Positions 1 to 64,000 of a stretch of DNA of 64,000 nt are shown in pieces. The notes beneath the pieces are model-generated. The model ran no database searches and had not been told where the DNA came from. It worked only from the letters and a program-made list of their open reading frames with translations. Numbering within the stretch: position 1 is the stretch's first letter; each line of letters opens with the position of its first letter. The DNA is taken from NCBI GenBank assembly GCA_016869715.1, contig VGDM01000009.1:1-64000 (forward strand), in the 5' to 3' direction. The stretch comes from Alphaproteobacteria bacterium (GTDB lineage: Bacteria; Pseudomonadota; Alphaproteobacteria; Acetobacterales; Acetobacteraceae). Position numbers and translations under genes: made by a program.

Positions 1-1
1 C

Positions 2-739
2 GATCCGCGTCGTTTTACGCTGATTGCCTTTGGCGGTGCCGGGCCGGTACATGCCTGTGATTTGGCTCGACTATTGAAAATCGAGCGCGTGCTAGTACCG
101 CTTGGCGCCGGGGTCGCTTCTGCGATTGGCTTTCTGGTGGCACCACCCGCGACCGATCTGGTGCGCAGCCTGGTCGGGCGGTTGGAACGGCTCGATTGGG
201 CGAAGATCGCGGCTCTTTATGCGGAAATGGTTGCGGAAGCGCGCGGCCTGCTGATTGGCGCTGGCGCTGATCCGGCGGACATCATCTACAAGCCGGCGGC
301 GGATATGCGCTATGTCGGCCAGGGGTTTGAAATCCCAGTACCGATGCCAAGCCTGACGCCCGGCCCGCAGGATATTGCGGCGATTGAGCAGAATTTCCTG
401 GCGGCCTATCGCGAACGCTTTGGCCGCGCGCTCGATGGCCTGCCGACTGAAGCGCTGACCTGGCGGCTGGCCGCATCAGCGCCGAGCCGAGATATCGCCA
501 TGGAAGGCGCACAAAAATCCGAAGTCGGTGAGGCGAAGCGCGGCAGCAGGCGCGCGTTGTTTGAAGGCCACGGCTGGTGCGATTGCGCGGTCTATGACCG
601 CTATCGGCTGGCCCCCGGTGCGGCTTTTACGGGGCCGGCCCTGGTGGAAGAACGCGAATCAACCTGCGTCATCCCGCCCGGCGCGCAGGTTTCCGTGGAC
701 AGGCATCACAATCTTGTCATTGAATTGAGCCAAAGCTGA
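2..739 (+). CDS. Hydantoinase/5-oxoprolinase family protein (HyuA-like), C-terminal part, truncated by window start
   Basis: Open frame from base 2; FTLIAFGGAGPVHACDLARLL...VLVPLGAGVASAIGFL is the hydantoinase A motif. Confidence 0.88.
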   Translation, partial: DPRRFTLIAFGGAGPVHACDLARLLKIERVLVPLGAGVASAIGFLVAPPATDLVRSLVGRLERLDWAKIAALYAEMVAEARGLLIGAGADPADIIYKPAADMRYVGQGFEIPVPMPSLTPGPQDIAAIEQNFLAAYRERFGRALDGLPTEALTWRLAASAPSRDIAMEGAQKSEVGEAKRGSRRALFEGHGWCDCAVYDRYRLAPGAAFTGPALVEERESTCVIPPGAQVSVDRHHNLVIELSQS

Positions 740-750
740 AGGAGGCTGCC

Positions 751-1731
751 ATGCATTCCATCCAACGCCGCCTGGTTCTGGCCGGCTTGCTTGCCGCGCC
801 CACGCTTCGGACTGCTTCCGCGCAGGAGGTTTGGCCCGCGCGCCCGGTACAGATCATCAATCCCTGGCCCGCGGGTGGGTCATCAGACACCATGGCGCGG
901 CTTTTCGCGCAGCGTTTCAGCCAGGCTTTCGGCCAGCAATTCGTGGTGGATAATCGCGCCGGCGCATCGGGCACGATTGGGCATGGTGTTGTCGCTCGTG
1001 TGCGGCCGGATGGTTATACGCTGCTGTTTGCGACGAACAGCACCTATGCCATCGTGCCCCATCTGATTGATCCCCTGCCCTATGATAATCGCGCGGGCTT
1101 TACCGGGATCAGCCTGGTGGGGCGCACACCGCAGGCGCTTTGCGTGCATCCTGGCGTGCCAGTGAACAATATCACGGAATTCCTGGCCTATGTACGCGCG
1201 CGGCCGGAACAGGTCTCCTTTTCCTCCGCCGGGATTGGCGCATCAAGCCATTTGGCGACAGAAATGCTGATGGCGATTGCGGGCTTGCGCATGCTGCATG
1301 TGCCCTATCGCGGTGGCGCGCCTTCCATGCAGGCGGTAGTGGCTGGCGAGACGCAAATGTCCTTCATTGATGCGGTATCTTCCCTGCCGCATCGCGCTGC
1401 CGGCACGCTGAAATTGCTGGCGGTGGGGACAGCGACGCGATCCTCGCTTTTGCCGGAATTGCCGACACTGGCGGAATCAGGCGTGGCTGGGTTTGATTCC
1501 TCGACCGACATGGCGCTGATGGGTCCGGCGGGCTTGCCGACCGTGGTGGTGGAAGGGCTGGCGGGTGCCGTGCGCGCGGCAGTGGATGATCCGGCCTTTC
1601 GCCAGCAGATGATCATGCAGGGGACGGAGCCGATTGGTTATGGCCCGGCGGAGTTTCAGGATTACTGGAAGCGGGAGATCGCCAAATGGGGTGAGGTGAT
1701 CAAAAGCCGCGGCATTCGCGCGGCGGGGTGA
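751..1731 (+). CDS. Tripartite tricarboxylate transporter substrate-binding protein (Bug/TctC family)
   Basis: Signal peptide, then WPARPVQIINPWPAGGSSDTMAR, VDNRAGASGTIG, RPDGYTLLFAT, VPYRGGAPSMQAVVAGE. Confidence 0.92.
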   Translation: MHSIQRRLVLAGLLAAPTLRTASAQEVWPARPVQIINPWPAGGSSDTMARLFAQRFSQAFGQQFVVDNRAGASGTIGHGVVARVRPDGYTLLFATNSTYAIVPHLIDPLPYDNRAGFTGISLVGRTPQALCVHPGVPVNNITEFLAYVRARPEQVSFSSAGIGASSHLATEMLMAIAGLRMLHVPYRGGAPSMQAVVAGETQMSFIDAVSSLPHRAAGTLKLLAVGTATRSSLLPELPTLAESGVAGFDSSTDMALMGPAGLPTVVVEGLAGAVRAAVDDPAFRQQMIMQGTEPIGYGPAEFQDYWKREIAKWGEVIKSRGIRAAG

Positions 1732-1780
1732 GGACGCGACCTGCGGCAAAATGAGGATTTTAGTGCAAGAAATCGTTCTT

Positions 1781-1795
1781 GTTCTATTTTTGTTC
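1781..1795 (+). promoter_or_regulatory. LexA/SOS box, alphaproteobacterial type GTTC-N7-GTTC, upstream of recA
   Basis: Exact GTTC TATTTTT GTTC; a further GTTC at 1775. Confidence 0.8.
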
Positions 1796-1973
1796 TTGCC
1801 AAAACCCTAACCTCTTGGCATCTTTCCCCTTGCACCGAATCGAGGTTCCAGGGCCTTGTCGCGGGGCTCTGACGAATTTTCTGGTCACATAACCATAAGC
1901 TGTGGCAACTGTGGCGGAAATCGCGTTATGGTTGAAATCATCACGGGTTACTCTCCAGCATCAGGGGTGCAGC

Positions 1974-3020
1974 ATGGACAAGGGAAAGGCGCTCGACGCA
2001 GCGCTCAACCAGATCGAAAGGGCCTTCGGCAAGGGCTCCATCATGCGCCTAGGCGCCAAACAATCCCAGCAGGGCGATATCGAGGTCGTGTCCTCAGGCT
2101 CGCTTGGGCTTGATCTGGCGCTTGGCATTGGCGGTCTACCGAAGGGGCGGATTGTTGAAATCTACGGGCCGGAATCCTCGGGCAAGACCACGCTTGCCTT
2201 GCATGTGATCGCGGAAGCGCAGAAGCGCAGCGGCACGTGTGCCTTTCTGGATGCGGAACACGCGCTCGATCCCGGCTATGCCAAGAAGCTTGGTGTGGAT
2301 GTGGATAATTTGCTGATCAGCCAGCCCGATGCCGGCGAACAGGCGCTTGAGATCGCCGATACGCTGGTACGGTCGGGCGCGGTTGACGTGCTGGTGGTGG
2401 ATTCTGTCGCAGCGCTCGTGCCGCGCGCGGAGTTGGAAGGCGAAATGGGCGATAGCCATGTCGGGCTGCATGCGCGGCTGATGTCGCAGGCGCTCCGCAA
2501 GCTCACGGGTTCGGTCGCCAAATCCAATACACTGCTGATTTTCCTGAACCAGATCCGCCTCAAGATCGGGGTGATGTTCGGTAATCCGGAAACCACCACG
2601 GGCGGCAATGCGCTGAAATTCTACGCCTCGGTCCGCATGGAAATACGCCGCATTGGCGCCATCAAGGAACGTGATGAGGTAACGGGCAATCATACCCGCG
2701 TGAAGGTGGTAAAGAACAAGATGGCGCCGCCCTTCCGAGAGGTTGAATTCGACATCATGTATGGCGAGGGCATCAGCAAACTTGGCGAATTGATTGATCT
2801 TGGCGTGAAGGCCAATATCGTCGAGAAATCGGGTGCCTGGTTCTCCTGCGATAGTCAGCGCATCGGCCAGGGGCGCGAAAACGCCAAGGGCTTCCTGCGC
2901 GACCATCCTGGAATGGCGGCGTCCATCGAACAGCGCATTCGCGGCCAGGCGGGCCTGCTGGCCGAGAAGATGCTCTCGGGCGATACATCAGAAGAAGAGG
3001 AAAAGGCGGCGGCGGAATAA
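1974..3020 (+). CDS. recA: Recombinase RecA
   Basis: [74 protein letters not shown]; the ORF track starts 24 codons too early. Confidence 0.98.
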
Positions 3021-3035
3021 TCGCCGCCCGCCTAT

Positions 3036-4001
3036 TCAATCCGCATAAGCGCCGGCGGCTTCAATTATGGGCCGCCAGCGATCCACTTCCCCAGCCACGA
3101 AGCGGCGATGGAAGGCGATGGAAGCGCGTTCATCCGAAGGCACATCGGTCAGCAGATCGGCAAAGCGCTGACGAAGCCTTTCTTCGCGTAAAGCCAGGCG
3201 CAGCGCGGCAGAGATCTGTTCCTGGATCGGCTCTGGCGTGCCGGCAGGCGCGTAAAGCCCGTGCCAGGTGGACATTGCGATGCTGGGGGAACCGCCCTCC
3301 GCCGTGGTCGGCACATTCGGCAGGCCAGCCAAACGTTCTGGGCTGCTCACGGCAAAGACCCTAACGCGATTATCGCGAATATAGGGCACAGTATTGGTTG
3401 CCTGATCGCATAGCACGTCAATCCGCCCGGCCATCAATTCAGCAATGGCGGGGGCCGTGCCGCGAAACACCACAGTCGTGGCGCGCGCGCCTGCCGCCTG
3501 CTGCACCAATAGCCCGCAAAGATTGGCGGCCGAGCCAATCCCGGCAGTCGCCAGATTGATCACATCCGCCTTCCGGTTCATTTCCGTCATCAGCTCCCGC
3601 AAATTGGCGACCGGAAAATCGGGCCTTGTGATCACCGTCATGGCGGCGTCAGAGACAATGCCAAGCGGCGCAAAGCTGCCCGGCACCTGATAAGGCAGGC
3701 GGCGGAACAGGGTGGCACTCGCCGCCATGCCGATATTGTTGATCATCAGCGTATAGCCATCCGGGCGGGACTGGGCTAGGCGCTGCGGCCCCACCACAGA
3801 ACCGCCAATTGCCTCCACCACCACGGATTGGCCGATATGCTTGCCGAGATTATCGGCAATGATGCGCGTGATGGTATCGGTCGGCCCCCCGGCGGCACCG
3901 GCGGCGATGATGGTGATCGGGCGCGCGGGAAAGGCTTGGGCCTGGGCTGCGGGGGCGGCTAATACTCCTACCCCCAGGGCGAGGAATTGGCGGCGCTTCA
4001 T
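3036..4001 (-). CDS. Bug/TctC family substrate-binding protein
   Basis: FPARPITIIAAGAAGGPTDTITRIIADNLGKHIGQSVVVEAIGG; RPDGYTLMINNIG. Confidence 0.9.
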   Translation of the reverse strand: MKRRQFLALGVGVLAAPAAQAQAFPARPITIIAAGAAGGPTDTITRIIADNLGKHIGQSVVVEAIGGSVVGPQRLAQSRPDGYTLMINNIGMAASATLFRRLPYQVPGSFAPLGIVSDAAMTVITRPDFPVANLRELMTEMNRKADVINLATAGIGSAANLCGLLVQQAAGARATTVVFRGTAPAIAELMAGRIDVLCDQATNTVPYIRDNRVRVFAVSSPERLAGLPNVPTTAEGGSPSIAMSTWHGLYAPAGTPEPIQEQISAALRLALREERLRQRFADLLTDVPSDERASIAFHRRFVAGEVDRWRPIIEAAGAYAD

Positions 4002-4226
4002 GGTTTCCTCCTGGCTTGGCCTGGCCGGGTTTGCGCCCTGGCTTCGGCAGCGCTTATCCTGACAGGGGAAGGCTGGGGCGCGAAAGGGGGTGAGTTAGTG
4101 AATTCTCACCAAAGCCCCTGCTCAAGACAGTTTCCTTTTGCACAAGGCTCCGGTAGCTTGTCGCCAATGATTTAAGAATCCCACCTCCTGAGCGGGATGG
4201 GCTTTCCAACAGGGGGTACCCGCTTC

Positions 4227-4772
4227 ATGGCGCCACTTTTGGCGTTCAGTCGGTTTATCGACTGGATCAATCAGAACATCGGTAAAATCTGCGATTGGCT
4301 TGTGCTGCTCGCCGTCCTGGTCAGTTCCGTCAATGCCATGATGCGTTATGGCTTCGACATGAGTTCCAATGCCTGGCTCGAAGCGCAATGGTATATGTAT
4401 GCCGCCATCGTCATGCTTGGCGCCAGCTATACGCTGAAGCGCAATGAACATGTGAGGGTGGATATCCTGTACATGATGCTGTCGCGGCGCGGGCAGATCC
4501 TGCTGGATATCGCCGGCATCATCGCTTTCATGCTGCCGGCCTGCATCCTGCTCGGCTGGCTGTCCTGGCCCTTCTTCATGCAGTCTTTCTCAGTGAATGA
4601 ATGGTCCAGCAATGCCGGCGGCTTGCTCCGCTGGCCGGTGAAATTCCTGATCCCGCTTGGCTTCGGCCTGTTAACGCTGCAGGGCATTTCTGAACTCATC
4701 AAGCGCGTGGCGGCGCTGAACGGCCATGACATCCCCGACCTTGAAGCCCATTACGAAAGACCGTTGCAATGA
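4227..4772 (+). CDS. TRAP transporter small permease (DctQ-like)
   Basis: Four hydrophobic segments, NAWLEAQWYMYAAIVMLGASYTLKRNEHVRVDI; adjacent to DctM. ORF is open from 4197. Confidence 0.9.
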   Translation: MAPLLAFSRFIDWINQNIGKICDWLVLLAVLVSSVNAMMRYGFDMSSNAWLEAQWYMYAAIVMLGASYTLKRNEHVRVDILYMMLSRRGQILLDIAGIIAFMLPACILLGWLSWPFFMQSFSVNEWSSNAGGLLRWPVKFLIPLGFGLLTLQGISELIKRVAALNGHDIPDLEAHYERPLQ

Positions 4773-6373
4773 TCCCGTTGGAGTGGATGCCGCCCCTGAT
4801 GTTTGCGGGGCTGATTGTCTTTTTGATCATCGGCTTTCCGGTGGCGTTTTCGCTGGCGGCGGTGGGCTTGTTCTTCGGTATGATTTCCATGGCGCAGGGC
4901 TTCTTCACGCTGGACTTCCTGCAAGCCGTCCCTGGGCGCGTTTTTGGCAGTATCCTGGCCAATGATCTGCTGCTCGCCATTCCCTTCTTCACGCTCATGG
5001 GCGCGATATTAGAAAAATGCGGCCTCGCTGAGGATATGCTGGAAAGCATGGGCCAGCTTTTTGGCCCCATGAAGGGTGGGCTTGGCTATTCGGTGATTAT
5101 TGTAGGCTTCATCCTGGGCGCCATTACCGGCACCGTCGCCGCGCAGGTGATTGCCATGGCGCTGATCACCATGCCGGTGATGATGCGCTACAATTACAAT
5201 ATCCGCTACGCGACAGGCGTCTTGGCGGCATCGGGCACCATCACCCAGCTTGTGCCGCCGTCATTGGTGCTGGTGGTGCTGGCTGACCAGCTTGGGCGTT
5301 CCGTCGGTGACATGTATCTCGGCGCCTGGGGGCCTTCTCTGCTGCAGATTGCAATTTTCGCCATCTATACGTGGTTCCTGACCATCATTCGCCCGCAGGA
5401 TTTGCCGCCGGTGCCGCGCACACTGACGGGTAGGCCGTTGCTGATCAAATGCATGTGGGGCATCATCCCGGCTGGGGTGCTGATCTTCCTGGTGCTCGGC
5501 ACCATCATGCTGGGGCTGGCAACGCCCACTGAAGCCGGCGCGCTGGGTACAGTTGGCGCCATCATTCTTTCCGTACTGCGCAATACCAAAATGTCGCGTG
5601 TCGATCAGATCGCCTATACGTTTGGGCTGGTGGCAACAGGCCTTTGCATCCTCTTCAGCTTTACTGCTGGCATGAAGACCCTGCCCTTCCGGCTCAGCTT
5701 CTCGGCGCTTTTTGCCTCGATCATCTGGCTATGTTGGCGCGCCTGGCAGGATAAGCCGCTGCATGATTTGATTGTGGAGGGCATGCGCTCCACCATGCGC
5801 ATCACCGCCATGGTGGCCTTCATCGTGGTGGGGGCCACCTGCTTTTCCATCGTCTTTGCCGGGGTGGATGGAAATCTTTGGGTGGAACATGGGCTGAGTA
5901 GCCTGCCGGGCGGCGTTTGGGGCTTCCTGATCGCGGTAAATCTGCTGGTCTTCTTCCTGGCCTTCTTCCTCGATTTCTTCGAAATCGCCTTTATCATCGT
6001 GCCCATGCTGGCCCCGGTGGCGCAGAAGCTATTGACCCCGGTGGTTGGTGCGGATGCGGCGCTGATCTGGTTCGGCGTAATGCTTTGCGTGAATATGCAA
6101 ACCAGCTTCATGCACCCGCCCTTCGGCTTTGCGCTGTTTTACCTCCGTAGCGTCATTCCAAAGACCATCAGCAGCGCGGATATCTATTGGGGCGCCATTC
6201 CCTGGGTGGGCTTGCAGCTCATCATGGTCGCCATTGTCATCTTCATGCCGATCACCGTTACCTTCTTCCTGGATAAGCCGCATGGTATTGACCCCAATAC
6301 CATCAGGATTGAGGTCGCGCCGCCCCCGGATGAGGATGACCTACCGCCGCCAAGCTTCGGCCCGCCAAGGTAA
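4769..6373 (+). CDS. TRAP transporter large permease (DctM-like)
   Basis: Multi-TM; AIPFFTLMGAILEKCGLAEDMLESMGQLFGPMKGGLGYSVIIVG; 4-bp overlap with DctQ gene. Confidence 0.93.
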   Translation: MIPLEWMPPLMFAGLIVFLIIGFPVAFSLAAVGLFFGMISMAQGFFTLDFLQAVPGRVFGSILANDLLLAIPFFTLMGAILEKCGLAEDMLESMGQLFGPMKGGLGYSVIIVGFILGAITGTVAAQVIAMALITMPVMMRYNYNIRYATGVLAASGTITQLVPPSLVLVVLADQLGRSVGDMYLGAWGPSLLQIAIFAIYTWFLTIIRPQDLPPVPRTLTGRPLLIKCMWGIIPAGVLIFLVLGTIMLGLATPTEAGALGTVGAIILSVLRNTKMSRVDQIAYTFGLVATGLCILFSFTAGMKTLPFRLSFSALFASIIWLCWRAWQDKPLHDLIVEGMRSTMRITAMVAFIVVGATCFSIVFAGVDGNLWVEHGLSSLPGGVWGFLIAVNLLVFFLAFFLDFFEIAFIIVPMLAPVAQKLLTPVVGADAALIWFGVMLCVNMQTSFMHPPFGFALFYLRSVIPKTISSADIYWGAIPWVGLQLIMVAIVIFMPITVTFFLDKPHGIDPNTIRIEVAPPPDEDDLPPPSFGPPR

Positions 6374-6395
6374 ATCCTGGCCCAACCCTAGAGGC

Positions 6396-6430
6396 AAACC
6401 CCATGGCGCATCGCCATGGGGTTTTTCTTT
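6396..6430 (+). terminator. Rho-independent terminator after dctM
   Basis: Perfect 13-bp stem AAACCCCATGGCG / CGCCATGGGGTTT, CAT loop, T-rich tail. Confidence 0.9.
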
Positions 6431-6444
6431 GTCTGCAACGCGCA

Positions 6445-6477
6445 TAAAAAACCGGTCAGATGCTGTCACCTGACCGG
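6445..6477 (-). terminator. Rho-independent terminator for the minus-strand dctP
   Basis: Minus strand CCGGTCAG-N10-CTGACCGG followed by TTTTTTATG. Confidence 0.85.
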
Positions 6478-6505
6478 CTCTGAAAAAACCAGCTACGCGT
6501 CTGGA

Positions 6506-7681
6506 TCAGATGCGGTTGGCCGCCGACATCCTGTGCATGAAGCCGTCAAACGTGGCCTCCGCAACACGGAACCAGGCGACGGTATCCGGACGGAACGCCT
6601 TCATGCTGTCGAGCAGCTTCTTGAACATGGCATTCTGCGCGGCGACTTCATCATAATATTTCCAGCACTCATCATAACAGGCTTGCAGAACAGGTGTCGA
6701 GAAGGGCTTCAGCTGCGTACCGCCAGCAAGCAGACGCTTCATGGCCTGCGGGTTCAGCGAGTCATATTTCGGCACCATGGATGCGGTGACGATACCTGCC
6801 GCAGCTTCAATCATAGCCTGATAGCTCTTGGGAATGGAATTCCAGGCCCGTTCATTGATGAAGAGCGTGCCGCAAGACGCGCCTTCCCACCAGCCGGGGT
6901 AATGATAGAAGCGCGCGACCTTATTGAAGCCGAGCTTTTCATCATCATAGGGTCCGACCCATTCGGCGCCATCAATCGTGCCGCGTTCCAGCGCCGGGTA
7001 GATATCACCCGCGCCGATCTGTTGTGGCACAACGCCAAGGCGGCGCAGGATATTACCGGCAAAGCCACCGACGCGGAATTTCAGGCCGCGCAAATCCTCA
7101 ACCGTATTGATTTCCTTGCGGAACCAGCCGCCCATCTGGCAGGCCGTGCCGCCAAAGGAGAAGGACCGGACGCCAAGCGGGCGGTAGAATTCCTGGATCA
7201 ATTCATGGCCACCACCATTGCGGAGCCAGGCATAATATTGCCGTTGATTGAGGCTGAAGGGCAGGCCCGTCTCAAAAACGAAGCAGGGATCCTTGCCGAA
7301 ATGGTAATAGGCCGCGTCCTGCCCCATCTCAACCGTACCGTTTTGCACCGCGTCATAAACTTGCAAGGCAGGCACGATTTCACCCGCAGCGAAGATGCGG
7401 AGCTGGAACTTGCCATCCGACATTTCATTGATGATTTTGGCTAAAAGCTCTGTCCCCCCAAACAGCGTATCGAGCGACTTCGGAAAGGCCGAGGTATGGC
7501 GCCAACGGACTTCCGGCATGGTCTGCGCGATGGCGGGGCTCGCCAATACGGTGGCGGCGACGGCGGTAGAGCCGAAGCCGGCCTTTTTGATGAAGTTACG
7601 ACGTTCCACTTCGGGAAACTCCCCTGTTGTGTGGTTGATGAGGTCTGCCAGCACCCTTATGGCGGGGCTTGGAAATTTCAT
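6506..7681 (-). CDS. TRAP transporter substrate-binding protein (DctP-like), Tat-type signal; start may be GTG at 7609
   Basis: RRNFIKKAGFGSTAVAATVLASPAIAQ, then LDTLFGGTELLAKIINEMSDGKFQLRIFAAGEIVPALQVYDAVQNGTVEMG. Confidence 0.92.
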   Translation of the reverse strand: MKFPSPAIRVLADLINHTTGEFPEVERRNFIKKAGFGSTAVAATVLASPAIAQTMPEVRWRHTSAFPKSLDTLFGGTELLAKIINEMSDGKFQLRIFAAGEIVPALQVYDAVQNGTVEMGQDAAYYHFGKDPCFVFETGLPFSLNQRQYYAWLRNGGGHELIQEFYRPLGVRSFSFGGTACQMGGWFRKEINTVEDLRGLKFRVGGFAGNILRRLGVVPQQIGAGDIYPALERGTIDGAEWVGPYDDEKLGFNKVARFYHYPGWWEGASCGTLFINERAWNSIPKSYQAMIEAAAGIVTASMVPKYDSLNPQAMKRLLAGGTQLKPFSTPVLQACYDECWKYYDEVAAQNAMFKKLLDSMKAFRPDTVAWFRVAEATFDGFMHRMSAANRI

Positions 7682-7734
7682 TTATAATACGGCAGTCGGC
7701 GCTAGAAAAGCCGAATCTGCGGCCGAGACCACCC

Positions 7735-8292
7735 TTAATGGCCAGGTTTTACGCCAGTCGGCATGGTGGATAGCCGATCCACCAGCGCAATCCCAATCGC
7801 CGAGAGGATAAAGATGGTGTGGATGATGGTCTGCCACATGATCCCCGTCTCGGTGAAGGCGGCTTGGGGCGAACCCAGATTCCCGGCCTCAATAAAGGTC
7901 CGCAGCAAATGGATTGAGGATATGCCGACAATCGCCATGGCCAGCTTGATCTTCAGCACGCTGGCATTAACATGACTTAGCCATTCTGGCTGATCCGGGT
8001 GGCCGTCCAGGTTCAGGCGCGACACAAAAGTCTCAAATCCGCCAACAATCACCATGACCAGCAGATTGGCTATCATGACCACATCAATCAGGCCAAGGAC
8101 AATGAGCATGATCTGCTGTTCGGAAAAGGTCGAGGCGTCCACGACCAGATGGATCAATTCCTTGAGGAATTTATAGACATAGACGCATTGCGCCACGATA
8201 AGCCCGAGATAGAGCGGCAATTGCAGCCAGCGCGACCCGAAGATCAGGGCGGCTATGGGGCGGAGCGGCTTCAATTCATCAGGCTGGGCCAT
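7735..8292 (-). CDS. UPF0114 / YqhA-like membrane protein
   Basis: [50 protein letters not shown]. Confidence 0.85.
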
Positions 8293-8400
8293 GGGAATCC
8301 TCGGCTTGGTGGCACGGCGCCGACGACATAGAGCGGTTTAGCCGAATTGTCAGCAGGGTAACCCCTGGTCCAGGCAGCGTTAACCCGGCAAGATGCCAAC

Positions 8401-9621
8401 ATGAAACACTGGCCCGCCGCTCTTGGCGCCACCATGCTGATGCAATTGGTTGCCTCCTTCATGGGTCAGAGCTTGCCGGTGATCGCCCCCCTGATCATGG
8501 CAAGCACGGGGCTGGCGCCGGAACGTGTGGGAAATCTCTCATCGCTGACGGCACTCGCGACCGTGCTGTATCTGATGATTGGCGTCATATTCCTGGTGCG
8601 GATGGGGCCGGTGCGGATGCTGCAATTGGGCACGGCCATGGCGGTGACGGCGCTATTGGTGGCAAGCCTCGGTCAGGCCTGGGCTATATTCCTTGCGGCC
8701 TTCATGCTGGGACTTGGCTATGGGCCAACGCCGCCGGCGGGCAGCCGCATGCTGGCGGCAACCGCGCCGCTGGCGCATCGTTCGCTGATCTTTTCCATCA
8801 AACAGGCCGGCGCGCCAGCCGGAGGCGCCTTGGCCGGGCTGATCGCGGCTCCCGTCGCCCTCGCCTATGGCTGGCCGGCGGCGTTGATGCTGGCCTTTGG
8901 TGTTGGCGTTGCCGCTATCCTGGTGATCCAGCCGCTCCGCCCGGCTTTCGATGCGGAGCGCAATCGCGCGCAGCGGCTTCGCTTGTCCGACATATTCTCG
9001 CCGCGCGCCATCAGCGCGCCCTTAGCAAGCTTCAAGCAAAACACAGCGCTGAAGCGTGTCACGGCGCAGTCGGTTTCCTTCGCCATTTGCCAGGGCTGCC
9101 TGTTTTCCTTCACCGTCACGTGGCTGGTCGAAAAGCGTGGCTTTGATCTGGTGCTGGCGGGCAGCGTTTTCGCCGGCATGCAATTCGCTGGCGTGGTGGC
9201 GCGCATTCTGCTGGGCTGGTTGGCGGACCGCACCGGCAACGCACTCGCCAGTCTGGTGGCGCAGGGTTTTGTCGCGGGCGGCGCCATCCTTGCCTTGGCG
9301 CTGCTGCCAGCTGATGCCGGCTTCTGGCCGCTCGCGCTGATTTGCACAGTAATAGGCTTTTTCGGTGCGTCCTGGAACGGGATTTCATTGGCCGAGGTCG
9401 CGCGGCTTGCGCCACCCGGCAAGGTCGCAGATGCGACCGCGGGTTCGACGATCTTCGTCTTTCTCGGCTATGTCGCGGGGCCTTCGATTTTTGCGACGCT
9501 GGTCAGCTTCACCGGAAGCTGGACCTTGCCGCAAATCCTGATGGCAGCCCAGCTTCTGCTAGTCTCAGCGCTGGTCGGATTGGGGCTCAGGACACCCAGG
9601 CAGGGGGGCGCTTTTCCCTGA
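8401..9621 (+). CDS. MFS transporter
   Basis: About 12 hydrophobic segments; IKQAGAPAGGALAGLIAAPVAL. Confidence 0.88.
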   Translation: MKHWPAALGATMLMQLVASFMGQSLPVIAPLIMASTGLAPERVGNLSSLTALATVLYLMIGVIFLVRMGPVRMLQLGTAMAVTALLVASLGQAWAIFLAAFMLGLGYGPTPPAGSRMLAATAPLAHRSLIFSIKQAGAPAGGALAGLIAAPVALAYGWPAALMLAFGVGVAAILVIQPLRPAFDAERNRAQRLRLSDIFSPRAISAPLASFKQNTALKRVTAQSVSFAICQGCLFSFTVTWLVEKRGFDLVLAGSVFAGMQFAGVVARILLGWLADRTGNALASLVAQGFVAGGAILALALLPADAGFWPLALICTVIGFFGASWNGISLAEVARLAPPGKVADATAGSTIFVFLGYVAGPSIFATLVSFTGSWTLPQILMAAQLLLVSALVGLGLRTPRQGGAFP

Positions 9622-10393
9622 AGGCGGCGATGCCCTCTCGCGCCTCATCGCCCGAGGCGCAACGCGCGAAGGCAAGCGCACCAGCTTCCGCATAGCCATC
9701 CGGCGAAAGCGGACCAAGGGCTGCGATCAGCTTCTTGGTCTCGGCCAGCGCACGCGGCGCGCCCTGCCGGCAATCCACGATCACCGCTGCCACCGCTGCT
9801 TCCAAAGCCGACGCATCGGCAACCATCTGATGCACCAAGCCAATGCGCGCCGCCTCGGTCGCATCGATGGCATTGCCTTGCAGCACCATGCGCGCGGCAT
9901 TGCTGCGGCCCATGCGGCGCACCATCCAGGGCAGGATTTGCGCCGGCACCAGGCCGCGCTTGGCTTCCGGCGCGGCAAAGCGCGCATCAGCCGTGGCAAT
10001 CGCGATATCAGCAGCGCAAACCCAACCAAGCCCACCGGCATGGGCCGCGCCTTGCACAGCTGCAATCACCACCTGCGGCAGGTTGCAGAGCCGCACGAAG
10101 CGTTGCCCGGTCGCGTGATTGCGTTGCTGCGCGACAGCCAATCGTTCCGCCTCCGTGCCCTGCGAACCCACTTCCGTCAAATCAAGTCCAGCACAGAAAT
10201 GCCCGCCAGCACCTGAGAAAATCACAATGCGGGCGGAGGTATCTTTCTCCAACGCATCAAGCGCCGCATCCAGGGCAACCCCCATCGCGGCTGACACGGC
10301 ATTGCGCCGATGCGGCCGATTGAGGCTAAGGCGCACCACTGGCCCTTCCCGTGTGAGCAGAACGGGATTTTCAGTCTCAGACATGTGATGCAC
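9587..10393 (-). CDS. Enoyl-CoA hydratase/isomerase family protein
   Basis: RLSLNRPHRRNAVSAAM, FSGAGGHFCAGLDL, QGAAHAGGLGWVCAADIAIA. Confidence 0.92.
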   Translation of the reverse strand: MHHMSETENPVLLTREGPVVRLSLNRPHRRNAVSAAMGVALDAALDALEKDTSARIVIFSGAGGHFCAGLDLTEVGSQGTEAERLAVAQQRNHATGQRFVRLCNLPQVVIAAVQGAAHAGGLGWVCAADIAIATADARFAAPEAKRGLVPAQILPWMVRRMGRSNAARMVLQGNAIDATEAARIGLVHQMVADASALEAAVAAVIVDCRQGAPRALAETKKLIAALGPLSPDGYAEAGALAFARCASGDEAREGIAAFREKRPPAWVS

Positions 10394-10403
10394 CTTCGCT
10401 TTG

Positions 10404-11447
10404 TTACGAATTCGGCCCGCGTTCCATGGAATAGGGCTGCCAACGCTTGAGGCTTGTACCCGTCAGCACTGTTGGATTGACGCAAGACAGCGGCCAACGG
10501 CCGGAAAGCACGAGTGAAATATTCTGCCCCACGCGGCGCTTACGCGCCGGGTCAAACCGCGCCGAGGCCGAGGCATTATGCGGCGACAGGATCACATTTT
10601 GCATCTTGTGCAGGGGATTATCCGGCTTGGTCGGCTCAATTTCAAACACATCAATGCCAGCGCCCGCGATCCAGCCCTTTCGCAGCGCCTTGATCAGCCC
10701 GGCCTCTTCCACCGTCGGCCCCCGGCCTGTGGTGACAAACACCGCGGTCTTCTTCATCTGCTTGAAGTGCTTTTCCTTGAAGAAGCCGCGTGTTTCGGGG
10801 GTATCCGGCAAATGCATGGAAAGAAAGTCTGAGGTGGCAAGCAGATCGGAAAGGCTAGCAGGTTCCACGCCAAGCGCTGACATGGTCAGTTCTTCCACGA
10901 AGGGATCGAAGGCCTTCATATGCAGGCCAAAGGCGCGGGCGCGATGCGCGGTCGCGCGGGCCACACGTCCAAAGCCGATGAAGCCCATGGTCTGGCCCAT
11001 CAGGCGCGGGATTTGCAGCAATTGCGGGCGGCCTTCACCCCAACGGCCTTCACGCACCATGCGGTCCTGTTCAATGCAGCGCCGATGGGTTGCCAACAAC
11101 AGCATCATGGCGTGATCGGCCACTTCTTCAATGAAGGTATCCGGGCAATTCGTGACCGGAATGCCCTGCGCGGTCGCGGCAGCCACATCCACATAATCAA
11201 CACCAACAGAACCAAGCGCGATGATGCGGCACTTCTTCAGCGCCTTGATCATCTTGGCGGTGAATTGCATACCCTTGGCATAGACCGCGTCCGCCTGCCC
11301 TGCCTTGGCGATGAAATCCTTCTCAGTCGGTTGGCATTCGATGATCTCCGCCCCCATGCCATCAAGCGCCTCAAGCTCATAATCATAGCCGCCGCCGGAG
11401 GTGGTGAAGGACGCCGCCGCGGGCGTCAGGATGGTAAATTTAGCCAT
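10404..11447 (-). CDS. D-isomer-specific 2-hydroxyacid dehydrogenase
   Basis: GSVGVDYVDVAAATAQGIPVTNCP, GFIGFGRVARATAHRARAFG, VFVTTGRGPTVEEAGLIKALRKGWIAGAGIDVFEIEP. Confidence 0.92.
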   Translation of the reverse strand: MAKFTILTPAAASFTTSGGGYDYELEALDGMGAEIIECQPTEKDFIAKAGQADAVYAKGMQFTAKMIKALKKCRIIALGSVGVDYVDVAAATAQGIPVTNCPDTFIEEVADHAMMLLLATHRRCIEQDRMVREGRWGEGRPQLLQIPRLMGQTMGFIGFGRVARATAHRARAFGLHMKAFDPFVEELTMSALGVEPASLSDLLATSDFLSMHLPDTPETRGFFKEKHFKQMKKTAVFVTTGRGPTVEEAGLIKALRKGWIAGAGIDVFEIEPTKPDNPLHKMQNVILSPHNASASARFDPARKRRVGQNISLVLSGRWPLSCVNPTVLTGTSLKRWQPYSMERGPNS

Positions 11448-11466
11448 GTGATCGGTCCTTTTCAGA

Positions 11467-12369
11467 TCATTCCTTAACCGCACCGGTCAGGGAGGAAACG
11501 TAGTAATCCACGAAGAAGGAATAGAAGATCGCAACCGGCAGTGACCCCAGCAAGGCACCCGCCATCAGCGCACCCCATTGATAGACATCGCCTGTGACCA
11601 ATTCGGTCAGGATCGCGACGGGAACGGTTTTGTTCTCGCTCGATTGGATGAAAGCGAGCGCATAGATGAATTCATTCCAGGACAAGGTGAAGGAGAAAAT
11701 GCCCGCGCTGATCAGCCCCGGCACGGCGAGTGGCAGGGTGATCCGCCTCAGGATTTGCAGCCGCGTGGCGCCATCAATCAAAGCGCACTCCTCAAGCTCA
11801 TAGGGAATGGATTTGAAATAGCCAATCAGGAGCCAGGTGCAAAAGGGCACCAGGAAGGTCGGATAAACCAGGATCAGCGCGAAGGGCGTATCAAATAACC
11901 CAAGCTGAAACACCATGGTCGCCAGCGGAATGAACAGGATGGAGGGCGGCACCAGATAGGCGAGATAGATCGCAAGCCCGACATATTGGCTGCCGGTGAA
12001 GCGCAAGCGCTGAATGGCATAGGCAGCGAGTGTGGAACTGACGAGTGAGAGAATGGTCGCACCAACTGCCACCATCATTGTGGTCATCAGCCATCTTGGA
12101 TAGGCCGTATTGAAAAGCAGCAGCCTGATGTGATCGAGCGTCGGGGAGCTGATCCAGAAGGGGTTATGCGTCTTGTAGTCGTAAAGCTCCGCATTCGGTT
12201 TGAAGGAGGTGATGGTCATCCAATAAAACGGAAACAGCAGGATGATCAGAAAGCAGGCGAGCGGCAGATAGATGGTGACCATCCGCCGCGCCTTGCTGTC
12301 CCAGGCCATGGCTTCGGTTGGCGGGGCAGCGCTGGACTGGGTTTCTACTCCTTGCCTTGTGGCGCTCAT
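11467..12369 (-). CDS. Carbohydrate ABC transporter permease (MalG-type)
   Basis: LLFPFYWMTITSFKPNAEL; EAA loop YELEECALIDGATRLQILRRITLPLAVPGL. Confidence 0.93.
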   Translation of the reverse strand: MSATRQGVETQSSAAPPTEAMAWDSKARRMVTIYLPLACFLIILLFPFYWMTITSFKPNAELYDYKTHNPFWISSPTLDHIRLLLFNTAYPRWLMTTMMVAVGATILSLVSSTLAAYAIQRLRFTGSQYVGLAIYLAYLVPPSILFIPLATMVFQLGLFDTPFALILVYPTFLVPFCTWLLIGYFKSIPYELEECALIDGATRLQILRRITLPLAVPGLISAGIFSFTLSWNEFIYALAFIQSSENKTVPVAILTELVTGDVYQWGALMAGALLGSLPVAIFYSFFVDYYVSSLTGAVKE

Positions 12370-12387
12370 GGCATTTTGCTCCCGGCG

Positions 12388-13338
12388 TCAATCATTGCTT
12401 TCACCCTGCTGCCATTTGCGGCGTGCCAGAGCGAAATAGCTGAACAAGGTTGCGAAAACGAGGAAGGGAATCATAGAAACCGCAATCGCCGCACCCTCGC
12501 CCAATTGCCCTGCCGGAATGCCGCGCTGGAAGGCAAGCGTTGCCAGCAAATGCGTGGAATTCACCGGCCCGCCGCGCGTGATGGCATAGACCAACTGGAA
12601 ATCCGTGAAGGTGAAGATGATGCTGAAGGTCATGACAATAGCCAAGATTGGCAGCAGCATCGGGAAGGTGATGTAGCGAAAGCGCTGCCAGGCGGTGGAG
12701 CCATCCAGCAGCGCGGCTTCATAAAGCGATGGCGAAATGGTCTGCAAACCCGCGAGCAGCGAAATCGCAACAAAGGGAATGCCGCGCCAGATATTGGCGG
12801 CAATCAGCGACCAGCGCGCGGGCCAGGCGGTATTGATGAAATCAACATTGGTGTCGCGCAGACCAAGCTCGATCAGCATCCAGGAAATGACAGAAAATTG
12901 CGGATTATAGATCCACCAAAAGGCCACCGCTGTCAGCACCGTCGGCACGATCCAGGGCAGCAGAATGATGGCGCGTAGCAGTGATTTGAACGGCAAGTGA
13001 TTATTCAACAGCAGCGCCAACCAGAGCCCAAGCGCGAATTTCCCAATGGTGGCAACACCTGTATAAAACACGCTAAAGAATACTGCGTTCCAGAAAATCG
13101 GGTCTTCGATCATGAATTCAAAGTTTTCGAGCCCGACCCAGCGTCCGCTCCGCCCGATGGTGGTATCGGTGAACGCCAACCAGATGCCAAGCCCCAGCGG
13201 ATAGGTCAGGAATACTGCCAGCAGGCCAACCGCCGGCAGCAGGCAGAGAATGATCAGAAAGGGCTTCCAATCGAGTAGCCTGGTCAGCCAGTTCTGCTCG
13301 ATCTTCGGCCTGACCCATCCTGTAGTGCTGCTGGACAT
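12388..13338 (-). CDS. Sugar ABC transporter permease (MalF/UgpA-type)
   Basis: SPSLYEAALLDGSTAWQRFRYITFPMLLPIL. Confidence 0.93.
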   Translation of the reverse strand: MSSSTTGWVRPKIEQNWLTRLLDWKPFLIILCLLPAVGLLAVFLTYPLGLGIWLAFTDTTIGRSGRWVGLENFEFMIEDPIFWNAVFFSVFYTGVATIGKFALGLWLALLLNNHLPFKSLLRAIILLPWIVPTVLTAVAFWWIYNPQFSVISWMLIELGLRDTNVDFINTAWPARWSLIAANIWRGIPFVAISLLAGLQTISPSLYEAALLDGSTAWQRFRYITFPMLLPILAIVMTFSIIFTFTDFQLVYAITRGGPVNSTHLLATLAFQRGIPAGQLGEGAAIAVSMIPFLVFATLFSYFALARRKWQQGESND

Positions 13339-13392
13339 TCAAGAGGCTCCGGGAGGGGGCGGCCTTTGCATGGAAGGCCGCCCTTGTTCGGT

Positions 13393-14736
13393 TTACGCGC
13401 GACGGAAGATGCGGCGCGACCGCCGTTCGGCCTCACGCATCGCCGCGTCCGGCGTCGCCTGACCAGCAGCAACTGAGGCGAACATCTGCACCAGCACATA
13501 TTCCGCATTGGCCTGGCCAGAGGCTTCCGAAATCGGACCCTTATAGCCATTCCAGAATTGGCTATTCATGCCATCACGGAAGATCGTGACCTTCGGATCG
13601 CTGGTCCAAACCGAGGCAGCCCGATAGGCGTTCAGCGGATGCGCCCAATAGCCAAGATTGGCATTGAGCCATGGCTCATATTGTTCCACTTCCATCATGA
13701 AAGCTACGAAGGCCTTCGCCGCATTGGGGAAGCGGCTGTGGCGGAAGACCATGGCATTCAGGATCAGGGGCGCATTGGGCCAGCTATTCGCCTGACCAAG
13801 CGGCATGACGCTATGTTCCGAATCATCGGCAATGGCGCGCGTCGCCGGATCATTCTTCAGCGCAAAGTAAAGCGATACGCCATTTTGCGTGAGCCAGCAG
13901 GTATTCGCCGCATAGGCCTGATTATTGCTGATATCGCCCCAAGCAATCGTGCCGCCATCAACAAAGGTCGGGTAGAGTTCCCGGAGGTAATTCAGCGCTG
14001 CCAGGGTTTGCGGGCTATTGACCGAAACCGCGCCACTTTCATCGATGATGGAAGCGCCATGGCTCCACATGAGCCAATTGGCGAAGCCATTTCCATCACC
14101 GATTGCATTGCCGAGCGCGAAACCAGCCGGCTTATTGATACGGCGCAGGCGCCGGCAGAGTTCAAGAAAGCTCGTCAGATCATTGGGCGGTGATTGGAAG
14201 CCCACCTCATTCACGGCGGATTTACGCCAGATCAGCGGGCCAGAAGTGCCGCCCATAGGCAGGCCAATCCAATTATTGGTGCCGTGCCGTTTGCCAAGTT
14301 TCTCACCGCCGAACATCCAGCCGCCGAATTTCTTACCAAGATATTCGGCAATATCCGAAAGTTCAATCAGCTTATCGGCATAGATATGGGGTGAATCACC
14401 AAAGCCGATGATGCAATCCGGGCCCGCGCCAGTATTGGCGGTGACAGCGGTTTGCTGGTTGATGTCTTCCCAACCCACGAAATCCACGCGCACCTGCACG
14501 CCGGTTTGCTGGGTGAAGCGCGCGGCATTTGCACGGAACACTTCTTCATCGGGTGCCACGAAGCGGACCGGACGCAGGATGCGCAAGGTTGCGCCGTTTT
14601 CGATCGGCAGGCGCGGCGCCGCAACGCTAGCATCGCCGCGTACCCGATTTTGCGCCAGTGCCTCGCCGCCGGCAGCAAGTGCCGCCATGCCGACACCGGC
14701 ACCAAGAATGCTGCGTCTTGTGATGATATTGGCCAT
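13393..14736 (-). CDS. ABC transporter extracellular sugar-binding protein
   Basis: Signal peptide; length and position in sugar ABC operon; PDCIIGFGDSPHIYADKLIELSDIAEYLGKKFGGWMF. Confidence 0.9.
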   Translation of the reverse strand: MANIITRRSILGAGVGMAALAAGGEALAQNRVRGDASVAAPRLPIENGATLRILRPVRFVAPDEEVFRANAARFTQQTGVQVRVDFVGWEDINQQTAVTANTGAGPDCIIGFGDSPHIYADKLIELSDIAEYLGKKFGGWMFGGEKLGKRHGTNNWIGLPMGGTSGPLIWRKSAVNEVGFQSPPNDLTSFLELCRRLRRINKPAGFALGNAIGDGNGFANWLMWSHGASIIDESGAVSVNSPQTLAALNYLRELYPTFVDGGTIAWGDISNNQAYAANTCWLTQNGVSLYFALKNDPATRAIADDSEHSVMPLGQANSWPNAPLILNAMVFRHSRFPNAAKAFVAFMMEVEQYEPWLNANLGYWAHPLNAYRAASVWTSDPKVTIFRDGMNSQFWNGYKGPISEASGQANAEYVLVQMFASVAAGQATPDAAMREAERRSRRIFRRA

Positions 14737-14769
14737 TTCTTCACTCCTTGATGTTTGGTTGAAAGGTGA

Positions 14770-15822
14770 CTAAATCCTCTGCCCGCTTGCCTTGTCGAAA
14801 ATATGCGCAAGGGAAAGTTCGGGAGAAACTGCCAGCGCATCACCACGATGAGACGCGATCCTCTCACGGAATGCACCCATGATGGTAATGTCACCCACCC
14901 GCAGGATCACCTGCGTCTCGGAACCCGTGGGCTCCACCACCTGAATGGTGGTCTTGATGCCATCGGGATCAAGGCGCAGATGCTCAGGCCGAATGCCATA
15001 AATCACTTCCGCCCCTTCGCGATTGGCATAGGCGGTTGGTAGTGGCCAGCTTGTGCCGCCACCATCAATGAAGCTGCCATCCTTAATCCGCCCGGCAAGC
15101 AGGTTCATCGCCGGTGATCCGATGAAGCCCGCGACGAAAAGATTGGCTGGCCGGTCATAGAGTTCCAAGGGCGCGCCGGCCTGTTCGATCCGGCCATGGT
15201 TCATGACCACAATCTTATCCGCCATGGTCATGGCTTCGATCTGGTCATGGGTCACGTAAACCGTGGTGACCTTCAGGCGCTGATGCAATTCCTTGATCTC
15301 GGCCCGCATCTGCACGCGCAGCTTCGCATCAAGGTTGGAAAGCGGTTCATCAAACAGAAAGACTTGCGGGTTGCGTACAATGGCGCGCCCCATGGCAACA
15401 CGTTGGCGCTGACCGCCGGAAAGCTGGCGCGGATAGCGGTGCAGCAATTGCTCCAACCCCAAAATCCGCGCGGCCTTCTGCACCTCCTGGTCCATTACCT
15501 CCGTGGGCGCGCCGGCCAGTTTCATGGAAAAGGCCATGTTCTGATAGACGGTCATATGCGGATAAAGCGCGTAATTCTGGAACACCATCGCAATATCGCG
15601 GTCCTTGGGCGGCACCTTGTTCACCACCCTATCGCCGATCGCGATCTCACCACCCGTGATATTCTCAAGCCCCGCCAACATGCGGAGCAGCGTGGATTTG
15701 CCACAACCGGAAGGTCCAACGAGAACAACGAATTGCCCGTCTTCAATATCCACGCTCACGCCATGCAATACCTGCGTGGAACCGAAGGCCTTGCGTACTT
15801 CGCGAATTTCTACTGTCGCCAT
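14770..15822 (-). CDS. Sugar ABC transporter ATP-binding protein (UgpC/MalK-type)
   Basis: LVGPSGCGKSTLLRMLAGLE, LSGGQRQRVAMGRAIVRNPQVFLFDEPLSNLDAKLR, VYVTHDQIEAMTMADKIVVM. Confidence 0.95.
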   Translation of the reverse strand: MATVEIREVRKAFGSTQVLHGVSVDIEDGQFVVLVGPSGCGKSTLLRMLAGLENITGGEIAIGDRVVNKVPPKDRDIAMVFQNYALYPHMTVYQNMAFSMKLAGAPTEVMDQEVQKAARILGLEQLLHRYPRQLSGGQRQRVAMGRAIVRNPQVFLFDEPLSNLDAKLRVQMRAEIKELHQRLKVTTVYVTHDQIEAMTMADKIVVMNHGRIEQAGAPLELYDRPANLFVAGFIGSPAMNLLAGRIKDGSFIDGGGTSWPLPTAYANREGAEVIYGIRPEHLRLDPDGIKTTIQVVEPTGSETQVILRVGDITIMGAFRERIASHRGDALAVSPELSLAHIFDKASGQRI

Positions 15823-15858
15823 ATACCCTAATCCTTCCCGACCCACGGCTCCCCGTTG

Positions 15859-17487
15859 CTATTGGCGTGAGATTTCCGTCTCCTTGGAGGTGATGAATTC
15901 CAGCAGCGCCGGCGTGCCATTCTTTGTCTGCTCAATGCCGCGCTTGATGGCCGGGATGATATCCGCGACCTGTTCCACCCTTTCGCCATAACCGCCAAAG
16001 GCGCGCGCCATCGCGGCATAGTCGCCCGAAATATCGGTGGAGCGATATTTCTCCGTGCTGATCGGCATGACCTTCAATTCGATCGCCATGGAGAAGTTAT
16101 TGAGCAGGATTGACAAGATCGGGATACGTTCACGCACCGCCGTTTCGAAATCCATACCCGTAAAGCCAATCGCCGCATCGCCCCAGACATTGATACAAAG
16201 CTTATCCGGTGCGGCAAGCTTCGCGCCCATGGCCAGCCCAAGGCCATAGCCAAGCTGCGTCGTCTTGCCCCAGCCGAGATAAGTCAAAGGCTTGCGACTG
16301 ACCCAGAAGGGCGAGAGCTGATCGCGCGGGCTGCCAGCATCATGGGTAATGATGGTATTGTCCACATCCACCGTTCGCCACACATCGCGCAACACGCGAT
16401 AGGGGTTGAGCGGCGAGGCACCGCTATCCGTCTTATGCGCCCAGGCTGCCAGCCATTCCTTATTGAGCCCTGCAATTTCCTTCGCCACGGCCGTGGGGCT
16501 GCGCGGCTTTTTGATGCGCGAAGCTAGATCGGCAATCAGCCCACCCATCGTCAAGCCAGCATCGCCGACGAGGCCGATGTCAATCGGCAGATCCTTGCCT
16601 AGATGGTCAGGATCAAGCGTCGCGTGAATGACCTTCTTGCCGCTTGGCATTTTCACACCGAAATTGGTTTCCGTAAAGGAACATCCAATACCGAGGATCA
16701 CATCGGCATTATCCAGGAAATGCCGCACGCCACGCCGCATCGCGAGGCCACCTGAACCCAAGGCCAGCGGATGATCTTCCGGAAAGGCTGATTTTCCGCC
16801 AAGGCTGGTGGTAACAGGTGCCGCCAACATCTCCGCCAAGGCCTGCAATTGCGGCCAGGCGCGCGCCCAATGCACGCCAGTGCCGGCATAAATCACCGGG
16901 CGCTTCGCCTTGGCCAGCATCGCCGCCGCGCGTTCCAGATCAACCGGGTCAGGGCCATACCGTGTGGCCGCCACCGGGTGATAGGCGAGCGGTTCCGGCA
17001 CTTCCTCACTCCACATATCGGTCGGGATTTCGACCAACACGGGGCCGCCACGGCCGTTGCGCAACCGTGCGAAGGCGCGGCGAAGGATATTCGGCACCTC
17101 AGCCGCGCTCATGATGGGTTCGGCGGATTTGGTAATGCCGCGCATCTGTAAGGAAGAATTGAAGTTGGGATCAATATGCGCAATGCGGCGCGGATAGCCC
17201 ATGGGCAGCACCAAAACCGGCACGCTTTCGCCATAGCATTGCGCAACCCCGCCATAGGCATTCTCGGCACCCGGCCCATGCTGCATGCAAAAGGCACCAA
17301 TGGTGCGCCCCGATGTCACGCGCGAAATCGCATCCGCCATATGCAGGCCGATTCTCTCCTGCCGGACCATGATGGGGCGGATATCCGCATCGGCGGCATA
17401 TTCAATCAGATAATTGACCGGATAGCCGGTGAGGATCTGAATGCCCTCACGCTTCATGATTTCCGCGATGGCCGCGCCGAGTTTCAT
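15859..17487 (-). CDS. Thiamine pyrophosphate-requiring enzyme (acetolactate synthase-like)
   Basis: GIQILTGYPVNYLIEYAADADIRPIMVRQERIGLHMADAISRVTSG; C-terminal GDAAIGFTGMDFETAVRERIPILSILLNN TPP motif. Confidence 0.92.
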   Translation of the reverse strand: MKLGAAIAEIMKREGIQILTGYPVNYLIEYAADADIRPIMVRQERIGLHMADAISRVTSGRTIGAFCMQHGPGAENAYGGVAQCYGESVPVLVLPMGYPRRIAHIDPNFNSSLQMRGITKSAEPIMSAAEVPNILRRAFARLRNGRGGPVLVEIPTDMWSEEVPEPLAYHPVAATRYGPDPVDLERAAAMLAKAKRPVIYAGTGVHWARAWPQLQALAEMLAAPVTTSLGGKSAFPEDHPLALGSGGLAMRRGVRHFLDNADVILGIGCSFTETNFGVKMPSGKKVIHATLDPDHLGKDLPIDIGLVGDAGLTMGGLIADLASRIKKPRSPTAVAKEIAGLNKEWLAAWAHKTDSGASPLNPYRVLRDVWRTVDVDNTIITHDAGSPRDQLSPFWVSRKPLTYLGWGKTTQLGYGLGLAMGAKLAAPDKLCINVWGDAAIGFTGMDFETAVRERIPILSILLNNFSMAIELKVMPISTEKYRSTDISGDYAAMARAFGGYGERVEQVADIIPAIKRGIEQTKNGTPALLEFITSKETEISRQ

Positions 17488-17652
17488 GACTTTCCCTACC
17501 CTGGCGCCAGGCGCCGTTTCATCCCTTGGCACGCTGTCGGTGCCTCAGGGGGAAGCCTAGGCGTGCTTTGCACCCGGATGCAATAAGGCAATGGCCTTGC
17601 GCCCCTAAGCCCGACCCGGCAGGCTTGCCCCTGCCCTTTTGAAGGATCGCCT

Positions 17653-18591
17653 ATGCCCATCCCCGCCTTGTTTCAGGGCAGAGTCGCCCTGCCGGTGATT
17701 GCCGCGCCCATGTTCCTGGTCTCTGGCCCCGATCTGGTGGTGGAAACCTGCAAGGCGGGCGTAGTAGGGAGTTTCCCGGCGCTCAATCAGCGCAGCACGG
17801 AAGGCTATGGCGAATGGCTGGCAGAAATCCGGGAGAGGACCGGCAATGCCGCGGCACCTTTCGGGGTCAATCTGATCGTGCATCGGTCCAATACCAGGCT
17901 GGATGCCGATTTGGCAGAAACCGTGCGCCAGTGCGTGCCCTTCGTGATCACCTCACTCGGCGCCGTGTCGGAAGTGGTGGATGCCATCCATGGCTATGGC
18001 GGGTTGGTGTTTCATGACGTGATCAATCTGCGCCATGCGCAGAAGGCGGCAGAAGCTGGCGTTGATGGGCTGATTGCAGTATGCACCGGAGCGGGCGGGC
18101 ATGCCGGCACCTATAACCCCTTCGCCTTTGTGCAGGAGATCCGGCAATTCTATCAGGGCACCATCATCCTATCAGGTGCCATGTCCAACGGGGCGCATGT
18201 GGTCGCGGCGCGCGCGGCTGGGGCGGATTTTGCGTATTTGGGCACGCGTTTCATCGCGACAACGGAAAGCCGCGCGCCAGAGGATTACAAGCAGATGATT
18301 CTGGCCGCAACGGCGAAGGATATTGTTTATACCAATGCCATCAGCGGGGTGAATGGCAATTTCCTGCGCGCATCATTGGAAGCCGCGGGGCTCGATCCGG
18401 CGAATTTGCCCGAATTCAACAGGGAACTTCATCTGGGCAGCAGCGAAAAGCGTGCCTGGAAGAATATTTGGTCGGCGGGCCAGGGGGTGGGCGCTATTCA
18501 TGATGTGCCGAGCACGGCTGGATTGGTGGCGCGGCTGCAACGGGAATATGCGGCGGCGGTTGCTGGGTTGAACAGGGGCTTCGCCGCCTGA
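17653..18591 (+). CDS. Nitronate monooxygenase / 2-nitropropane dioxygenase family
   Basis: LPVIAAPMFLVSGPDLVVETCKAGVVGSFPALNQRS, GAGGHAGTYNPFAFV, AGADFAYLGTRFIATTES. Confidence 0.93.
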   Translation: MPIPALFQGRVALPVIAAPMFLVSGPDLVVETCKAGVVGSFPALNQRSTEGYGEWLAEIRERTGNAAAPFGVNLIVHRSNTRLDADLAETVRQCVPFVITSLGAVSEVVDAIHGYGGLVFHDVINLRHAQKAAEAGVDGLIAVCTGAGGHAGTYNPFAFVQEIRQFYQGTIILSGAMSNGAHVVAARAAGADFAYLGTRFIATTESRAPEDYKQMILAATAKDIVYTNAISGVNGNFLRASLEAAGLDPANLPEFNRELHLGSSEKRAWKNIWSAGQGVGAIHDVPSTAGLVARLQREYAAAVAGLNRGFAA

Positions 18592-18634
18592 TTCAAATTG
18601 TTGCGGACCGTAGCCAATCCGCCCTCAAACGCCG

Positions 18635-18711
18635 GCGCGCGCCTCCGCGCGCTTGGCTTCGCCGCATAAGCGGCGTCGCCAATTCGGGCTCGCGCCCGCC
18701 TTTGGCGGGCG
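18635..18711. repeat. Cluster of three adjacent intergenic palindromes/hairpins between convergent genes
   Basis: GCGCGCG-CCTC-CGCGCGC (18635-18652); GGCTTCGCCGC-ATAA-GCGGCGTCGCC (18655-18680, two mismatches); CGCCCGCC-TTT-GGCGGGCG (18693-18711). Confidence 0.7.
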
Positions 18712-18740
18712 TGTGGCACTCAGCCAGGCCAACAATGACC

Positions 18741-19517
18741 CTATTTCCGCAATTCCATCTGTATTGGCCCTTCCCGCTCACCATGAGCGAATTGGTCCAC
18801 CATGGCATTTCCGGTATCGCCAAGTTTCGCGGCCTCGCCGGTCCAGACGATGCGGCCCTTATGTATCATGGCGGCGTCGTCGCCGATGCGGCGCGCGCTT
18901 GGCATGTCATGCGTGATGGAAACCGCCGTGGCACCCAGCCGATGCACCACATCCACAATCAGCCCATCAATCACTGCGCCCATGATGGGATCAAGCCCGG
19001 TTGTCGGTTCATCGAAGAAAATGATCTCAGGCTCGGCCGCAATGGCGCGCGCGAGGGCGACGCGTTTCTGCATACCGCCTGAAAGTTCAGACGGCGAAAG
19101 ATCACCCACCGATGCGGCAAGGCCCACTTGCGCCAAGACCTCGGCCGCCTTGTCGCGGGCGCGGGCGCGGGCGATGCGCTTTTGCGCCAGTAGCTTGAAG
19201 CAGACATTCTCCCAGACCGGCAGGCTATCGAACAGGGCGCCATTCTGAAACAGCATGCCGATACGGTCATTTAGTGCCTCACGCTCGTGCCGCGGCAGCG
19301 CCAAAACATCCCGTCCATCAATTTCAATGCCACCGGCATCGGGTTCAATCAACCCCAGGATGCATTTGATTGTGACGGATTTGCCGGAACCCGATCCCCC
19401 CAGAATGACCATGCCATGCCCTGCGCGGATATCGAGGTCCACGCCATCCAGCACCTGCTTCGGGCCAAAAGCCTTTGAGAGCCCACGCAGGCGGATTTTC
19501 GGCACCGCGCCACTCAT
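18741..19517 (-). CDS. mlaF: Phospholipid/ABC transporter ATP-binding protein MlaF
   Basis: [70 protein letters not shown] overlap with mlaE. Confidence 0.92.
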   Translation of the reverse strand: MSGAVPKIRLRGLSKAFGPKQVLDGVDLDIRAGHGMVILGGSGSGKSVTIKCILGLIEPDAGGIEIDGRDVLALPRHEREALNDRIGMLFQNGALFDSLPVWENVCFKLLAQKRIARARARDKAAEVLAQVGLAASVGDLSPSELSGGMQKRVALARAIAAEPEIIFFDEPTTGLDPIMGAVIDGLIVDVVHRLGATAVSITHDMPSARRIGDDAAMIHKGRIVWTGEAAKLGDTGNAMVDQFAHGEREGPIQMELRK

Positions 19518-20299
19518 CGCGCGAAAAACATTTCGGTGATAATGTAATCCAGCGCCAGAATGAGGATGGAAGATATCACCACCGCCGAAGTTGCCGCCGC
19601 CCCAACGCCCTGCGCGCCGCCCTTGCTGTTGTAGCCGCACCAGCAGCCCGTCAACGCAATCACAAAGCCAAAGACCGAAGCCTTCACGAGGCCGGAGACC
19701 ACATCCATGGTCTGCGTGAAATCAAGCGTGGCCCGCAAATACCCGGCCGAGCTGAAGTCAAGCTTCGCCGTGCCGATCAGCCAGCCGCCCATCACCCCAA
19801 GCGTATCGGCAATCAGAACCAGGAAGGGCAAGGCGATGGCGGCGGCCAAAAGCCTTGGCGCCACCAAGTACTTCATCGGGTTGGTGGAAAGCGTGGTCAG
19901 CGCGTCAATCTGATCCGTCACGCGCATGGTGCCGATTTCAGCGGCAAAGGCAGCACCAATGCGCCCGGCCACCATCAGCCCGGCAATCACCGGACCCAAT
20001 TCGCGCGTGATGGAAAGCACCACAACATTCGCGACCGCTCCTTCCGCATTAAAGCGCGCGAAACCCGTATAGGTTTGCAGCGCCAGCACCATGCCGGTGA
20101 AAATCGCCGTCAGCGCCACGACAGGCAGCGAGAAATAACCGATTTCTACCACATGGCGCAGAAACAGTCGGCCATAAAAGGGCGGGCGCAGCAGATGCGA
20201 AATACCCTCAAGCGCGAACAGCACCACGGCACCAATGCGCTGCAACGCCCCCAGCACGGCGCGGCCAAGGGTGGCGACGGGATCGAGGATTGCAGCCAA
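19514..20299 (-). CDS. mlaE: MlaE/YrbE-family ABC transporter permease
   Basis: FSLPVVALTAIFTGMVLALQTYTGF, RELGPVIAGLMVAGRIGAAFAAEIGTMRVTDQIDALTTLSTNPMKYLVAPR. Confidence 0.95.
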   Translation of the reverse strand: MAAILDPVATLGRAVLGALQRIGAVVLFALEGISHLLRPPFYGRLFLRHVVEIGYFSLPVVALTAIFTGMVLALQTYTGFARFNAEGAVANVVVLSITRELGPVIAGLMVAGRIGAAFAAEIGTMRVTDQIDALTTLSTNPMKYLVAPRLLAAAIALPFLVLIADTLGVMGGWLIGTAKLDFSSAGYLRATLDFTQTMDVVSGLVKASVFGFVIALTGCWCGYNSKGGAQGVGAAATSAVVISSILILALDYIITEMFFAR

Positions 20300-20301
20300 G
20301 C

Positions 20302-21384
20302 TCAGCCCGCCCCGTAATCGCGACGGTAGCGGTCGCCGAGCGAGGTCAGGATCTCATAGCCAATCGTGCCAGCTTGCGCTGCCAGATCATCCGGCGATGG
20401 CGCAGCACCGCCGATCAGCGTGACGCGATCCCCTAACGCCAGACCCGGCGTTTCCGTCACATCCAGCGTGATCAAATCCATGGAAACGCGCCCCACCATC
20501 GGCAGAATCATGCCGCGATAGGCCGCGACACCTCGCCCAGATAGGCTTCTCAGGTAGCCGTCCGCGTAGCCAACCGCAATGGTTGCGATCCGGCTGGGGC
20601 GCGCCGCCACGAAGGAAGCGCCGTATCCAACGCTGGCACCGGCCGGGATATCGCGGATTTGCAGAATGGGCGCTTCCAGCCGGATCGCCGGCCGCATCGG
20701 ATTGGGTGCGCCTGGAGTCGGGTTGATGCCGTAGAGCGCGCAGCCTGGCCGGGCAAGGTCTGAGGCGTAATCCGCGCCCAAAAACAGGCCGGACGAATTG
20801 GCAAATGACCGCTTGAGCCTGGGCAGCACCGCACAGGCGCGGGCAAAACGCGCGGCCTGTTCGGCATTCAAGGGATGATCCGGTTCATCCGCGCAGGCCA
20901 AATGCGACATGACATACAGCAGATCGAGCCCCGCCAGCAGCGCATGATCGGCGGCTAGCCCCGCCTGTTCGCCCACATCCAGCCCAAGTCGCGCCATGCC
21001 TGTATCCAGATGCAGTAGCGCCTGACGCGCCCGGCCCGCGCTACGTCCCGCAGCCGCATGGGCAAGCACATCGCCAAGGCTGTTCAACACCGGGACTAGC
21101 GCAGCGCCCTCATCCGCGCCGGGCGCGAAGCCATCCAGCACGGCAATCATTGGCCCGGCGCCAAGGGCCGCGCGCAGCGCCATGCCTTCTGACAAATGCG
21201 CAACAAAGAAATGCCGGCAGCCTGCGGCAACCAGGGCAGGCGCGACGCGCGCCGCACCAAGCCCATAGGCATTGGCCTTCACTACCCCCGCGACAGCACC
21301 CGGTGAAGCATGTTCGGCCAGCGCGCGCCAATTAGCGGCAATGGCCGTAAGGTCAATATGCAAAACCGCGGTCGGGTCCATCAT
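20302..21384 (-). CDS. alr: Alanine racemase
   Basis: LHIDLTAIAANWRAL, GVVKANAYGLGA, LDTGMARLGL, VGYADGYLRSLSGRG, VGRVSMDLITLDVT. Confidence 0.95.
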   Translation of the reverse strand: MMDPTAVLHIDLTAIAANWRALAEHASPGAVAGVVKANAYGLGAARVAPALVAAGCRHFFVAHLSEGMALRAALGAGPMIAVLDGFAPGADEGAALVPVLNSLGDVLAHAAAGRSAGRARQALLHLDTGMARLGLDVGEQAGLAADHALLAGLDLLYVMSHLACADEPDHPLNAEQAARFARACAVLPRLKRSFANSSGLFLGADYASDLARPGCALYGINPTPGAPNPMRPAIRLEAPILQIRDIPAGASVGYGASFVAARPSRIATIAVGYADGYLRSLSGRGVAAYRGMILPMVGRVSMDLITLDVTETPGLALGDRVTLIGGAAPSPDDLAAQAGTIGYEILTSLGDRYRRDYGAG

Positions 21385-21396
21385 GCGGATGCTGGA

Positions 21397-22923
21397 TCAG
21401 CCCGCAAAACCATCATCATGCTGCGTATCCAAATCCCCGAAACGCGTGAATTCTGCTTCGAAAAACAATTTGATGGTGCCGGTTGGGCCATGGCGCTGCT
21501 TGGCGATGATCAGCTCCGCCTTGTTATGCGCCATTTCCATATCCTTCTGCCATTTATCTACCGCACCTTGGAACTTTTCGGCATTGTCGAAGGAAAGCTC
21601 CTTGGGCGCGCGCTGCATCAAATAATATTCATCGCGATAGACGAACATGACCACATCGGCATCCTGTTCGATCGAACCTGATTCACGCAAATCCGAAAGC
21701 TGCGGGCGCTTGTCTTCGCGGCTTTCCACGGCGCGCGACAACTGCGACAGCGCAATCACCGGCACCGATAATTCCTTTGCGAGTGCCTTCAGCCCCTGCG
21801 TGATCACGCTGATTTCGAGTACACGGCTTTCCGGCCGCGTGCCCGCTGCCGGGCGCATCAGCTGCAAATAGTCAACCACAATCAGGTCAAGCCCCTTGCT
21901 GCGCTGCAAGCGCCGGCAGCGTGTGCGTAGCGCCGAGATGCTGATCGCCGGCGTGTCATCAATATGCAAGGGCAGTGATGCCAATTCGCGGCTGACTTCC
22001 AGAAACCGGTCAAAATCACGCTGGCTGATTTCCCCACGCCGGATGCGATCCCCCGAAATGCGTGATTCCTCGGCGAGCAAGCGCGTCGCCAATTGATCCG
22101 CGCTCATTTCGAGCGAAAACAACGCAACGCCACCCTTAGGCACCGCATTCGGGTCTGCTTCCTGCGCGGTACGCAGCACGGATTTCGCCGCGCCAAAGGC
22201 GATTTTGGTCGCAAGTGCCGTTTTGCCCATGCCAGGCCGGCCCGCGATGATGAGCAGATCGGATGGGTGCAGCCCGCCGGTCTTGTTGTCTAAATCGCGC
22301 AGGCCCGTGGGCAAGCCGGAAACCCCGCCCGGCGTGGTGAAGGCCTTTTCCGCCTGATGCACAGCCAGCGTCAACGCACGCTCAAAAGTCAGGAAGCCGC
22401 CTTTCCCCGCGCCGTCTTCCTTGGCCAATTCAAAGAGTGATTGTTCGGCGGCTTCCAACTGCGCCTTGGCGTCCAACTCGGCTTCCGCACCAAAGGCCCG
22501 GTTCACCACCACTTCGCCCAAATCCACTAATTGGCGGCGGAGCCAGGCATCATAAATCACCTGTCCATATTCACCGGCATTGATGACACCGACCATGGCC
22601 GAGAGAAGCTGCGCCAAATAGGCCGGGCCGCCGACCTCATCCAACAGGCCGGAATGTTCAAACTCCGCGCGCAAGGTCACCGCATCGGCAAGCTGGCCCG
22701 CTTCCACGCGGCGCTTGATGGCCTGGAAAATCCGCCCATGCACCGCATCGGCGAAGTGTTCCGGCGCCAGATATTCGCCAACACGTTCAAACGCCTTGTT
22801 ATTGGCCAAAAGCGCGCCCAGCAGCGCCTGTTCGGCGGCCAGATTGGATGGCGGAACACGCTGCGACAGGCCGAGCAAACCGGGCCCAGGGGTGCCGCCG
22901 GGCGAGGGGTCAAAATTATTCAT
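21397..22923 (-). CDS. dnaB: Replicative DNA helicase DnaB
   Basis: RVPPSNLAAEQALLGALLANNKAFERV, LIIAGRPGMGKTALATKIAFGAA, LDLIVVDYLQLMRP, LSDLRESGSIEQDADVVMFVYRDEYY; start trimmed to MNNFDPSPGG. Confidence 0.96.
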   Translation of the reverse strand: MNNFDPSPGGTPGPGLLGLSQRVPPSNLAAEQALLGALLANNKAFERVGEYLAPEHFADAVHGRIFQAIKRRVEAGQLADAVTLRAEFEHSGLLDEVGGPAYLAQLLSAMVGVINAGEYGQVIYDAWLRRQLVDLGEVVVNRAFGAEAELDAKAQLEAAEQSLFELAKEDGAGKGGFLTFERALTLAVHQAEKAFTTPGGVSGLPTGLRDLDNKTGGLHPSDLLIIAGRPGMGKTALATKIAFGAAKSVLRTAQEADPNAVPKGGVALFSLEMSADQLATRLLAEESRISGDRIRRGEISQRDFDRFLEVSRELASLPLHIDDTPAISISALRTRCRRLQRSKGLDLIVVDYLQLMRPAAGTRPESRVLEISVITQGLKALAKELSVPVIALSQLSRAVESREDKRPQLSDLRESGSIEQDADVVMFVYRDEYYLMQRAPKELSFDNAEKFQGAVDKWQKDMEMAHNKAELIIAKQRHGPTGTIKLFFEAEFTRFGDLDTQHDDGFAG

Positions 22924-22993
22924 GCGCTTGTATAGCCCAGCGCGGAGGAGTCGGCGCCTGGGGATAGTGGGGATTGCAAGGAAAAGCTGCGCG

Positions 22994-23998
22994 CTATTCC
23001 GCCGCGCCGCGAAGCCCATCCCACCAGGGGCAGGCGCCAGGCATAAGGGTGTGATTGCCGGGCAGCACCTGCACCGGCGCCCTTTCGCCGCGCGCTGCCG
23101 CAGCCATGCGCATATCTCGCCCCTTGGCGACCGCTTCCGCCCCGGCCCAATGCCGATCATGGCCCCATAGGCTTGGCCCGCCATCCATACGCTCGGCCTG
23201 CCAAGAGCTAGGGTTTATATGCCGCCCACCCCAGCCATATTCGACCAGAAAGCCCCCCGGCGTGCGCGCATAAAAACTCGTCATCCAATCATTGGTGTGG
23301 CGGCCAAGCGTGGTACCGATGCGGCCTTCCTCAGACAGCGCAATGTCATAGCCCTGCCCGACATCATCTAGGCTGAGGCATCCCATCATGAGGTGATGCA
23401 AGGATGCCTTGCCCGTTTCAATCAGCGCCAGCGAATGATGCCGGCCATTCACATGCATGAAATAGGCGCGGAAGGGATTTTCTACCCAATCCGAAAGCCC
23501 AAAGCCGAGCACTTCCCGATAGAAGGGCAGCACATCTTCAATGCGCGGCACATTCAAGACAGCATGGCCCATGCCAAGCGGCCCAGTGCGAAAGCCCGAA
23601 ATGGCGCGACCGGGAATGAAAGGCCGGTCGGTCACTTCCGGCCCATGAAACAGCTCCACCCGATTGCCGAGCGGATCGGTGGTGACAATCACTTCCGCCA
23701 CTCGCCGCCGCGCGGCCAAGGCGGCACTGCCGGCTGCGACGCGATGCCCCGCCGCTTCCAGGCGGGCGGCCATGGCTTGCAATGCCGCCGCATCCGCCAC
23801 TTCCCAGCCAAAGGCGCCGAGGCCATCATGCGCATCAGCGCTGATGATCACGCGCTGGCGCCGATCATCCATGCGGAAGGCGATTTCGGTCGCGGATTTT
23901 TCGGCGAGCATCAGCCCAAGCAGGCGCGGCCCGAAGCCGGCCCAATCATCCAATTGGCTGGCGCGCAGTTCCAGATAGCCCAAGGTGGTAATGGCCAT
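22994..23998 (-). CDS. VOC-family extradiol (catechol-type) dioxygenase
   Basis: Start MAITTLGYLELRASQLDDWAGFG; GMGHAVLNVPRIEDVLPFYREVLGFGLSDW, FMHVNGRHHSLALIETG, TPGGFLVEYGWGG. Confidence 0.88.
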   Translation of the reverse strand: MAITTLGYLELRASQLDDWAGFGPRLLGLMLAEKSATEIAFRMDDRRQRVIISADAHDGLGAFGWEVADAAALQAMAARLEAAGHRVAAGSAALAARRRVAEVIVTTDPLGNRVELFHGPEVTDRPFIPGRAISGFRTGPLGMGHAVLNVPRIEDVLPFYREVLGFGLSDWVENPFRAYFMHVNGRHHSLALIETGKASLHHLMMGCLSLDDVGQGYDIALSEEGRIGTTLGRHTNDWMTSFYARTPGGFLVEYGWGGRHINPSSWQAERMDGGPSLWGHDRHWAGAEAVAKGRDMRMAAAARGERAPVQVLPGNHTLMPGACPWWDGLRGAAE

Positions 23999-24063
23999 GG
24001 CGCAATCCCCTTGCTTGCGGCCATGATGGCGCCAAAGCCGCCTAAAGGCCAAGGGAGGAAATC

Positions 24064-25007
24064 ATGCTGCGTTGGGTCATGGTCTTTTTTGCATTTTTTT
24101 CAGCCTGGGTATTGCCGTTGCGCAGCAATGGGCACCGGATAGGCCAGTCACCATCCTGAACCCCTATACCGCCGGCAGCACGACCGACCAATTGGCCCGC
24201 GCACTCGCAGCCGGCATGGCGCCGCGGCTTGGTCAGCCCGTGGTGTTCGTCAATCGCGACAGTGCTGCTGGCGGCGTTGGTACTGCGCAAGCGGCACGCG
24301 CCACACCCGATAGGCATTACCTGCTTTTCGCCCAGGCAGTGGTTTTCTCCGTCCTGCCCGCGCGCGGCGAAATCGGCTTCACCGCCGCATCTTTTGTACC
24401 GGTCTGCCAAAGCTTCGAAAATGCCATGGCGATTGCGGTGCGCCCGGAAAGTCGCTTCAGTTTACTGACTGATGTTATCGCTGCCGCCCGCACACGGTCC
24501 GGTGCCATCACCTATGGGCATCAGGGCATTGCCTCGGTCCCGCACCTGGCCGCGATAGAATTGGCGGAGGTTGCCGGCATACAGGTGCAGGAAGTGCCCT
24601 ATCGCGGAGAGCCTGCGCTGGTCACGGATTTGCGCGCCGGGCGCGTGGATTTCGCAGTGCTGGTCATGCGATCGCTCGCCGCCGGGGGCTTTCGTACGCT
24701 TGGCGTCTTTGCACCGGAACGCCACCCGCTGCTGCCGGATGCACCAACGGTGATGGAGCAAGGCTTTGCCGTGGCACCCACCAGCTTTGGCGGGCTTTCT
24801 GCCCCTGCTAAAACGCTAGCCGCCAAAATTGCGCGGCTGGAGGCCGCCTGCCTGGAAGCAGCACGCGAAGAAGCCTATCGCCACGTCGCCACGCGCATGT
24901 TTCAACCAATGCGGCCCGAAGCCGATGCGGCGAGCCTTGCCACAAGGCTCGCAAGCGATGTTGCCGATAAGCGCCGGCTGCTTAGCCTGATCAATGAGGC
25001 GCGATAG
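24064..25007 (+). pseudogene. Bug/TctC family substrate-binding protein; SD-supported ATG (24064) is out of frame with the body by one base (frameshift or slippage at poly-T)
   Basis: AGGGAGGA SD 5' of ATG 24064; body ORF (24072-25007, TTG) contains WAPDRPVTILNPYTAGSTTDQLARALAAGM, VPYRGEPALVTDLRAGRVD. Confidence 0.6.
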
Positions 25008-25017
25008 CCGGGGCGGA

Positions 25018-25851
25018 TCAGTCTACCTTCACCCCCGCCGCGCGGGCCTTTTCCATCATATAGCCGCGCGCCCATTGCATATCTTCAAGCGACCCAAAGG
25101 CATTGGTGTAGTGGCCCTTGAAGCCGCGCGCTTCGATCAGGCGGAACATATCGCCGAAATCGAAATCACCCTGGCCGGGCACCAGATGTTCCTCATGCCC
25201 ATTGCGCCAGCAATCCGCGAGCCGCACTTCGCGCACGCGGTGCATCGGAATGCCCGTCACCCAGGAAGCGACGCCATCAGGCATCAGATGCGCGTGATTG
25301 GCGGTGAAGGAAAGCGCGAAGGCGGGCGAATGGATGGCATCGTGATAATAGCGCCATTCTTCCTGCGTATGCGCCAGGTAATGCACCTCTGCCGTTGGGG
25401 GCTCCACATTCAGGTTCTCCAGCAACAACAGCGCGCCATGCTTTTCGGCGTGCTGCACCATGCGCTGCAGGCGATCCCGCCCCGCTTCCATGCGCATCGG
25501 CAAATCAGCGGTGAAGTGATAACCGGCATGCACCACGATCCATTCCGCTGCAAGCTTTGGCGCCACTTCAATATAGGCGCGCAAATAGGCATCCACGGCT
25601 TCCGACAGGAAGGGGGAATATTCCGCAACATTCACGGCAGAGAGTGTGTGCAGCGCAATCGTCACGCCATTGGCCCGGGCTGAGGCAACAATGGCGCGGC
25701 AGCGCCTGTCATCGAACATGGTCACCTTATTCTCACCCGTGTCCAACTGGATATCTATGTGACGCACCTGGTTGCGCGCCGCCCATTCAATGGCGCCTTC
25801 CAGCTTCAACTTGCGCCCAACATCCACCCCAATCCGGTCAATCAACGCCAT
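25018..25851 (-). CDS. Sugar phosphate isomerase/epimerase-like TIM barrel protein
   Basis: MALIDRIGVDVGRKLKLEGAIEWA; VVHAGYHF, HGALLLLENLNVEPP, GQGDFDFGDMFRLIEARGFKGHYTNAFGS. Confidence 0.85.
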   Translation of the reverse strand: MALIDRIGVDVGRKLKLEGAIEWAARNQVRHIDIQLDTGENKVTMFDDRRCRAIVASARANGVTIALHTLSAVNVAEYSPFLSEAVDAYLRAYIEVAPKLAAEWIVVHAGYHFTADLPMRMEAGRDRLQRMVQHAEKHGALLLLENLNVEPPTAEVHYLAHTQEEWRYYHDAIHSPAFALSFTANHAHLMPDGVASWVTGIPMHRVREVRLADCWRNGHEEHLVPGQGDFDFGDMFRLIEARGFKGHYTNAFGSLEDMQWARGYMMEKARAAGVKVD

Positions 25852-25965
25852 GGCATGCCTCCTGTTTTGGGCATGGTTTACAGGCTTCCGGCAGGGTGGC
25901 AAGCTTCCTTTAAAGCAAGCGGGAGCACCCTTGGCGCACCCGCAATCCCCGGGGGAAGTCACGCA

Positions 25966-27015
25966 ATGATGATGCTTGATCGTCGCGGCATTTTGGCGCT
26001 CGGCGCCTGGGCCGCCGCCACCAGCAAGGCCTTTGCCCAAGGCCCAATGCCGGAACATGAGCGTGTGCTTTATGAGGCCGCACGGCGCGAAGGCGAAATC
26101 ACCTGGTATTCCGGCCAATACAGCGCCGAGGCTTCGGAAGCCGCTGGCCGCGTTTTCAATGAACGCTACCCGGGGGTGCGCTGCAATGTAGTGCGCAGTA
26201 CCTCACAAGTGGCATTTCAACGCCTATCTCAGGATTTGCGTGCCGGGGTAGCACAATGTGATGTGCTTTCTTCTACCAATGGCGGGCATTATGCTCAGTT
26301 GAAGCGCCAGAACCGCCTGATGCAATTCCGGCCGAAAAATGCCGATGGATTGCTGACGCCCCTACGGATTGCGGACCCAGATAATTTCTATCAATCCACC
26401 TTCCTTGGCATTTTTCTGCTGGCGCATAATACGCGGCTAGTATCCGAAGCCGATGCACCCAAATTCTGGAAGGACATTCTTGACCCCAAATGGAAGGACA
26501 AGCTCGCGGTCGGGCATCCGGGCTTCAGTGGTGCGATTGGCCTTTGGGCGATGGAGATGCGTCGGCTCTATAGCTGGGATTACTTCAAGCAGCTTGAGCG
26601 CAATAAACCGCAAATTGGGCGTTCTTCCATCGACCCTATCACCACCATGAATGCCGGCGAACGCGGCGTTGGTGTTGCAGTGTCTTCTGCCTCCACGCTG
26701 TTGAGCATATCCCGCGGTAATCCGCTCAAGCTGATTTATCCCGAAGAAGGCGTGCTGGCCGCACTTTCGCCTTCCGCCATTATCCGCAATGCGCCCCATC
26801 CAAACGCGGCGAAGTTGTTCATGGAATTCCAGACAGGCGTTGGGCTTTCAAACGCTATCAGGCTACTATTCAATGAAAGCATCCGCCCGGATGTGCCGCC
26901 ACCGGAAGGTTCGCGCCCGCTTGATCAGGTAAAGATGCTGGCTCCTTCGATTGAAGATGCGGAAAAGGGCGTACCGGAAGTGCGTGACGCCTGGCGCGAT
27001 ACCTTCGGCGTCTGA
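25966..27015 (+). CDS. ABC transporter substrate-binding protein (ferric/polyamine type)
   Basis: Signal peptide MMMLDRRGILALGAWAAATSKAFAQ; GEITWYSGQYSAEASEAAGRVFNERYPG. Confidence 0.9.
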   Translation: MMMLDRRGILALGAWAAATSKAFAQGPMPEHERVLYEAARREGEITWYSGQYSAEASEAAGRVFNERYPGVRCNVVRSTSQVAFQRLSQDLRAGVAQCDVLSSTNGGHYAQLKRQNRLMQFRPKNADGLLTPLRIADPDNFYQSTFLGIFLLAHNTRLVSEADAPKFWKDILDPKWKDKLAVGHPGFSGAIGLWAMEMRRLYSWDYFKQLERNKPQIGRSSIDPITTMNAGERGVGVAVSSASTLLSISRGNPLKLIYPEEGVLAALSPSAIIRNAPHPNAAKLFMEFQTGVGLSNAIRLLFNESIRPDVPPPEGSRPLDQVKMLAPSIEDAEKGVPEVRDAWRDTFGV

Positions 27016-27023
27016 CGCTACCC

Positions 27024-28754
27024 ATGGCTGAAGGCGCTGAGTTGGCTACGGCGCCGCGCGCAGGCTTGCGCGCACGGCTTGCCATGCTGGAACCAGTCAC
27101 GCTGCTTTGGCTCGTGCTGGTTGCGGGCTTGATTTTTCTGGTGGCCGCCCCGTTGCTCAAAATGCTGCTGATCAGCTTTGAGGAACAGGACACCGGCGAC
27201 TTCACGCTAATGAATTACGCCACGGCCTATGGCCGGCAGCGCTATCTGGATGCCTTGCGCAATTCGCTGCTTTTGGGGCTTTTGAGCGCCGCCATTTCCA
27301 CCATCATCGCCGTACCCATGGCCTGGGCGGTTTCGCGGACAGATATGCCGGGCAAGGGTTTCACTTGGGCCATGGTTTTGGCTGCGTTTGTAATGCCGCC
27401 CTATCTTGGCGCCATTGGCTGGATTTTACTGGCCGGCCCCAATGCGGGATGGATAAACCAGGTCTGGCGCGCCGTGACGGGCGCCCAGGAACCGCTGATC
27501 AATGTCTATACATTCGGCGGACTTGCCTTTGTGATTGCGCTGCATTCCTTCCCGCTGGTCTTCATTTTCGTCAAATCAGCGCTGGATCTCATTTCCTCGG
27601 AAATGGAGGATGCGGCGAATATCATGGGGGCCGGGACCTGGACCACCATGCGCAAGGTGACACTTCCCTTGGTTTGGCCTTCCATTCTGGGCGGCTTCAT
27701 TCTGATTTTTCTTGAAACCATTGCACTTTTCGGTACGCCGGCCATCATCGGCATCCCGGCGCGCATCAATGTGGTGACAATACAGCTTTGGCAGTTTTTT
27801 GAAGACCCGGTGCGTGTGGAAGTGGCTGCCGCCTACGCCATTCCGCTACTCCTGATCACAGTTGCGCTGATTGGTGTGCAAAAGCTGCTGCTCTCGCGCA
27901 AGGGCTTTGTCTCCCAGACGGGAAAGGGCAGCGAAAGGCGGCAGCTCAAGCTTGGCCCTTGGCGTTGGGTGCTGTTTGCCTGGTGTTTTGGGGTGGCACT
28001 GCTCGCGGTGCTGAAACCCTTGCTCGTGCTGTTGCAGGCATCCTTCGCCAAGGCATGGGGGCGCGGATTTTCGCTTGATAACCTTACGTTGCGCAATTAT
28101 CGGATGCTGCTTTTTGAACATGATATGGCGCTGCAATCGGCCTGGAATACCATTTGGTTTTCCGCGGCTTCCGCCGGGCTGGCGCTCATCCTGGCGTTGC
28201 TTGTGGCCTATATTGTTGTGCGTCGCCTGATCCGTTTTGCTGATGGCTTGGCCTTTCTTGCCATGGCGCCTTTCGTCATTCCCGGTATTGTCATGGCGAT
28301 CGGCTTCTACGCTGCTTATGCAGGACCGCCGCTGATGCTGTATGGCAGCGCGCTTCTGATCATCCTGGCCTTCACCGCGCGCTTCCTTCCGATTGCCTAT
28401 GCCAATGCGCAAGCCTCCATCCGTGCGGTGCATCCGGAAATGGAAGAAGCCGCGCGCATCCTTGGTTGTGGGCGCCTGCAAACCATCCGCCGCATCACGG
28501 CGCCTTTACTGAAAACATCCTTGCTCGGTGGCTGGCTGATTGTCTTCATCGTCGCTTCGCGGGAATTGTCAGCCGCGATCTTCCTGGTCGGCCCGCGTAC
28601 GCGCACCATGTCTGTTTTGCTCTATGACCTAAGCGAGCAGGGTAATTTCGAATTGGTCTCCGCCTTTGGCGGCATATTATTGGTAATCACCATGGTCTTT
28701 GTCGGTATCGGCATGAAGCTTGTCGGCCGCGATTTCATGCTTCGGAGGGATTGA
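27024..28754 (+). CDS. ABC transporter two-domain permease (FbpB-type)
   Basis: Two EAA loops: SEMEDAANIMGAGTWTTMRKVTLPLVWPSI and PEMEEAARILGCGRLQTIRRITAPLLKTSL. Confidence 0.93.
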   Translation: MAEGAELATAPRAGLRARLAMLEPVTLLWLVLVAGLIFLVAAPLLKMLLISFEEQDTGDFTLMNYATAYGRQRYLDALRNSLLLGLLSAAISTIIAVPMAWAVSRTDMPGKGFTWAMVLAAFVMPPYLGAIGWILLAGPNAGWINQVWRAVTGAQEPLINVYTFGGLAFVIALHSFPLVFIFVKSALDLISSEMEDAANIMGAGTWTTMRKVTLPLVWPSILGGFILIFLETIALFGTPAIIGIPARINVVTIQLWQFFEDPVRVEVAAAYAIPLLLITVALIGVQKLLLSRKGFVSQTGKGSERRQLKLGPWRWVLFAWCFGVALLAVLKPLLVLLQASFAKAWGRGFSLDNLTLRNYRMLLFEHDMALQSAWNTIWFSAASAGLALILALLVAYIVVRRLIRFADGLAFLAMAPFVIPGIVMAIGFYAAYAGPPLMLYGSALLIILAFTARFLPIAYANAQASIRAVHPEMEEAARILGCGRLQTIRRITAPLLKTSLLGGWLIVFIVASRELSAAIFLVGPRTRTMSVLLYDLSEQGNFELVSAFGGILLVITMVFVGIGMKLVGRDFMLRRD

Positions 28755-28755
28755 A

Positions 28756-29829
28756 ATGCCGCGCCTGACCCTTTCCGGCCTGACCAAGGCCTATGGCAAG
28801 ACCACCGTCGTGGATGCCATTGATCTGACCTTGGAGGAAGGCGAATTCCTGTCACTGCTCGGCCCATCCGGCTGTGGCAAGACAACAACGCTGCGGATGA
28901 TCGCCGGTTTCGTTGAGCCCAATGCAGGCACCATTGCGGTGGATGGCAAAGTGCTTTCCGCACCAGGCGCAGTGCTGCCGCCCGAACGCCGCGGCATGTC
29001 CATGATTTTTCAATCCTACGCCATCTGGCCAAATATGACGGTGGCCGAGAATGTCGGCTTCGGCCTGGCACTCCGCAAATTGCCGAGTGACGAGGTCAAG
29101 CGCCGCGTGGCTGAGATTCTGGATGTGGTGAAAATGGGCCATCTGGCAGCCCGCTATCCGGCCGAGCTTTCCGGGGGTCAGCAGCAACGCGTGGCACTGG
29201 CCCGCGCCATTGTGGTGAAGCCCGCCGTGCTGCTGCTGGATGAACCGCTTTCCAACCTGGATGCCAATTTGCGCGAGGAAATGCGTTTCGAAATCCGCCG
29301 CCTGCATGATGAATTCCGCATAACTACCGTCTATGTCACGCATGATCAGGCGGAAGCCATGGCAACATCGGACCGTATCGCCGTGATGAATGCCGGCAAA
29401 ATAGAACAGGTTGATGCGCCGCATCTGCTTTATACCAAGCCGCGCACCCGTTTTGTCGCGGGCTTTATTGGGCGCACCAATTTATTAGAAGCACGCGTCG
29501 AAGGAAGCGCCTTGCTGCTTGGTGGCCTATCGCTCGGCCCAGCCGCAGCGGTAGGCATTGCGCCGGATGTTTCGGGCGAGGTTCTGCTTTCGCTTCGCCC
29601 ACAAGCGATGAGCCTGCACCTTTCGGAACCGACACAGGACACCCATGTGCTGGTCATGCCCGTTGAATTGCTGGAACGCACTTATCTTGGTGAATCCTGG
29701 GATTATGTGCTGCGTCCGGGAGGTGCGGCACTGCGCTTGCGCGCCGCGGCGCCGCCCCTTAACGCCTATTCGGTCGGCACCAAACTTTGGCTACGGATAG
29801 ACTCACAGCAGATCGCGGTGGTGCGGTAG
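28756..29829 (+). CDS. ABC transporter ATP-binding protein (FbpC/PotA-type)
   Basis: LLGPSGCGKTTTLRMIAGFVEP, LSGGQQQRVALARAIVVKPAVLLLDEPLSNLDANLRE. Confidence 0.94.
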   Translation: MPRLTLSGLTKAYGKTTVVDAIDLTLEEGEFLSLLGPSGCGKTTTLRMIAGFVEPNAGTIAVDGKVLSAPGAVLPPERRGMSMIFQSYAIWPNMTVAENVGFGLALRKLPSDEVKRRVAEILDVVKMGHLAARYPAELSGGQQQRVALARAIVVKPAVLLLDEPLSNLDANLREEMRFEIRRLHDEFRITTVYVTHDQAEAMATSDRIAVMNAGKIEQVDAPHLLYTKPRTRFVAGFIGRTNLLEARVEGSALLLGGLSLGPAAAVGIAPDVSGEVLLSLRPQAMSLHLSEPTQDTHVLVMPVELLERTYLGESWDYVLRPGGAALRLRAAAPPLNAYSVGTKLWLRIDSQQIAVVR

Positions 29830-29832
29830 CCT

Positions 29833-31281
29833 TCAGTGCAAGGGCAGGCTGATCGGCGCAATCTCATCGCCGCTGCGGCCGCGATAATCCCGCCCAACTG
29901 AATCACGCAGCATCTTGGCTTGGCTTTCGGCCAGAATGCCGGCAGCGTCCGCTACATTCAGCTTTTTCGGTTTGCCATCTGCGTAAATCGTTTCGCCCCC
30001 CACCAGCACGCGCTTCACGGCGCGGTCAGCGGCGTGAAAGACCAATGCACGCAAGGGGTCACGCGGCGGCGCCATCAGCGGATGCGCCAAATCCACCAGC
30101 ACCACATCCGCCGATGCACCTTGATGCAAACGCCCAAGATCAGGCCGGCCAAGCGCGGCAGCGCCGCCAATCGTTGCCGCGTGGAAAACACTGCCTGTAT
30201 CAGCGGCAGCGACATCGCGGCAGGCATTACGCGCCAGGATGATAGCAAGCCGCATTTCCTCAATCAGATTGTGCGGCGCGCAATCCGTACCAAAACCAAG
30301 ATTGACACCGCGCGCGCGATACTTACCGAAATGGCGCAAATGCTCGCCATACCGTGCGAAGGGTGATGGGCAATGCGCAACCGTCGCACCTGTATCAGCA
30401 ATCAGCCCGACATCCTTGGCGGTATGCCAGCCGACCGAGATGTGTTCATCCACAAAAATCGCATGGCCCAGAATGCTGCGCGGCGTCAGCAGCCCGATAT
30501 TCGCAGCCCATTGAATGGGGGTGATGCCATGGCGGCGAATAATCTCCCGCACTTCGACAATGGATTGCGCGATATGGGTGGTGAAGGGTCGGCCTGTTTC
30601 GGCAGCATAGGCGATGCTTTCGCGTAACATCTCCTCTTCCACCGTGTCAATCTGCGCGGGGAAGACGATGCCGGTCAGGCGGCCGGAGGCTTCGGCCTCG
30701 GCGTCCTTCATAAATTGTTTGGCGGCATCGAATTGCCGCCGCGCGTCTTCGCATTTCCACATCCAGGTCACGGTTTGCGGTGCTTCCATACCCCAACGCG
30801 CCGCAGCATAGCCCGCACCGGCCCAACCGCGCAGGCCGCTTTCCGCCATGATGGAAAGCCAGGACGGAAAGGGCGGCGACAAATCCACCACACTCGTCAC
30901 GCCAGACGACATCAACTCAGCATATGCCAAACGCATCGCCGCAGCCTGACCTTGCTGGTCCAGGCGAAAGGCTTGCAGGCGCTCGAACAGGCCAGTCATC
31001 TGCTGTTCCGGCACGCCATGATCTTCGCGTACGCCACGCCCGGCGGGTTCAGTTGTCGGGTGGGTATGGATATTGATCAACCCAGGTATGAGCAGCAATT
31101 TGCTGCCATCGATCACTTCGGCGCCGGCAGGCGGCGGAGTATTCGGATCATGTGGCGTCACAGCAGCGATGCGCCCATCGGCAAGCAGCACATCTCTGCA
31201 CTGCCCATAGACATGCCGCCCTGCTGCGGCATCCCATTCGGCGGTCCAGGCAGCGTTGCGGATCAGGGTGGACATGGGCAT
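29833..31281 (-). CDS. Amidohydrolase family protein (cytosine deaminase/SsnA-like)
   Basis: LLIPGLINIHTHPTTEPAGRG, VAHCPSPFARYGEHLRHFGKYRARGVNLGFGTDCAPHNL, GRLHQGASADVVLVDL. Confidence 0.92.
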   Translation of the reverse strand: MPMSTLIRNAAWTAEWDAAAGRHVYGQCRDVLLADGRIAAVTPHDPNTPPPAGAEVIDGSKLLLIPGLINIHTHPTTEPAGRGVREDHGVPEQQMTGLFERLQAFRLDQQGQAAAMRLAYAELMSSGVTSVVDLSPPFPSWLSIMAESGLRGWAGAGYAAARWGMEAPQTVTWMWKCEDARRQFDAAKQFMKDAEAEASGRLTGIVFPAQIDTVEEEMLRESIAYAAETGRPFTTHIAQSIVEVREIIRRHGITPIQWAANIGLLTPRSILGHAIFVDEHISVGWHTAKDVGLIADTGATVAHCPSPFARYGEHLRHFGKYRARGVNLGFGTDCAPHNLIEEMRLAIILARNACRDVAAADTGSVFHAATIGGAAALGRPDLGRLHQGASADVVLVDLAHPLMAPPRDPLRALVFHAADRAVKRVLVGGETIYADGKPKKLNVADAAGILAESQAKMLRDSVGRDYRGRSGDEIAPISLPLH

Positions 31282-31366
31282 GGCGGCCTCCTGGCTTGCG
31301 GCAAACATCGAATACCGCAAGCCAAGCGCGAAGCGCGCCGCCTTTCAAGCGAAAAGAGGGAGTGCT

Positions 31367-32065
31367 TCAGGCTTCCGCAAAGGCGGGCGCGGCGCGGGCA
31401 ATGCCGCCATAGGCATCCAGCATCCTCTCCCGCCACGCATAAACCGCGTCATCCTTTGCCAGCAGCGGGAAGGCACTGACGCAGCGCGCCCATTGGAAGC
31501 CACCAAAGACGATCATATCCGCATAGCCCGGCGCATCACCATGCAGAAAGGGCGCGGCGCGCAGCGCAATCCGCAGGGGCATCAGACTGTCGCGAAAACC
31601 CTTCACGCGTTCCGCGCGATCCGCCGTCACGGCTTCAAGCGTCATGCCAAAGCGCTTTTCACGATCCGGGACAAAATACGCCACGTCTTCCGGCGCCAGA
31701 TGCTGCGGAATGTCTGAGACCACCAGCCGAGCAATCCCGGCGTGCAATATTGCATCACCCCAGGCATTGATGAAGCGCGCCAAGTCCCGCCCGCCGGTAC
31801 CGCCAAACAGCGAAGGCCGATCCGGGTATGTATCTTCTAGATATTTCGCAATCACCCAGGAATCAAGGATCGCGCGGCCATTATGAAGCATCACCGGCAC
31901 TTTTTGCGACCCATGCGCGCCAATCGCGGTTTTTTCGGCGAAGCGCCAGGGAATGGTCTCAAAGGCCAGGCCCTTATGCGCCAGCGCCAGATGGCTCCGC
32001 CAGCAATAGGGGCTGAAGCGCCGCGCCGGATCGGCACCGCAGAGTTCGTAAAGCTGAAAGGCCAT
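31367..32065 (-). CDS. Glutathione S-transferase family protein
   Basis: [60 protein letters not shown]. Confidence 0.88.
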
Positions 32066-32118
32066 CGCGCAATCTCCTTTCCCGCATTATGCTATACGCG
32101 GGAGGGAAAGGCCACGGC

Positions 32119-33621
32119 ATGAAGACCCCTTTGCTGCTTGCGCTCGATCAGGGCACAACCTCTACGCGCACCATTGCTTTTGGGGCGGACCTGGCGCCGC
32201 GCGCGACCGCGCAGATGGAATTGCCGCAGCATTTTCCGGCCCCAGGCTGGGTGGAACATGAGCCCGAGGATATCTGGCAGGGCGCCATCACAACCATACG
32301 CCAGGCCCTGGAAAAAGCCGGCGGAATTGCCGGTGATGTGGCCGGCATTAGCATTACCAATCAACGCGAAACCACGCTGCTTTGGGATCGCACCACGGGC
32401 CGCTGCCTGCATCGCGCCATTGTTTGGCAGGACCGCCGCACGGCGGATGCCTGCACAAAACTCCGCGCTGAGGGGCATGAGGCGTTGCTAACAGAACGCA
32501 CCGGCCTGCTGGCCGATCCCTATTTCTCGGCCACCAAGCTCGCCTGGATGTTGGACAATATCGCGGGCGCGCGGGCAGCGGCGGAACGCGGCGCGCTCGC
32601 TTTCGGCACGGTGGATTGCTTTCTGCTCTCGCGCCTGACGGGCAGGCGGGTACATGCAACCGATGCCACCAATGCCGCGCGCACCATGTTGTTCGATATC
32701 CGCCGCGGCATTTGGGATGCGGATTTGCTGCGGCTGTTTCGCATCCCGGAAGCCATCCTGCCAGAAGTGCGTGATTGTGCTGGGGATTTCGGCGCGACGG
32801 AACCCGCTTTGCTCGGTGCCGCCATTCCCATTCGCGGCATGGCGGGCGACCAACAGGCTGCCACTATCGGGCAGGGCTGCTTCGCGCCAGGCATGGTGAA
32901 ATCCACCTATGGCACGGGGTGTTTCGCGCTGCTCAATACCGGTGAGGCGCCGGTTGCGTCGCGCAATCGGCTGCTGACGACCATCGCCTATCAATTGCAA
33001 GGCAAGCGGCATTACGCACTCGAAGGTGCCATTTTTGTTGCCGGTGCTGCGGTGCAATGGCTGCGTGATGGCTTGGGCATCATCAGGCATGCGAGGGAGG
33101 CCGGGGTTCTGGCCGCGCAAGCCGATCCCGCGCAGCGCGTGGTGCTGGTGCCGGCCTTTGCCGGGCTTGGCGCGCCGCATTGGGATGCCAGGGCGCAAGC
33201 TGCGATTTTTGGCATAACACGCGGCGCCGGTCGTGCCGAGCTTTGCCGTGCTGCCCTTGAAAGTGTCGCGTTTCAAACACGCGATCTGATCGAAGCCATG
33301 CATGCGGATTGGCAGGGCGCGCGTGAAACCGTGCTCCGCGTTGATGGCGGCATGGTTACTTCCGATTGGACCATGCAATTCCTTGCGGACCAGTTGGGCG
33401 CCCCGGTGGACCGCCCGACAGTGCTGGAAACCACCGCACTCGGTGCGGCCTATCTTGCCGGCATGCAGGCCGGGCTTTGCGCACCGCCAGGTGCGGCGGG
33501 GGCTACGCATTGGCGCCTGGAACGGCGTTTCATACCACAAATGAACCGTGCCGAAGCGGATGGTCATTATGCACTTTGGCGTGATGCGCTTCGCCGCACT
33601 CTTTCGGAACAACCCGCATGA
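32119..33621 (+). CDS. glpK: Glycerol kinase
   Basis: [59 protein letters not shown]-like [66 protein letters not shown]. Confidence 0.95.
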
Positions 33622-34799
33622 TTTACGATAATCTTGGCGTGCCGCGCATCATCAATGCCTATGGTACCAATACGCGGCTTTCCGGCGGACTGATGGCGCC
33701 CGAGGTGCTGGCCGCCATGGTAGAAGCCGCACGTGCCACGGTTGAAATGCATCATTTGCAAGCCGCTGCCAGCCGAGACATCGCCAAGGCCACGGGCGCG
33801 GAAGCAGGCATTGTCACCTCTGGCGCTTCTGCCGCTGTGTTGCTGGGGGCAGCCGCCTGCATGGCGCGACTTGATCCGGGCGCGATGAACCGCCTGCCCG
33901 ATACGCGCGGCATGCCGGATGAATTTATCACCATCCGCAGCCAGCGCAATATGTATGATCGTGCGCTGCGCGTCGCGGGCGGACGCATCATTGAAATCGG
34001 CATTCCGGACCGCGTTTCCGGCCCCGGCGTGCGCGATGCCGCGCCTTGGGAAATCGCTGATGCCATCACGGATCGTACGGCAGCAATCCATTACCTCGCT
34101 GGTGCGAATAGTGAGCCACCCTTGCCCGATGTGGTGCGCGTGGCGCGTGAACGGCATATCCCCGTATTGGTGGATGCGGCAGCGCAATTGCCGCCCGCCG
34201 ATAACCTGAAGCGCTTCATCACTGAAGGCGCCGATCTAGTGTGTTTTTCCGGTGGCAAGGCTTTGGGCGGGCCGCAATCTTCCGGCATTCTCGCCGGGCG
34301 GCGCGATCTGGTTTCTTCAGCGCTGGCACAGATGCTTGATCTTGATATGCCGGAAGCGGAGTTCATCGCTCCGCCGGAATTCGCGCCCCTCGCGCAAATG
34401 CGCGGCCTGCCGCATCACGGCATTGGACGTTCTTGCAAAATTGGCAAGGAAGAAATCATTGGCCTGATCATGGCCTTGCGATATTTTGTTGCGGAAGACC
34501 CGGCTGAGCGTAGCGCGCGCTGGCAAGCGCGGCTGGAAGCGGTGCTGGCAGCGGCCGGGCACCCGGACGCATTGCGTCTTGTCCCTGATGGCGCCAAGCC
34601 TGGCCTGCCCATTTTGGAATGGTGCTTGCCCGATGCTACCGCCGCGCACGCCGCAGATGCGCGGCTGCGCGCCCAACGCCCCGCCATTCACCTCGATGCC
34701 GGGCGCTTCAACCAGGGCTTGCTTGCCATCAACCCGATTGCCTTTGACGATAGTGACGCGGCTATACTCGGCGCCGCGATCAAGGGGTGCATGGCGTGA
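33618..34799 (+). CDS. SelA-like PLP-dependent aminotransferase/lyase family enzyme
   Basis: [92 protein letters not shown] (PLP-Lys motif). Confidence 0.88.
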
Positions 34800-36175
34800 G
34801 TGATCTGTTTCTTGTCGGCAATGGCGCGGGTTTTTCTGGTGACCGCGTGGATGCGCCCATTCCTGTGATGCGCAGCCTGATTAAGCGCGGCCTGCCGGCA
34901 GCGATGTTCTTTGAATGCCTTGGCGAACGCACCGTGGCGCTTGCGCAGCTTGAACGCCGGCGTGATCCCCAAGCGGGCTATGAACCGATGCTGGAACGCC
35001 TACTCGAGCCAATCCTCGCGGATGCGGCGCGCGCGGGTATCCCGATCCTCGGCAATTTCGGTGCGGCCAATCCGCTTGCTGCCGCGCGTGCCATTGCGCG
35101 GTTGGCGAAACAGCTTGGCCTGCCGGGCCTTCGCATCGGGCTTGTCACCGGCGATGATGTTTCCGCCAGCATCAATCTGGACAGCATGGCCGTGCATGAA
35201 GCCGATACAGGGCTTGATATGTCTTCCTGGAAGCTCGTTTCCGCCAATGCCTATATCGGTGCGGCGCCCTTGGCAGAAGCACTCGCCGCCGGTGCGCAAA
35301 TTGTAGTGGCAGGGCGCACCTCGGACCCTGCACTCGCTATTGCGCCGCTCATGCATCATTTCGGCTGGGCCGAGGATGATTGGCATGCACTCGCAGTCGG
35401 CGCCGCGACCGGGCATTTGCTAGAATGCGGCAGCCAGGTCACGGGCGGCGTGTTTTGGGACCCGGGGTTCAAGGATATTCCAGACCCCGCGAATATCGGC
35501 TTTCCCATCGCGGAAGTTGGGCGCCATTTGTCGTTGCTGATCACTAAGCCGGAAGACACTGGCGGCATTGTTGATCTGCGCACCGTCAAGGAACAGCTTT
35601 TGTATGAGGTGCATGATCCTGCGCGCTACATTACGCCCGATGTGACCTTGGATATCACCGCCGCGCATCTGAACATGGCGGGCAAGGATCGCGTGGCGGT
35701 GCATGGCCTGCGCGGCAACCCGCGCCCTGATCTGCTGAAAGTCACTGCCTGTTATGAGGGTTCATGGCTCGGTGAGGGTGAAATCAGCGTCGCCGGCCCC
35801 AATGCGCTCGCCCGCGCCAAGGCGACCGCGGATGTGCTGCTGGAACGCGTCAAGCGCCGCGGCCTTGCGCGCCGCGCACGGGCTGATCTAATCGGTGTTG
35901 TTTCCGTGCATGATTCGGATGATGGCGCGCTGTGGCGTGGGTATGACGGGCCAGCACCGCAAGATATCCGCATTCGCCTGGCGGTTGAGGCCACGACGCG
36001 TGATGATGCAGATCAGGCATCGCGTGAGGCCCTCGCTTTGCTCTGCTGCGGCACCGCCGGCACTTCAGGCGCGCGTTGGCGCGTCACACCACGCATCCTA
36101 ACACGGAGCTTCCTGGTCCCGCGCGATCAGGTGCCGACCGAAAAGCGCGTGCTGCCGGCGCGGGAGTGGAATTGA
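34787..36175 (+). CDS. Acyclic terpene utilization AtuA family protein (DUF1446), N-terminal module
   Basis: LFLVGNGAGFSGDRVDAPIPVMRS...MFFECLGERTVALAQLERRRDPQAGYEPMLERLL; GTG start at 34787 or 34796. Confidence 0.88.
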   Translation: MHGVSDLFLVGNGAGFSGDRVDAPIPVMRSLIKRGLPAAMFFECLGERTVALAQLERRRDPQAGYEPMLERLLEPILADAARAGIPILGNFGAANPLAAARAIARLAKQLGLPGLRIGLVTGDDVSASINLDSMAVHEADTGLDMSSWKLVSANAYIGAAPLAEALAAGAQIVVAGRTSDPALAIAPLMHHFGWAEDDWHALAVGAATGHLLECGSQVTGGVFWDPGFKDIPDPANIGFPIAEVGRHLSLLITKPEDTGGIVDLRTVKEQLLYEVHDPARYITPDVTLDITAAHLNMAGKDRVAVHGLRGNPRPDLLKVTACYEGSWLGEGEISVAGPNALARAKATADVLLERVKRRGLARRARADLIGVVSVHDSDDGALWRGYDGPAPQDIRIRLAVEATTRDDADQASREALALLCCGTAGTSGARWRVTPRILTRSFLVPRDQVPTEKRVLPAREWN

Positions 36176-36522
36176 TGAGCAATACCACTACAATCACCCT
36201 GCATGACATCGCCCATAGCCGCGCAGGCGATAAAGGCAATCGCGTCAACCTTTCCCTCATGCCCTATGATCCGGCACATTATGATCTGCTCGCCGAACAG
36301 GTCACGGAGGAGAGGGTGCTGGCGCTGTTTCTTCATCGCGGCGCCACCGTTTGCACGCGTTACGATTTGCCGCTGCTGCACGCCTTCAATTTCGTGATCG
36401 ATGATGTGCTGGAAGGCGGCGTGAATGGCAGCCTCAATCTTGACGGCCATGGCAAGAGCCATTCCTTCCGGCTGCTAGCCATGACCATTGAAGTGCCGCG
36501 CAACAGGCTCAACCGCCCTTGA
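36175..36522 (+). CDS. AtuA-related C-terminal-type small protein
   Basis: TITLHDIAHSRAGDKGNRVNLSLMPYDPAHYDLLAEQVTEERV...RYDLPLLHAFNFVIDDVLEGGVNGSLNLDGHGKSHSFRLL; TGATG overlap with upstream gene. Confidence 0.85.
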   Translation: MSNTTTITLHDIAHSRAGDKGNRVNLSLMPYDPAHYDLLAEQVTEERVLALFLHRGATVCTRYDLPLLHAFNFVIDDVLEGGVNGSLNLDGHGKSHSFRLLAMTIEVPRNRLNRP

Positions 36523-37465
36523 CGCCCTCTGTATTCACATAAAGAGCATACAAGGATTGCGCCGCGGCCATGAATAGCCGGTTGCGATAGCGCCCACCGA
36601 AGCAGACATTGGCGCAGCGTTCCGGCAGATGGATATGGCCAATGGGTGCGCCGGTATTGTTATAGACGCGCACGCCATCGAACTCGGCCGTCATGCCCCA
36701 ACCGCACCAGAGATTACCATCCACATCCACGCGGAAGCCATCCGGCGTTTCACCCGGCTCACAGGCCACGAAAACCCGGCGCTTGCGCAAGCTTTTGCCA
36801 CTCGTCACCACATCATAGGCGAGGATATTACGCGGATCGGCGCGGCTTTCGATAACGTACAAAATCTTTTCATCCGGGCTGAAGGCCAGGCCATTCGGAT
36901 GGTTCACATCATCGACCACCAGCGTGATTTCCCCGCTTTGGCCATCAATGCGATAGACATTGGTATGCGGCAATTCGGGTGTGGCGCGTTCGCCTTCATA
37001 ATTCGCCATTAGGCCGAAGGGCGGGTCGGTGAACCAGATGGACCCATCGGATTTCACGACCACATCATTCGGGCTGTTCAGCCGCTTGCCCTTGTAGCTA
37101 TCGGCCAGCACCGTGATCGCGCCATCATATTCAAAGCGCACCACGCGGCGGCCGAAATGCTCGCAGGCAATCACGCGGCCCTGCCGGTCCCGCGTATGGC
37201 CATTGGCGTGATTGGCGGGCTTGCGCCAGGCGCTGACCGCGCCGCTTTCCTCTTCCCATTTCAGCACCCGATTGTTTGGAATATCGGACCATAAAAGGCA
37301 GCGCGCGTCACCAAGCCAGACCGGCCCCTCACCCCAGCGCGTGCCATGATACAGCTGCTCAACGGCCGAAAGCGCCAGGTGATATTTCTTGAAGGATGCA
37401 TCCAGAGCCACAATTGATGGGTCTGGATAGCGCAGGCTTTGCTGCCAGCTTGGGTCTTGGTTCAT
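36509..37465 (-). CDS. SMP-30/gluconolactonase family protein
   Basis: GTRWGEGPVWLGDARCLLWSDIPNNRVLKW, LNSPNDVVVKSDGSIWFTDPPFGL, NGLAFSPDEKILYVIES. Confidence 0.93.
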   Translation of the reverse strand: MNQDPSWQQSLRYPDPSIVALDASFKKYHLALSAVEQLYHGTRWGEGPVWLGDARCLLWSDIPNNRVLKWEEESGAVSAWRKPANHANGHTRDRQGRVIACEHFGRRVVRFEYDGAITVLADSYKGKRLNSPNDVVVKSDGSIWFTDPPFGLMANYEGERATPELPHTNVYRIDGQSGEITLVVDDVNHPNGLAFSPDEKILYVIESRADPRNILAYDVVTSGKSLRKRRVFVACEPGETPDGFRVDVDGNLWCGWGMTAEFDGVRVYNNTGAPIGHIHLPERCANVCFGGRYRNRLFMAAAQSLYALYVNTEGVKGG

Positions 37466-37520
37466 GGCGTTTCTCCCTGGGCCATGACGCGAGCATGGAC
37501 CAAGCGCCGCAAAAGGCCAA

Positions 37521-38225
37521 TCAGGCGCGCAGCAGCACGCGTCGGCGGAGCCGCACCGCCCCTGCCGGCATGGCGGCGAATATGTCCTTCTCGGCTTCGA
37601 TCAGACAAAGCCCGGCCCAGCGCGCGGGGCAAATGGCGCGGCCCACCTTTTCCCAAGCCGAGCCAGCGCGCATCAGCGGCGTGAAGGGCGGTACGTAAAG
37701 CGCGGCATCACGGCGTTCCACACGAAACATCTGCGCCTGCAACAGCCTTGTGATCTGGGGGGGCGAATAAGGCCGGCCATGGCCGAAAGGCGTATGGTCA
37801 AACTGCGCCCAAATGCCACGCCGATTGGGTGCCACCACCAGCAGTCGCCCATCATCGCGCAGCAGGCGCCAACATTCGCGCAGCAAGCGCCCGGCATTCT
37901 CAGCCGCTTCCAGCCCATGCACCAGCAGGATGCGATCAAAGCTCAAATCCGGGAAAGGCAGCGCGTCTTCTTCCGCCAGTACGGCGGATGAAACCCCAGC
38001 ATGGGCAAAGCGCGCCGGGCCGAGTTGCGCCGGCGCCAGCGCAATGCAACGCGCCGCTTCTTCGCGCCACACGGACAAATAGGGCTCCGCATGGCCAATC
38101 CCCAGCACATCCAGCCCAGCAAGGCGCGGCCACAGCGTCGCCAGGCGCCGACGCAGCAGGCGCGCGGTCAGCCCGCCCGCGGGGGCGGCGTAGAACTCGG
38201 CCAGGCCATGGATTTCCTCGCGCAT
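37521..38225 (-). CDS. Class I SAM-dependent methyltransferase
   Basis: LDVLGIGHAEPYL, LPFPDLSFDRILLVHGLEAAENAGRLLRECWRLLRDDGRLLVVAPNRRGIWAQ. Confidence 0.85.
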   Translation of the reverse strand: MREEIHGLAEFYAAPAGGLTARLLRRRLATLWPRLAGLDVLGIGHAEPYLSVWREEAARCIALAPAQLGPARFAHAGVSSAVLAEEDALPFPDLSFDRILLVHGLEAAENAGRLLRECWRLLRDDGRLLVVAPNRRGIWAQFDHTPFGHGRPYSPPQITRLLQAQMFRVERRDAALYVPPFTPLMRAGSAWEKVGRAICPARWAGLCLIEAEKDIFAAMPAGAVRLRRRVLLRA

Positions 38226-38284
38226 ACGGGTAGATATAGGCGCTTCCGGGGCCGCATGGGATGGCCCCCTGACAAGGTAGCCCC

Positions 38285-39010
38285 ATGGCACTGACCGCGA
38301 CCCCGATCCCCTGCCTTTCCGATAATTACGCCTGGCTGCTCCGCACCGCGGATGGCCGCCTTGCGGTCTGCGACCCGGCAGAGGATGCGCCCGTGGCCGC
38401 GGTGATCGAAGCCATGGGCAGCAAGCTTGATTTGATCCTGCTGACGCATCACCACGGCGATCACGTGGCCGGCGTGCCAGGGCTGGTGGCGCGTTATGGC
38501 GCCAAGGTTATCGGCGCGGCGGCCGATAGGCATCGCCTGCCGCCACTCGATCAGGCGGTGTCACCCGGCAATCATGTGGATGTGCTGGGCAGCACGGCGG
38601 CAGTGCTGGCGAGTGATGGCCACACACGCGGCCATATCGCCTTCCACATCGCCGATTCGCATATTTTGTTATGTGGGGACACGTTGTTTTCGCTCGGCTG
38701 CGGGCGCCTGCTGGAAGGCACGGCAGAGCAGATGTTCGCCTCACTCGCCGCGCTTGCTGCCCTGCCGGGGGAAACGCTGGTGTGCTGCGGGCATGAATAT
38801 ACCGAAAGCAATGCGCGCTTTGCCACCACGGTGGAACCCGACAATGCCACGCTCAAGGTCCGCATCGCGGAAGCCCATGCGCAGCGCGCCGCCGGCAAGC
38901 CGACGCTGCCCAGCACCATCGCTTCCGAACGCGCCGCCAATCCTTTCATGCGTGCGCCGGATATCGCCACACTTGCCCGCATCCGTGCCGGCAAGGACAG
39001 CTTTCGTTAA
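38285..39010 (+). CDS. gloB: Hydroxyacylglutathione hydrolase (glyoxalase II)
   Basis: IPCLSDNYAWLLRTADGRLAVCDPAEDAPV, LLTHHHGDHVAGVPGL, GDTLFSLGCGRLLEGTAEQMFASL, GHEYTESNARFA. Confidence 0.95.
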   Translation: MALTATPIPCLSDNYAWLLRTADGRLAVCDPAEDAPVAAVIEAMGSKLDLILLTHHHGDHVAGVPGLVARYGAKVIGAAADRHRLPPLDQAVSPGNHVDVLGSTAAVLASDGHTRGHIAFHIADSHILLCGDTLFSLGCGRLLEGTAEQMFASLAALAALPGETLVCCGHEYTESNARFATTVEPDNATLKVRIAEAHAQRAAGKPTLPSTIASERAANPFMRAPDIATLARIRAGKDSFR

Positions 39011-39031
39011 TCCGTCAGAAGGAAACGCTCC

Positions 39032-39631
39032 ATGAAACTGCATTACTCCCCAGCCAGCCCCTACGTGCGGAAAGTCATGGTCTGCGCCATCGCCCGCGGC
39101 ATTGGCGGGCTTTTGGAAAAGATCTCGACCAATCCACATCAATCGCCGGCCAATCTGCTGGCCGATAATCCGCTTTCCAAGGTGCCCGCCTTGGTCACCA
39201 AGGATGGCATGGCGATTTATGACAGCCCGGTGATTTGCGAATACCTGGACACGATCGGCGGCGCCGCGCCGCTTTTCCCGCCAACCGGCAGCGCGCCGCG
39301 CCTCAAAGCCATGATCCGGCAAGCAACCGCCGATGGCATTCTGGATGCCGCTGTGGGCCGGCGCCTGCAGATGGGCCAGCCGCAGGATGATGGCCGCAAG
39401 GCGTTTGACGCGCGCCAAAAGGCCGCTGTTGAACGCGCTTTGGCCGTGCTGGAGAGGGACCCGCCGCGCGGGCTTGGCGATATCGGCGCCATCAGCATTG
39501 CCTGCGCGCTTGGCTACCTCGATTTCCGCTTTGCCACTGAACCCTGGCGCGATGCCTGCCCGAAGCTCGCCGCCTGGTTTGACGAGGTCTCGAAGCTCGC
39601 CCCACTCGCTGAAACCGTTCCGGTCGGCTGA
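39032..39631 (+). CDS. Glutathione S-transferase family protein
   Basis: MKLHYSPASPYVRKVMVCAIARG, NPLSKVPALVTKDGMAIYDSPVICEYLD. Confidence 0.92.
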   Translation: MKLHYSPASPYVRKVMVCAIARGIGGLLEKISTNPHQSPANLLADNPLSKVPALVTKDGMAIYDSPVICEYLDTIGGAAPLFPPTGSAPRLKAMIRQATADGILDAAVGRRLQMGQPQDDGRKAFDARQKAAVERALAVLERDPPRGLGDIGAISIACALGYLDFRFATEPWRDACPKLAAWFDEVSKLAPLAETVPVG

Positions 39632-39634
39632 ACC

Positions 39635-40093
39635 ATGATTGACCTGCGTGATCCGGGTGTGACCGCCGCGCAGGTCATTGCTGCGCTTGGTTTGGCCCCG
39701 CACCCGGAGGGCGGCCATTACCGCGAAATCTGGCGCGATGCGCCGGAAGGTGGCGGGCGCGGTGCCGGCACGGCGATCTATTTCCTGCTCGCTGGCGATG
39801 AATTCAGCCATTGGCATAGCGTGGATGCCGCCGAAGCCTGGCATTGGTATGCGGGCGGGCCGCTGGCGCTAAGCCTTTCCCCGGATGGCCATGATGCGGA
39901 AGCGCTGCGTCTCGGCCCCGATCTTTCGCGCCATCAGCGCCCCTTTGCGCTGGTGCCGAAGGGCTGGTGGCAAAGTGCCGTGTCGCTTGGCCGCTGGAGT
40001 CTGGTGGGCTGCACCGTTAGCCCTGCCTTTGATTTCGCCGGCTTTGAATTGGCGCCGCCCGGTTGGCGCCCCACCCCGCGAGGAAAATCATGA
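39635..40093 (+). CDS. Cupin (DUF985) domain protein
   Basis: LGLAPHPEGGHYREIWRD, FLLAGDEFSHWHSVDAAEAWHWYAGGPL, VPKGWWQSAVSLG-WSLVGCTVSPAFDFAGFEL. Confidence 0.92.
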   Translation: MIDLRDPGVTAAQVIAALGLAPHPEGGHYREIWRDAPEGGGRGAGTAIYFLLAGDEFSHWHSVDAAEAWHWYAGGPLALSLSPDGHDAEALRLGPDLSRHQRPFALVPKGWWQSAVSLGRWSLVGCTVSPAFDFAGFELAPPGWRPTPRGKS

Positions 40094-40695
40094 GCACCAG
40101 CCTGGCCTGGGATGAACGCTACCAGAATGGAGGCTTTGAGTTTGGCGAGGCGCCGAACCTTTATTTGCAATCCCAGGCGCATCGGCTGCACCCCGGCATG
40201 CGCGCGCTGGCAGTTGGCGATGGCGAAGGCCGCAATGGCGTCTGGCTGGCCCGTCAGGGTTTAGCGGTAACCTCGCTTGATTGGTCGGGCGTGGGCCTGG
40301 CCAAGGCAGCCTCCCTCGCCCGGAAGCGCGGCGTGGTGCTGAACACCATCACGGCAGATGCCGCCGCCTGGGATTGGCCATGCGCCGGTTTTGACCTGAT
40401 TGCTTGGATTTATCTGCATCTGCCACCCGAAGATCGCGCGAAGGCCACCGCCGGCGCCATAGCAGCGCTCGCCCCCGGTGGCTTGCTGGTGCTGGAATGT
40501 TTCACGCCCGCCCAGGAGGGCCGCCGTAGTGGTGGGCCGAAGCTGCGCGACTTGCTCTGGAGTCGCGCCATTGTCGAGGAATGCTTCGCGGGGCTTGAGG
40601 TGTTGGAATTGCTCGAAGGCACCGTGTTCCTGGATGAAGGCCCACGCCATCAGGGCCATGCCGAGGTCGTGCGTGCCCTGTTAAGGAAGGTATAG
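40090..40695 (+). CDS. Class I SAM-dependent methyltransferase (TehB-like)
   Basis: [44 protein letters not shown] overlap with upstream. Confidence 0.9.
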
Positions 40696-40745
40696 GCGCT
40701 CACGCTAGGTTGTCCCGACAAGGGCTGAAGGTTACAAAGGGAATC

Positions 40746-41408
40746 GTGCACGCCGCGCCGCTCATCACCCCGTCGCTTCTCGCCGCCGATTTCGCCAAAC
40801 TCGGTGAGGAAGTGCGTGCAGTGACCGCAGCAAGCGCCGATTGGCTGCATTTGGATATCATGGATGGGCATTTCGTTCCGAATATCTCCTTCGGGCCGGG
40901 GCTTATCAAAGCGCTCCGTCGCCACACCACCATCCCCTTTGATGTGCATCTGATGATCGCCCCGGTTGACGCCTATTTGCAGGCTTTCGCCGATGCCGGG
41001 GCGGATCTGATTTCGCTGCATCCCGAAGCGGGGGCGCATTTGCATCGCTCACTGCAAACCATTCGGGGCCTCGGCAAAAAGGCCGGCGTGGTGCTGAACC
41101 CGGCCACACCCATCGCGGCCATCGAACATGTGATGGATCTTTGCGATCTTATCCTGGTCATGTCGGTCAATCCCGGCTTTGGCGGGCAGAGCTTCCTGGA
41201 AAGCCAATTGCCGAAAATCGAAAAGCTGCGCCGGCTGATCGAAGCCTCGGGCCGCGATATCCGCTTGCAGGTGGATGGCGGCGTCACGGCCAAAACCGCG
41301 CCGCTTTGCGTGAATGCCGGCGCGGATGTGCTGGTGGCGGGAACCGCCGTATTCGGTGCGCCGGATTACGCCGCGGCGATCAAGGCTTTGCGCGGGGGTG
41401 CAGCATGA
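40746..41408 (+). CDS. rpe: Ribulose-phosphate 3-epimerase (GTG start)
   Basis: [85 protein letters not shown]. Confidence 0.96.
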
Positions 41409-43063
41409 TCAACCTGCTGCGCGGCGCAAGACAAAAACTGGCACGTCTCCGCCCCGTGCGGGTGCCCGATGCCCCTGCCCGCCCCTTCCGTGATCTGTGG
41501 CCCGGCGATGCCGCGCGCGGCGCGCGGCTGCTGCGCGGAGAAGCCGATTTCGCCGGCACCATCCGCCCCATGCGCCTACTCGCCGAAGGGGGTGAGCCCT
41601 GGGGTGGCAAGGGTGCCTCCCCTACCTGGCGCGCCTCGGCGCTTGGTTTCGCCTGGATGCGCGATTTGCGCGCGCTTGGCACCGATGCCGCGCGGCTCCG
41701 CGCCCGTGCACTCACAGCCGATTGGCTGCAAAGCGGCTGGGAAGAAGATATTGCCGATGCGGCAGAGGTGTTCGGCGCGCGCATTTCCGCATGGCTTGGC
41801 CATTGGGATTTCTTCGCTGCGACCGCCGAGGATGTCTTCCGTCGCCAGGTAATGCAGCGCCTCGCGCAGGATGCGCGCGATCTGGTCGGCGCGCTGCCGG
41901 CGGAAGAAGAACACCGCGGCGCGCTGGTGGCGCTGAAGGGTGCGCTTGCCGCCGCCGTTGCACTGGAAGAAGAGGCCTATCTGCAACGCGCCATTCGCTT
42001 CCTGCCTGCCGAGATTGAGCGTCAATTCCTGCCCGATGGCGGGCACGTGGAACGCTCCCCCGCGCAGCAACTCGCGGCGCTGCAAGACCTGATTGAAATC
42101 CGCAATCTGCTGCATGGTGTTGGCGTGGAAGCGCCGCCACATTTGCTGGCGGCACTCGACCGCGCGGCGCCGGCTTTGCGTTTATTCCGCCATGGCGATG
42201 GCGGCTTGGCGCTGTTCAATGGCGCGCGGGAAGAAAACTCGGCGCTGCTTGATCTGGTGCTGACGCAAGGCCAGGCGCGCGGGCGCGGCGCGCTGGAATT
42301 GCCGGAAACCGGCTTTCAGCGCCTGCAAGCCGGGCGCAGCGTCATCATAATGGATGCCGGGCCGCCGCCACGCGGGCGCGCGGGCGCTACTGGCCTCGGT
42401 GGCTTGCCGAGCGGCGCGGATCGCTTCGCCCATGCCGGCACGCTTTCCTTTGAAATGTCGGTCGGGCGTGATCGGCTGATCGTCAATTGCGGCGCGGCCC
42501 CAGCCGGTGAGGAAGGCTGGCGCGATGCGCTGCGCGCCACCGCCGCCCATTCAACGCTCGTGCTGTCCGACACCAATTCAAGTGAGCTCCGCCCCGAGGG
42601 CCTTGGCCGCAAGCCTGAGACCATTGAAGTGGAGCGTCAGGAAGCAACCGGCGCGCAATGGCTGGAAGCAAGCCATGATGGCTGGCGCGGCCCCTTTGGC
42701 GCGGTGCATCGCCGGCGGCTTTACTTGGCCGAATCAGGCGATGATTTGCGCGGTGAGGATGTGCTGGAATTGCCGCCCGATGCGCCGGTGCCGATTTTCG
42801 TCGCGCGCTTTCATCTGCACCCCGCGGTGACGGCGAATCTGTTGCAGGATGAAAGCGCGGTACTGCTGCGGCTCGCTTCCGGTGCGGGCTGGAAGCTGCG
42901 CGCGAAGGGCGCGCGTGTTGCTTTGGAAGACAGCATCTATCTGGGTGGTGAGGCGCGGCGCAGCCTGCAAATCGTGCTCTACGCGGAAGACAATGAGGTT
43001 TCGCTGCAATGGGCAATCACGCGTGTAAGCCTGCCCGGCACAGCACCCATCCCAAGCGCGTGA
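41405..43063 (+). CDS. Heparinase II/III family protein
   Basis: [17 protein letters not shown] start; [24 protein letters not shown], heparinase II/III C-terminal [19 protein letters not shown] overlap with rpe. Confidence 0.85.
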
Positions 43064-43079
43064 GCACGCAAAGCGCCCC

Positions 43080-44192
43080 ATGAAAATCTGTTTTGTCGCG
43101 AATGTGGATTTCGCCATGCGGCATTTCATTTTGCCGGTGATGCGCGGCGCGCGCGCGCGTGGGCATGAGGTTGTCGGGCTTTGCGCCGAAGGCCCCTTGC
43201 TTGAGTTTCCCCGCGCTGAGGGGTTTCGCATTGAAGCCATTCCCATGGCGCGCAGCATGAACCCGCTGGCACAGTGGCGCGCCTATACGGAGGTGCGTGA
43301 TTTCCTGAAGCGCGAAGGGTGCGATCTGGTGCATGCGCATATGCCGATCAGTGGCTTGATCGGGCGCGCGGCGGCGCGGGCAGCTGGCGTGCCGCGCATT
43401 GCCTATACCTGCCATGGTTTTCTGTTCAATCAGCCAGGCCCTGGGTGGCGCCGCACCTTGGCGCTGGAATTGGAATGCGCTGCCGGGCGCATCACGGATA
43501 TCTATCTGACTGTCAGCGCGGAAGAGGCAGAAGATGCGCGCAGGCTTGGTATTCACCCGCATGCAACGGCCATTTTGAATGGGCGCGATCCGGCGCAATT
43601 TCATCCCGATGCTGATGCGCGCCTTAGTTTACGCGCCGAATTGGGCGCTGATCCCGATGATTGTGTGATCATCGCGGTCTCCCGGCTGGTGCGCCACAAG
43701 GGCTATCCAGAATTGCTGCGCGCCATGGAGGCAACGCCCGAAAATGCGCGGCTTTGGGTGGTGGGCGAACGGCTAGCCTCCGACCACGGCCAGGATATGG
43801 AACCGCATTTCGCCCGCGCGGCCGCAGCGCTCGGCCCCCGGCTGCAAAGACTTGGCTATCGGCATGATGTGGCGCGGTTGCTGGCGGCGGCGGATATTTT
43901 CTGCCTACCCTCGCATTTTGAGGGCCTGCCCATGAGCGTGATTGAAGCCATGCTGACCGGCCTGCCCGTGGTGGCGACCGATATCCGCGGCCCACGCGAA
44001 CAGGTGGTGGCAGGCGAAACAGGCCTGTTGGTGCCGCCCGCCACCATCCCGCCCCTGGCCGAAGCGCTGTCCCGGCTTGCGAGCGACCCAGCACTACGCA
44101 CCCATCTGGGTGAGGCCGGGCGCGCCCGCGCGTTGGAACGATTTGATGAGGCGAAGATTATCGCGCGTACGTTGGATTTGTTGGGGTTGTAG
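43080..44192 (+). CDS. Glycosyltransferase family 4
   Basis: HAHMPISGLIGRAAARAAGVPRIAYTCHGFLF, VSRLVRHKGYPELLRAM, LPSHFEGLPMSVIEAMLTGLPVVATDIRGPREQVVAGETGLLVPP. Confidence 0.93.
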   Translation: MKICFVANVDFAMRHFILPVMRGARARGHEVVGLCAEGPLLEFPRAEGFRIEAIPMARSMNPLAQWRAYTEVRDFLKREGCDLVHAHMPISGLIGRAAARAAGVPRIAYTCHGFLFNQPGPGWRRTLALELECAAGRITDIYLTVSAEEAEDARRLGIHPHATAILNGRDPAQFHPDADARLSLRAELGADPDDCVIIAVSRLVRHKGYPELLRAMEATPENARLWVVGERLASDHGQDMEPHFARAAAALGPRLQRLGYRHDVARLLAAADIFCLPSHFEGLPMSVIEAMLTGLPVVATDIRGPREQVVAGETGLLVPPATIPPLAEALSRLASDPALRTHLGEAGRARALERFDEAKIIARTLDLLGL

Positions 44193-44197
44193 GCGCT

Positions 44198-45183
44198 TCA
44201 CTCCGCCGTGGCGCCGGCGTCCCTGACAATCTCGGCCCAAATCGGCATTTCTGCCTGCACAAAGCGGCCAAATTCTTCTGGGCCTTCGCTCGGTAGCGCT
44301 TGTAGCCCTTCATGCGCGAAACGCGCCTGCACGGACTGTTACGCCAATACGGCGCGGAGGGCGCTGAACATCCGGTCCCGGATTGGGTTCGGCAGGCGTG
44401 CTGCGGTCCACACGCCCCACCAGCCAGTGATGTGAAGCGCGGGCAGCCCCGCCGCTTCGCTGCCCGGCACATCGGGAATGACCGGCGATGGCAAACGCGT
44501 GCTGAGTGACAGCGCCTTCAACGTGCCGGCGCGGATTTGCGGTAGTGCCACAGGCGGTGTGCCAACCAGGATTTGTACATCCCCAGCCAGCACGGCTTGC
44601 AGCGAAGGCGCACCACCTTGGAAGGGCACATGAGTAATGTCCTGCCCCGTCACTTTCGCAAGCTTGGCGCCCACCAGATGGCTTGGCGTGCCGATGCCAG
44701 GTGTTGCGTAATTCCTACGCCCCGGTTGCGCGCGCATCCGCGCCGCGAGCTCCACCAGGTTATTGATGCCGGTATCAGCGCGCACGGCGATGATCAGCGG
44801 CAGGTCACTCACGCGCGTGATCGGCGTGAAATCATTGATGGGATGAAAGGGCAGGCGGCGATACATGGCCGGGTTCACCGCATGGGTGAAATTGCCGCCG
44901 AGAAGTTCGTGTAGCCATCCGGCTCGCTCCGCGCGACATGTTCGGCAGCGATATTGGAACCGGCGCCAGGGCGGTTATCCACGATGATGGTGGCGCCGCC
45001 CAACTCGCGCGCCAAAGGATCGCTCAGCGTGCGTGCAGGGAAGTGGCCGGAGCCGCCGGGCGGAAAGCCAACCACAAGCCTGATAGGCCGACCTGCGGGC
45101 CAGACAGCGCCGGATTGCGCGGCGGCGTGCTGGGATGGGGCGAAGACGAACGGCGCGGCAAGGAGGGTTCGGCGGTGAAGCAT
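44198..45183 (-). pseudogene. Degraded Bug/TctC family receptor: frameshift and in-frame TAA
   Basis: Frame A MLHRRTLLAAPF...SEPDGYTNFSAAISPMR* (ends 44875); frame B ...GGNFTHAVNPAMYRRLPFHPINDFTPI...AVLA*(44339); after TAA same frame continues QSVQARFAHEGLQALPSEGPEEFGRFVQAEMPIWAEIVRDAGATAE* to 44198. Confidence 0.9.
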
Positions 45184-45347
45184 TCTTGCTCTCCCGGTGC
45201 TGGTCTTGGTAGGTTTTTGGGGCTGGACCGGGACCAAAACTGACAGGCCGGCGCGGCGCGATCAATCAGGGACCCTACCGCCTTTTAAGGCATTGCGGCA
45301 TCGTGGCAGAGTTGCAATGATGAAAAAATCACCGGGAAGGATCTCTA

Positions 45348-45992
45348 ATAAAGCGTTGTTTTCGCCTACCCCTCCTGTTTTTTTCGATGGCCACATTGTC
45401 AGCTTGCGCTACCGCCACAAGTGGAACCGACCACACCTTATTGGTAGAGTCCGATTCCGTCAGCGCAACTTGCCTCTTGCGTCGCGGGGGCACAAATATC
45501 GCGTCCGTTAATCCCACCCCTGGATCCATGCGCACCAGCAAATCACGCAACGACATTACGGTGAGTTGTGAAAAGGCAAATCATGAGCCGACCAGTAGCA
45601 CCGTCACCGCCGGCTTCCAGGCAATGACTCTGGGCAATGTGTTGATTTGCGGTGTCATCGGGCTGGCTGCTGACCTCGCTTCCGGTGCGGCGATTACCTA
45701 CCCAGAATCGGTCAAGGTGGTGCCCCGGCCACAACGCTTCCCGAGTGGAGCCGCGCGCGATGCGTCTTTTGAGGGGCGGCTTGTCGATACCCGTGCTAAT
45801 TTTGCAAGGCGCATCGAAAGTGCGCAAGGCGCCTGTGGTGGTGCTACGGATCAAAGCTGCTTGCAACGCATTCGCAAATTACGTTATCAGGAACAGGAAG
45901 AAATCGGCGTATGGAAGAACGGCGCGCATCCAATCCGACTGGAACCTGAGGGCGGGAAGTACCTCATGGGGGTACCCGCTTCGCCCCCATGA
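45348..45992 (+). CDS. Putative lipoprotein paralog 1, apparent ATA start (canonical ATG only at 45387 inside the signal peptide)
   Basis: GGAAGGA SD, 6 nt, then ATA; (I)KRCFRLPLLFFSMATLSAC lipobox; paralogous to 46045-46632. Confidence 0.6.
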   Translation: MKRCFRLPLLFFSMATLSACATATSGTDHTLLVESDSVSATCLLRRGGTNIASVNPTPGSMRTSKSRNDITVSCEKANHEPTSSTVTAGFQAMTLGNVLICGVIGLAADLASGAAITYPESVKVVPRPQRFPSGAARDASFEGRLVDTRANFARRIESAQGACGGATDQSCLQRIRKLRYQEQEEIGVWKNGAHPIRLEPEGGKYLMGVPASPP

Positions 45993-46044
45993 CCGGCCAA
46001 AGGTCGAGCTTCCGCTGAACATTTTGCAGGATTGGGGGTGATTA

Positions 46045-46632
46045 ATGGTCCAGAAATTTCCGATGCTCCGGCCCATCCGCCAATTCCTGCTGCTCAGCTT
46101 CTTGGCGCTTCTCTCCGGCTGAGCCACTGTAACGACCGGGACAGAGCATGCAATGCTCATTCAGACCGAACCTGCTGGCGCTGCCTGCATCTTGCAGAGA
46201 AATGAGTCGATTTTCGGCGCCGTCAATCCAACCCCGGCTTCAGTACGAAACGGCAAATCGCATCATGATATTCGTGTGCAATGTGAAAGGGCAAATTACC
46301 AAGCGACCAGCAGGCTCGTCACCGCTAGCTTTCAAGCCATGACCGCGGGCAATCTTTTGATCGGTGCGATCATTGGCCTCGCGGCGGATCTAGCCTCTGG
46401 GGCAGCGACAATCTATCCAAAAGGCATCACGGTAGTTCTTTGGCCTGGTAGCTTTTCGAGCCCCGAGGAGCAAAACGCTTTTTACGAGGCAAGGCGCACG
46501 GAAGCCATGGCGGATTTCGTGCAGCGTTACGAAAAAGCGCGCAAGGCCTGCGGACGGCGGATGGATCAGAACTGCCAACAGCGCTTGACTGACTTGCAAA
46601 CAGGCTATCGGCAAGAGAATTGCGCTTGCTGA
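46045..46632 (+). pseudogene. Putative lipoprotein paralog 2, TGA in place of the lipobox Cys codon
   Basis: MVQKFPMLRPIRQFLLLSFLALLSG-TGA(46120)-ATVTTGTEHAMLIQ...; same frame continues to 46632; aligns with paralog 1. Confidence 0.7.
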
Positions 46633-46713
46633 TCCAAAGGCGCCGCCAGACGCCTATCAGTTAATTGCGCGCAACCGGAATCAAAGAATAAGTTCAGCCT
46701 CTCATCATCCCGC

Positions 46714-47142
46714 CTACCCCACCCCCAACCGCTTCCAAACCCCATCCGCATGCGCGATCAGCCGATCACCCGCCGTCAACTGCCCGCGCACGAAAACGAT
46801 GGAACGCGTGACACGCATCACCTCAGCTTCCGCCACCAGGAAATCTCCCTGCTTGGCGCCGGAGATGAAATGCACATTCAACTGCACCGTCACATTGGGG
46901 CCGCGATCCGCTGCTTCCCACACCGTATGGCCAAGGGTTTGATCCAAGAAGGTAGAAATCATGCCGCCATGGACAATACCGTGGATATTGCTGTGCTTTT
47001 CTTCGACCAGCAGGCCATGCAGGCGCCGCCCATCCACGGTTTTCTGCCAAAAAGGGCCGACCAGGGCGGGGAAGCCATCCTCATGCCAGACGAAATCCGT
47101 CCAGCCATCGGCGGCGGGGTCATAGGGTGTTTTCGCGTTCAT
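46714..47142 (-). CDS. PaaI-family hotdog thioesterase
   Basis: HSNIHGIVHGGMISTFLDQTLGHTV, VTVQLNVHFISGAKQGDFLVAEAEVMRVTRSIVFVRGQL. Confidence 0.9.
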   Translation of the reverse strand: MNAKTPYDPAADGWTDFVWHEDGFPALVGPFWQKTVDGRRLHGLLVEEKHSNIHGIVHGGMISTFLDQTLGHTVWEAADRGPNVTVQLNVHFISGAKQGDFLVAEAEVMRVTRSIVFVRGQLTAGDRLIAHADGVWKRLGVG

Positions 47143-47223
47143 GGGGGCGGGTGTAACGCAAAGCGGGCCGCGGGTGAAATGCCGGCCCTCGTCAAGCTTG
47201 GCACAAAGAGTTAGGCTTTCCAG

Positions 47224-47838
47224 ATGCAGCTTTTCCATTCCGCCGGCTCGCCCTATGCCCGCATCGCCCGCATGGCGGTTCTGGAACTTGGCCTTGAAGG
47301 CCGCATTGCCTTTACCGAAACCACCTTGCGCGATCCGGCTTCCTCCCTGTTGCCGCATAACCCGGTGGGGCGCGTGCCATCACTCGTGCTGGCAGATGGC
47401 ACCACCATCACGGAAACGACGCCCATTCTGATGGTGCTGGATAGTTTCGTGGCACCAGAAAAACGCCTTTTGGGTGATGGCGCCGATGGCTGGAAGCGGC
47501 TTGCCGCCTATGGCCGTGTGCTTGGCATGCTTGATGGTATCGCGGTCTGGAACCGCGAATTGCGCCGGCCTGTCCATGAAAGATCACCGGGCGTGATTGT
47601 TTTGGAAGAAACCCGCGCCGCGCGCATTGCGGCCGCGCTGCAGGATGATGTTGCACAGGGTGTTTATGCAGTGCCTGATGCTGGCTTCCTCACGCTACTC
47701 GCCGTGCTTGGCTATTGCGAAAGGCGTCATCGTGTTTGGGCTTGGCGCGATGGCGTGCCCAACCTCGCGGCCTGGTTTGATCGCGTGTCAGGCCGTGCTT
47801 CCTTCGCCGCCACCATGCCGCCCGTGAGCGGCATCTGA
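47224..47838 (+). CDS. Glutathione S-transferase family protein
   Basis: MQLFHSAGSPYARIARMAVLELGLEGRIAF, NPVGRVPSLVLADGTTITETTPIL. Confidence 0.88.
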   Translation: MQLFHSAGSPYARIARMAVLELGLEGRIAFTETTLRDPASSLLPHNPVGRVPSLVLADGTTITETTPILMVLDSFVAPEKRLLGDGADGWKRLAAYGRVLGMLDGIAVWNRELRRPVHERSPGVIVLEETRAARIAAALQDDVAQGVYAVPDAGFLTLLAVLGYCERRHRVWAWRDGVPNLAAWFDRVSGRASFAATMPPVSGI

Positions 47839-47839
47839 C

Positions 47840-48061
47840 ATGCTTCCCCCAGCGCCGCGCCATAATGGCGGCCCGACCTTGGATGAGGAGCAAGATGTCA
47901 ATGCCTCCTGGCGCGCCTGGCATTGGCGCCGCGCCCATAAGCGCGCCTGGAAAATCCCTCCGCGGGAGATTGCGCTAAGGCGCCTCGCGCGCGCTGAGGA
48001 ATTGGGCATCACCTACAAGGAATATACGCTCGAAATTCTGGAACGCGGCAAGTATCTTTAG
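47840..48061 (+). CDS. Small basic hypothetical protein (73 aa)
   Basis: MLPPAPRHNGGPTLDEEQDVNASWRAWHWRRAHKRAWKIPPREIALRRLARAEELGITYKEYTLEILERGKYL; immediately downstream of GST gene. Confidence 0.65.
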   Translation: MLPPAPRHNGGPTLDEEQDVNASWRAWHWRRAHKRAWKIPPREIALRRLARAEELGITYKEYTLEILERGKYL

Positions 48062-48079
48062 TGTAATTGCCAATACCGC

Positions 48080-48463
48080 TCACGGTGAGGCATTCAGGAG
48101 CCTCGGCTCTCCCATCTTGAACCAGGCCTTGGAAATCTCCCCGTCTCCGACCTCATAGAGTGCAATCACGTCAACCTCGCCAGGGCCTTCCGGGAATGTC
48201 CGCGTTAAAACCTCCCGATCAATGACAAGGTTACCCAAGCATAATCGCGTGATCAGGCGCCCGTGCGAATTCGGTTCGCGAAAACGCATCAGATGCTGCT
48301 CCCGGACCTCTGCAACTCCCTTGGCCAAAGGCTGGTCCGAAAAGCCGTAATAGCAGCAATCCTCGGCCCACCAACGCATAAAGGCATCAACATCTCGCGC
48401 GTTACAGACTTCAAGTTGTTGCTGCACACAGTGCGCTGGGTGGGTGGACTGGTTGTCTTCCAT
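48080..48463 (-). CDS. SnoaL/NTF2-like (steroid delta-isomerase-like) protein
   Basis: QLEVCNARDVDAFMRWWAEDCCYYGF... fold pattern. Confidence 0.75.
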   Translation of the reverse strand: MEDNQSTHPAHCVQQQLEVCNARDVDAFMRWWAEDCCYYGFSDQPLAKGVAEVREQHLMRFREPNSHGRLITRLCLGNLVIDREVLTRTFPEGPGEVDVIALYEVGDGEISKAWFKMGEPRLLNASP

Positions 48464-48517
48464 GTTACTTTCCTTTGTTCAGATCATAACATTGTCCACG
48501 ACGAAAGGACGCGGCGA

Positions 48518-49357
48518 TCAGCCCGGCACCAGCACCGCTTCCAGCGTCATCAGCACGGGATTATCGCCAGGCGTCAGCACGCCCGCGCTCAAACGCCCGG
48601 TCAAATCCACCATCGCCACATCAAGCCGCGTGGCACCCGGGCGAATCACACCATCGCGGATCAGCATTTCGGTCGCGAAATTATCCACCAGCGGCGCATT
48701 GGCATAACGCGCGCCGATGATGCTGCCGACACCGCCATGCAGCCGCGCGGAAGCAAAGCCGGCTCTCGCCGCCGCCGTTTCAAATGCCGCGGTAACATCC
48801 TGATTGGGGCAAAGCCGGATCGCGATGCCATTGGCGCTGGTAGCATTTGGCGGCGAGGTCGCAACAGGGGTGAAAAGGTTGAAGCCCGTTTCGGCATCCT
48901 GGCGTGCTTCAAACCGCGCGCCTGAAATCAGCACACCCTGCGCGCGGATTGGAGCGGCGATGTTGGTTTCTTCAGGCAGCATATGGCCACCGCCGGCGCG
49001 GCCATCGGCTTCGGTCCAGAAGCCATGGCAGTGAAAGAAGGGCGCGCCATCGCGAAAGCCGACCGTGATGGACGCCACATCAAGCCGCGTGGCGCCCGCG
49101 GGGCGGAAAGTGTCGCTGTAATAGGCAGCATGGGATAGGTCAGGCGCCAGCGCCGGGATCACATAAGCGAATGGCGCAAGCGCGCCGCCCGAGAGCGTGA
49201 GGCACCCACCTTCTGCTCCATGCGCACGGGCCAAATCATGCAAAGCAGTAAGCAAGCTGGCGCCGCGCGGCAATCCCACATCCACAGCCTGCGCGCGCAC
49301 CGGATGGGCGATGATGCGCTCGGGCCCGGCAGGCCCCGGTTGCTGGATATGGCGCAT
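48518..49357 (-). CDS. PPC/DUF296 domain protein, apparently two tandem PPC halves
   Basis: LPRGASLLTALHDLARAHGAEGGCLTLSGGAL... and second half GFASARLHGGVGSIIGARY...GATRLDVAMVDLTGRL. Confidence 0.75.
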   Translation of the reverse strand: MRHIQQPGPAGPERIIAHPVRAQAVDVGLPRGASLLTALHDLARAHGAEGGCLTLSGGALAPFAYVIPALAPDLSHAAYYSDTFRPAGATRLDVASITVGFRDGAPFFHCHGFWTEADGRAGGGHMLPEETNIAAPIRAQGVLISGARFEARQDAETGFNLFTPVATSPPNATSANGIAIRLCPNQDVTAAFETAAARAGFASARLHGGVGSIIGARYANAPLVDNFATEMLIRDGVIRPGATRLDVAMVDLTGRLSAGVLTPGDNPVLMTLEAVLVPG

Positions 49358-49402
49358 GGTCTTTCTGCCCCCCTGGTCGTCGCCGCCCAGTCTCGAGGGG
49401 TT

Positions 49403-49684
49403 TCAATGCAGCGTAAACACCCCATTGGCATAACGAAGCTCCGCCGGGCGCGTCAGCGCGGCCGAGGCAATGCGGACCAAATGCAAAGGCCCGTCAATTT
49501 CGCGCCGCCAAAAGGCGAGGAAGCGGTCCAATTCCGGGAAATCGGGCGCCCGATCCAGCTTCTGCCAAATGAAGCTCTCCAGCACATGCGGGTGATCGGG
49601 CAGATGATAGAGCAATTCGGCCGTAGTCAGCCGCCAATCCGGAATTCGCACCACGTTTGCGAAGCCCTGAAGTTTAAGGCTCAT
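49403..49684 (-). CDS. usg: Usg family protein
   Basis: WRLTTAELLYHLPDHPHVLESFIWQKLDRAPDFPELDRFLAFWRREIDGPLHLVRIA. Confidence 0.85.
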   Translation of the reverse strand: MSLKLQGFANVVRIPDWRLTTAELLYHLPDHPHVLESFIWQKLDRAPDFPELDRFLAFWRREIDGPLHLVRIASAALTRPAELRYANGVFTLH

Positions 49685-49698
49685 TTTCCTTGCTCCTA

Positions 49699-49748
49699 TG
49701 CTGTCACAAGCGATCCTGCCCGGTGCTGTCACAAGCGATCCTGCCCGG
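49699..49748. repeat. Perfect 25-bp tandem direct repeat upstream of usg
   Basis: TGCTGTCACAAGCGATCCTGCCCGG repeated twice head-to-tail (49699-49723, 49724-49748). Confidence 0.95.
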
Positions 49749-49823
49749 CTTGCCGCCGAGGGGGCATTAAGCTTGCCATGACAACCCGGGAATTTTTCAA
49801 GAAAAATGTTTGATATGAATGTA

Positions 49824-49850
49824 TTAGCACTTGCATGCTTCGAGCGCTGC
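49824..49850 (+). promoter_or_regulatory. Degenerate CIRCE-like element
   Basis: TTAGCACTT-N9-GAGCGCTGC; left half 8/9, right half 6/9 to TTAGCACTC-N9-GAGTGCTAA. Confidence 0.35.
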
Positions 49851-49887
49851 CAACCGCTTGACGTGCCGCGCCGGCCAGACTACATAA

Positions 49888-49914
49888 TTGGCACTCCTTT
49901 GGGGTCAGTGCTAA
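49888..49914 (+). promoter_or_regulatory. CIRCE element (HrcA operator) upstream of groESL
   Basis: TTGGCACTC-CTTTGGGGT-CAGTGCTAA; 8/9 in each half with exact 9-nt spacer. Confidence 0.9.
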
Positions 49915-49991
49915 CGGCCGGGGCGCCTTCGGTGACCGACCAGTCTTCCCAGAGTGAGGCATCATCAACCCGAGGCTCAGAAGAGGACCTT

Positions 49992-50282
49992 ATGAAATTT
50001 CGTCCCCTGCATGACCGCGTTCTGGTTCGCCGCGTAAATGCGGAAGAAAAGACCGCCGGTGGTATCATCATCCCCGACACCGCGAAGGAGAAGCCCCAGG
50101 AGGGTGAAGTCGTCGCCGTGGGCGCCGGCACTTTGAACGAAAAGGGCGATCTTCGTCCGCTCGATGTCAAGGCTGGCGACCGCATCCTGTTCGGTAAGTG
50201 GTCCGGCACCGAAGTGAAGCTGAATGGCGAGGAACTCCTGATCATGAAGGAATCCGACGTCATGGGCATTCTCGCTGCCTGA
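49992..50282 (+). CDS. groES: Co-chaperonin GroES
   Basis: [44 protein letters not shown]. Confidence 0.98.
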
Positions 50283-50308
50283 TCGCCGAATTTCCAATCA
50301 GAACCTGA

Positions 50309-51964
<1,656 letters not shown>

Positions 51965-51990
51965 TCCATTGCGCATTGCGCAAGCATGAT

Positions 51991-52019
51991 GGGGCGGTCC
52001 TGCGGGACCGCCCTTTTTT
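51991..52019 (+). terminator. Rho-independent terminator after groEL
   Basis: GGGCGGTCC-TGCG-GGACCGCCC followed by T6. Confidence 0.93.
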
Positions 52020-52169
52020 GTGGTGGGGTTTCGCCTAAAATATTGGCATTGGACTGTTATTTAAGCTGGTTTCCCTTGTAGACTTTGCTTGAGGCTAGCC
52101 TTCCCGGACTCCCTCTTTGGCATGGAAGTTGCGAAAGACACTCGTCGGCTGAAGGATGCAACGCTCACG

Positions 52170-53249
52170 ATGGCTACCCAGAGTTCGGCCTCTCAGCAAT
52201 TGCTGCTGAACGGCATTGTTCATAGCTACGGCGCCGCGCGCGCCGTTGATGAAGTGACGGTTGAAGTGAAGGCGGGCGAATTGGTGGCCCTGCTTGGTCC
52301 TTCCGGCTGCGGCAAGACGACCTTGCTCCGTATTGTCGCTGGTTTCATCCGACAGGCTTCCGGCCAGGTTGTCATTGGTGATCGCGCCGTGGATGATCTG
52401 CCGCCCAACTTGCGTGAAGTCGGCATTGTGTTCCAGAACTATGCGCTGTTTCCGCACATGACGGTCGCTGAGAATATCGCCTATGGCCTGGTGGCGCGCG
52501 GCGCGGGCAAGGCCGAACAACGCGCGCGCGTGTCGGAAATGCTCGCCACCGTGCGCATGGCAGGCTTTGCCGATCGCAAGCCGCGGCAATTGTCAGGCGG
52601 GCAGCAGCAGCGCATCGCGCTCGCCCGCGCGCTTGCGGTGCAGCCGCGCATTCTGTTGCTGGATGAACCCTTCGCGGCGCTCGATAAGAATCTACGGCTA
52701 GATATGCAAATTGAGATTAAGCGGTTGCAGCGCCAATTCGGCTTGACCGCCATTTTGGTCACGCATGATCAGGAAGAAGCCATGTCCATCGCCGATCGCA
52801 TCGCGGTGATGAATCAAGGCAGGATCGAACAATTGGGCACGCCGGTTGCGATCTATGACGAACCCGCGACCCCCTTCGTCAATAGCTTCATCGGATCATC
52901 CAATATCCTTGATGGTATCGTCACTGATGCCGGGATCAGGCTTTCGGTTGGCGCTTTGCTCCCCTGCCAAACGCCCAACCTGCCACAGGGCAAGCCCGTT
53001 CAGGTTTCCATTCGGCCGGAGCAATTGATGCTGGTGCGTGACGCCGCACAGGATCGCATTCCGGTGACGCTGACACTCAGCCTGCCGATTGGTGGGCATT
53101 TCATCCATGATGTCGCGGCGGCGGATGGCAGCACGCTTAAAATCGCAACCGCGCGGCATCCGGGTGATGCTTCCACCCTGCCGGGCATATGGCATTGCGC
53201 GCTGACGCCGGAAGCGCGGCCTTCGATCTTTCCCCAATCCAACCCGTAA
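52170..53249 (+). CDS. Polyamine/iron-type ABC transporter ATP-binding protein (PotA-like)
   Basis: LLGPSGCGKTTLLRIVAGF, LSGGQQQRIALARALAVQPRILLLDEPFAALDKNLR; TOBE-like C-terminus. Confidence 0.94.
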   Translation: MATQSSASQQLLLNGIVHSYGAARAVDEVTVEVKAGELVALLGPSGCGKTTLLRIVAGFIRQASGQVVIGDRAVDDLPPNLREVGIVFQNYALFPHMTVAENIAYGLVARGAGKAEQRARVSEMLATVRMAGFADRKPRQLSGGQQQRIALARALAVQPRILLLDEPFAALDKNLRLDMQIEIKRLQRQFGLTAILVTHDQEEAMSIADRIAVMNQGRIEQLGTPVAIYDEPATPFVNSFIGSSNILDGIVTDAGIRLSVGALLPCQTPNLPQGKPVQVSIRPEQLMLVRDAAQDRIPVTLTLSLPIGGHFIHDVAAADGSTLKIATARHPGDASTLPGIWHCALTPEARPSIFPQSNP

Positions 53250-53267
53250 CCCTTCAGGAGAATTCCC

Positions 53268-54281
53268 ATGGTTTCCAGACGTCGTTTTCTTGCCGGCATG
53301 GCCGGTGTGCTTGCCGCGCCCAGCATTGCGCGTGCCTCCGGTTCCATGACGGCGGCCATCTATCCTGGCACCTGGGATGAGGCCTATCGCGAAGTTGTCG
53401 CCCCCCTGTTGCGTCAGCGCTATAATGTGAGCGTTGCCTTTGAACCACTATTCGCGGTGGATCAGGTTGCGAAGGTGCGCGCCGCGCGCGGTGTCGCCCC
53501 TTTTGATTGCTTCGTTCTGGACCCCGGCCCGGCGGCAGCGGCGCGTCAGGCGGGGCTGTTTGAGCCGATTGACCCGCGCATGATCACCAATGTCAGCAAG
53601 CTGCCCGATGGCATGCTGATGGCGGATGCGGCGACGGTGAATGTGCAAGTGGTCGGCATATGCTACAACCCGAAGAGATTCCCGGAACCTCCGAAAAGCT
53701 GGGCGGATTTGTTCCGCTCACCCTATGTGGATCGCCTCGGCCTCACGGGGTTTCAGACCACTTTCGGCACCGTATCGCTCATTGAAATGGCGAAGGTTTT
53801 TGGCGGTTCCATCACCAATGTCGAACCGATCTTTGCCAAGCTGAAAGAGGTGCTGCCGAAGGTTGCCGCAGTATCCACGCCGGCCGCCTTGCCGGGCCTG
53901 TTCCAGCAAGGCCAGATTGACATCATGTATACCAACACAAATAACGCGGCGACGCTGAAGGGCCGCGGCGTTGACATTGCCTTTGTCGCGCCGAGTGAAG
54001 GCGCTGTTACCTTTGCAACAACACTGCATATCGTAAAGGGTGCTGAGAACAAGGCCAATGCGCATCGCTATATTGACGTAGCGATTTCGGCCGATGCGCA
54101 AAGCAAGCTACAATTGGCGCCCTTCAACATGATCCCGGTGAACAAGGATGTGCAGCTGACACCCAACCTGGATATCAAATCACTCGATGAATTGTCCAAG
54201 ATGGTCACGCATGATTGGAATGTGATCAATCCGCGCCGCGCCGGTTGGATTGATCGCTTCAACCGCGAAATCACGAAGTAA
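53268..54281 (+). CDS. ABC transporter substrate-binding protein (spermidine/putrescine-type)
   Basis: Signal peptide MVSRRRFLAGMAGVLAAPSIARA; TAAIYPGTWDEAYREVVAPLLRQRYNVSV. Confidence 0.92.
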   Translation: MVSRRRFLAGMAGVLAAPSIARASGSMTAAIYPGTWDEAYREVVAPLLRQRYNVSVAFEPLFAVDQVAKVRAARGVAPFDCFVLDPGPAAAARQAGLFEPIDPRMITNVSKLPDGMLMADAATVNVQVVGICYNPKRFPEPPKSWADLFRSPYVDRLGLTGFQTTFGTVSLIEMAKVFGGSITNVEPIFAKLKEVLPKVAAVSTPAALPGLFQQGQIDIMYTNTNNAATLKGRGVDIAFVAPSEGAVTFATTLHIVKGAENKANAHRYIDVAISADAQSKLQLAPFNMIPVNKDVQLTPNLDIKSLDELSKMVTHDWNVINPRRAGWIDRFNREITK

Positions 54282-54285
54282 TTTC

Positions 54286-55119
54286 ATGCGCCCAGCAGCG
54301 GTGGATTGGCGCTTGGCCGCGCCTTTGGGGATTGTCTACCTCGCGCTTTTTGCGGCACCGCTGCTGTTGTTGCTTGGCATATCGCTCCATGCGGATCAGG
54401 ATTTGCAGCAATGGGGCTTGGATAACTGGTCCAAATTCTGGGGCGATGCCTTCTACCGCGGCGTTGTCTGGGATACGCTTAGGCTGGGCGCGGCGGCGGT
54501 GCTGGCGACGTCCCTTTTCGCTTGGCCGCTCGCGGTATTCTTCTGCAATGCCAGCCCCCGCACGCAGAAGATCCTGATTTTCATCATTCTGCTGCCGTTG
54601 CTGACATCGGTCGTTATTCGCACCTTCGCATGGATCGTGATCCTGGCGCGGGAAGGGCTGGTCAATCAGATGGTGCTGGCGCTTGGCCTTAGCGCCACAC
54701 CGCTCAGGATATTGCAGACGGAAACGGGGCTTATCCTGGCGCTGATGCAAATCGAAATGCCACTGATGCTGCTGCCCTTGATTTCCGTCATGCGCGGGCT
54801 TGATCCAAATCTGCCCGATGCGTCACGTGCGCTTGGGGCAGGCATGTGGCGGAGCTTTTTTCGCGTCATCCTGCCGCTCAGCCTGCCAGGTTGGATCGCT
54901 GGCGCCACCTTGGTTTTTGCTTCCGCCTGCACGGCCTTCATTTCGCAATCCGTCATTGGCGGGGCGCGGCTTGTCTATCTGCCATCGCTGATCTGGCAGC
55001 AGGCCATGGTGGTTTATGATTGGCCCTTCGCTGCCGTTTGTTCTGTGACGCTGCTGGCGACCGTGCTGGCCGGCATCATGATGCTGAATTGGCTTGGCCG
55101 CTATGCAAGGACCGATTAA
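54286..55119 (+). CDS. ABC transporter permease (PotB-type)
   Basis: DASRALGAGMWRSFFRVILPLSLPGW EAA loop. Confidence 0.93.
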   Translation: MRPAAVDWRLAAPLGIVYLALFAAPLLLLLGISLHADQDLQQWGLDNWSKFWGDAFYRGVVWDTLRLGAAAVLATSLFAWPLAVFFCNASPRTQKILIFIILLPLLTSVVIRTFAWIVILAREGLVNQMVLALGLSATPLRILQTETGLILALMQIEMPLMLLPLISVMRGLDPNLPDASRALGAGMWRSFFRVILPLSLPGWIAGATLVFASACTAFISQSVIGGARLVYLPSLIWQQAMVVYDWPFAAVCSVTLLATVLAGIMMLNWLGRYARTD

Positions 55120-55941
55120 ATGAGGCAACGTCGCACCTTTGCCGACCAAAGCTTTTCCTATGTCTTTGGGGGGCTTACTTTGCTTGGCCTGCTGATCCTG
55201 GTTGGCCCGGTATTGATTGTGCTGATTACGAGTTTCACCACCTCGGCATCCTTGCGGTTTCCGCCGCCAGAAATGTCGCTGAGGTGGTATCAGGCGCTGT
55301 TTGACACAACGCGGTCTGCGCATATCCATCGCGCTGCCGGCAATTCGCTTTGGGTGGCTGGCATGGCAACGCTCGGGGCCACAATGCTGGCCGTGCTCGC
55401 GGCCCTTGCCATTGGGCGGTCGCGTCGGCCAGCGGCACGCGCCTTGGAAGCAAGCTTTCTGTCACCGTTGATCCTGCCCTCGCTCGCTTATGGGCTCGCG
55501 ACCTTGATGTTTTTTTCGTTGCTTGGGCTACGCCCATCGCTCACGCATTTGATCGGGGGGCATTTGGTGGTGATTGCGCCTTTTGTGTTCCGCACCACCT
55601 TGGCGACCGTCACGCAATTGGAACCGGCGCTTTTGGAAAGCTCCGCCAGCTTGGGGGCAGGGCACTTCATGACCTTCCGGCGCATTACGCTTCCCCTGAT
55701 TGCGCCAGGCATTTTCGCTGGCGCCTTCCTCGCCTTCGTGGCCTCCATGGATAATGTGCCGGTCTCGCTTTTCCTCTCCAGCGCGCGGACGGATATGCTG
55801 CCCATCCGGATGTGGGGCATGATGGAAAGCACGCTGGATGTGCGCGTTGCTGCCGTATCTGGCGTGCTTATTCTGGCGATATTGGTGCTGATGTTCGTGA
55901 TGGATCGGCTGACCGGGCTGACGCGCCGGATGAGTCTCTAG
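55120..55941 (+). CDS. ABC transporter permease (PotC-type)
   Basis: LESSASLGAGHFMTFRRITLPLIAPGIFAGAFLAFVASMDNVPVSLFL. Confidence 0.93.
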   Translation: MRQRRTFADQSFSYVFGGLTLLGLLILVGPVLIVLITSFTTSASLRFPPPEMSLRWYQALFDTTRSAHIHRAAGNSLWVAGMATLGATMLAVLAALAIGRSRRPAARALEASFLSPLILPSLAYGLATLMFFSLLGLRPSLTHLIGGHLVVIAPFVFRTTLATVTQLEPALLESSASLGAGHFMTFRRITLPLIAPGIFAGAFLAFVASMDNVPVSLFLSSARTDMLPIRMWGMMESTLDVRVAAVSGVLILAILVLMFVMDRLTGLTRRMSL

Positions 55942-55948
55942 TCTCGAA

Positions 55949-56560
55949 CTACCGCAACAACACCCCATGCTGCCGCAAGAACCCGAGCAAGGGCAGCAAG
56001 GGCAGGCCAAGAATGGCCGGCTGATCGCCCTCGATCCTGTCAAATAACTGCGCGCCATGGCCTTCCAGCCGATAGGCGCCGACAGACGAAAGCAAAGCCT
56101 CGCCCTCGGCAGCCAGATAGGCCTCCAGAAACGCATCCGAAAAATCGCGCATGGTCAGGCGCGGCTTCGCCACATGCTGCCAGATGCGCTGCCCGCCACG
56201 ATGGCAAACGAGCGCCGTCACCAATTCATGCCGCCGCCCGCGCAGGCGCTGCAAATGCGTGCGTGCGGCAGCCATATCGGGTGGCTTGTCGTACCAGGCG
56301 CCATCACAGACCAGCAATTGATCCGCGCCGATCACTAGCGCATCAGGCGCGGACCGTGCCGCGCGTTCCGCCTTGGCATCGGCCAGGATCAGCGCGGCCT
56401 CATCCGGCGAAATCCCCTCGGCTTGCGCCGCTTCCTTGATGGCGGCCTCATCCACGCCGGCGATGCGGGTTTCGAACCGCAGCCCAGCGCCTTCCAGCAC
56501 GGCACGCCGCGCCTTGGATGCCGATGCAAGAATAACGACCGGTGTTGCGGCCTGGATCAC
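55949..56560 (-). CDS. maf: Maf family nucleotide pyrophosphatase (GTG start)
   Basis: VILASASKARRAVLEGAGL, VIGADQLLVCDGAWYDKP, SVGAYRLEGHGAQLFDRIEGDQPAILGLPLLPLL. Confidence 0.94.
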   Translation of the reverse strand: MIQAATPVVILASASKARRAVLEGAGLRFETRIAGVDEAAIKEAAQAEGISPDEAALILADAKAERAARSAPDALVIGADQLLVCDGAWYDKPPDMAAARTHLQRLRGRRHELVTALVCHRGGQRIWQHVAKPRLTMRDFSDAFLEAYLAAEGEALLSSVGAYRLEGHGAQLFDRIEGDQPAILGLPLLPLLGFLRQHGVLLR

Positions 56561-57498
56561 TGCCGCGCTTCGGGCCTAAGACCGAGTGCCGCTTCCTCAC
56601 CGGCTGCCGCCGCCAGATAGGCGGCATAGGCTTTGGCATCACGCAAATCCTCGGTCATGCCAAGCCGCGTCATGACAGCCTTGACGGCAGAGGAGCGCAA
56701 TGCCGCCGTGAAGGCAGCCTCCAGCCTTTGGCGCTCAGCTGACGGCATATTGGGCGGGCCAATCAGGCCGAAGGGCGCGGTTTCGGTCAGCCCATAGCCA
56801 AGTTGAACCAGCGTCGGCACGTCGGGCCAGCGGGGATTGCGCTGGGGCGACCAAAGCGTCAGCCAGCGCGCATCGCCCTGATCCACCGCCATGTGCAGCC
56901 GCACGCCGCCCGCCATGACGTCCAAATCACCCGCCATCAGCGCTTCCACGCCATCTGCCGCGCCGCGGAAGGGCAGATGCACTGCCTGGATGTTTTCCTT
57001 CACCATCAGCCGCGACATGGTGACGTGCCCAACCGAACCCACGCCAATACTGCCGAAGGAAAGCTGGCCGGGCTTCTGACGCGCCTCGGCGACAAAATCA
57101 CGCCAGCCGCCAGGGAAGCGATCCGCCTTGGCAATCACGCCATAGGTGCCGCCGGCCAAACACATGATCGGCGTGGCATCGCGCCCCATGGTGAAATCCA
57201 CCCCGCGCTCTACCAGGGCGCGTAGCGTCACGACCGGGAACAGCATCACCACGGACCCATCGGGTGGCGCGCTGCGCAATTGGGTCAAAAGCCTGAGCCC
57301 GGTGCGGCTTGCCTTATTTTCCAGGCGGATTTCCTGGCCCAAAGCCTTGCTCGCGGATTTTGCAAGCGCGCGCATCAGTTGATCCGTCGCCCCGCCTTCC
57401 GCGAACGGGATCAAAAGCGTCACGCCACCTTTCTGCGCCAGCGCCAGATTTGGCGTGGCCAGCAGCCCAGCGCTTGCCAGAAACAGCCGACGCTTCAT
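56557..57498 (-). CDS. Bug/TctC family substrate-binding protein
   Basis: VTLLIPFAEGGATDQLMRALAKSASKALGQEIRLENKASRTGLR; VHLPFRGAADGVEALMAGDLDVM. Confidence 0.88.
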   Translation of the reverse strand: MKRRLFLASAGLLATPNLALAQKGGVTLLIPFAEGGATDQLMRALAKSASKALGQEIRLENKASRTGLRLLTQLRSAPPDGSVVMLFPVVTLRALVERGVDFTMGRDATPIMCLAGGTYGVIAKADRFPGGWRDFVAEARQKPGQLSFGSIGVGSVGHVTMSRLMVKENIQAVHLPFRGAADGVEALMAGDLDVMAGGVRLHMAVDQGDARWLTLWSPQRNPRWPDVPTLVQLGYGLTETAPFGLIGPPNMPSAERQRLEAAFTAALRSSAVKAVMTRLGMTEDLRDAKAYAAYLAAAAGEEAALGLRPEARQ

Positions 57499-58046
57499 GG
57501 CATCTCGCTTGCCAACCGCGCGAGCGCGGCGCGATAGGTTGTGTCAAACAGCGCATCCAGGCCAGGGTTCACGCCCTTAAGCCCCGTCGCGACGCGCCCC
57601 GCCCAGCCAACATATTCGATGCGGCGCGCATGGTTCCATTTCGCCGGCGGACTATCGGCGATGGAACGCAAATTCGCGATTTTGTCAGCAAGTTTCAATT
57701 GCTTGGCCGCTTCGCTATGCTTTGGCGCCTGGCTGATCTGCAAGGCCTTCCTGATTTCCTTGGGCTTTTCCTTATCATCGGTTGCTTCCGCCACCAAGCT
57801 TGCAATGACTGTGCCGAAAACCGCCACCAGATCAGCATCCGTGGTTTCGGTATCTTCCACCGTGTCATGCAGCAGCCCGGCCAGGATGGCTTCCTCTGGC
57901 GCGCCATGTTCTGCCAGGATCGCGGCAACCTCGATCACATGGTTCACATAGGGCTCGGCAGCCGCACCTTTCCGCACCTGCCCGGCATGGGCGCGGGCGG
58001 CGAAAAGCGTGGCGCGCAGGATTTGCGCGGAGAAATTGGCCTCCAT
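57495..58046 (-). CDS. HD-domain phosphohydrolase, MESH1-like small alarmone hydrolase candidate
   Basis: AARAHAGQVRKGAAAEPYVNHVIEVAAILAEHGAPEEAILAGLLHDTVEDTETTDADLVAVFG; real start MEANFSAQIL, not the 583-aa ORF. Confidence 0.88.
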   Translation of the reverse strand: MEANFSAQILRATLFAARAHAGQVRKGAAAEPYVNHVIEVAAILAEHGAPEEAILAGLLHDTVEDTETTDADLVAVFGTVIASLVAEATDDKEKPKEIRKALQISQAPKHSEAAKQLKLADKIANLRSIADSPPAKWNHARRIEYVGWAGRVATGLKGVNPGLDALFDTTYRAALARLASEMP

Positions 58047-58121
58047 GGAGATTTTTCTAGCGCCCCTGGGCAGAATCGGAAAGGGGATGCAAGCGCTGGC
58101 AAAGCCTGATACAGCACCCCC

Positions 58122-59096
58122 ATGCCGAGAGAAACCGTGACGCGCCGCGCCTTGATCGCGGCCAGCCCTTTGCTTGCATCCCCCGCCTTGGCGCAGGCAC
58201 CCTTTCCCAATCGCCCGATCCGCCTGGTTGTGGGCTTCACCCCTGGCGGGGCGACCGATATTTCCGCTCGCGCCGTTGCGCCCAAAATGTCGGAAGTGCT
58301 GGGCCAACCGGTGATTGTGGAAAACCGCCCAGGCGCGGGCAGTAACCTTGCCACTGAAATCGTCGCGCGCAGCCCTACCGATGGCTATACCATCCTGCTG
58401 GCAACGCTCGGCGCACTCGTGATCAGCCCCATGGTGATGCGCCTGCCGATAGACCCGGCGCGCGACCTGGTGCCGATCTCCATCGCCGTTGACCTGTTCA
58501 ATATCCTGACCGTGCCGGCAGAACGCCCCTGGCGCACGGCCGCCGATATCATTGCCGCCGCCAAGGTGCGGCCCGGAGAGCTTTCCTGGGGCCATAGCGG
58601 TATCGGCAGCGCGCCCCAATTGGCCGGCTTGCTCTTTGCCAAAATGGCCGGGATTGAAACGATTGAGGTCTCCTATCGCGGCGGGGGCTTGGTCGCGACG
58701 GATTTGATTTCGGGCCGGCTGGATTACGGCTTCCCGACATCGCCTTCCGTCATGGCGCATATCGAAAGCGGCAAGCTGAGGGGGCTTGCGGTGCCAACCC
58801 TGCAACGTTCCCGCCTGCTGCCGAATATCCCAACAGTCGCGGAAACCGGCCTGCCCGGCTTCAATGTGCCGTCCTGGTATGCGGTGGTGGCGCCGCGCGG
58901 CACGCCGGAGCCCGCCGTGCAACGTCTGGCCCAGGCCATGCGCATTGCGCTGGAAGACAAGGACGTGGTCGGCATCCTGAACCGCAATGGTCTGGAGGCG
59001 ATGCCCTCCACGCCCGCGGAATTCGCTGCCGCCTGGGCCGCCGAGCGCACCAAATGGGAACCGATCATTCGCGAAAGCGGCATCAAGATCGAATAG
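58122..59096 (+). CDS. Bug/TctC family substrate-binding protein
   Basis: FPNRPIRLVVGFTPGGATDISARAVAPKMSEVLGQPVIVENRPGAGSNLATEIVARSPTDGYTILLAT. Confidence 0.94.
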   Translation: MPRETVTRRALIAASPLLASPALAQAPFPNRPIRLVVGFTPGGATDISARAVAPKMSEVLGQPVIVENRPGAGSNLATEIVARSPTDGYTILLATLGALVISPMVMRLPIDPARDLVPISIAVDLFNILTVPAERPWRTAADIIAAAKVRPGELSWGHSGIGSAPQLAGLLFAKMAGIETIEVSYRGGGLVATDLISGRLDYGFPTSPSVMAHIESGKLRGLAVPTLQRSRLLPNIPTVAETGLPGFNVPSWYAVVAPRGTPEPAVQRLAQAMRIALEDKDVVGILNRNGLEAMPSTPAEFAAAWAAERTKWEPIIRESGIKIE

Positions 59097-59145
59097 CGGC
59101 GCGGGGGTTAAGGACCTATAAGGCGGCAGAAAGGAATTTTTGCCC

Positions 59146-60411
59146 GTGAACGCCATGCCCCCCGATTCCGCCGAGGCCCTGCAAGACGCCGCGCGCGCCG
59201 CGCGTGCCGCCACCACTGTACTCGCCTCGGCGCCGCGCGCGATCAAGGATCAGGCGCTGCTGCTGGCGGCGGCGGCGCTGCGAGAGCGTCAAGCCGAGAT
59301 CATCGCCGCCAATGCGGAAGACATTGCCGCAGCGCCTGGGTTGTCGCCAGCCTTTCGGGATCGGCTGCTGCTCAATGCCGCGCGCATTGAAGCCATGGCC
59401 AAGGGGCTTGAGGAAGTGGCCGCGCTGCCTGATCCGGTGGGCCGTATGCTTGCAGAATGGCAGCGCCCGAATGGGCTGCGCTTGCAGCGCGTGGCGCAGC
59501 CGCTTGGCGTGATTGGCATGATTTTCGAAAGCCGGCCCAATGTCACTGCCGATGCCGCCGCGCTTTGCCTCAAATCCGGCAATGCGGTCATCTTGCGCGG
59601 CGGGTCTGAAAGCTTGCGGAGCGCCACCGCCATTCACGCCTGCATGGTGCAAGGGCTGAAGCTGGCGGGCTTGCCTGAAGCCGCGGTGCAAGTGGCGCCG
59701 AGTGCGGATCGCGCCTTTGTTGGTGCCATGCTGCGCGCATCCGGCCTGATTGACCTGATCATTCCGCGTGGCGGCAAGGGGTTGGTGACGCGCGTTTTGG
59801 AAGAAGCGCGCGTGCCCGTTCTCGCGCATGCGGAAGGGCTGTGCCACACTTACATCCATGCCGACGCGGATCACGCCATGGCCCGCGCTATACTCGCCAA
59901 TGCCAAGATGCGCCGCACCGGTGTTTGTGGTGCCACTGAAACCCTGCTGATTGATGCCGCCATTGCGCCCGCGCTCCTGCCGGCACTGATTGCCGATTTG
60001 CGCGCCCTTGGTTGCGATTTCCGCGCCGATGACGCAGCGCGCGCCATTGTGCCGGGCCTTACCGCCGCCACTGGCGAGGATTATGCCACCGAATGGCTGG
60101 ATGCGATCCTATCGGTGAAGGTGGTCGCGGGCGTTGACGCAGCCCTTGCCCATATCCGCCGCTTCGGCAGTGAGCATACGGAAGCGATCATCACTGAAGA
60201 TGCCAGGGCAGCGCAGCAATTCCTGGATGGCATTTCCTCGGCTGTCGGGCTTTGGAATGCGTCCACGCAATTCTGCGATGGCGCCGAATTTGGCTTTGGC
60301 GCCGAGATCGGCATCGCCACTGGCCGGCTGCATGCGCGCGGTCCTGTGGGGCTCGAGCAACTCTGCACCTATCGCTACAAGATTTTCGGCACGGGGCAGG
60401 TCAGGCCGTGA
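59146..60411 (+). CDS. proA: Gamma-glutamyl phosphate reductase (GTG start likely)
   Basis: GVIGMIFESRPNVTADAAALCLKSGNAVILRGGSES, VPVLAHAEGLCHTYIHADADHAMA, GFGAEIGIATGRLHARGPVGLEQLCTYRYKIFGTGQVRP. Confidence 0.96.
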   Translation: MNAMPPDSAEALQDAARAARAATTVLASAPRAIKDQALLLAAAALRERQAEIIAANAEDIAAAPGLSPAFRDRLLLNAARIEAMAKGLEEVAALPDPVGRMLAEWQRPNGLRLQRVAQPLGVIGMIFESRPNVTADAAALCLKSGNAVILRGGSESLRSATAIHACMVQGLKLAGLPEAAVQVAPSADRAFVGAMLRASGLIDLIIPRGGKGLVTRVLEEARVPVLAHAEGLCHTYIHADADHAMARAILANAKMRRTGVCGATETLLIDAAIAPALLPALIADLRALGCDFRADDAARAIVPGLTAATGEDYATEWLDAILSVKVVAGVDAALAHIRRFGSEHTEAIITEDARAAQQFLDGISSAVGLWNASTQFCDGAEFGFGAEIGIATGRLHARGPVGLEQLCTYRYKIFGTGQVRP

Positions 60412-60623
60412 TGCTGCGGCACGTCTTTGCCGCGCTGCTGATCGTCTTGGCGCTGGCGCCCGCCGCGCGTACTGGCGGCTCAGGTCTGGACTGCGCGATA
60501 TGAAGGCTTGGTTTAGGCGCAGGATGTGGTGGTACGTTTCCGTTGAGGCGGACGTTTCGCCGAAGCGGCGACCTCTGCTATCGTAAACGTTAGATTTGTT
60601 GGTGATCAGGAAAGACCGGAAGC

Positions 60624-62129
60624 ATGCCCGATACCGCCCCGCTCCAAAGCACAAGCAATCTGCTTTCCGTCGAATATTTTGATGTGCTGATTGTGGGCGC
60701 CGGCATTTCCGGCATTGGCGCTGCCTATCACCTTACCACGCAATGTCCGGACAAAAGCCTTGTGGTGCTGGAGAATGAGGAAAGCTTCGGCGGCACCTGG
60801 TGGACGCATAAATATCCCGGCATTCGCTCGGATAGCGACCTGCATACTTTCGGCTATCGCTTCAAGCCCTGGCGCGGCGCGCCGATTGCGACCGCCGAGG
60901 AAATCCTGAGTTACATGGGCGAAGTGATCGCGGAAAATGATTTGGCGCGGCATATCCGCTATCGTCACCATATCACCCACGCATCCTGGGATAGTCAGAA
61001 TAGGCTTTGGACCCTGGAGGTTCTGGACAAGGCCACTGGCCTGCCGCGCCGCTTCACCGGCAAGTTTCTTTACATGTGCCAGGGCTATTATCGCCACCGG
61101 CAGGGCTATATGCCGGAATGGCCGAATATGGCGGCCTATCAGGGACAGCTGGTGCATTCCGAGGAATGGCCAGAGGGCCTTGACTACACCGATAAGCAAG
61201 TTTTGGTGATTGGGTCAGGGGCGAGCGCCGCGACCATTATTCCAGCCATGGCGGCCAAGGCCGCGCATGTTGTGATGCTGCAGCGATCGCCCACTTTTTT
61301 CCGCGTGGGCCGCAACGCAATTGAAATTGCGGAGGAATTGCGCACGCTTGGCGTTTCGGAAGATTGGATTCACGAAATCACGCGCCGCAAAATCTTGTTC
61401 GAGCAGGATAAGTTTGCGAAAATGTCCTTCTCCCAGCCGGACAAGGTGAAGGAAGCGCTCTTGGATGGCATTCGCGGCATTGTCGGGCAGGATTACGATA
61501 TCGCGACCCATTTCACGCCGCGCTATCGCCCCTGGCGGCAACGCGTGGCCTTTGTGCCCGATGGCGATCTGTTCCACGGCATCGCCCAGGGCACGGCGAG
61601 CGTTATCACAGATGAGATTGAGCGCTTCTCCGAGAGGGGCGTTGTGACCAAATCCGGTCAGGAATTGGTAGCGGATATCATTGTCGCGGCAACGGGCTTT
61701 CACCTGAATGTGCTTGGCGATATCGCCTTTGAGATTGATGGCAAGCCGCTCGATTTTCATGAGACCGTGACCTATCGCGGCATGATGTTCACCGGCATTC
61801 CCAATATGGTTTGGGTCTTTGGCTATTTCCGCGCTTCCTGGACGCTGCGCGCTGATCTGGTGGGCGATTTTGTCTGCAAATTGCTGAAGCATATGGATGC
61901 CACAGGTAAGCAGCAGGTGGAAGTGGCGCTGCGGCCAGAAGACCATAACATGCCGATCAAGCCCTGGATTGATCCGGAAAACTTCAATCCGGGCTATCTG
62001 ATGCGCGGGTTGCATTTGTTGCCGCAGCGCGGGGACAAGCCCGAATGGATGCATAATCAGGATTATTGGGCGGAGAAGGATGAATTCCCCAAAATTGACC
62101 TGAACGATGCGGCCTTTGTCTATAAGTAG
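60624..62129 (+). CDS. Flavin-dependent monooxygenase (Baeyer-Villiger/FMO-type)
   Basis: DVLIVGAGISGIGAAYHL, FGGTWWTHKYPGIRSDSDLHTFGY, VLVIGSGASAATIIPAM. Confidence 0.93.
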   Translation: MPDTAPLQSTSNLLSVEYFDVLIVGAGISGIGAAYHLTTQCPDKSLVVLENEESFGGTWWTHKYPGIRSDSDLHTFGYRFKPWRGAPIATAEEILSYMGEVIAENDLARHIRYRHHITHASWDSQNRLWTLEVLDKATGLPRRFTGKFLYMCQGYYRHRQGYMPEWPNMAAYQGQLVHSEEWPEGLDYTDKQVLVIGSGASAATIIPAMAAKAAHVVMLQRSPTFFRVGRNAIEIAEELRTLGVSEDWIHEITRRKILFEQDKFAKMSFSQPDKVKEALLDGIRGIVGQDYDIATHFTPRYRPWRQRVAFVPDGDLFHGIAQGTASVITDEIERFSERGVVTKSGQELVADIIVAATGFHLNVLGDIAFEIDGKPLDFHETVTYRGMMFTGIPNMVWVFGYFRASWTLRADLVGDFVCKLLKHMDATGKQQVEVALRPEDHNMPIKPWIDPENFNPGYLMRGLHLLPQRGDKPEWMHNQDYWAEKDEFPKIDLNDAAFVYK

Positions 62130-62180
62130 CCGCCCGCCACGCTATGGCGGGGCTATGCATTTCGGCCTTTTGATCCTGCC

Positions 62181-62789
62181 ATGACGCCTTCCCGTTTCGG
62201 CGATAATCGCCGGCGCCGCATCGGCCTTTTGGGCGGGTCCTTCAACCCGGCCCATGCCGGGCATCGCCATGTCGCGCACCAGGCGCTCCGCGCGCTTCGG
62301 TTGGATCAGGTTTGGCTTCTGGTCTCGCCGGGCAATCCCTTGAAGCCGCTTGTGGGGATGGCGCCTCTGCACGAACGTTTGGCGAGCGCGCGGCGCATTG
62401 CCGATGGCAGGCAAGTGATCGCGACCGATTTCGAAAGGGCGCTCGATACGCGCTTCACCGCTGATACGCTGGCGAAACTGCGGCAGCGCTTTCCGCACGC
62501 GGATTTCGTATTTCTGATTGGCGCGGATAATCTGGTGCAATTACCGCGCTGGAAAGCCTGGCGTCGCATCGCCACTTCTACCCCATTGGCGGTGTTACCG
62601 CGTCCCGGCTGGACAAGGCGCGCGCTTCGCGGTGCGGCGGCTTCGGTGCGGCGCCGCCAGCGTTGCCGGCCCGGGGCGTTGCTTGCCGGCACCAAGCGGG
62701 CTACGACACCGGCGAGATGGTGTTTCGTCCCTGCGCGGGAAAACGCTGCTTCGGCCACCGCGATCAGGGCGGCAGGGTTACACCCGTGA
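62181..62789 (+). CDS. nadD: Nicotinate-nucleotide adenylyltransferase
   Basis: IGLLGGSFNPAHAGHRHVAHQALRALRLDQVWLLVSPGNPLK, FVFLIGADNLVQLPRWKAWRRI, terminal SATAIRA. Confidence 0.93.
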   Translation: MTPSRFGDNRRRRIGLLGGSFNPAHAGHRHVAHQALRALRLDQVWLLVSPGNPLKPLVGMAPLHERLASARRIADGRQVIATDFERALDTRFTADTLAKLRQRFPHADFVFLIGADNLVQLPRWKAWRRIATSTPLAVLPRPGWTRRALRGAAASVRRRQRCRPGALLAGTKRATTPARWCFVPARENAASATAIRAAGLHP

Positions 62790-62813
62790 TATATCGAGCA
62801 AGAGGAGGCGGCC

Positions 62814-63470
62814 ATAGCCCGCAAGCCCACCCCGGCTGAAGAAAGCCCAAAGCGGCGCGTCGCCACCGCGCCAAAACCCAAAGCCAAGAGCAGCGCAAAG
62901 CCGAAACTCGCTGCTGCGTCCAAGGCGAAGGCCGCGCCGAAAGCCGAGGCTGCCAAGCCAGCCCCAAAGCGCGCTGGTGCGAAAGCATCCGCCGCGAAGC
63001 CTGCGGCCAAGGGCAGCAAGGCTGCGCCGAAGGCGAAAGCCGCGATCGCCAAAACACCGACAGCACCGCGCCCAGGGCGCACCAAACGCCGCACGAAAAT
63101 TGCGCCGGATCGGCTGGAATTGCTTGTGGATGCCGCGCGCAAAAGCCTGGAAGACGACAAGGCCGAAAACATCGTCGTCTTGGATGTGGCGGGCCGCGCC
63201 GATTACACGGATCGCCTGATTATCGCGACCGGCCAGGTGGAGCGCCAATTGCAAGCCATGGCAGCGCATTTGGATGAGGCGCTTGGCAAGGCCGGGCTGC
63301 ATCTCCGGCGCGATGCCGTCCAGGCCTCGCCGGATTGGGTGCTGATTGATGCGGGCGATCTGGTGATCCATCTGTTCCGCCCCGATGCGCGAGAGCTCTA
63401 TCGGCTGGAACGCATGTGGGGTCCGGAAAGCCCCGCGCAGACGGAGCAGGCAGACGCTGCGCGCGGTTAG
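62814..63470 (+). CDS. rsfS: Ribosome silencing factor RsfS with Lys/Ala/Pro-rich N-terminal extension; apparent ATA start
   Basis: AGGAGG, 5 nt, ATA; open frame to [55 protein letters not shown]...[32 protein letters not shown] track lists only the 63120 TTG fragment. Confidence 0.85.
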
Positions 63471-63921
63471 GATCATTGCCGTCGGGCGGATCAAATCGGG
63501 GCCAGAGGCAGCGCTTTACGCCCATTACGCAGCGCGGCTGCGCCCGGCGCCCGAATTGGTCGAAATCCCCGAAGCGCGCGGCAGCGCTGGCGAAATCCGC
63601 CGGCGAGAGGGTGCGGCGATCCTCGCCGCCATGCCTGATGCTGCGGTGCCGGTGGCCCTGGACCTTGGCGGCGCCACACCGGATACTGAGGGTCTAGCCG
63701 CGCTGCTGACGCGCTGGGATGAAGCCAGGCGCGCGGTGTGTTTCATGATTGGTGGTGCGGAAGGGCTGGATCAGGCCGTGCAGGCGCGAGCGGAATACCG
63801 GCTCTCACTCGGCCCGCTCACCTGGCCGCATTTCCTGGTGCGCGGGATGCTGGCGGAACAGCTCTACCGGGTGCAGGCGATCAGGACAGGCCATCCCTAT
63901 CACCGGACTTGGCGGCCATGA
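63457..63921 (+). CDS. rlmH: 23S rRNA (pseudouridine1915-N3)-methyltransferase RlmH; start uncertain (CTG 63457, GTT 63466 or ATG 63385)
   Basis: [80 protein letters not shown]. Confidence 0.93.
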
Positions 63922-63978
63922 TGCGTAGAGCCGTGTCCGCAAAAGATGGGGCCTCTCGCGGCCGCCGAAGGCGGACGA

Positions 63979-63994
63979 GCGCCCGAACGGGCGC
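63979..63994. terminator. GC-rich hairpin downstream of rlmH
   Basis: GCGCCCG-AA-CGGGCGC perfect stem; no T-run, so it may instead be a REP-like palindrome. Confidence 0.4.
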
Positions 63995-64000
63995 CGCCGC

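Follow-up and report, generated by a model that had tools for sequence, protein, structure and literature searches.

An AUA start codon of rsfS conserved in a Roseomonas-like genus and its likely relation to infC-like control by IF3

Introduction

To our knowledge, selection maintains a noncanonical start codon in very few genes. The closest described system is infC, the gene of initiation factor IF3, a protein that prevents subunit joining from the 30S side. It begins with the near-cognate codons AUU, AUC or AUA behind a strong Shine-Dalgarno (SD) sequence, and its autoregulation has been demonstrated in E. coli. IF3 represses initiation at noncanonical codons, as established experimentally for infC with ATT or ATC and for Streptomyces sigR with GTC (PMC5472188). 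In S. aureus, infC and ccpN have AUA starts with an extended SD, noncanonical starts give about 10-30% of the output of AUG, and those of citZ and cvfC1 cut output in a way that varies little, if at all, with the medium (PMC13009471). According to a reference cited in PMC13009471, the AUU codon of E. coli pcnB is an inefficient start that limits a protein best kept scarce.

RsfS binds uL14 of the 50S subunit and prevents subunit joining, as is known for the S. aureus and E. coli proteins (PMC7125091, PMC13246957). In E. coli without rimM, IF3 and RsfS are both upregulated and both occur on free subunits (PMC13246957).

The rsfS gene described here resembles infC in its AUH start and strong SD, and within its genus the two genes agree in start codon, in SD spacing and in the codons that follow. 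However, rsfS encodes a protein other than IF3, so that any such control would act in trans. Like sigR, rsfS is a gene outside infC with a conserved noncanonical start that gene finders misplace, whereas sigR uses GTC rather than AUH, encodes a sigma factor and has demonstrated repression by IF3. The conserved AUA of S. aureus ccpN and AUU of cvfC1 also follow an extended SD and lower output, although these are unrelated Firmicutes genes with experimentally mapped initiation. The pcnB product differs in not being a ribosome factor. The E. coli ortholog of rsfS (NP_415170.4) adjoins rlmH and is likewise annotated with a start other than AUG, but its TTG is a canonical alternative and the protein has no Lys/Ala/Pro extension. 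The sequence features of the infC class, namely a start other than ATG, GTG or TTG, its conservation across species and a strong SD, are all found at rsfS and would place it in that class. No report of a conserved noncanonical rsfS start was found in full-text searches limited to open-access papers.

Results

The window is a stretch of 64,000 nucleotides from the draft genome (196 contigs) of a Roseomonas/Neoroseomonas-like bacterium. The genes nadD, rsfS and rlmH lie in one direction near its end, with the following features.

62181..62789, + strand: nadD, nicotinate-nucleotide adenylyltransferase (Pfam CTP_transf_like, E=4.7e-19), from ATG 62181 to TGA 62787-62789
62803..62808, + strand: SD AGGAGG of rsfS with a 5-nt spacer to the start codon (sequence; invariant in 28/28 genus loci)
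62814..62816, + strand: ATA, very probable start codon of rsfS (sequence and conservation; homologous to the ATG of sister genera)
62814..63470, + strand: rsfS coding sequence from this ATA, 218 codons plus TAG (Pfam RsfS PF02410, E=5.9e-26, residues 108-202)
62814..63134, + strand: N-terminal extension of RsfS rich in Lys, Ala and Pro (variable across the genus, spanning 95-314 codons between ATA and anchor; in frame throughout)
63454..63921, + strand: rlmH with a putative ACG start at 63454-63456 (Pfam SPOUT_MTase, E=3e-38; ACG by homology to the GTG of sister genera)

The start region reads AGGAGG, spacer CGGCC, ATA, then GCC CGC AAG, exactly as the original prediction had claimed. Its two further readings also held: the in-frame stop upstream is TGA 62787-62789, with no ATG, GTG or TTG between it and 62814, and the first such codon in frame is TTG 63120, upstream of the RsfS domain, which begins at 63135 and spans profile positions 3-98 of 98. 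The nadD stop precedes the ATA by a gap of 24 nt. No SD is present in the 14 nt preceding TTG 63120 (CGGATCGGCTGGAA), and the canonical codons of the other frames (GTG 62786, GTG 62977 and TTG 63100 in a scan of 62760-63119) all lack one. ATA is rare among isoleucine codons, accounting for 56 of 1025 in the window's open reading frames and 6 of 196 in the rsfS domains of the genus. No signal of stable RNA structure was obtained at the rsfS start (z 0.34 and 1.26); a small GGC/GCC hairpin with the AUA in its loop is possible there and is ordinary for the base composition. The extension is repeat-like and resembles a disordered basic tail.

Of the thirty rsfS loci examined in the genus, 28 have an intact 5' end, and AGGAGG-N5-ATA-GCC-CGC was present in all 28. 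Positions -11 to +9 are invariant save -5, and every column from -24 to -14 is variable; within an 18-locus subclade, each site from -60 to -14 varies. In three loci (L007, L008 and L010), an in-frame TAG overlaps the SD and ends 9 nt before the ATA, so that in these relatives the frame cannot start upstream of it. Six loci lack any canonical codon from the upstream stop to the RsfS domain. The extension is in frame in 28/28 loci with its first codons conserved, and TTG 63120 is not conserved. From the sequences, it is very probable that AUA 62814 is the start codon of rsfS.

In the other genera of the Roseomonas group, ATA, ATC or ATG occupies the homologous position, before A-R-[TSKAMN]-P (IARTPK or MARTPK). 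The original prediction had proposed a comparison of ortholog start codons; these were ATA in every intact genus locus and one of the three codons in the sister genera. Among named loci with the motif there were 39 ATA (30 from the genus itself), 13 ATC and 8 ATG. AGGAGG accompanies 51 of the 52 AUA or AUC starts and none of the 8 AUG starts (Fisher p=3.5e-9, without phylogenetic correction); when the genus is excluded, the figures are 21/22 and 0/8. At least 13 codon changes were counted on a poorly resolved RsfS-domain tree, only 3 of them between AUG and non-AUG. At the third base A, C and T interchange and G is rare. A change from ATA to ATG takes one transition and yet is rare, which points to selection against G.

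The wider range was surveyed with an SD-based start caller that has no codon preference. Among Acetobacteraceae genera, rsfS was called with 12 ATA, 20 ATC, 1 ATT and 1 CTG versus 3 ATG and 3 TTG, with 19 uncalled. Across Alphaproteobacteria, sampled at one genome per family or genus, there were 16 ATA, 8 ATC, 5 ATT and 17 CTG versus 4 ATG, 5 GTG and 2 TTG; 33 were uncalled, many class-level loci having no clear SD, and individual calls at this level are provisional. The AUA, AUC and AUU starts recur across the class, and a sample of beta- and gammaproteobacteria had ATG or TTG and none of these three. In two loci of one alphaproteobacterial family (L421 and L424) a CTG lies behind AAGGA with an ATG or GTG downstream, and the start is ambiguous.

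Controls were used to judge the caller. In the window's open reading frames, noncanonical starts made up 6 of the 21 SD-backed calls, and the caller therefore proves nothing without conservation. Most nadD genes have no SD, and 2 of 119 were noncanonical without an alternative; the SD-backed nadD calls were CTG in 12/20 and ATH in 2/20. Since the caller wrongly favors CTG here, only ATH calls should be counted. The rpmI/rplT controls were absent from the family loci and few in the class. The nadD gene of a Roseomonas mucosa locus (L106) has no canonical start before its conserved motif.

The infC loci were compared by alignment. The infC start is ATA in 30/30 genus loci, and infC and rsfS of the genus have the same SD-to-codon distance, the same next codons and the common motif AGGAG-N6-ATA-GCY-CG. 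The analogy to infC drawn in the original prediction is thus much stronger than could be seen there, and the interpretation given in it is supported in part. In the window's genome the motif occurs exactly twice, at infC (contig C8, 50741) and at rsfS (contig C9, 62803). Among 34 genus genomes, 65 of 72 matches fall at infC or rsfS by coordinates, with one of the 65 (infC in G015) placed by motif likeness only, and a reversed-pattern control gave 1 match. Because the pattern was written post hoc from infC and rsfS themselves, these counts describe genome-wide specificity and are not an independent test. The shared start-site motif suggests that IF3 and RsfS, both of which block ribosome assembly, are kept at low levels in the same way. 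In the family, ATC in rsfS often goes with ATA in infC, CTG in infC occurs with ATA in rsfS, and rsfS has ATG in two clades; the start codons are not matched one-to-one, and strict coupling is therefore not general. A wider AUA regulon in the window's genome was also considered and rejected, as two further loose matches (C17:24276 and C29:30826) are not gene starts. Within the family infC also has mostly ATA. In most of the Alphaproteobacteria sampled (L262-L411) infC starts with ATA, and in most others with ATC, CTG or ATT.

Discussion

The codon, its conservation, the compensating SD and the motif shared with infC can be read directly from the genomes. From these we infer a sensitivity to IF3 and a co-regulation with infC. 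The favored reading, held as reasonably likely, is that rsfS is initiated at AUA 62814 through the strong SD, that the weak codon is under selection and that control by IF3 is probably of the infC kind; regulation of rsfS linked to IF3, taken by itself, appears somewhat probable from the analogy. The strong SD would select AUA 62814 for initiation, and selection would maintain the weak codon. Complexes of the 30S subunit on AUA, AUC or AUU would be destabilized by IF3, keeping RsfS low while IF3 saturates the 30S subunits; when IF3 becomes limiting, RsfS output would rise along with that of IF3 itself. Since IF3 on the 30S and RsfS on the 50S subunit are both anti-association factors, a common start site would let their levels move together, and by sharing the infC device rsfS would place both under one fidelity check. 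More tentatively, IF3 in Alphaproteobacteria may control itself and RsfS through a common AUH start, a two-gene regulon balancing the anti-association factors of the 30S and 50S subunits.

The possibility was considered that the ATA is a sequencing error or a private point mutation of an ATG, which had been the null hypothesis of the original prediction. The 28 ATA loci include separately sequenced isolates and MAGs that were independently assembled. The same block in all of them excludes an error at this codon and leads to rejection of the null, in favor of which nothing was found and which retains a negligible probability. A start at another site (TTG 63120, an internal GTG or ATG in relatives, or a codon in another frame followed by a frameshift) would agree with those gene finders that are restricted to ATG, GTG and TTG, and TTG 63120 does lie ahead of the Pfam domain. 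However, that codon has neither an SD nor conservation in the genus, the in-frame extension with its conserved first codons precedes it in 28/28 loci and in the scanned interval the other two frames offer no SD-backed canonical codon, making such a start very improbable.

It could also be argued that ribosomes finishing nadD reinitiate on rsfS, so that codon identity was relaxed and drifted. The short gap after the nadD stop would allow this, and the next gene, rlmH, is also without a canonical start in the genus. Drift, however, should often have produced ATG, and the strongest SD accompanies the weakest codon; with G avoided at the third base and a compensating SD, this explanation is weaker and is regarded as improbable. 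The main rival, by our ranking, accepts AUA as the start and holds that it sets a constant low level of RsfS, IF3 varying too little to regulate it. It fits all the sequence evidence for the start codon as well as the behavior of S. aureus citZ and cvfC1 (PMC13009471), but an exact motif common only to infC and rsfS is more specific than it needs. A constant level is unlikely on balance, though clearly less so than reinitiation.

If IF3 does control rsfS, the start codon would be one testable device linking two factors that keep the subunits apart, and would offer an answer to how the level of RsfS is set. The gene would add a selected noncanonical start across much of a whole class, and it would be mis-annotated wherever gene finders accept just ATG, GTG and TTG.

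The downstream gene was also inspected. In the genus loci L031-L059, L061 and L096, rlmH has no ATG, GTG or TTG near its start, and an in-frame ACG (63454-63456 in the window) is invariant. It is possible that rlmH starts at this ACG or is translated by reinitiation after rsfS. The ACG aligns with the GTG start of rlmH in Belnapia, Siccirubricoccus and Falsiroseomonas.
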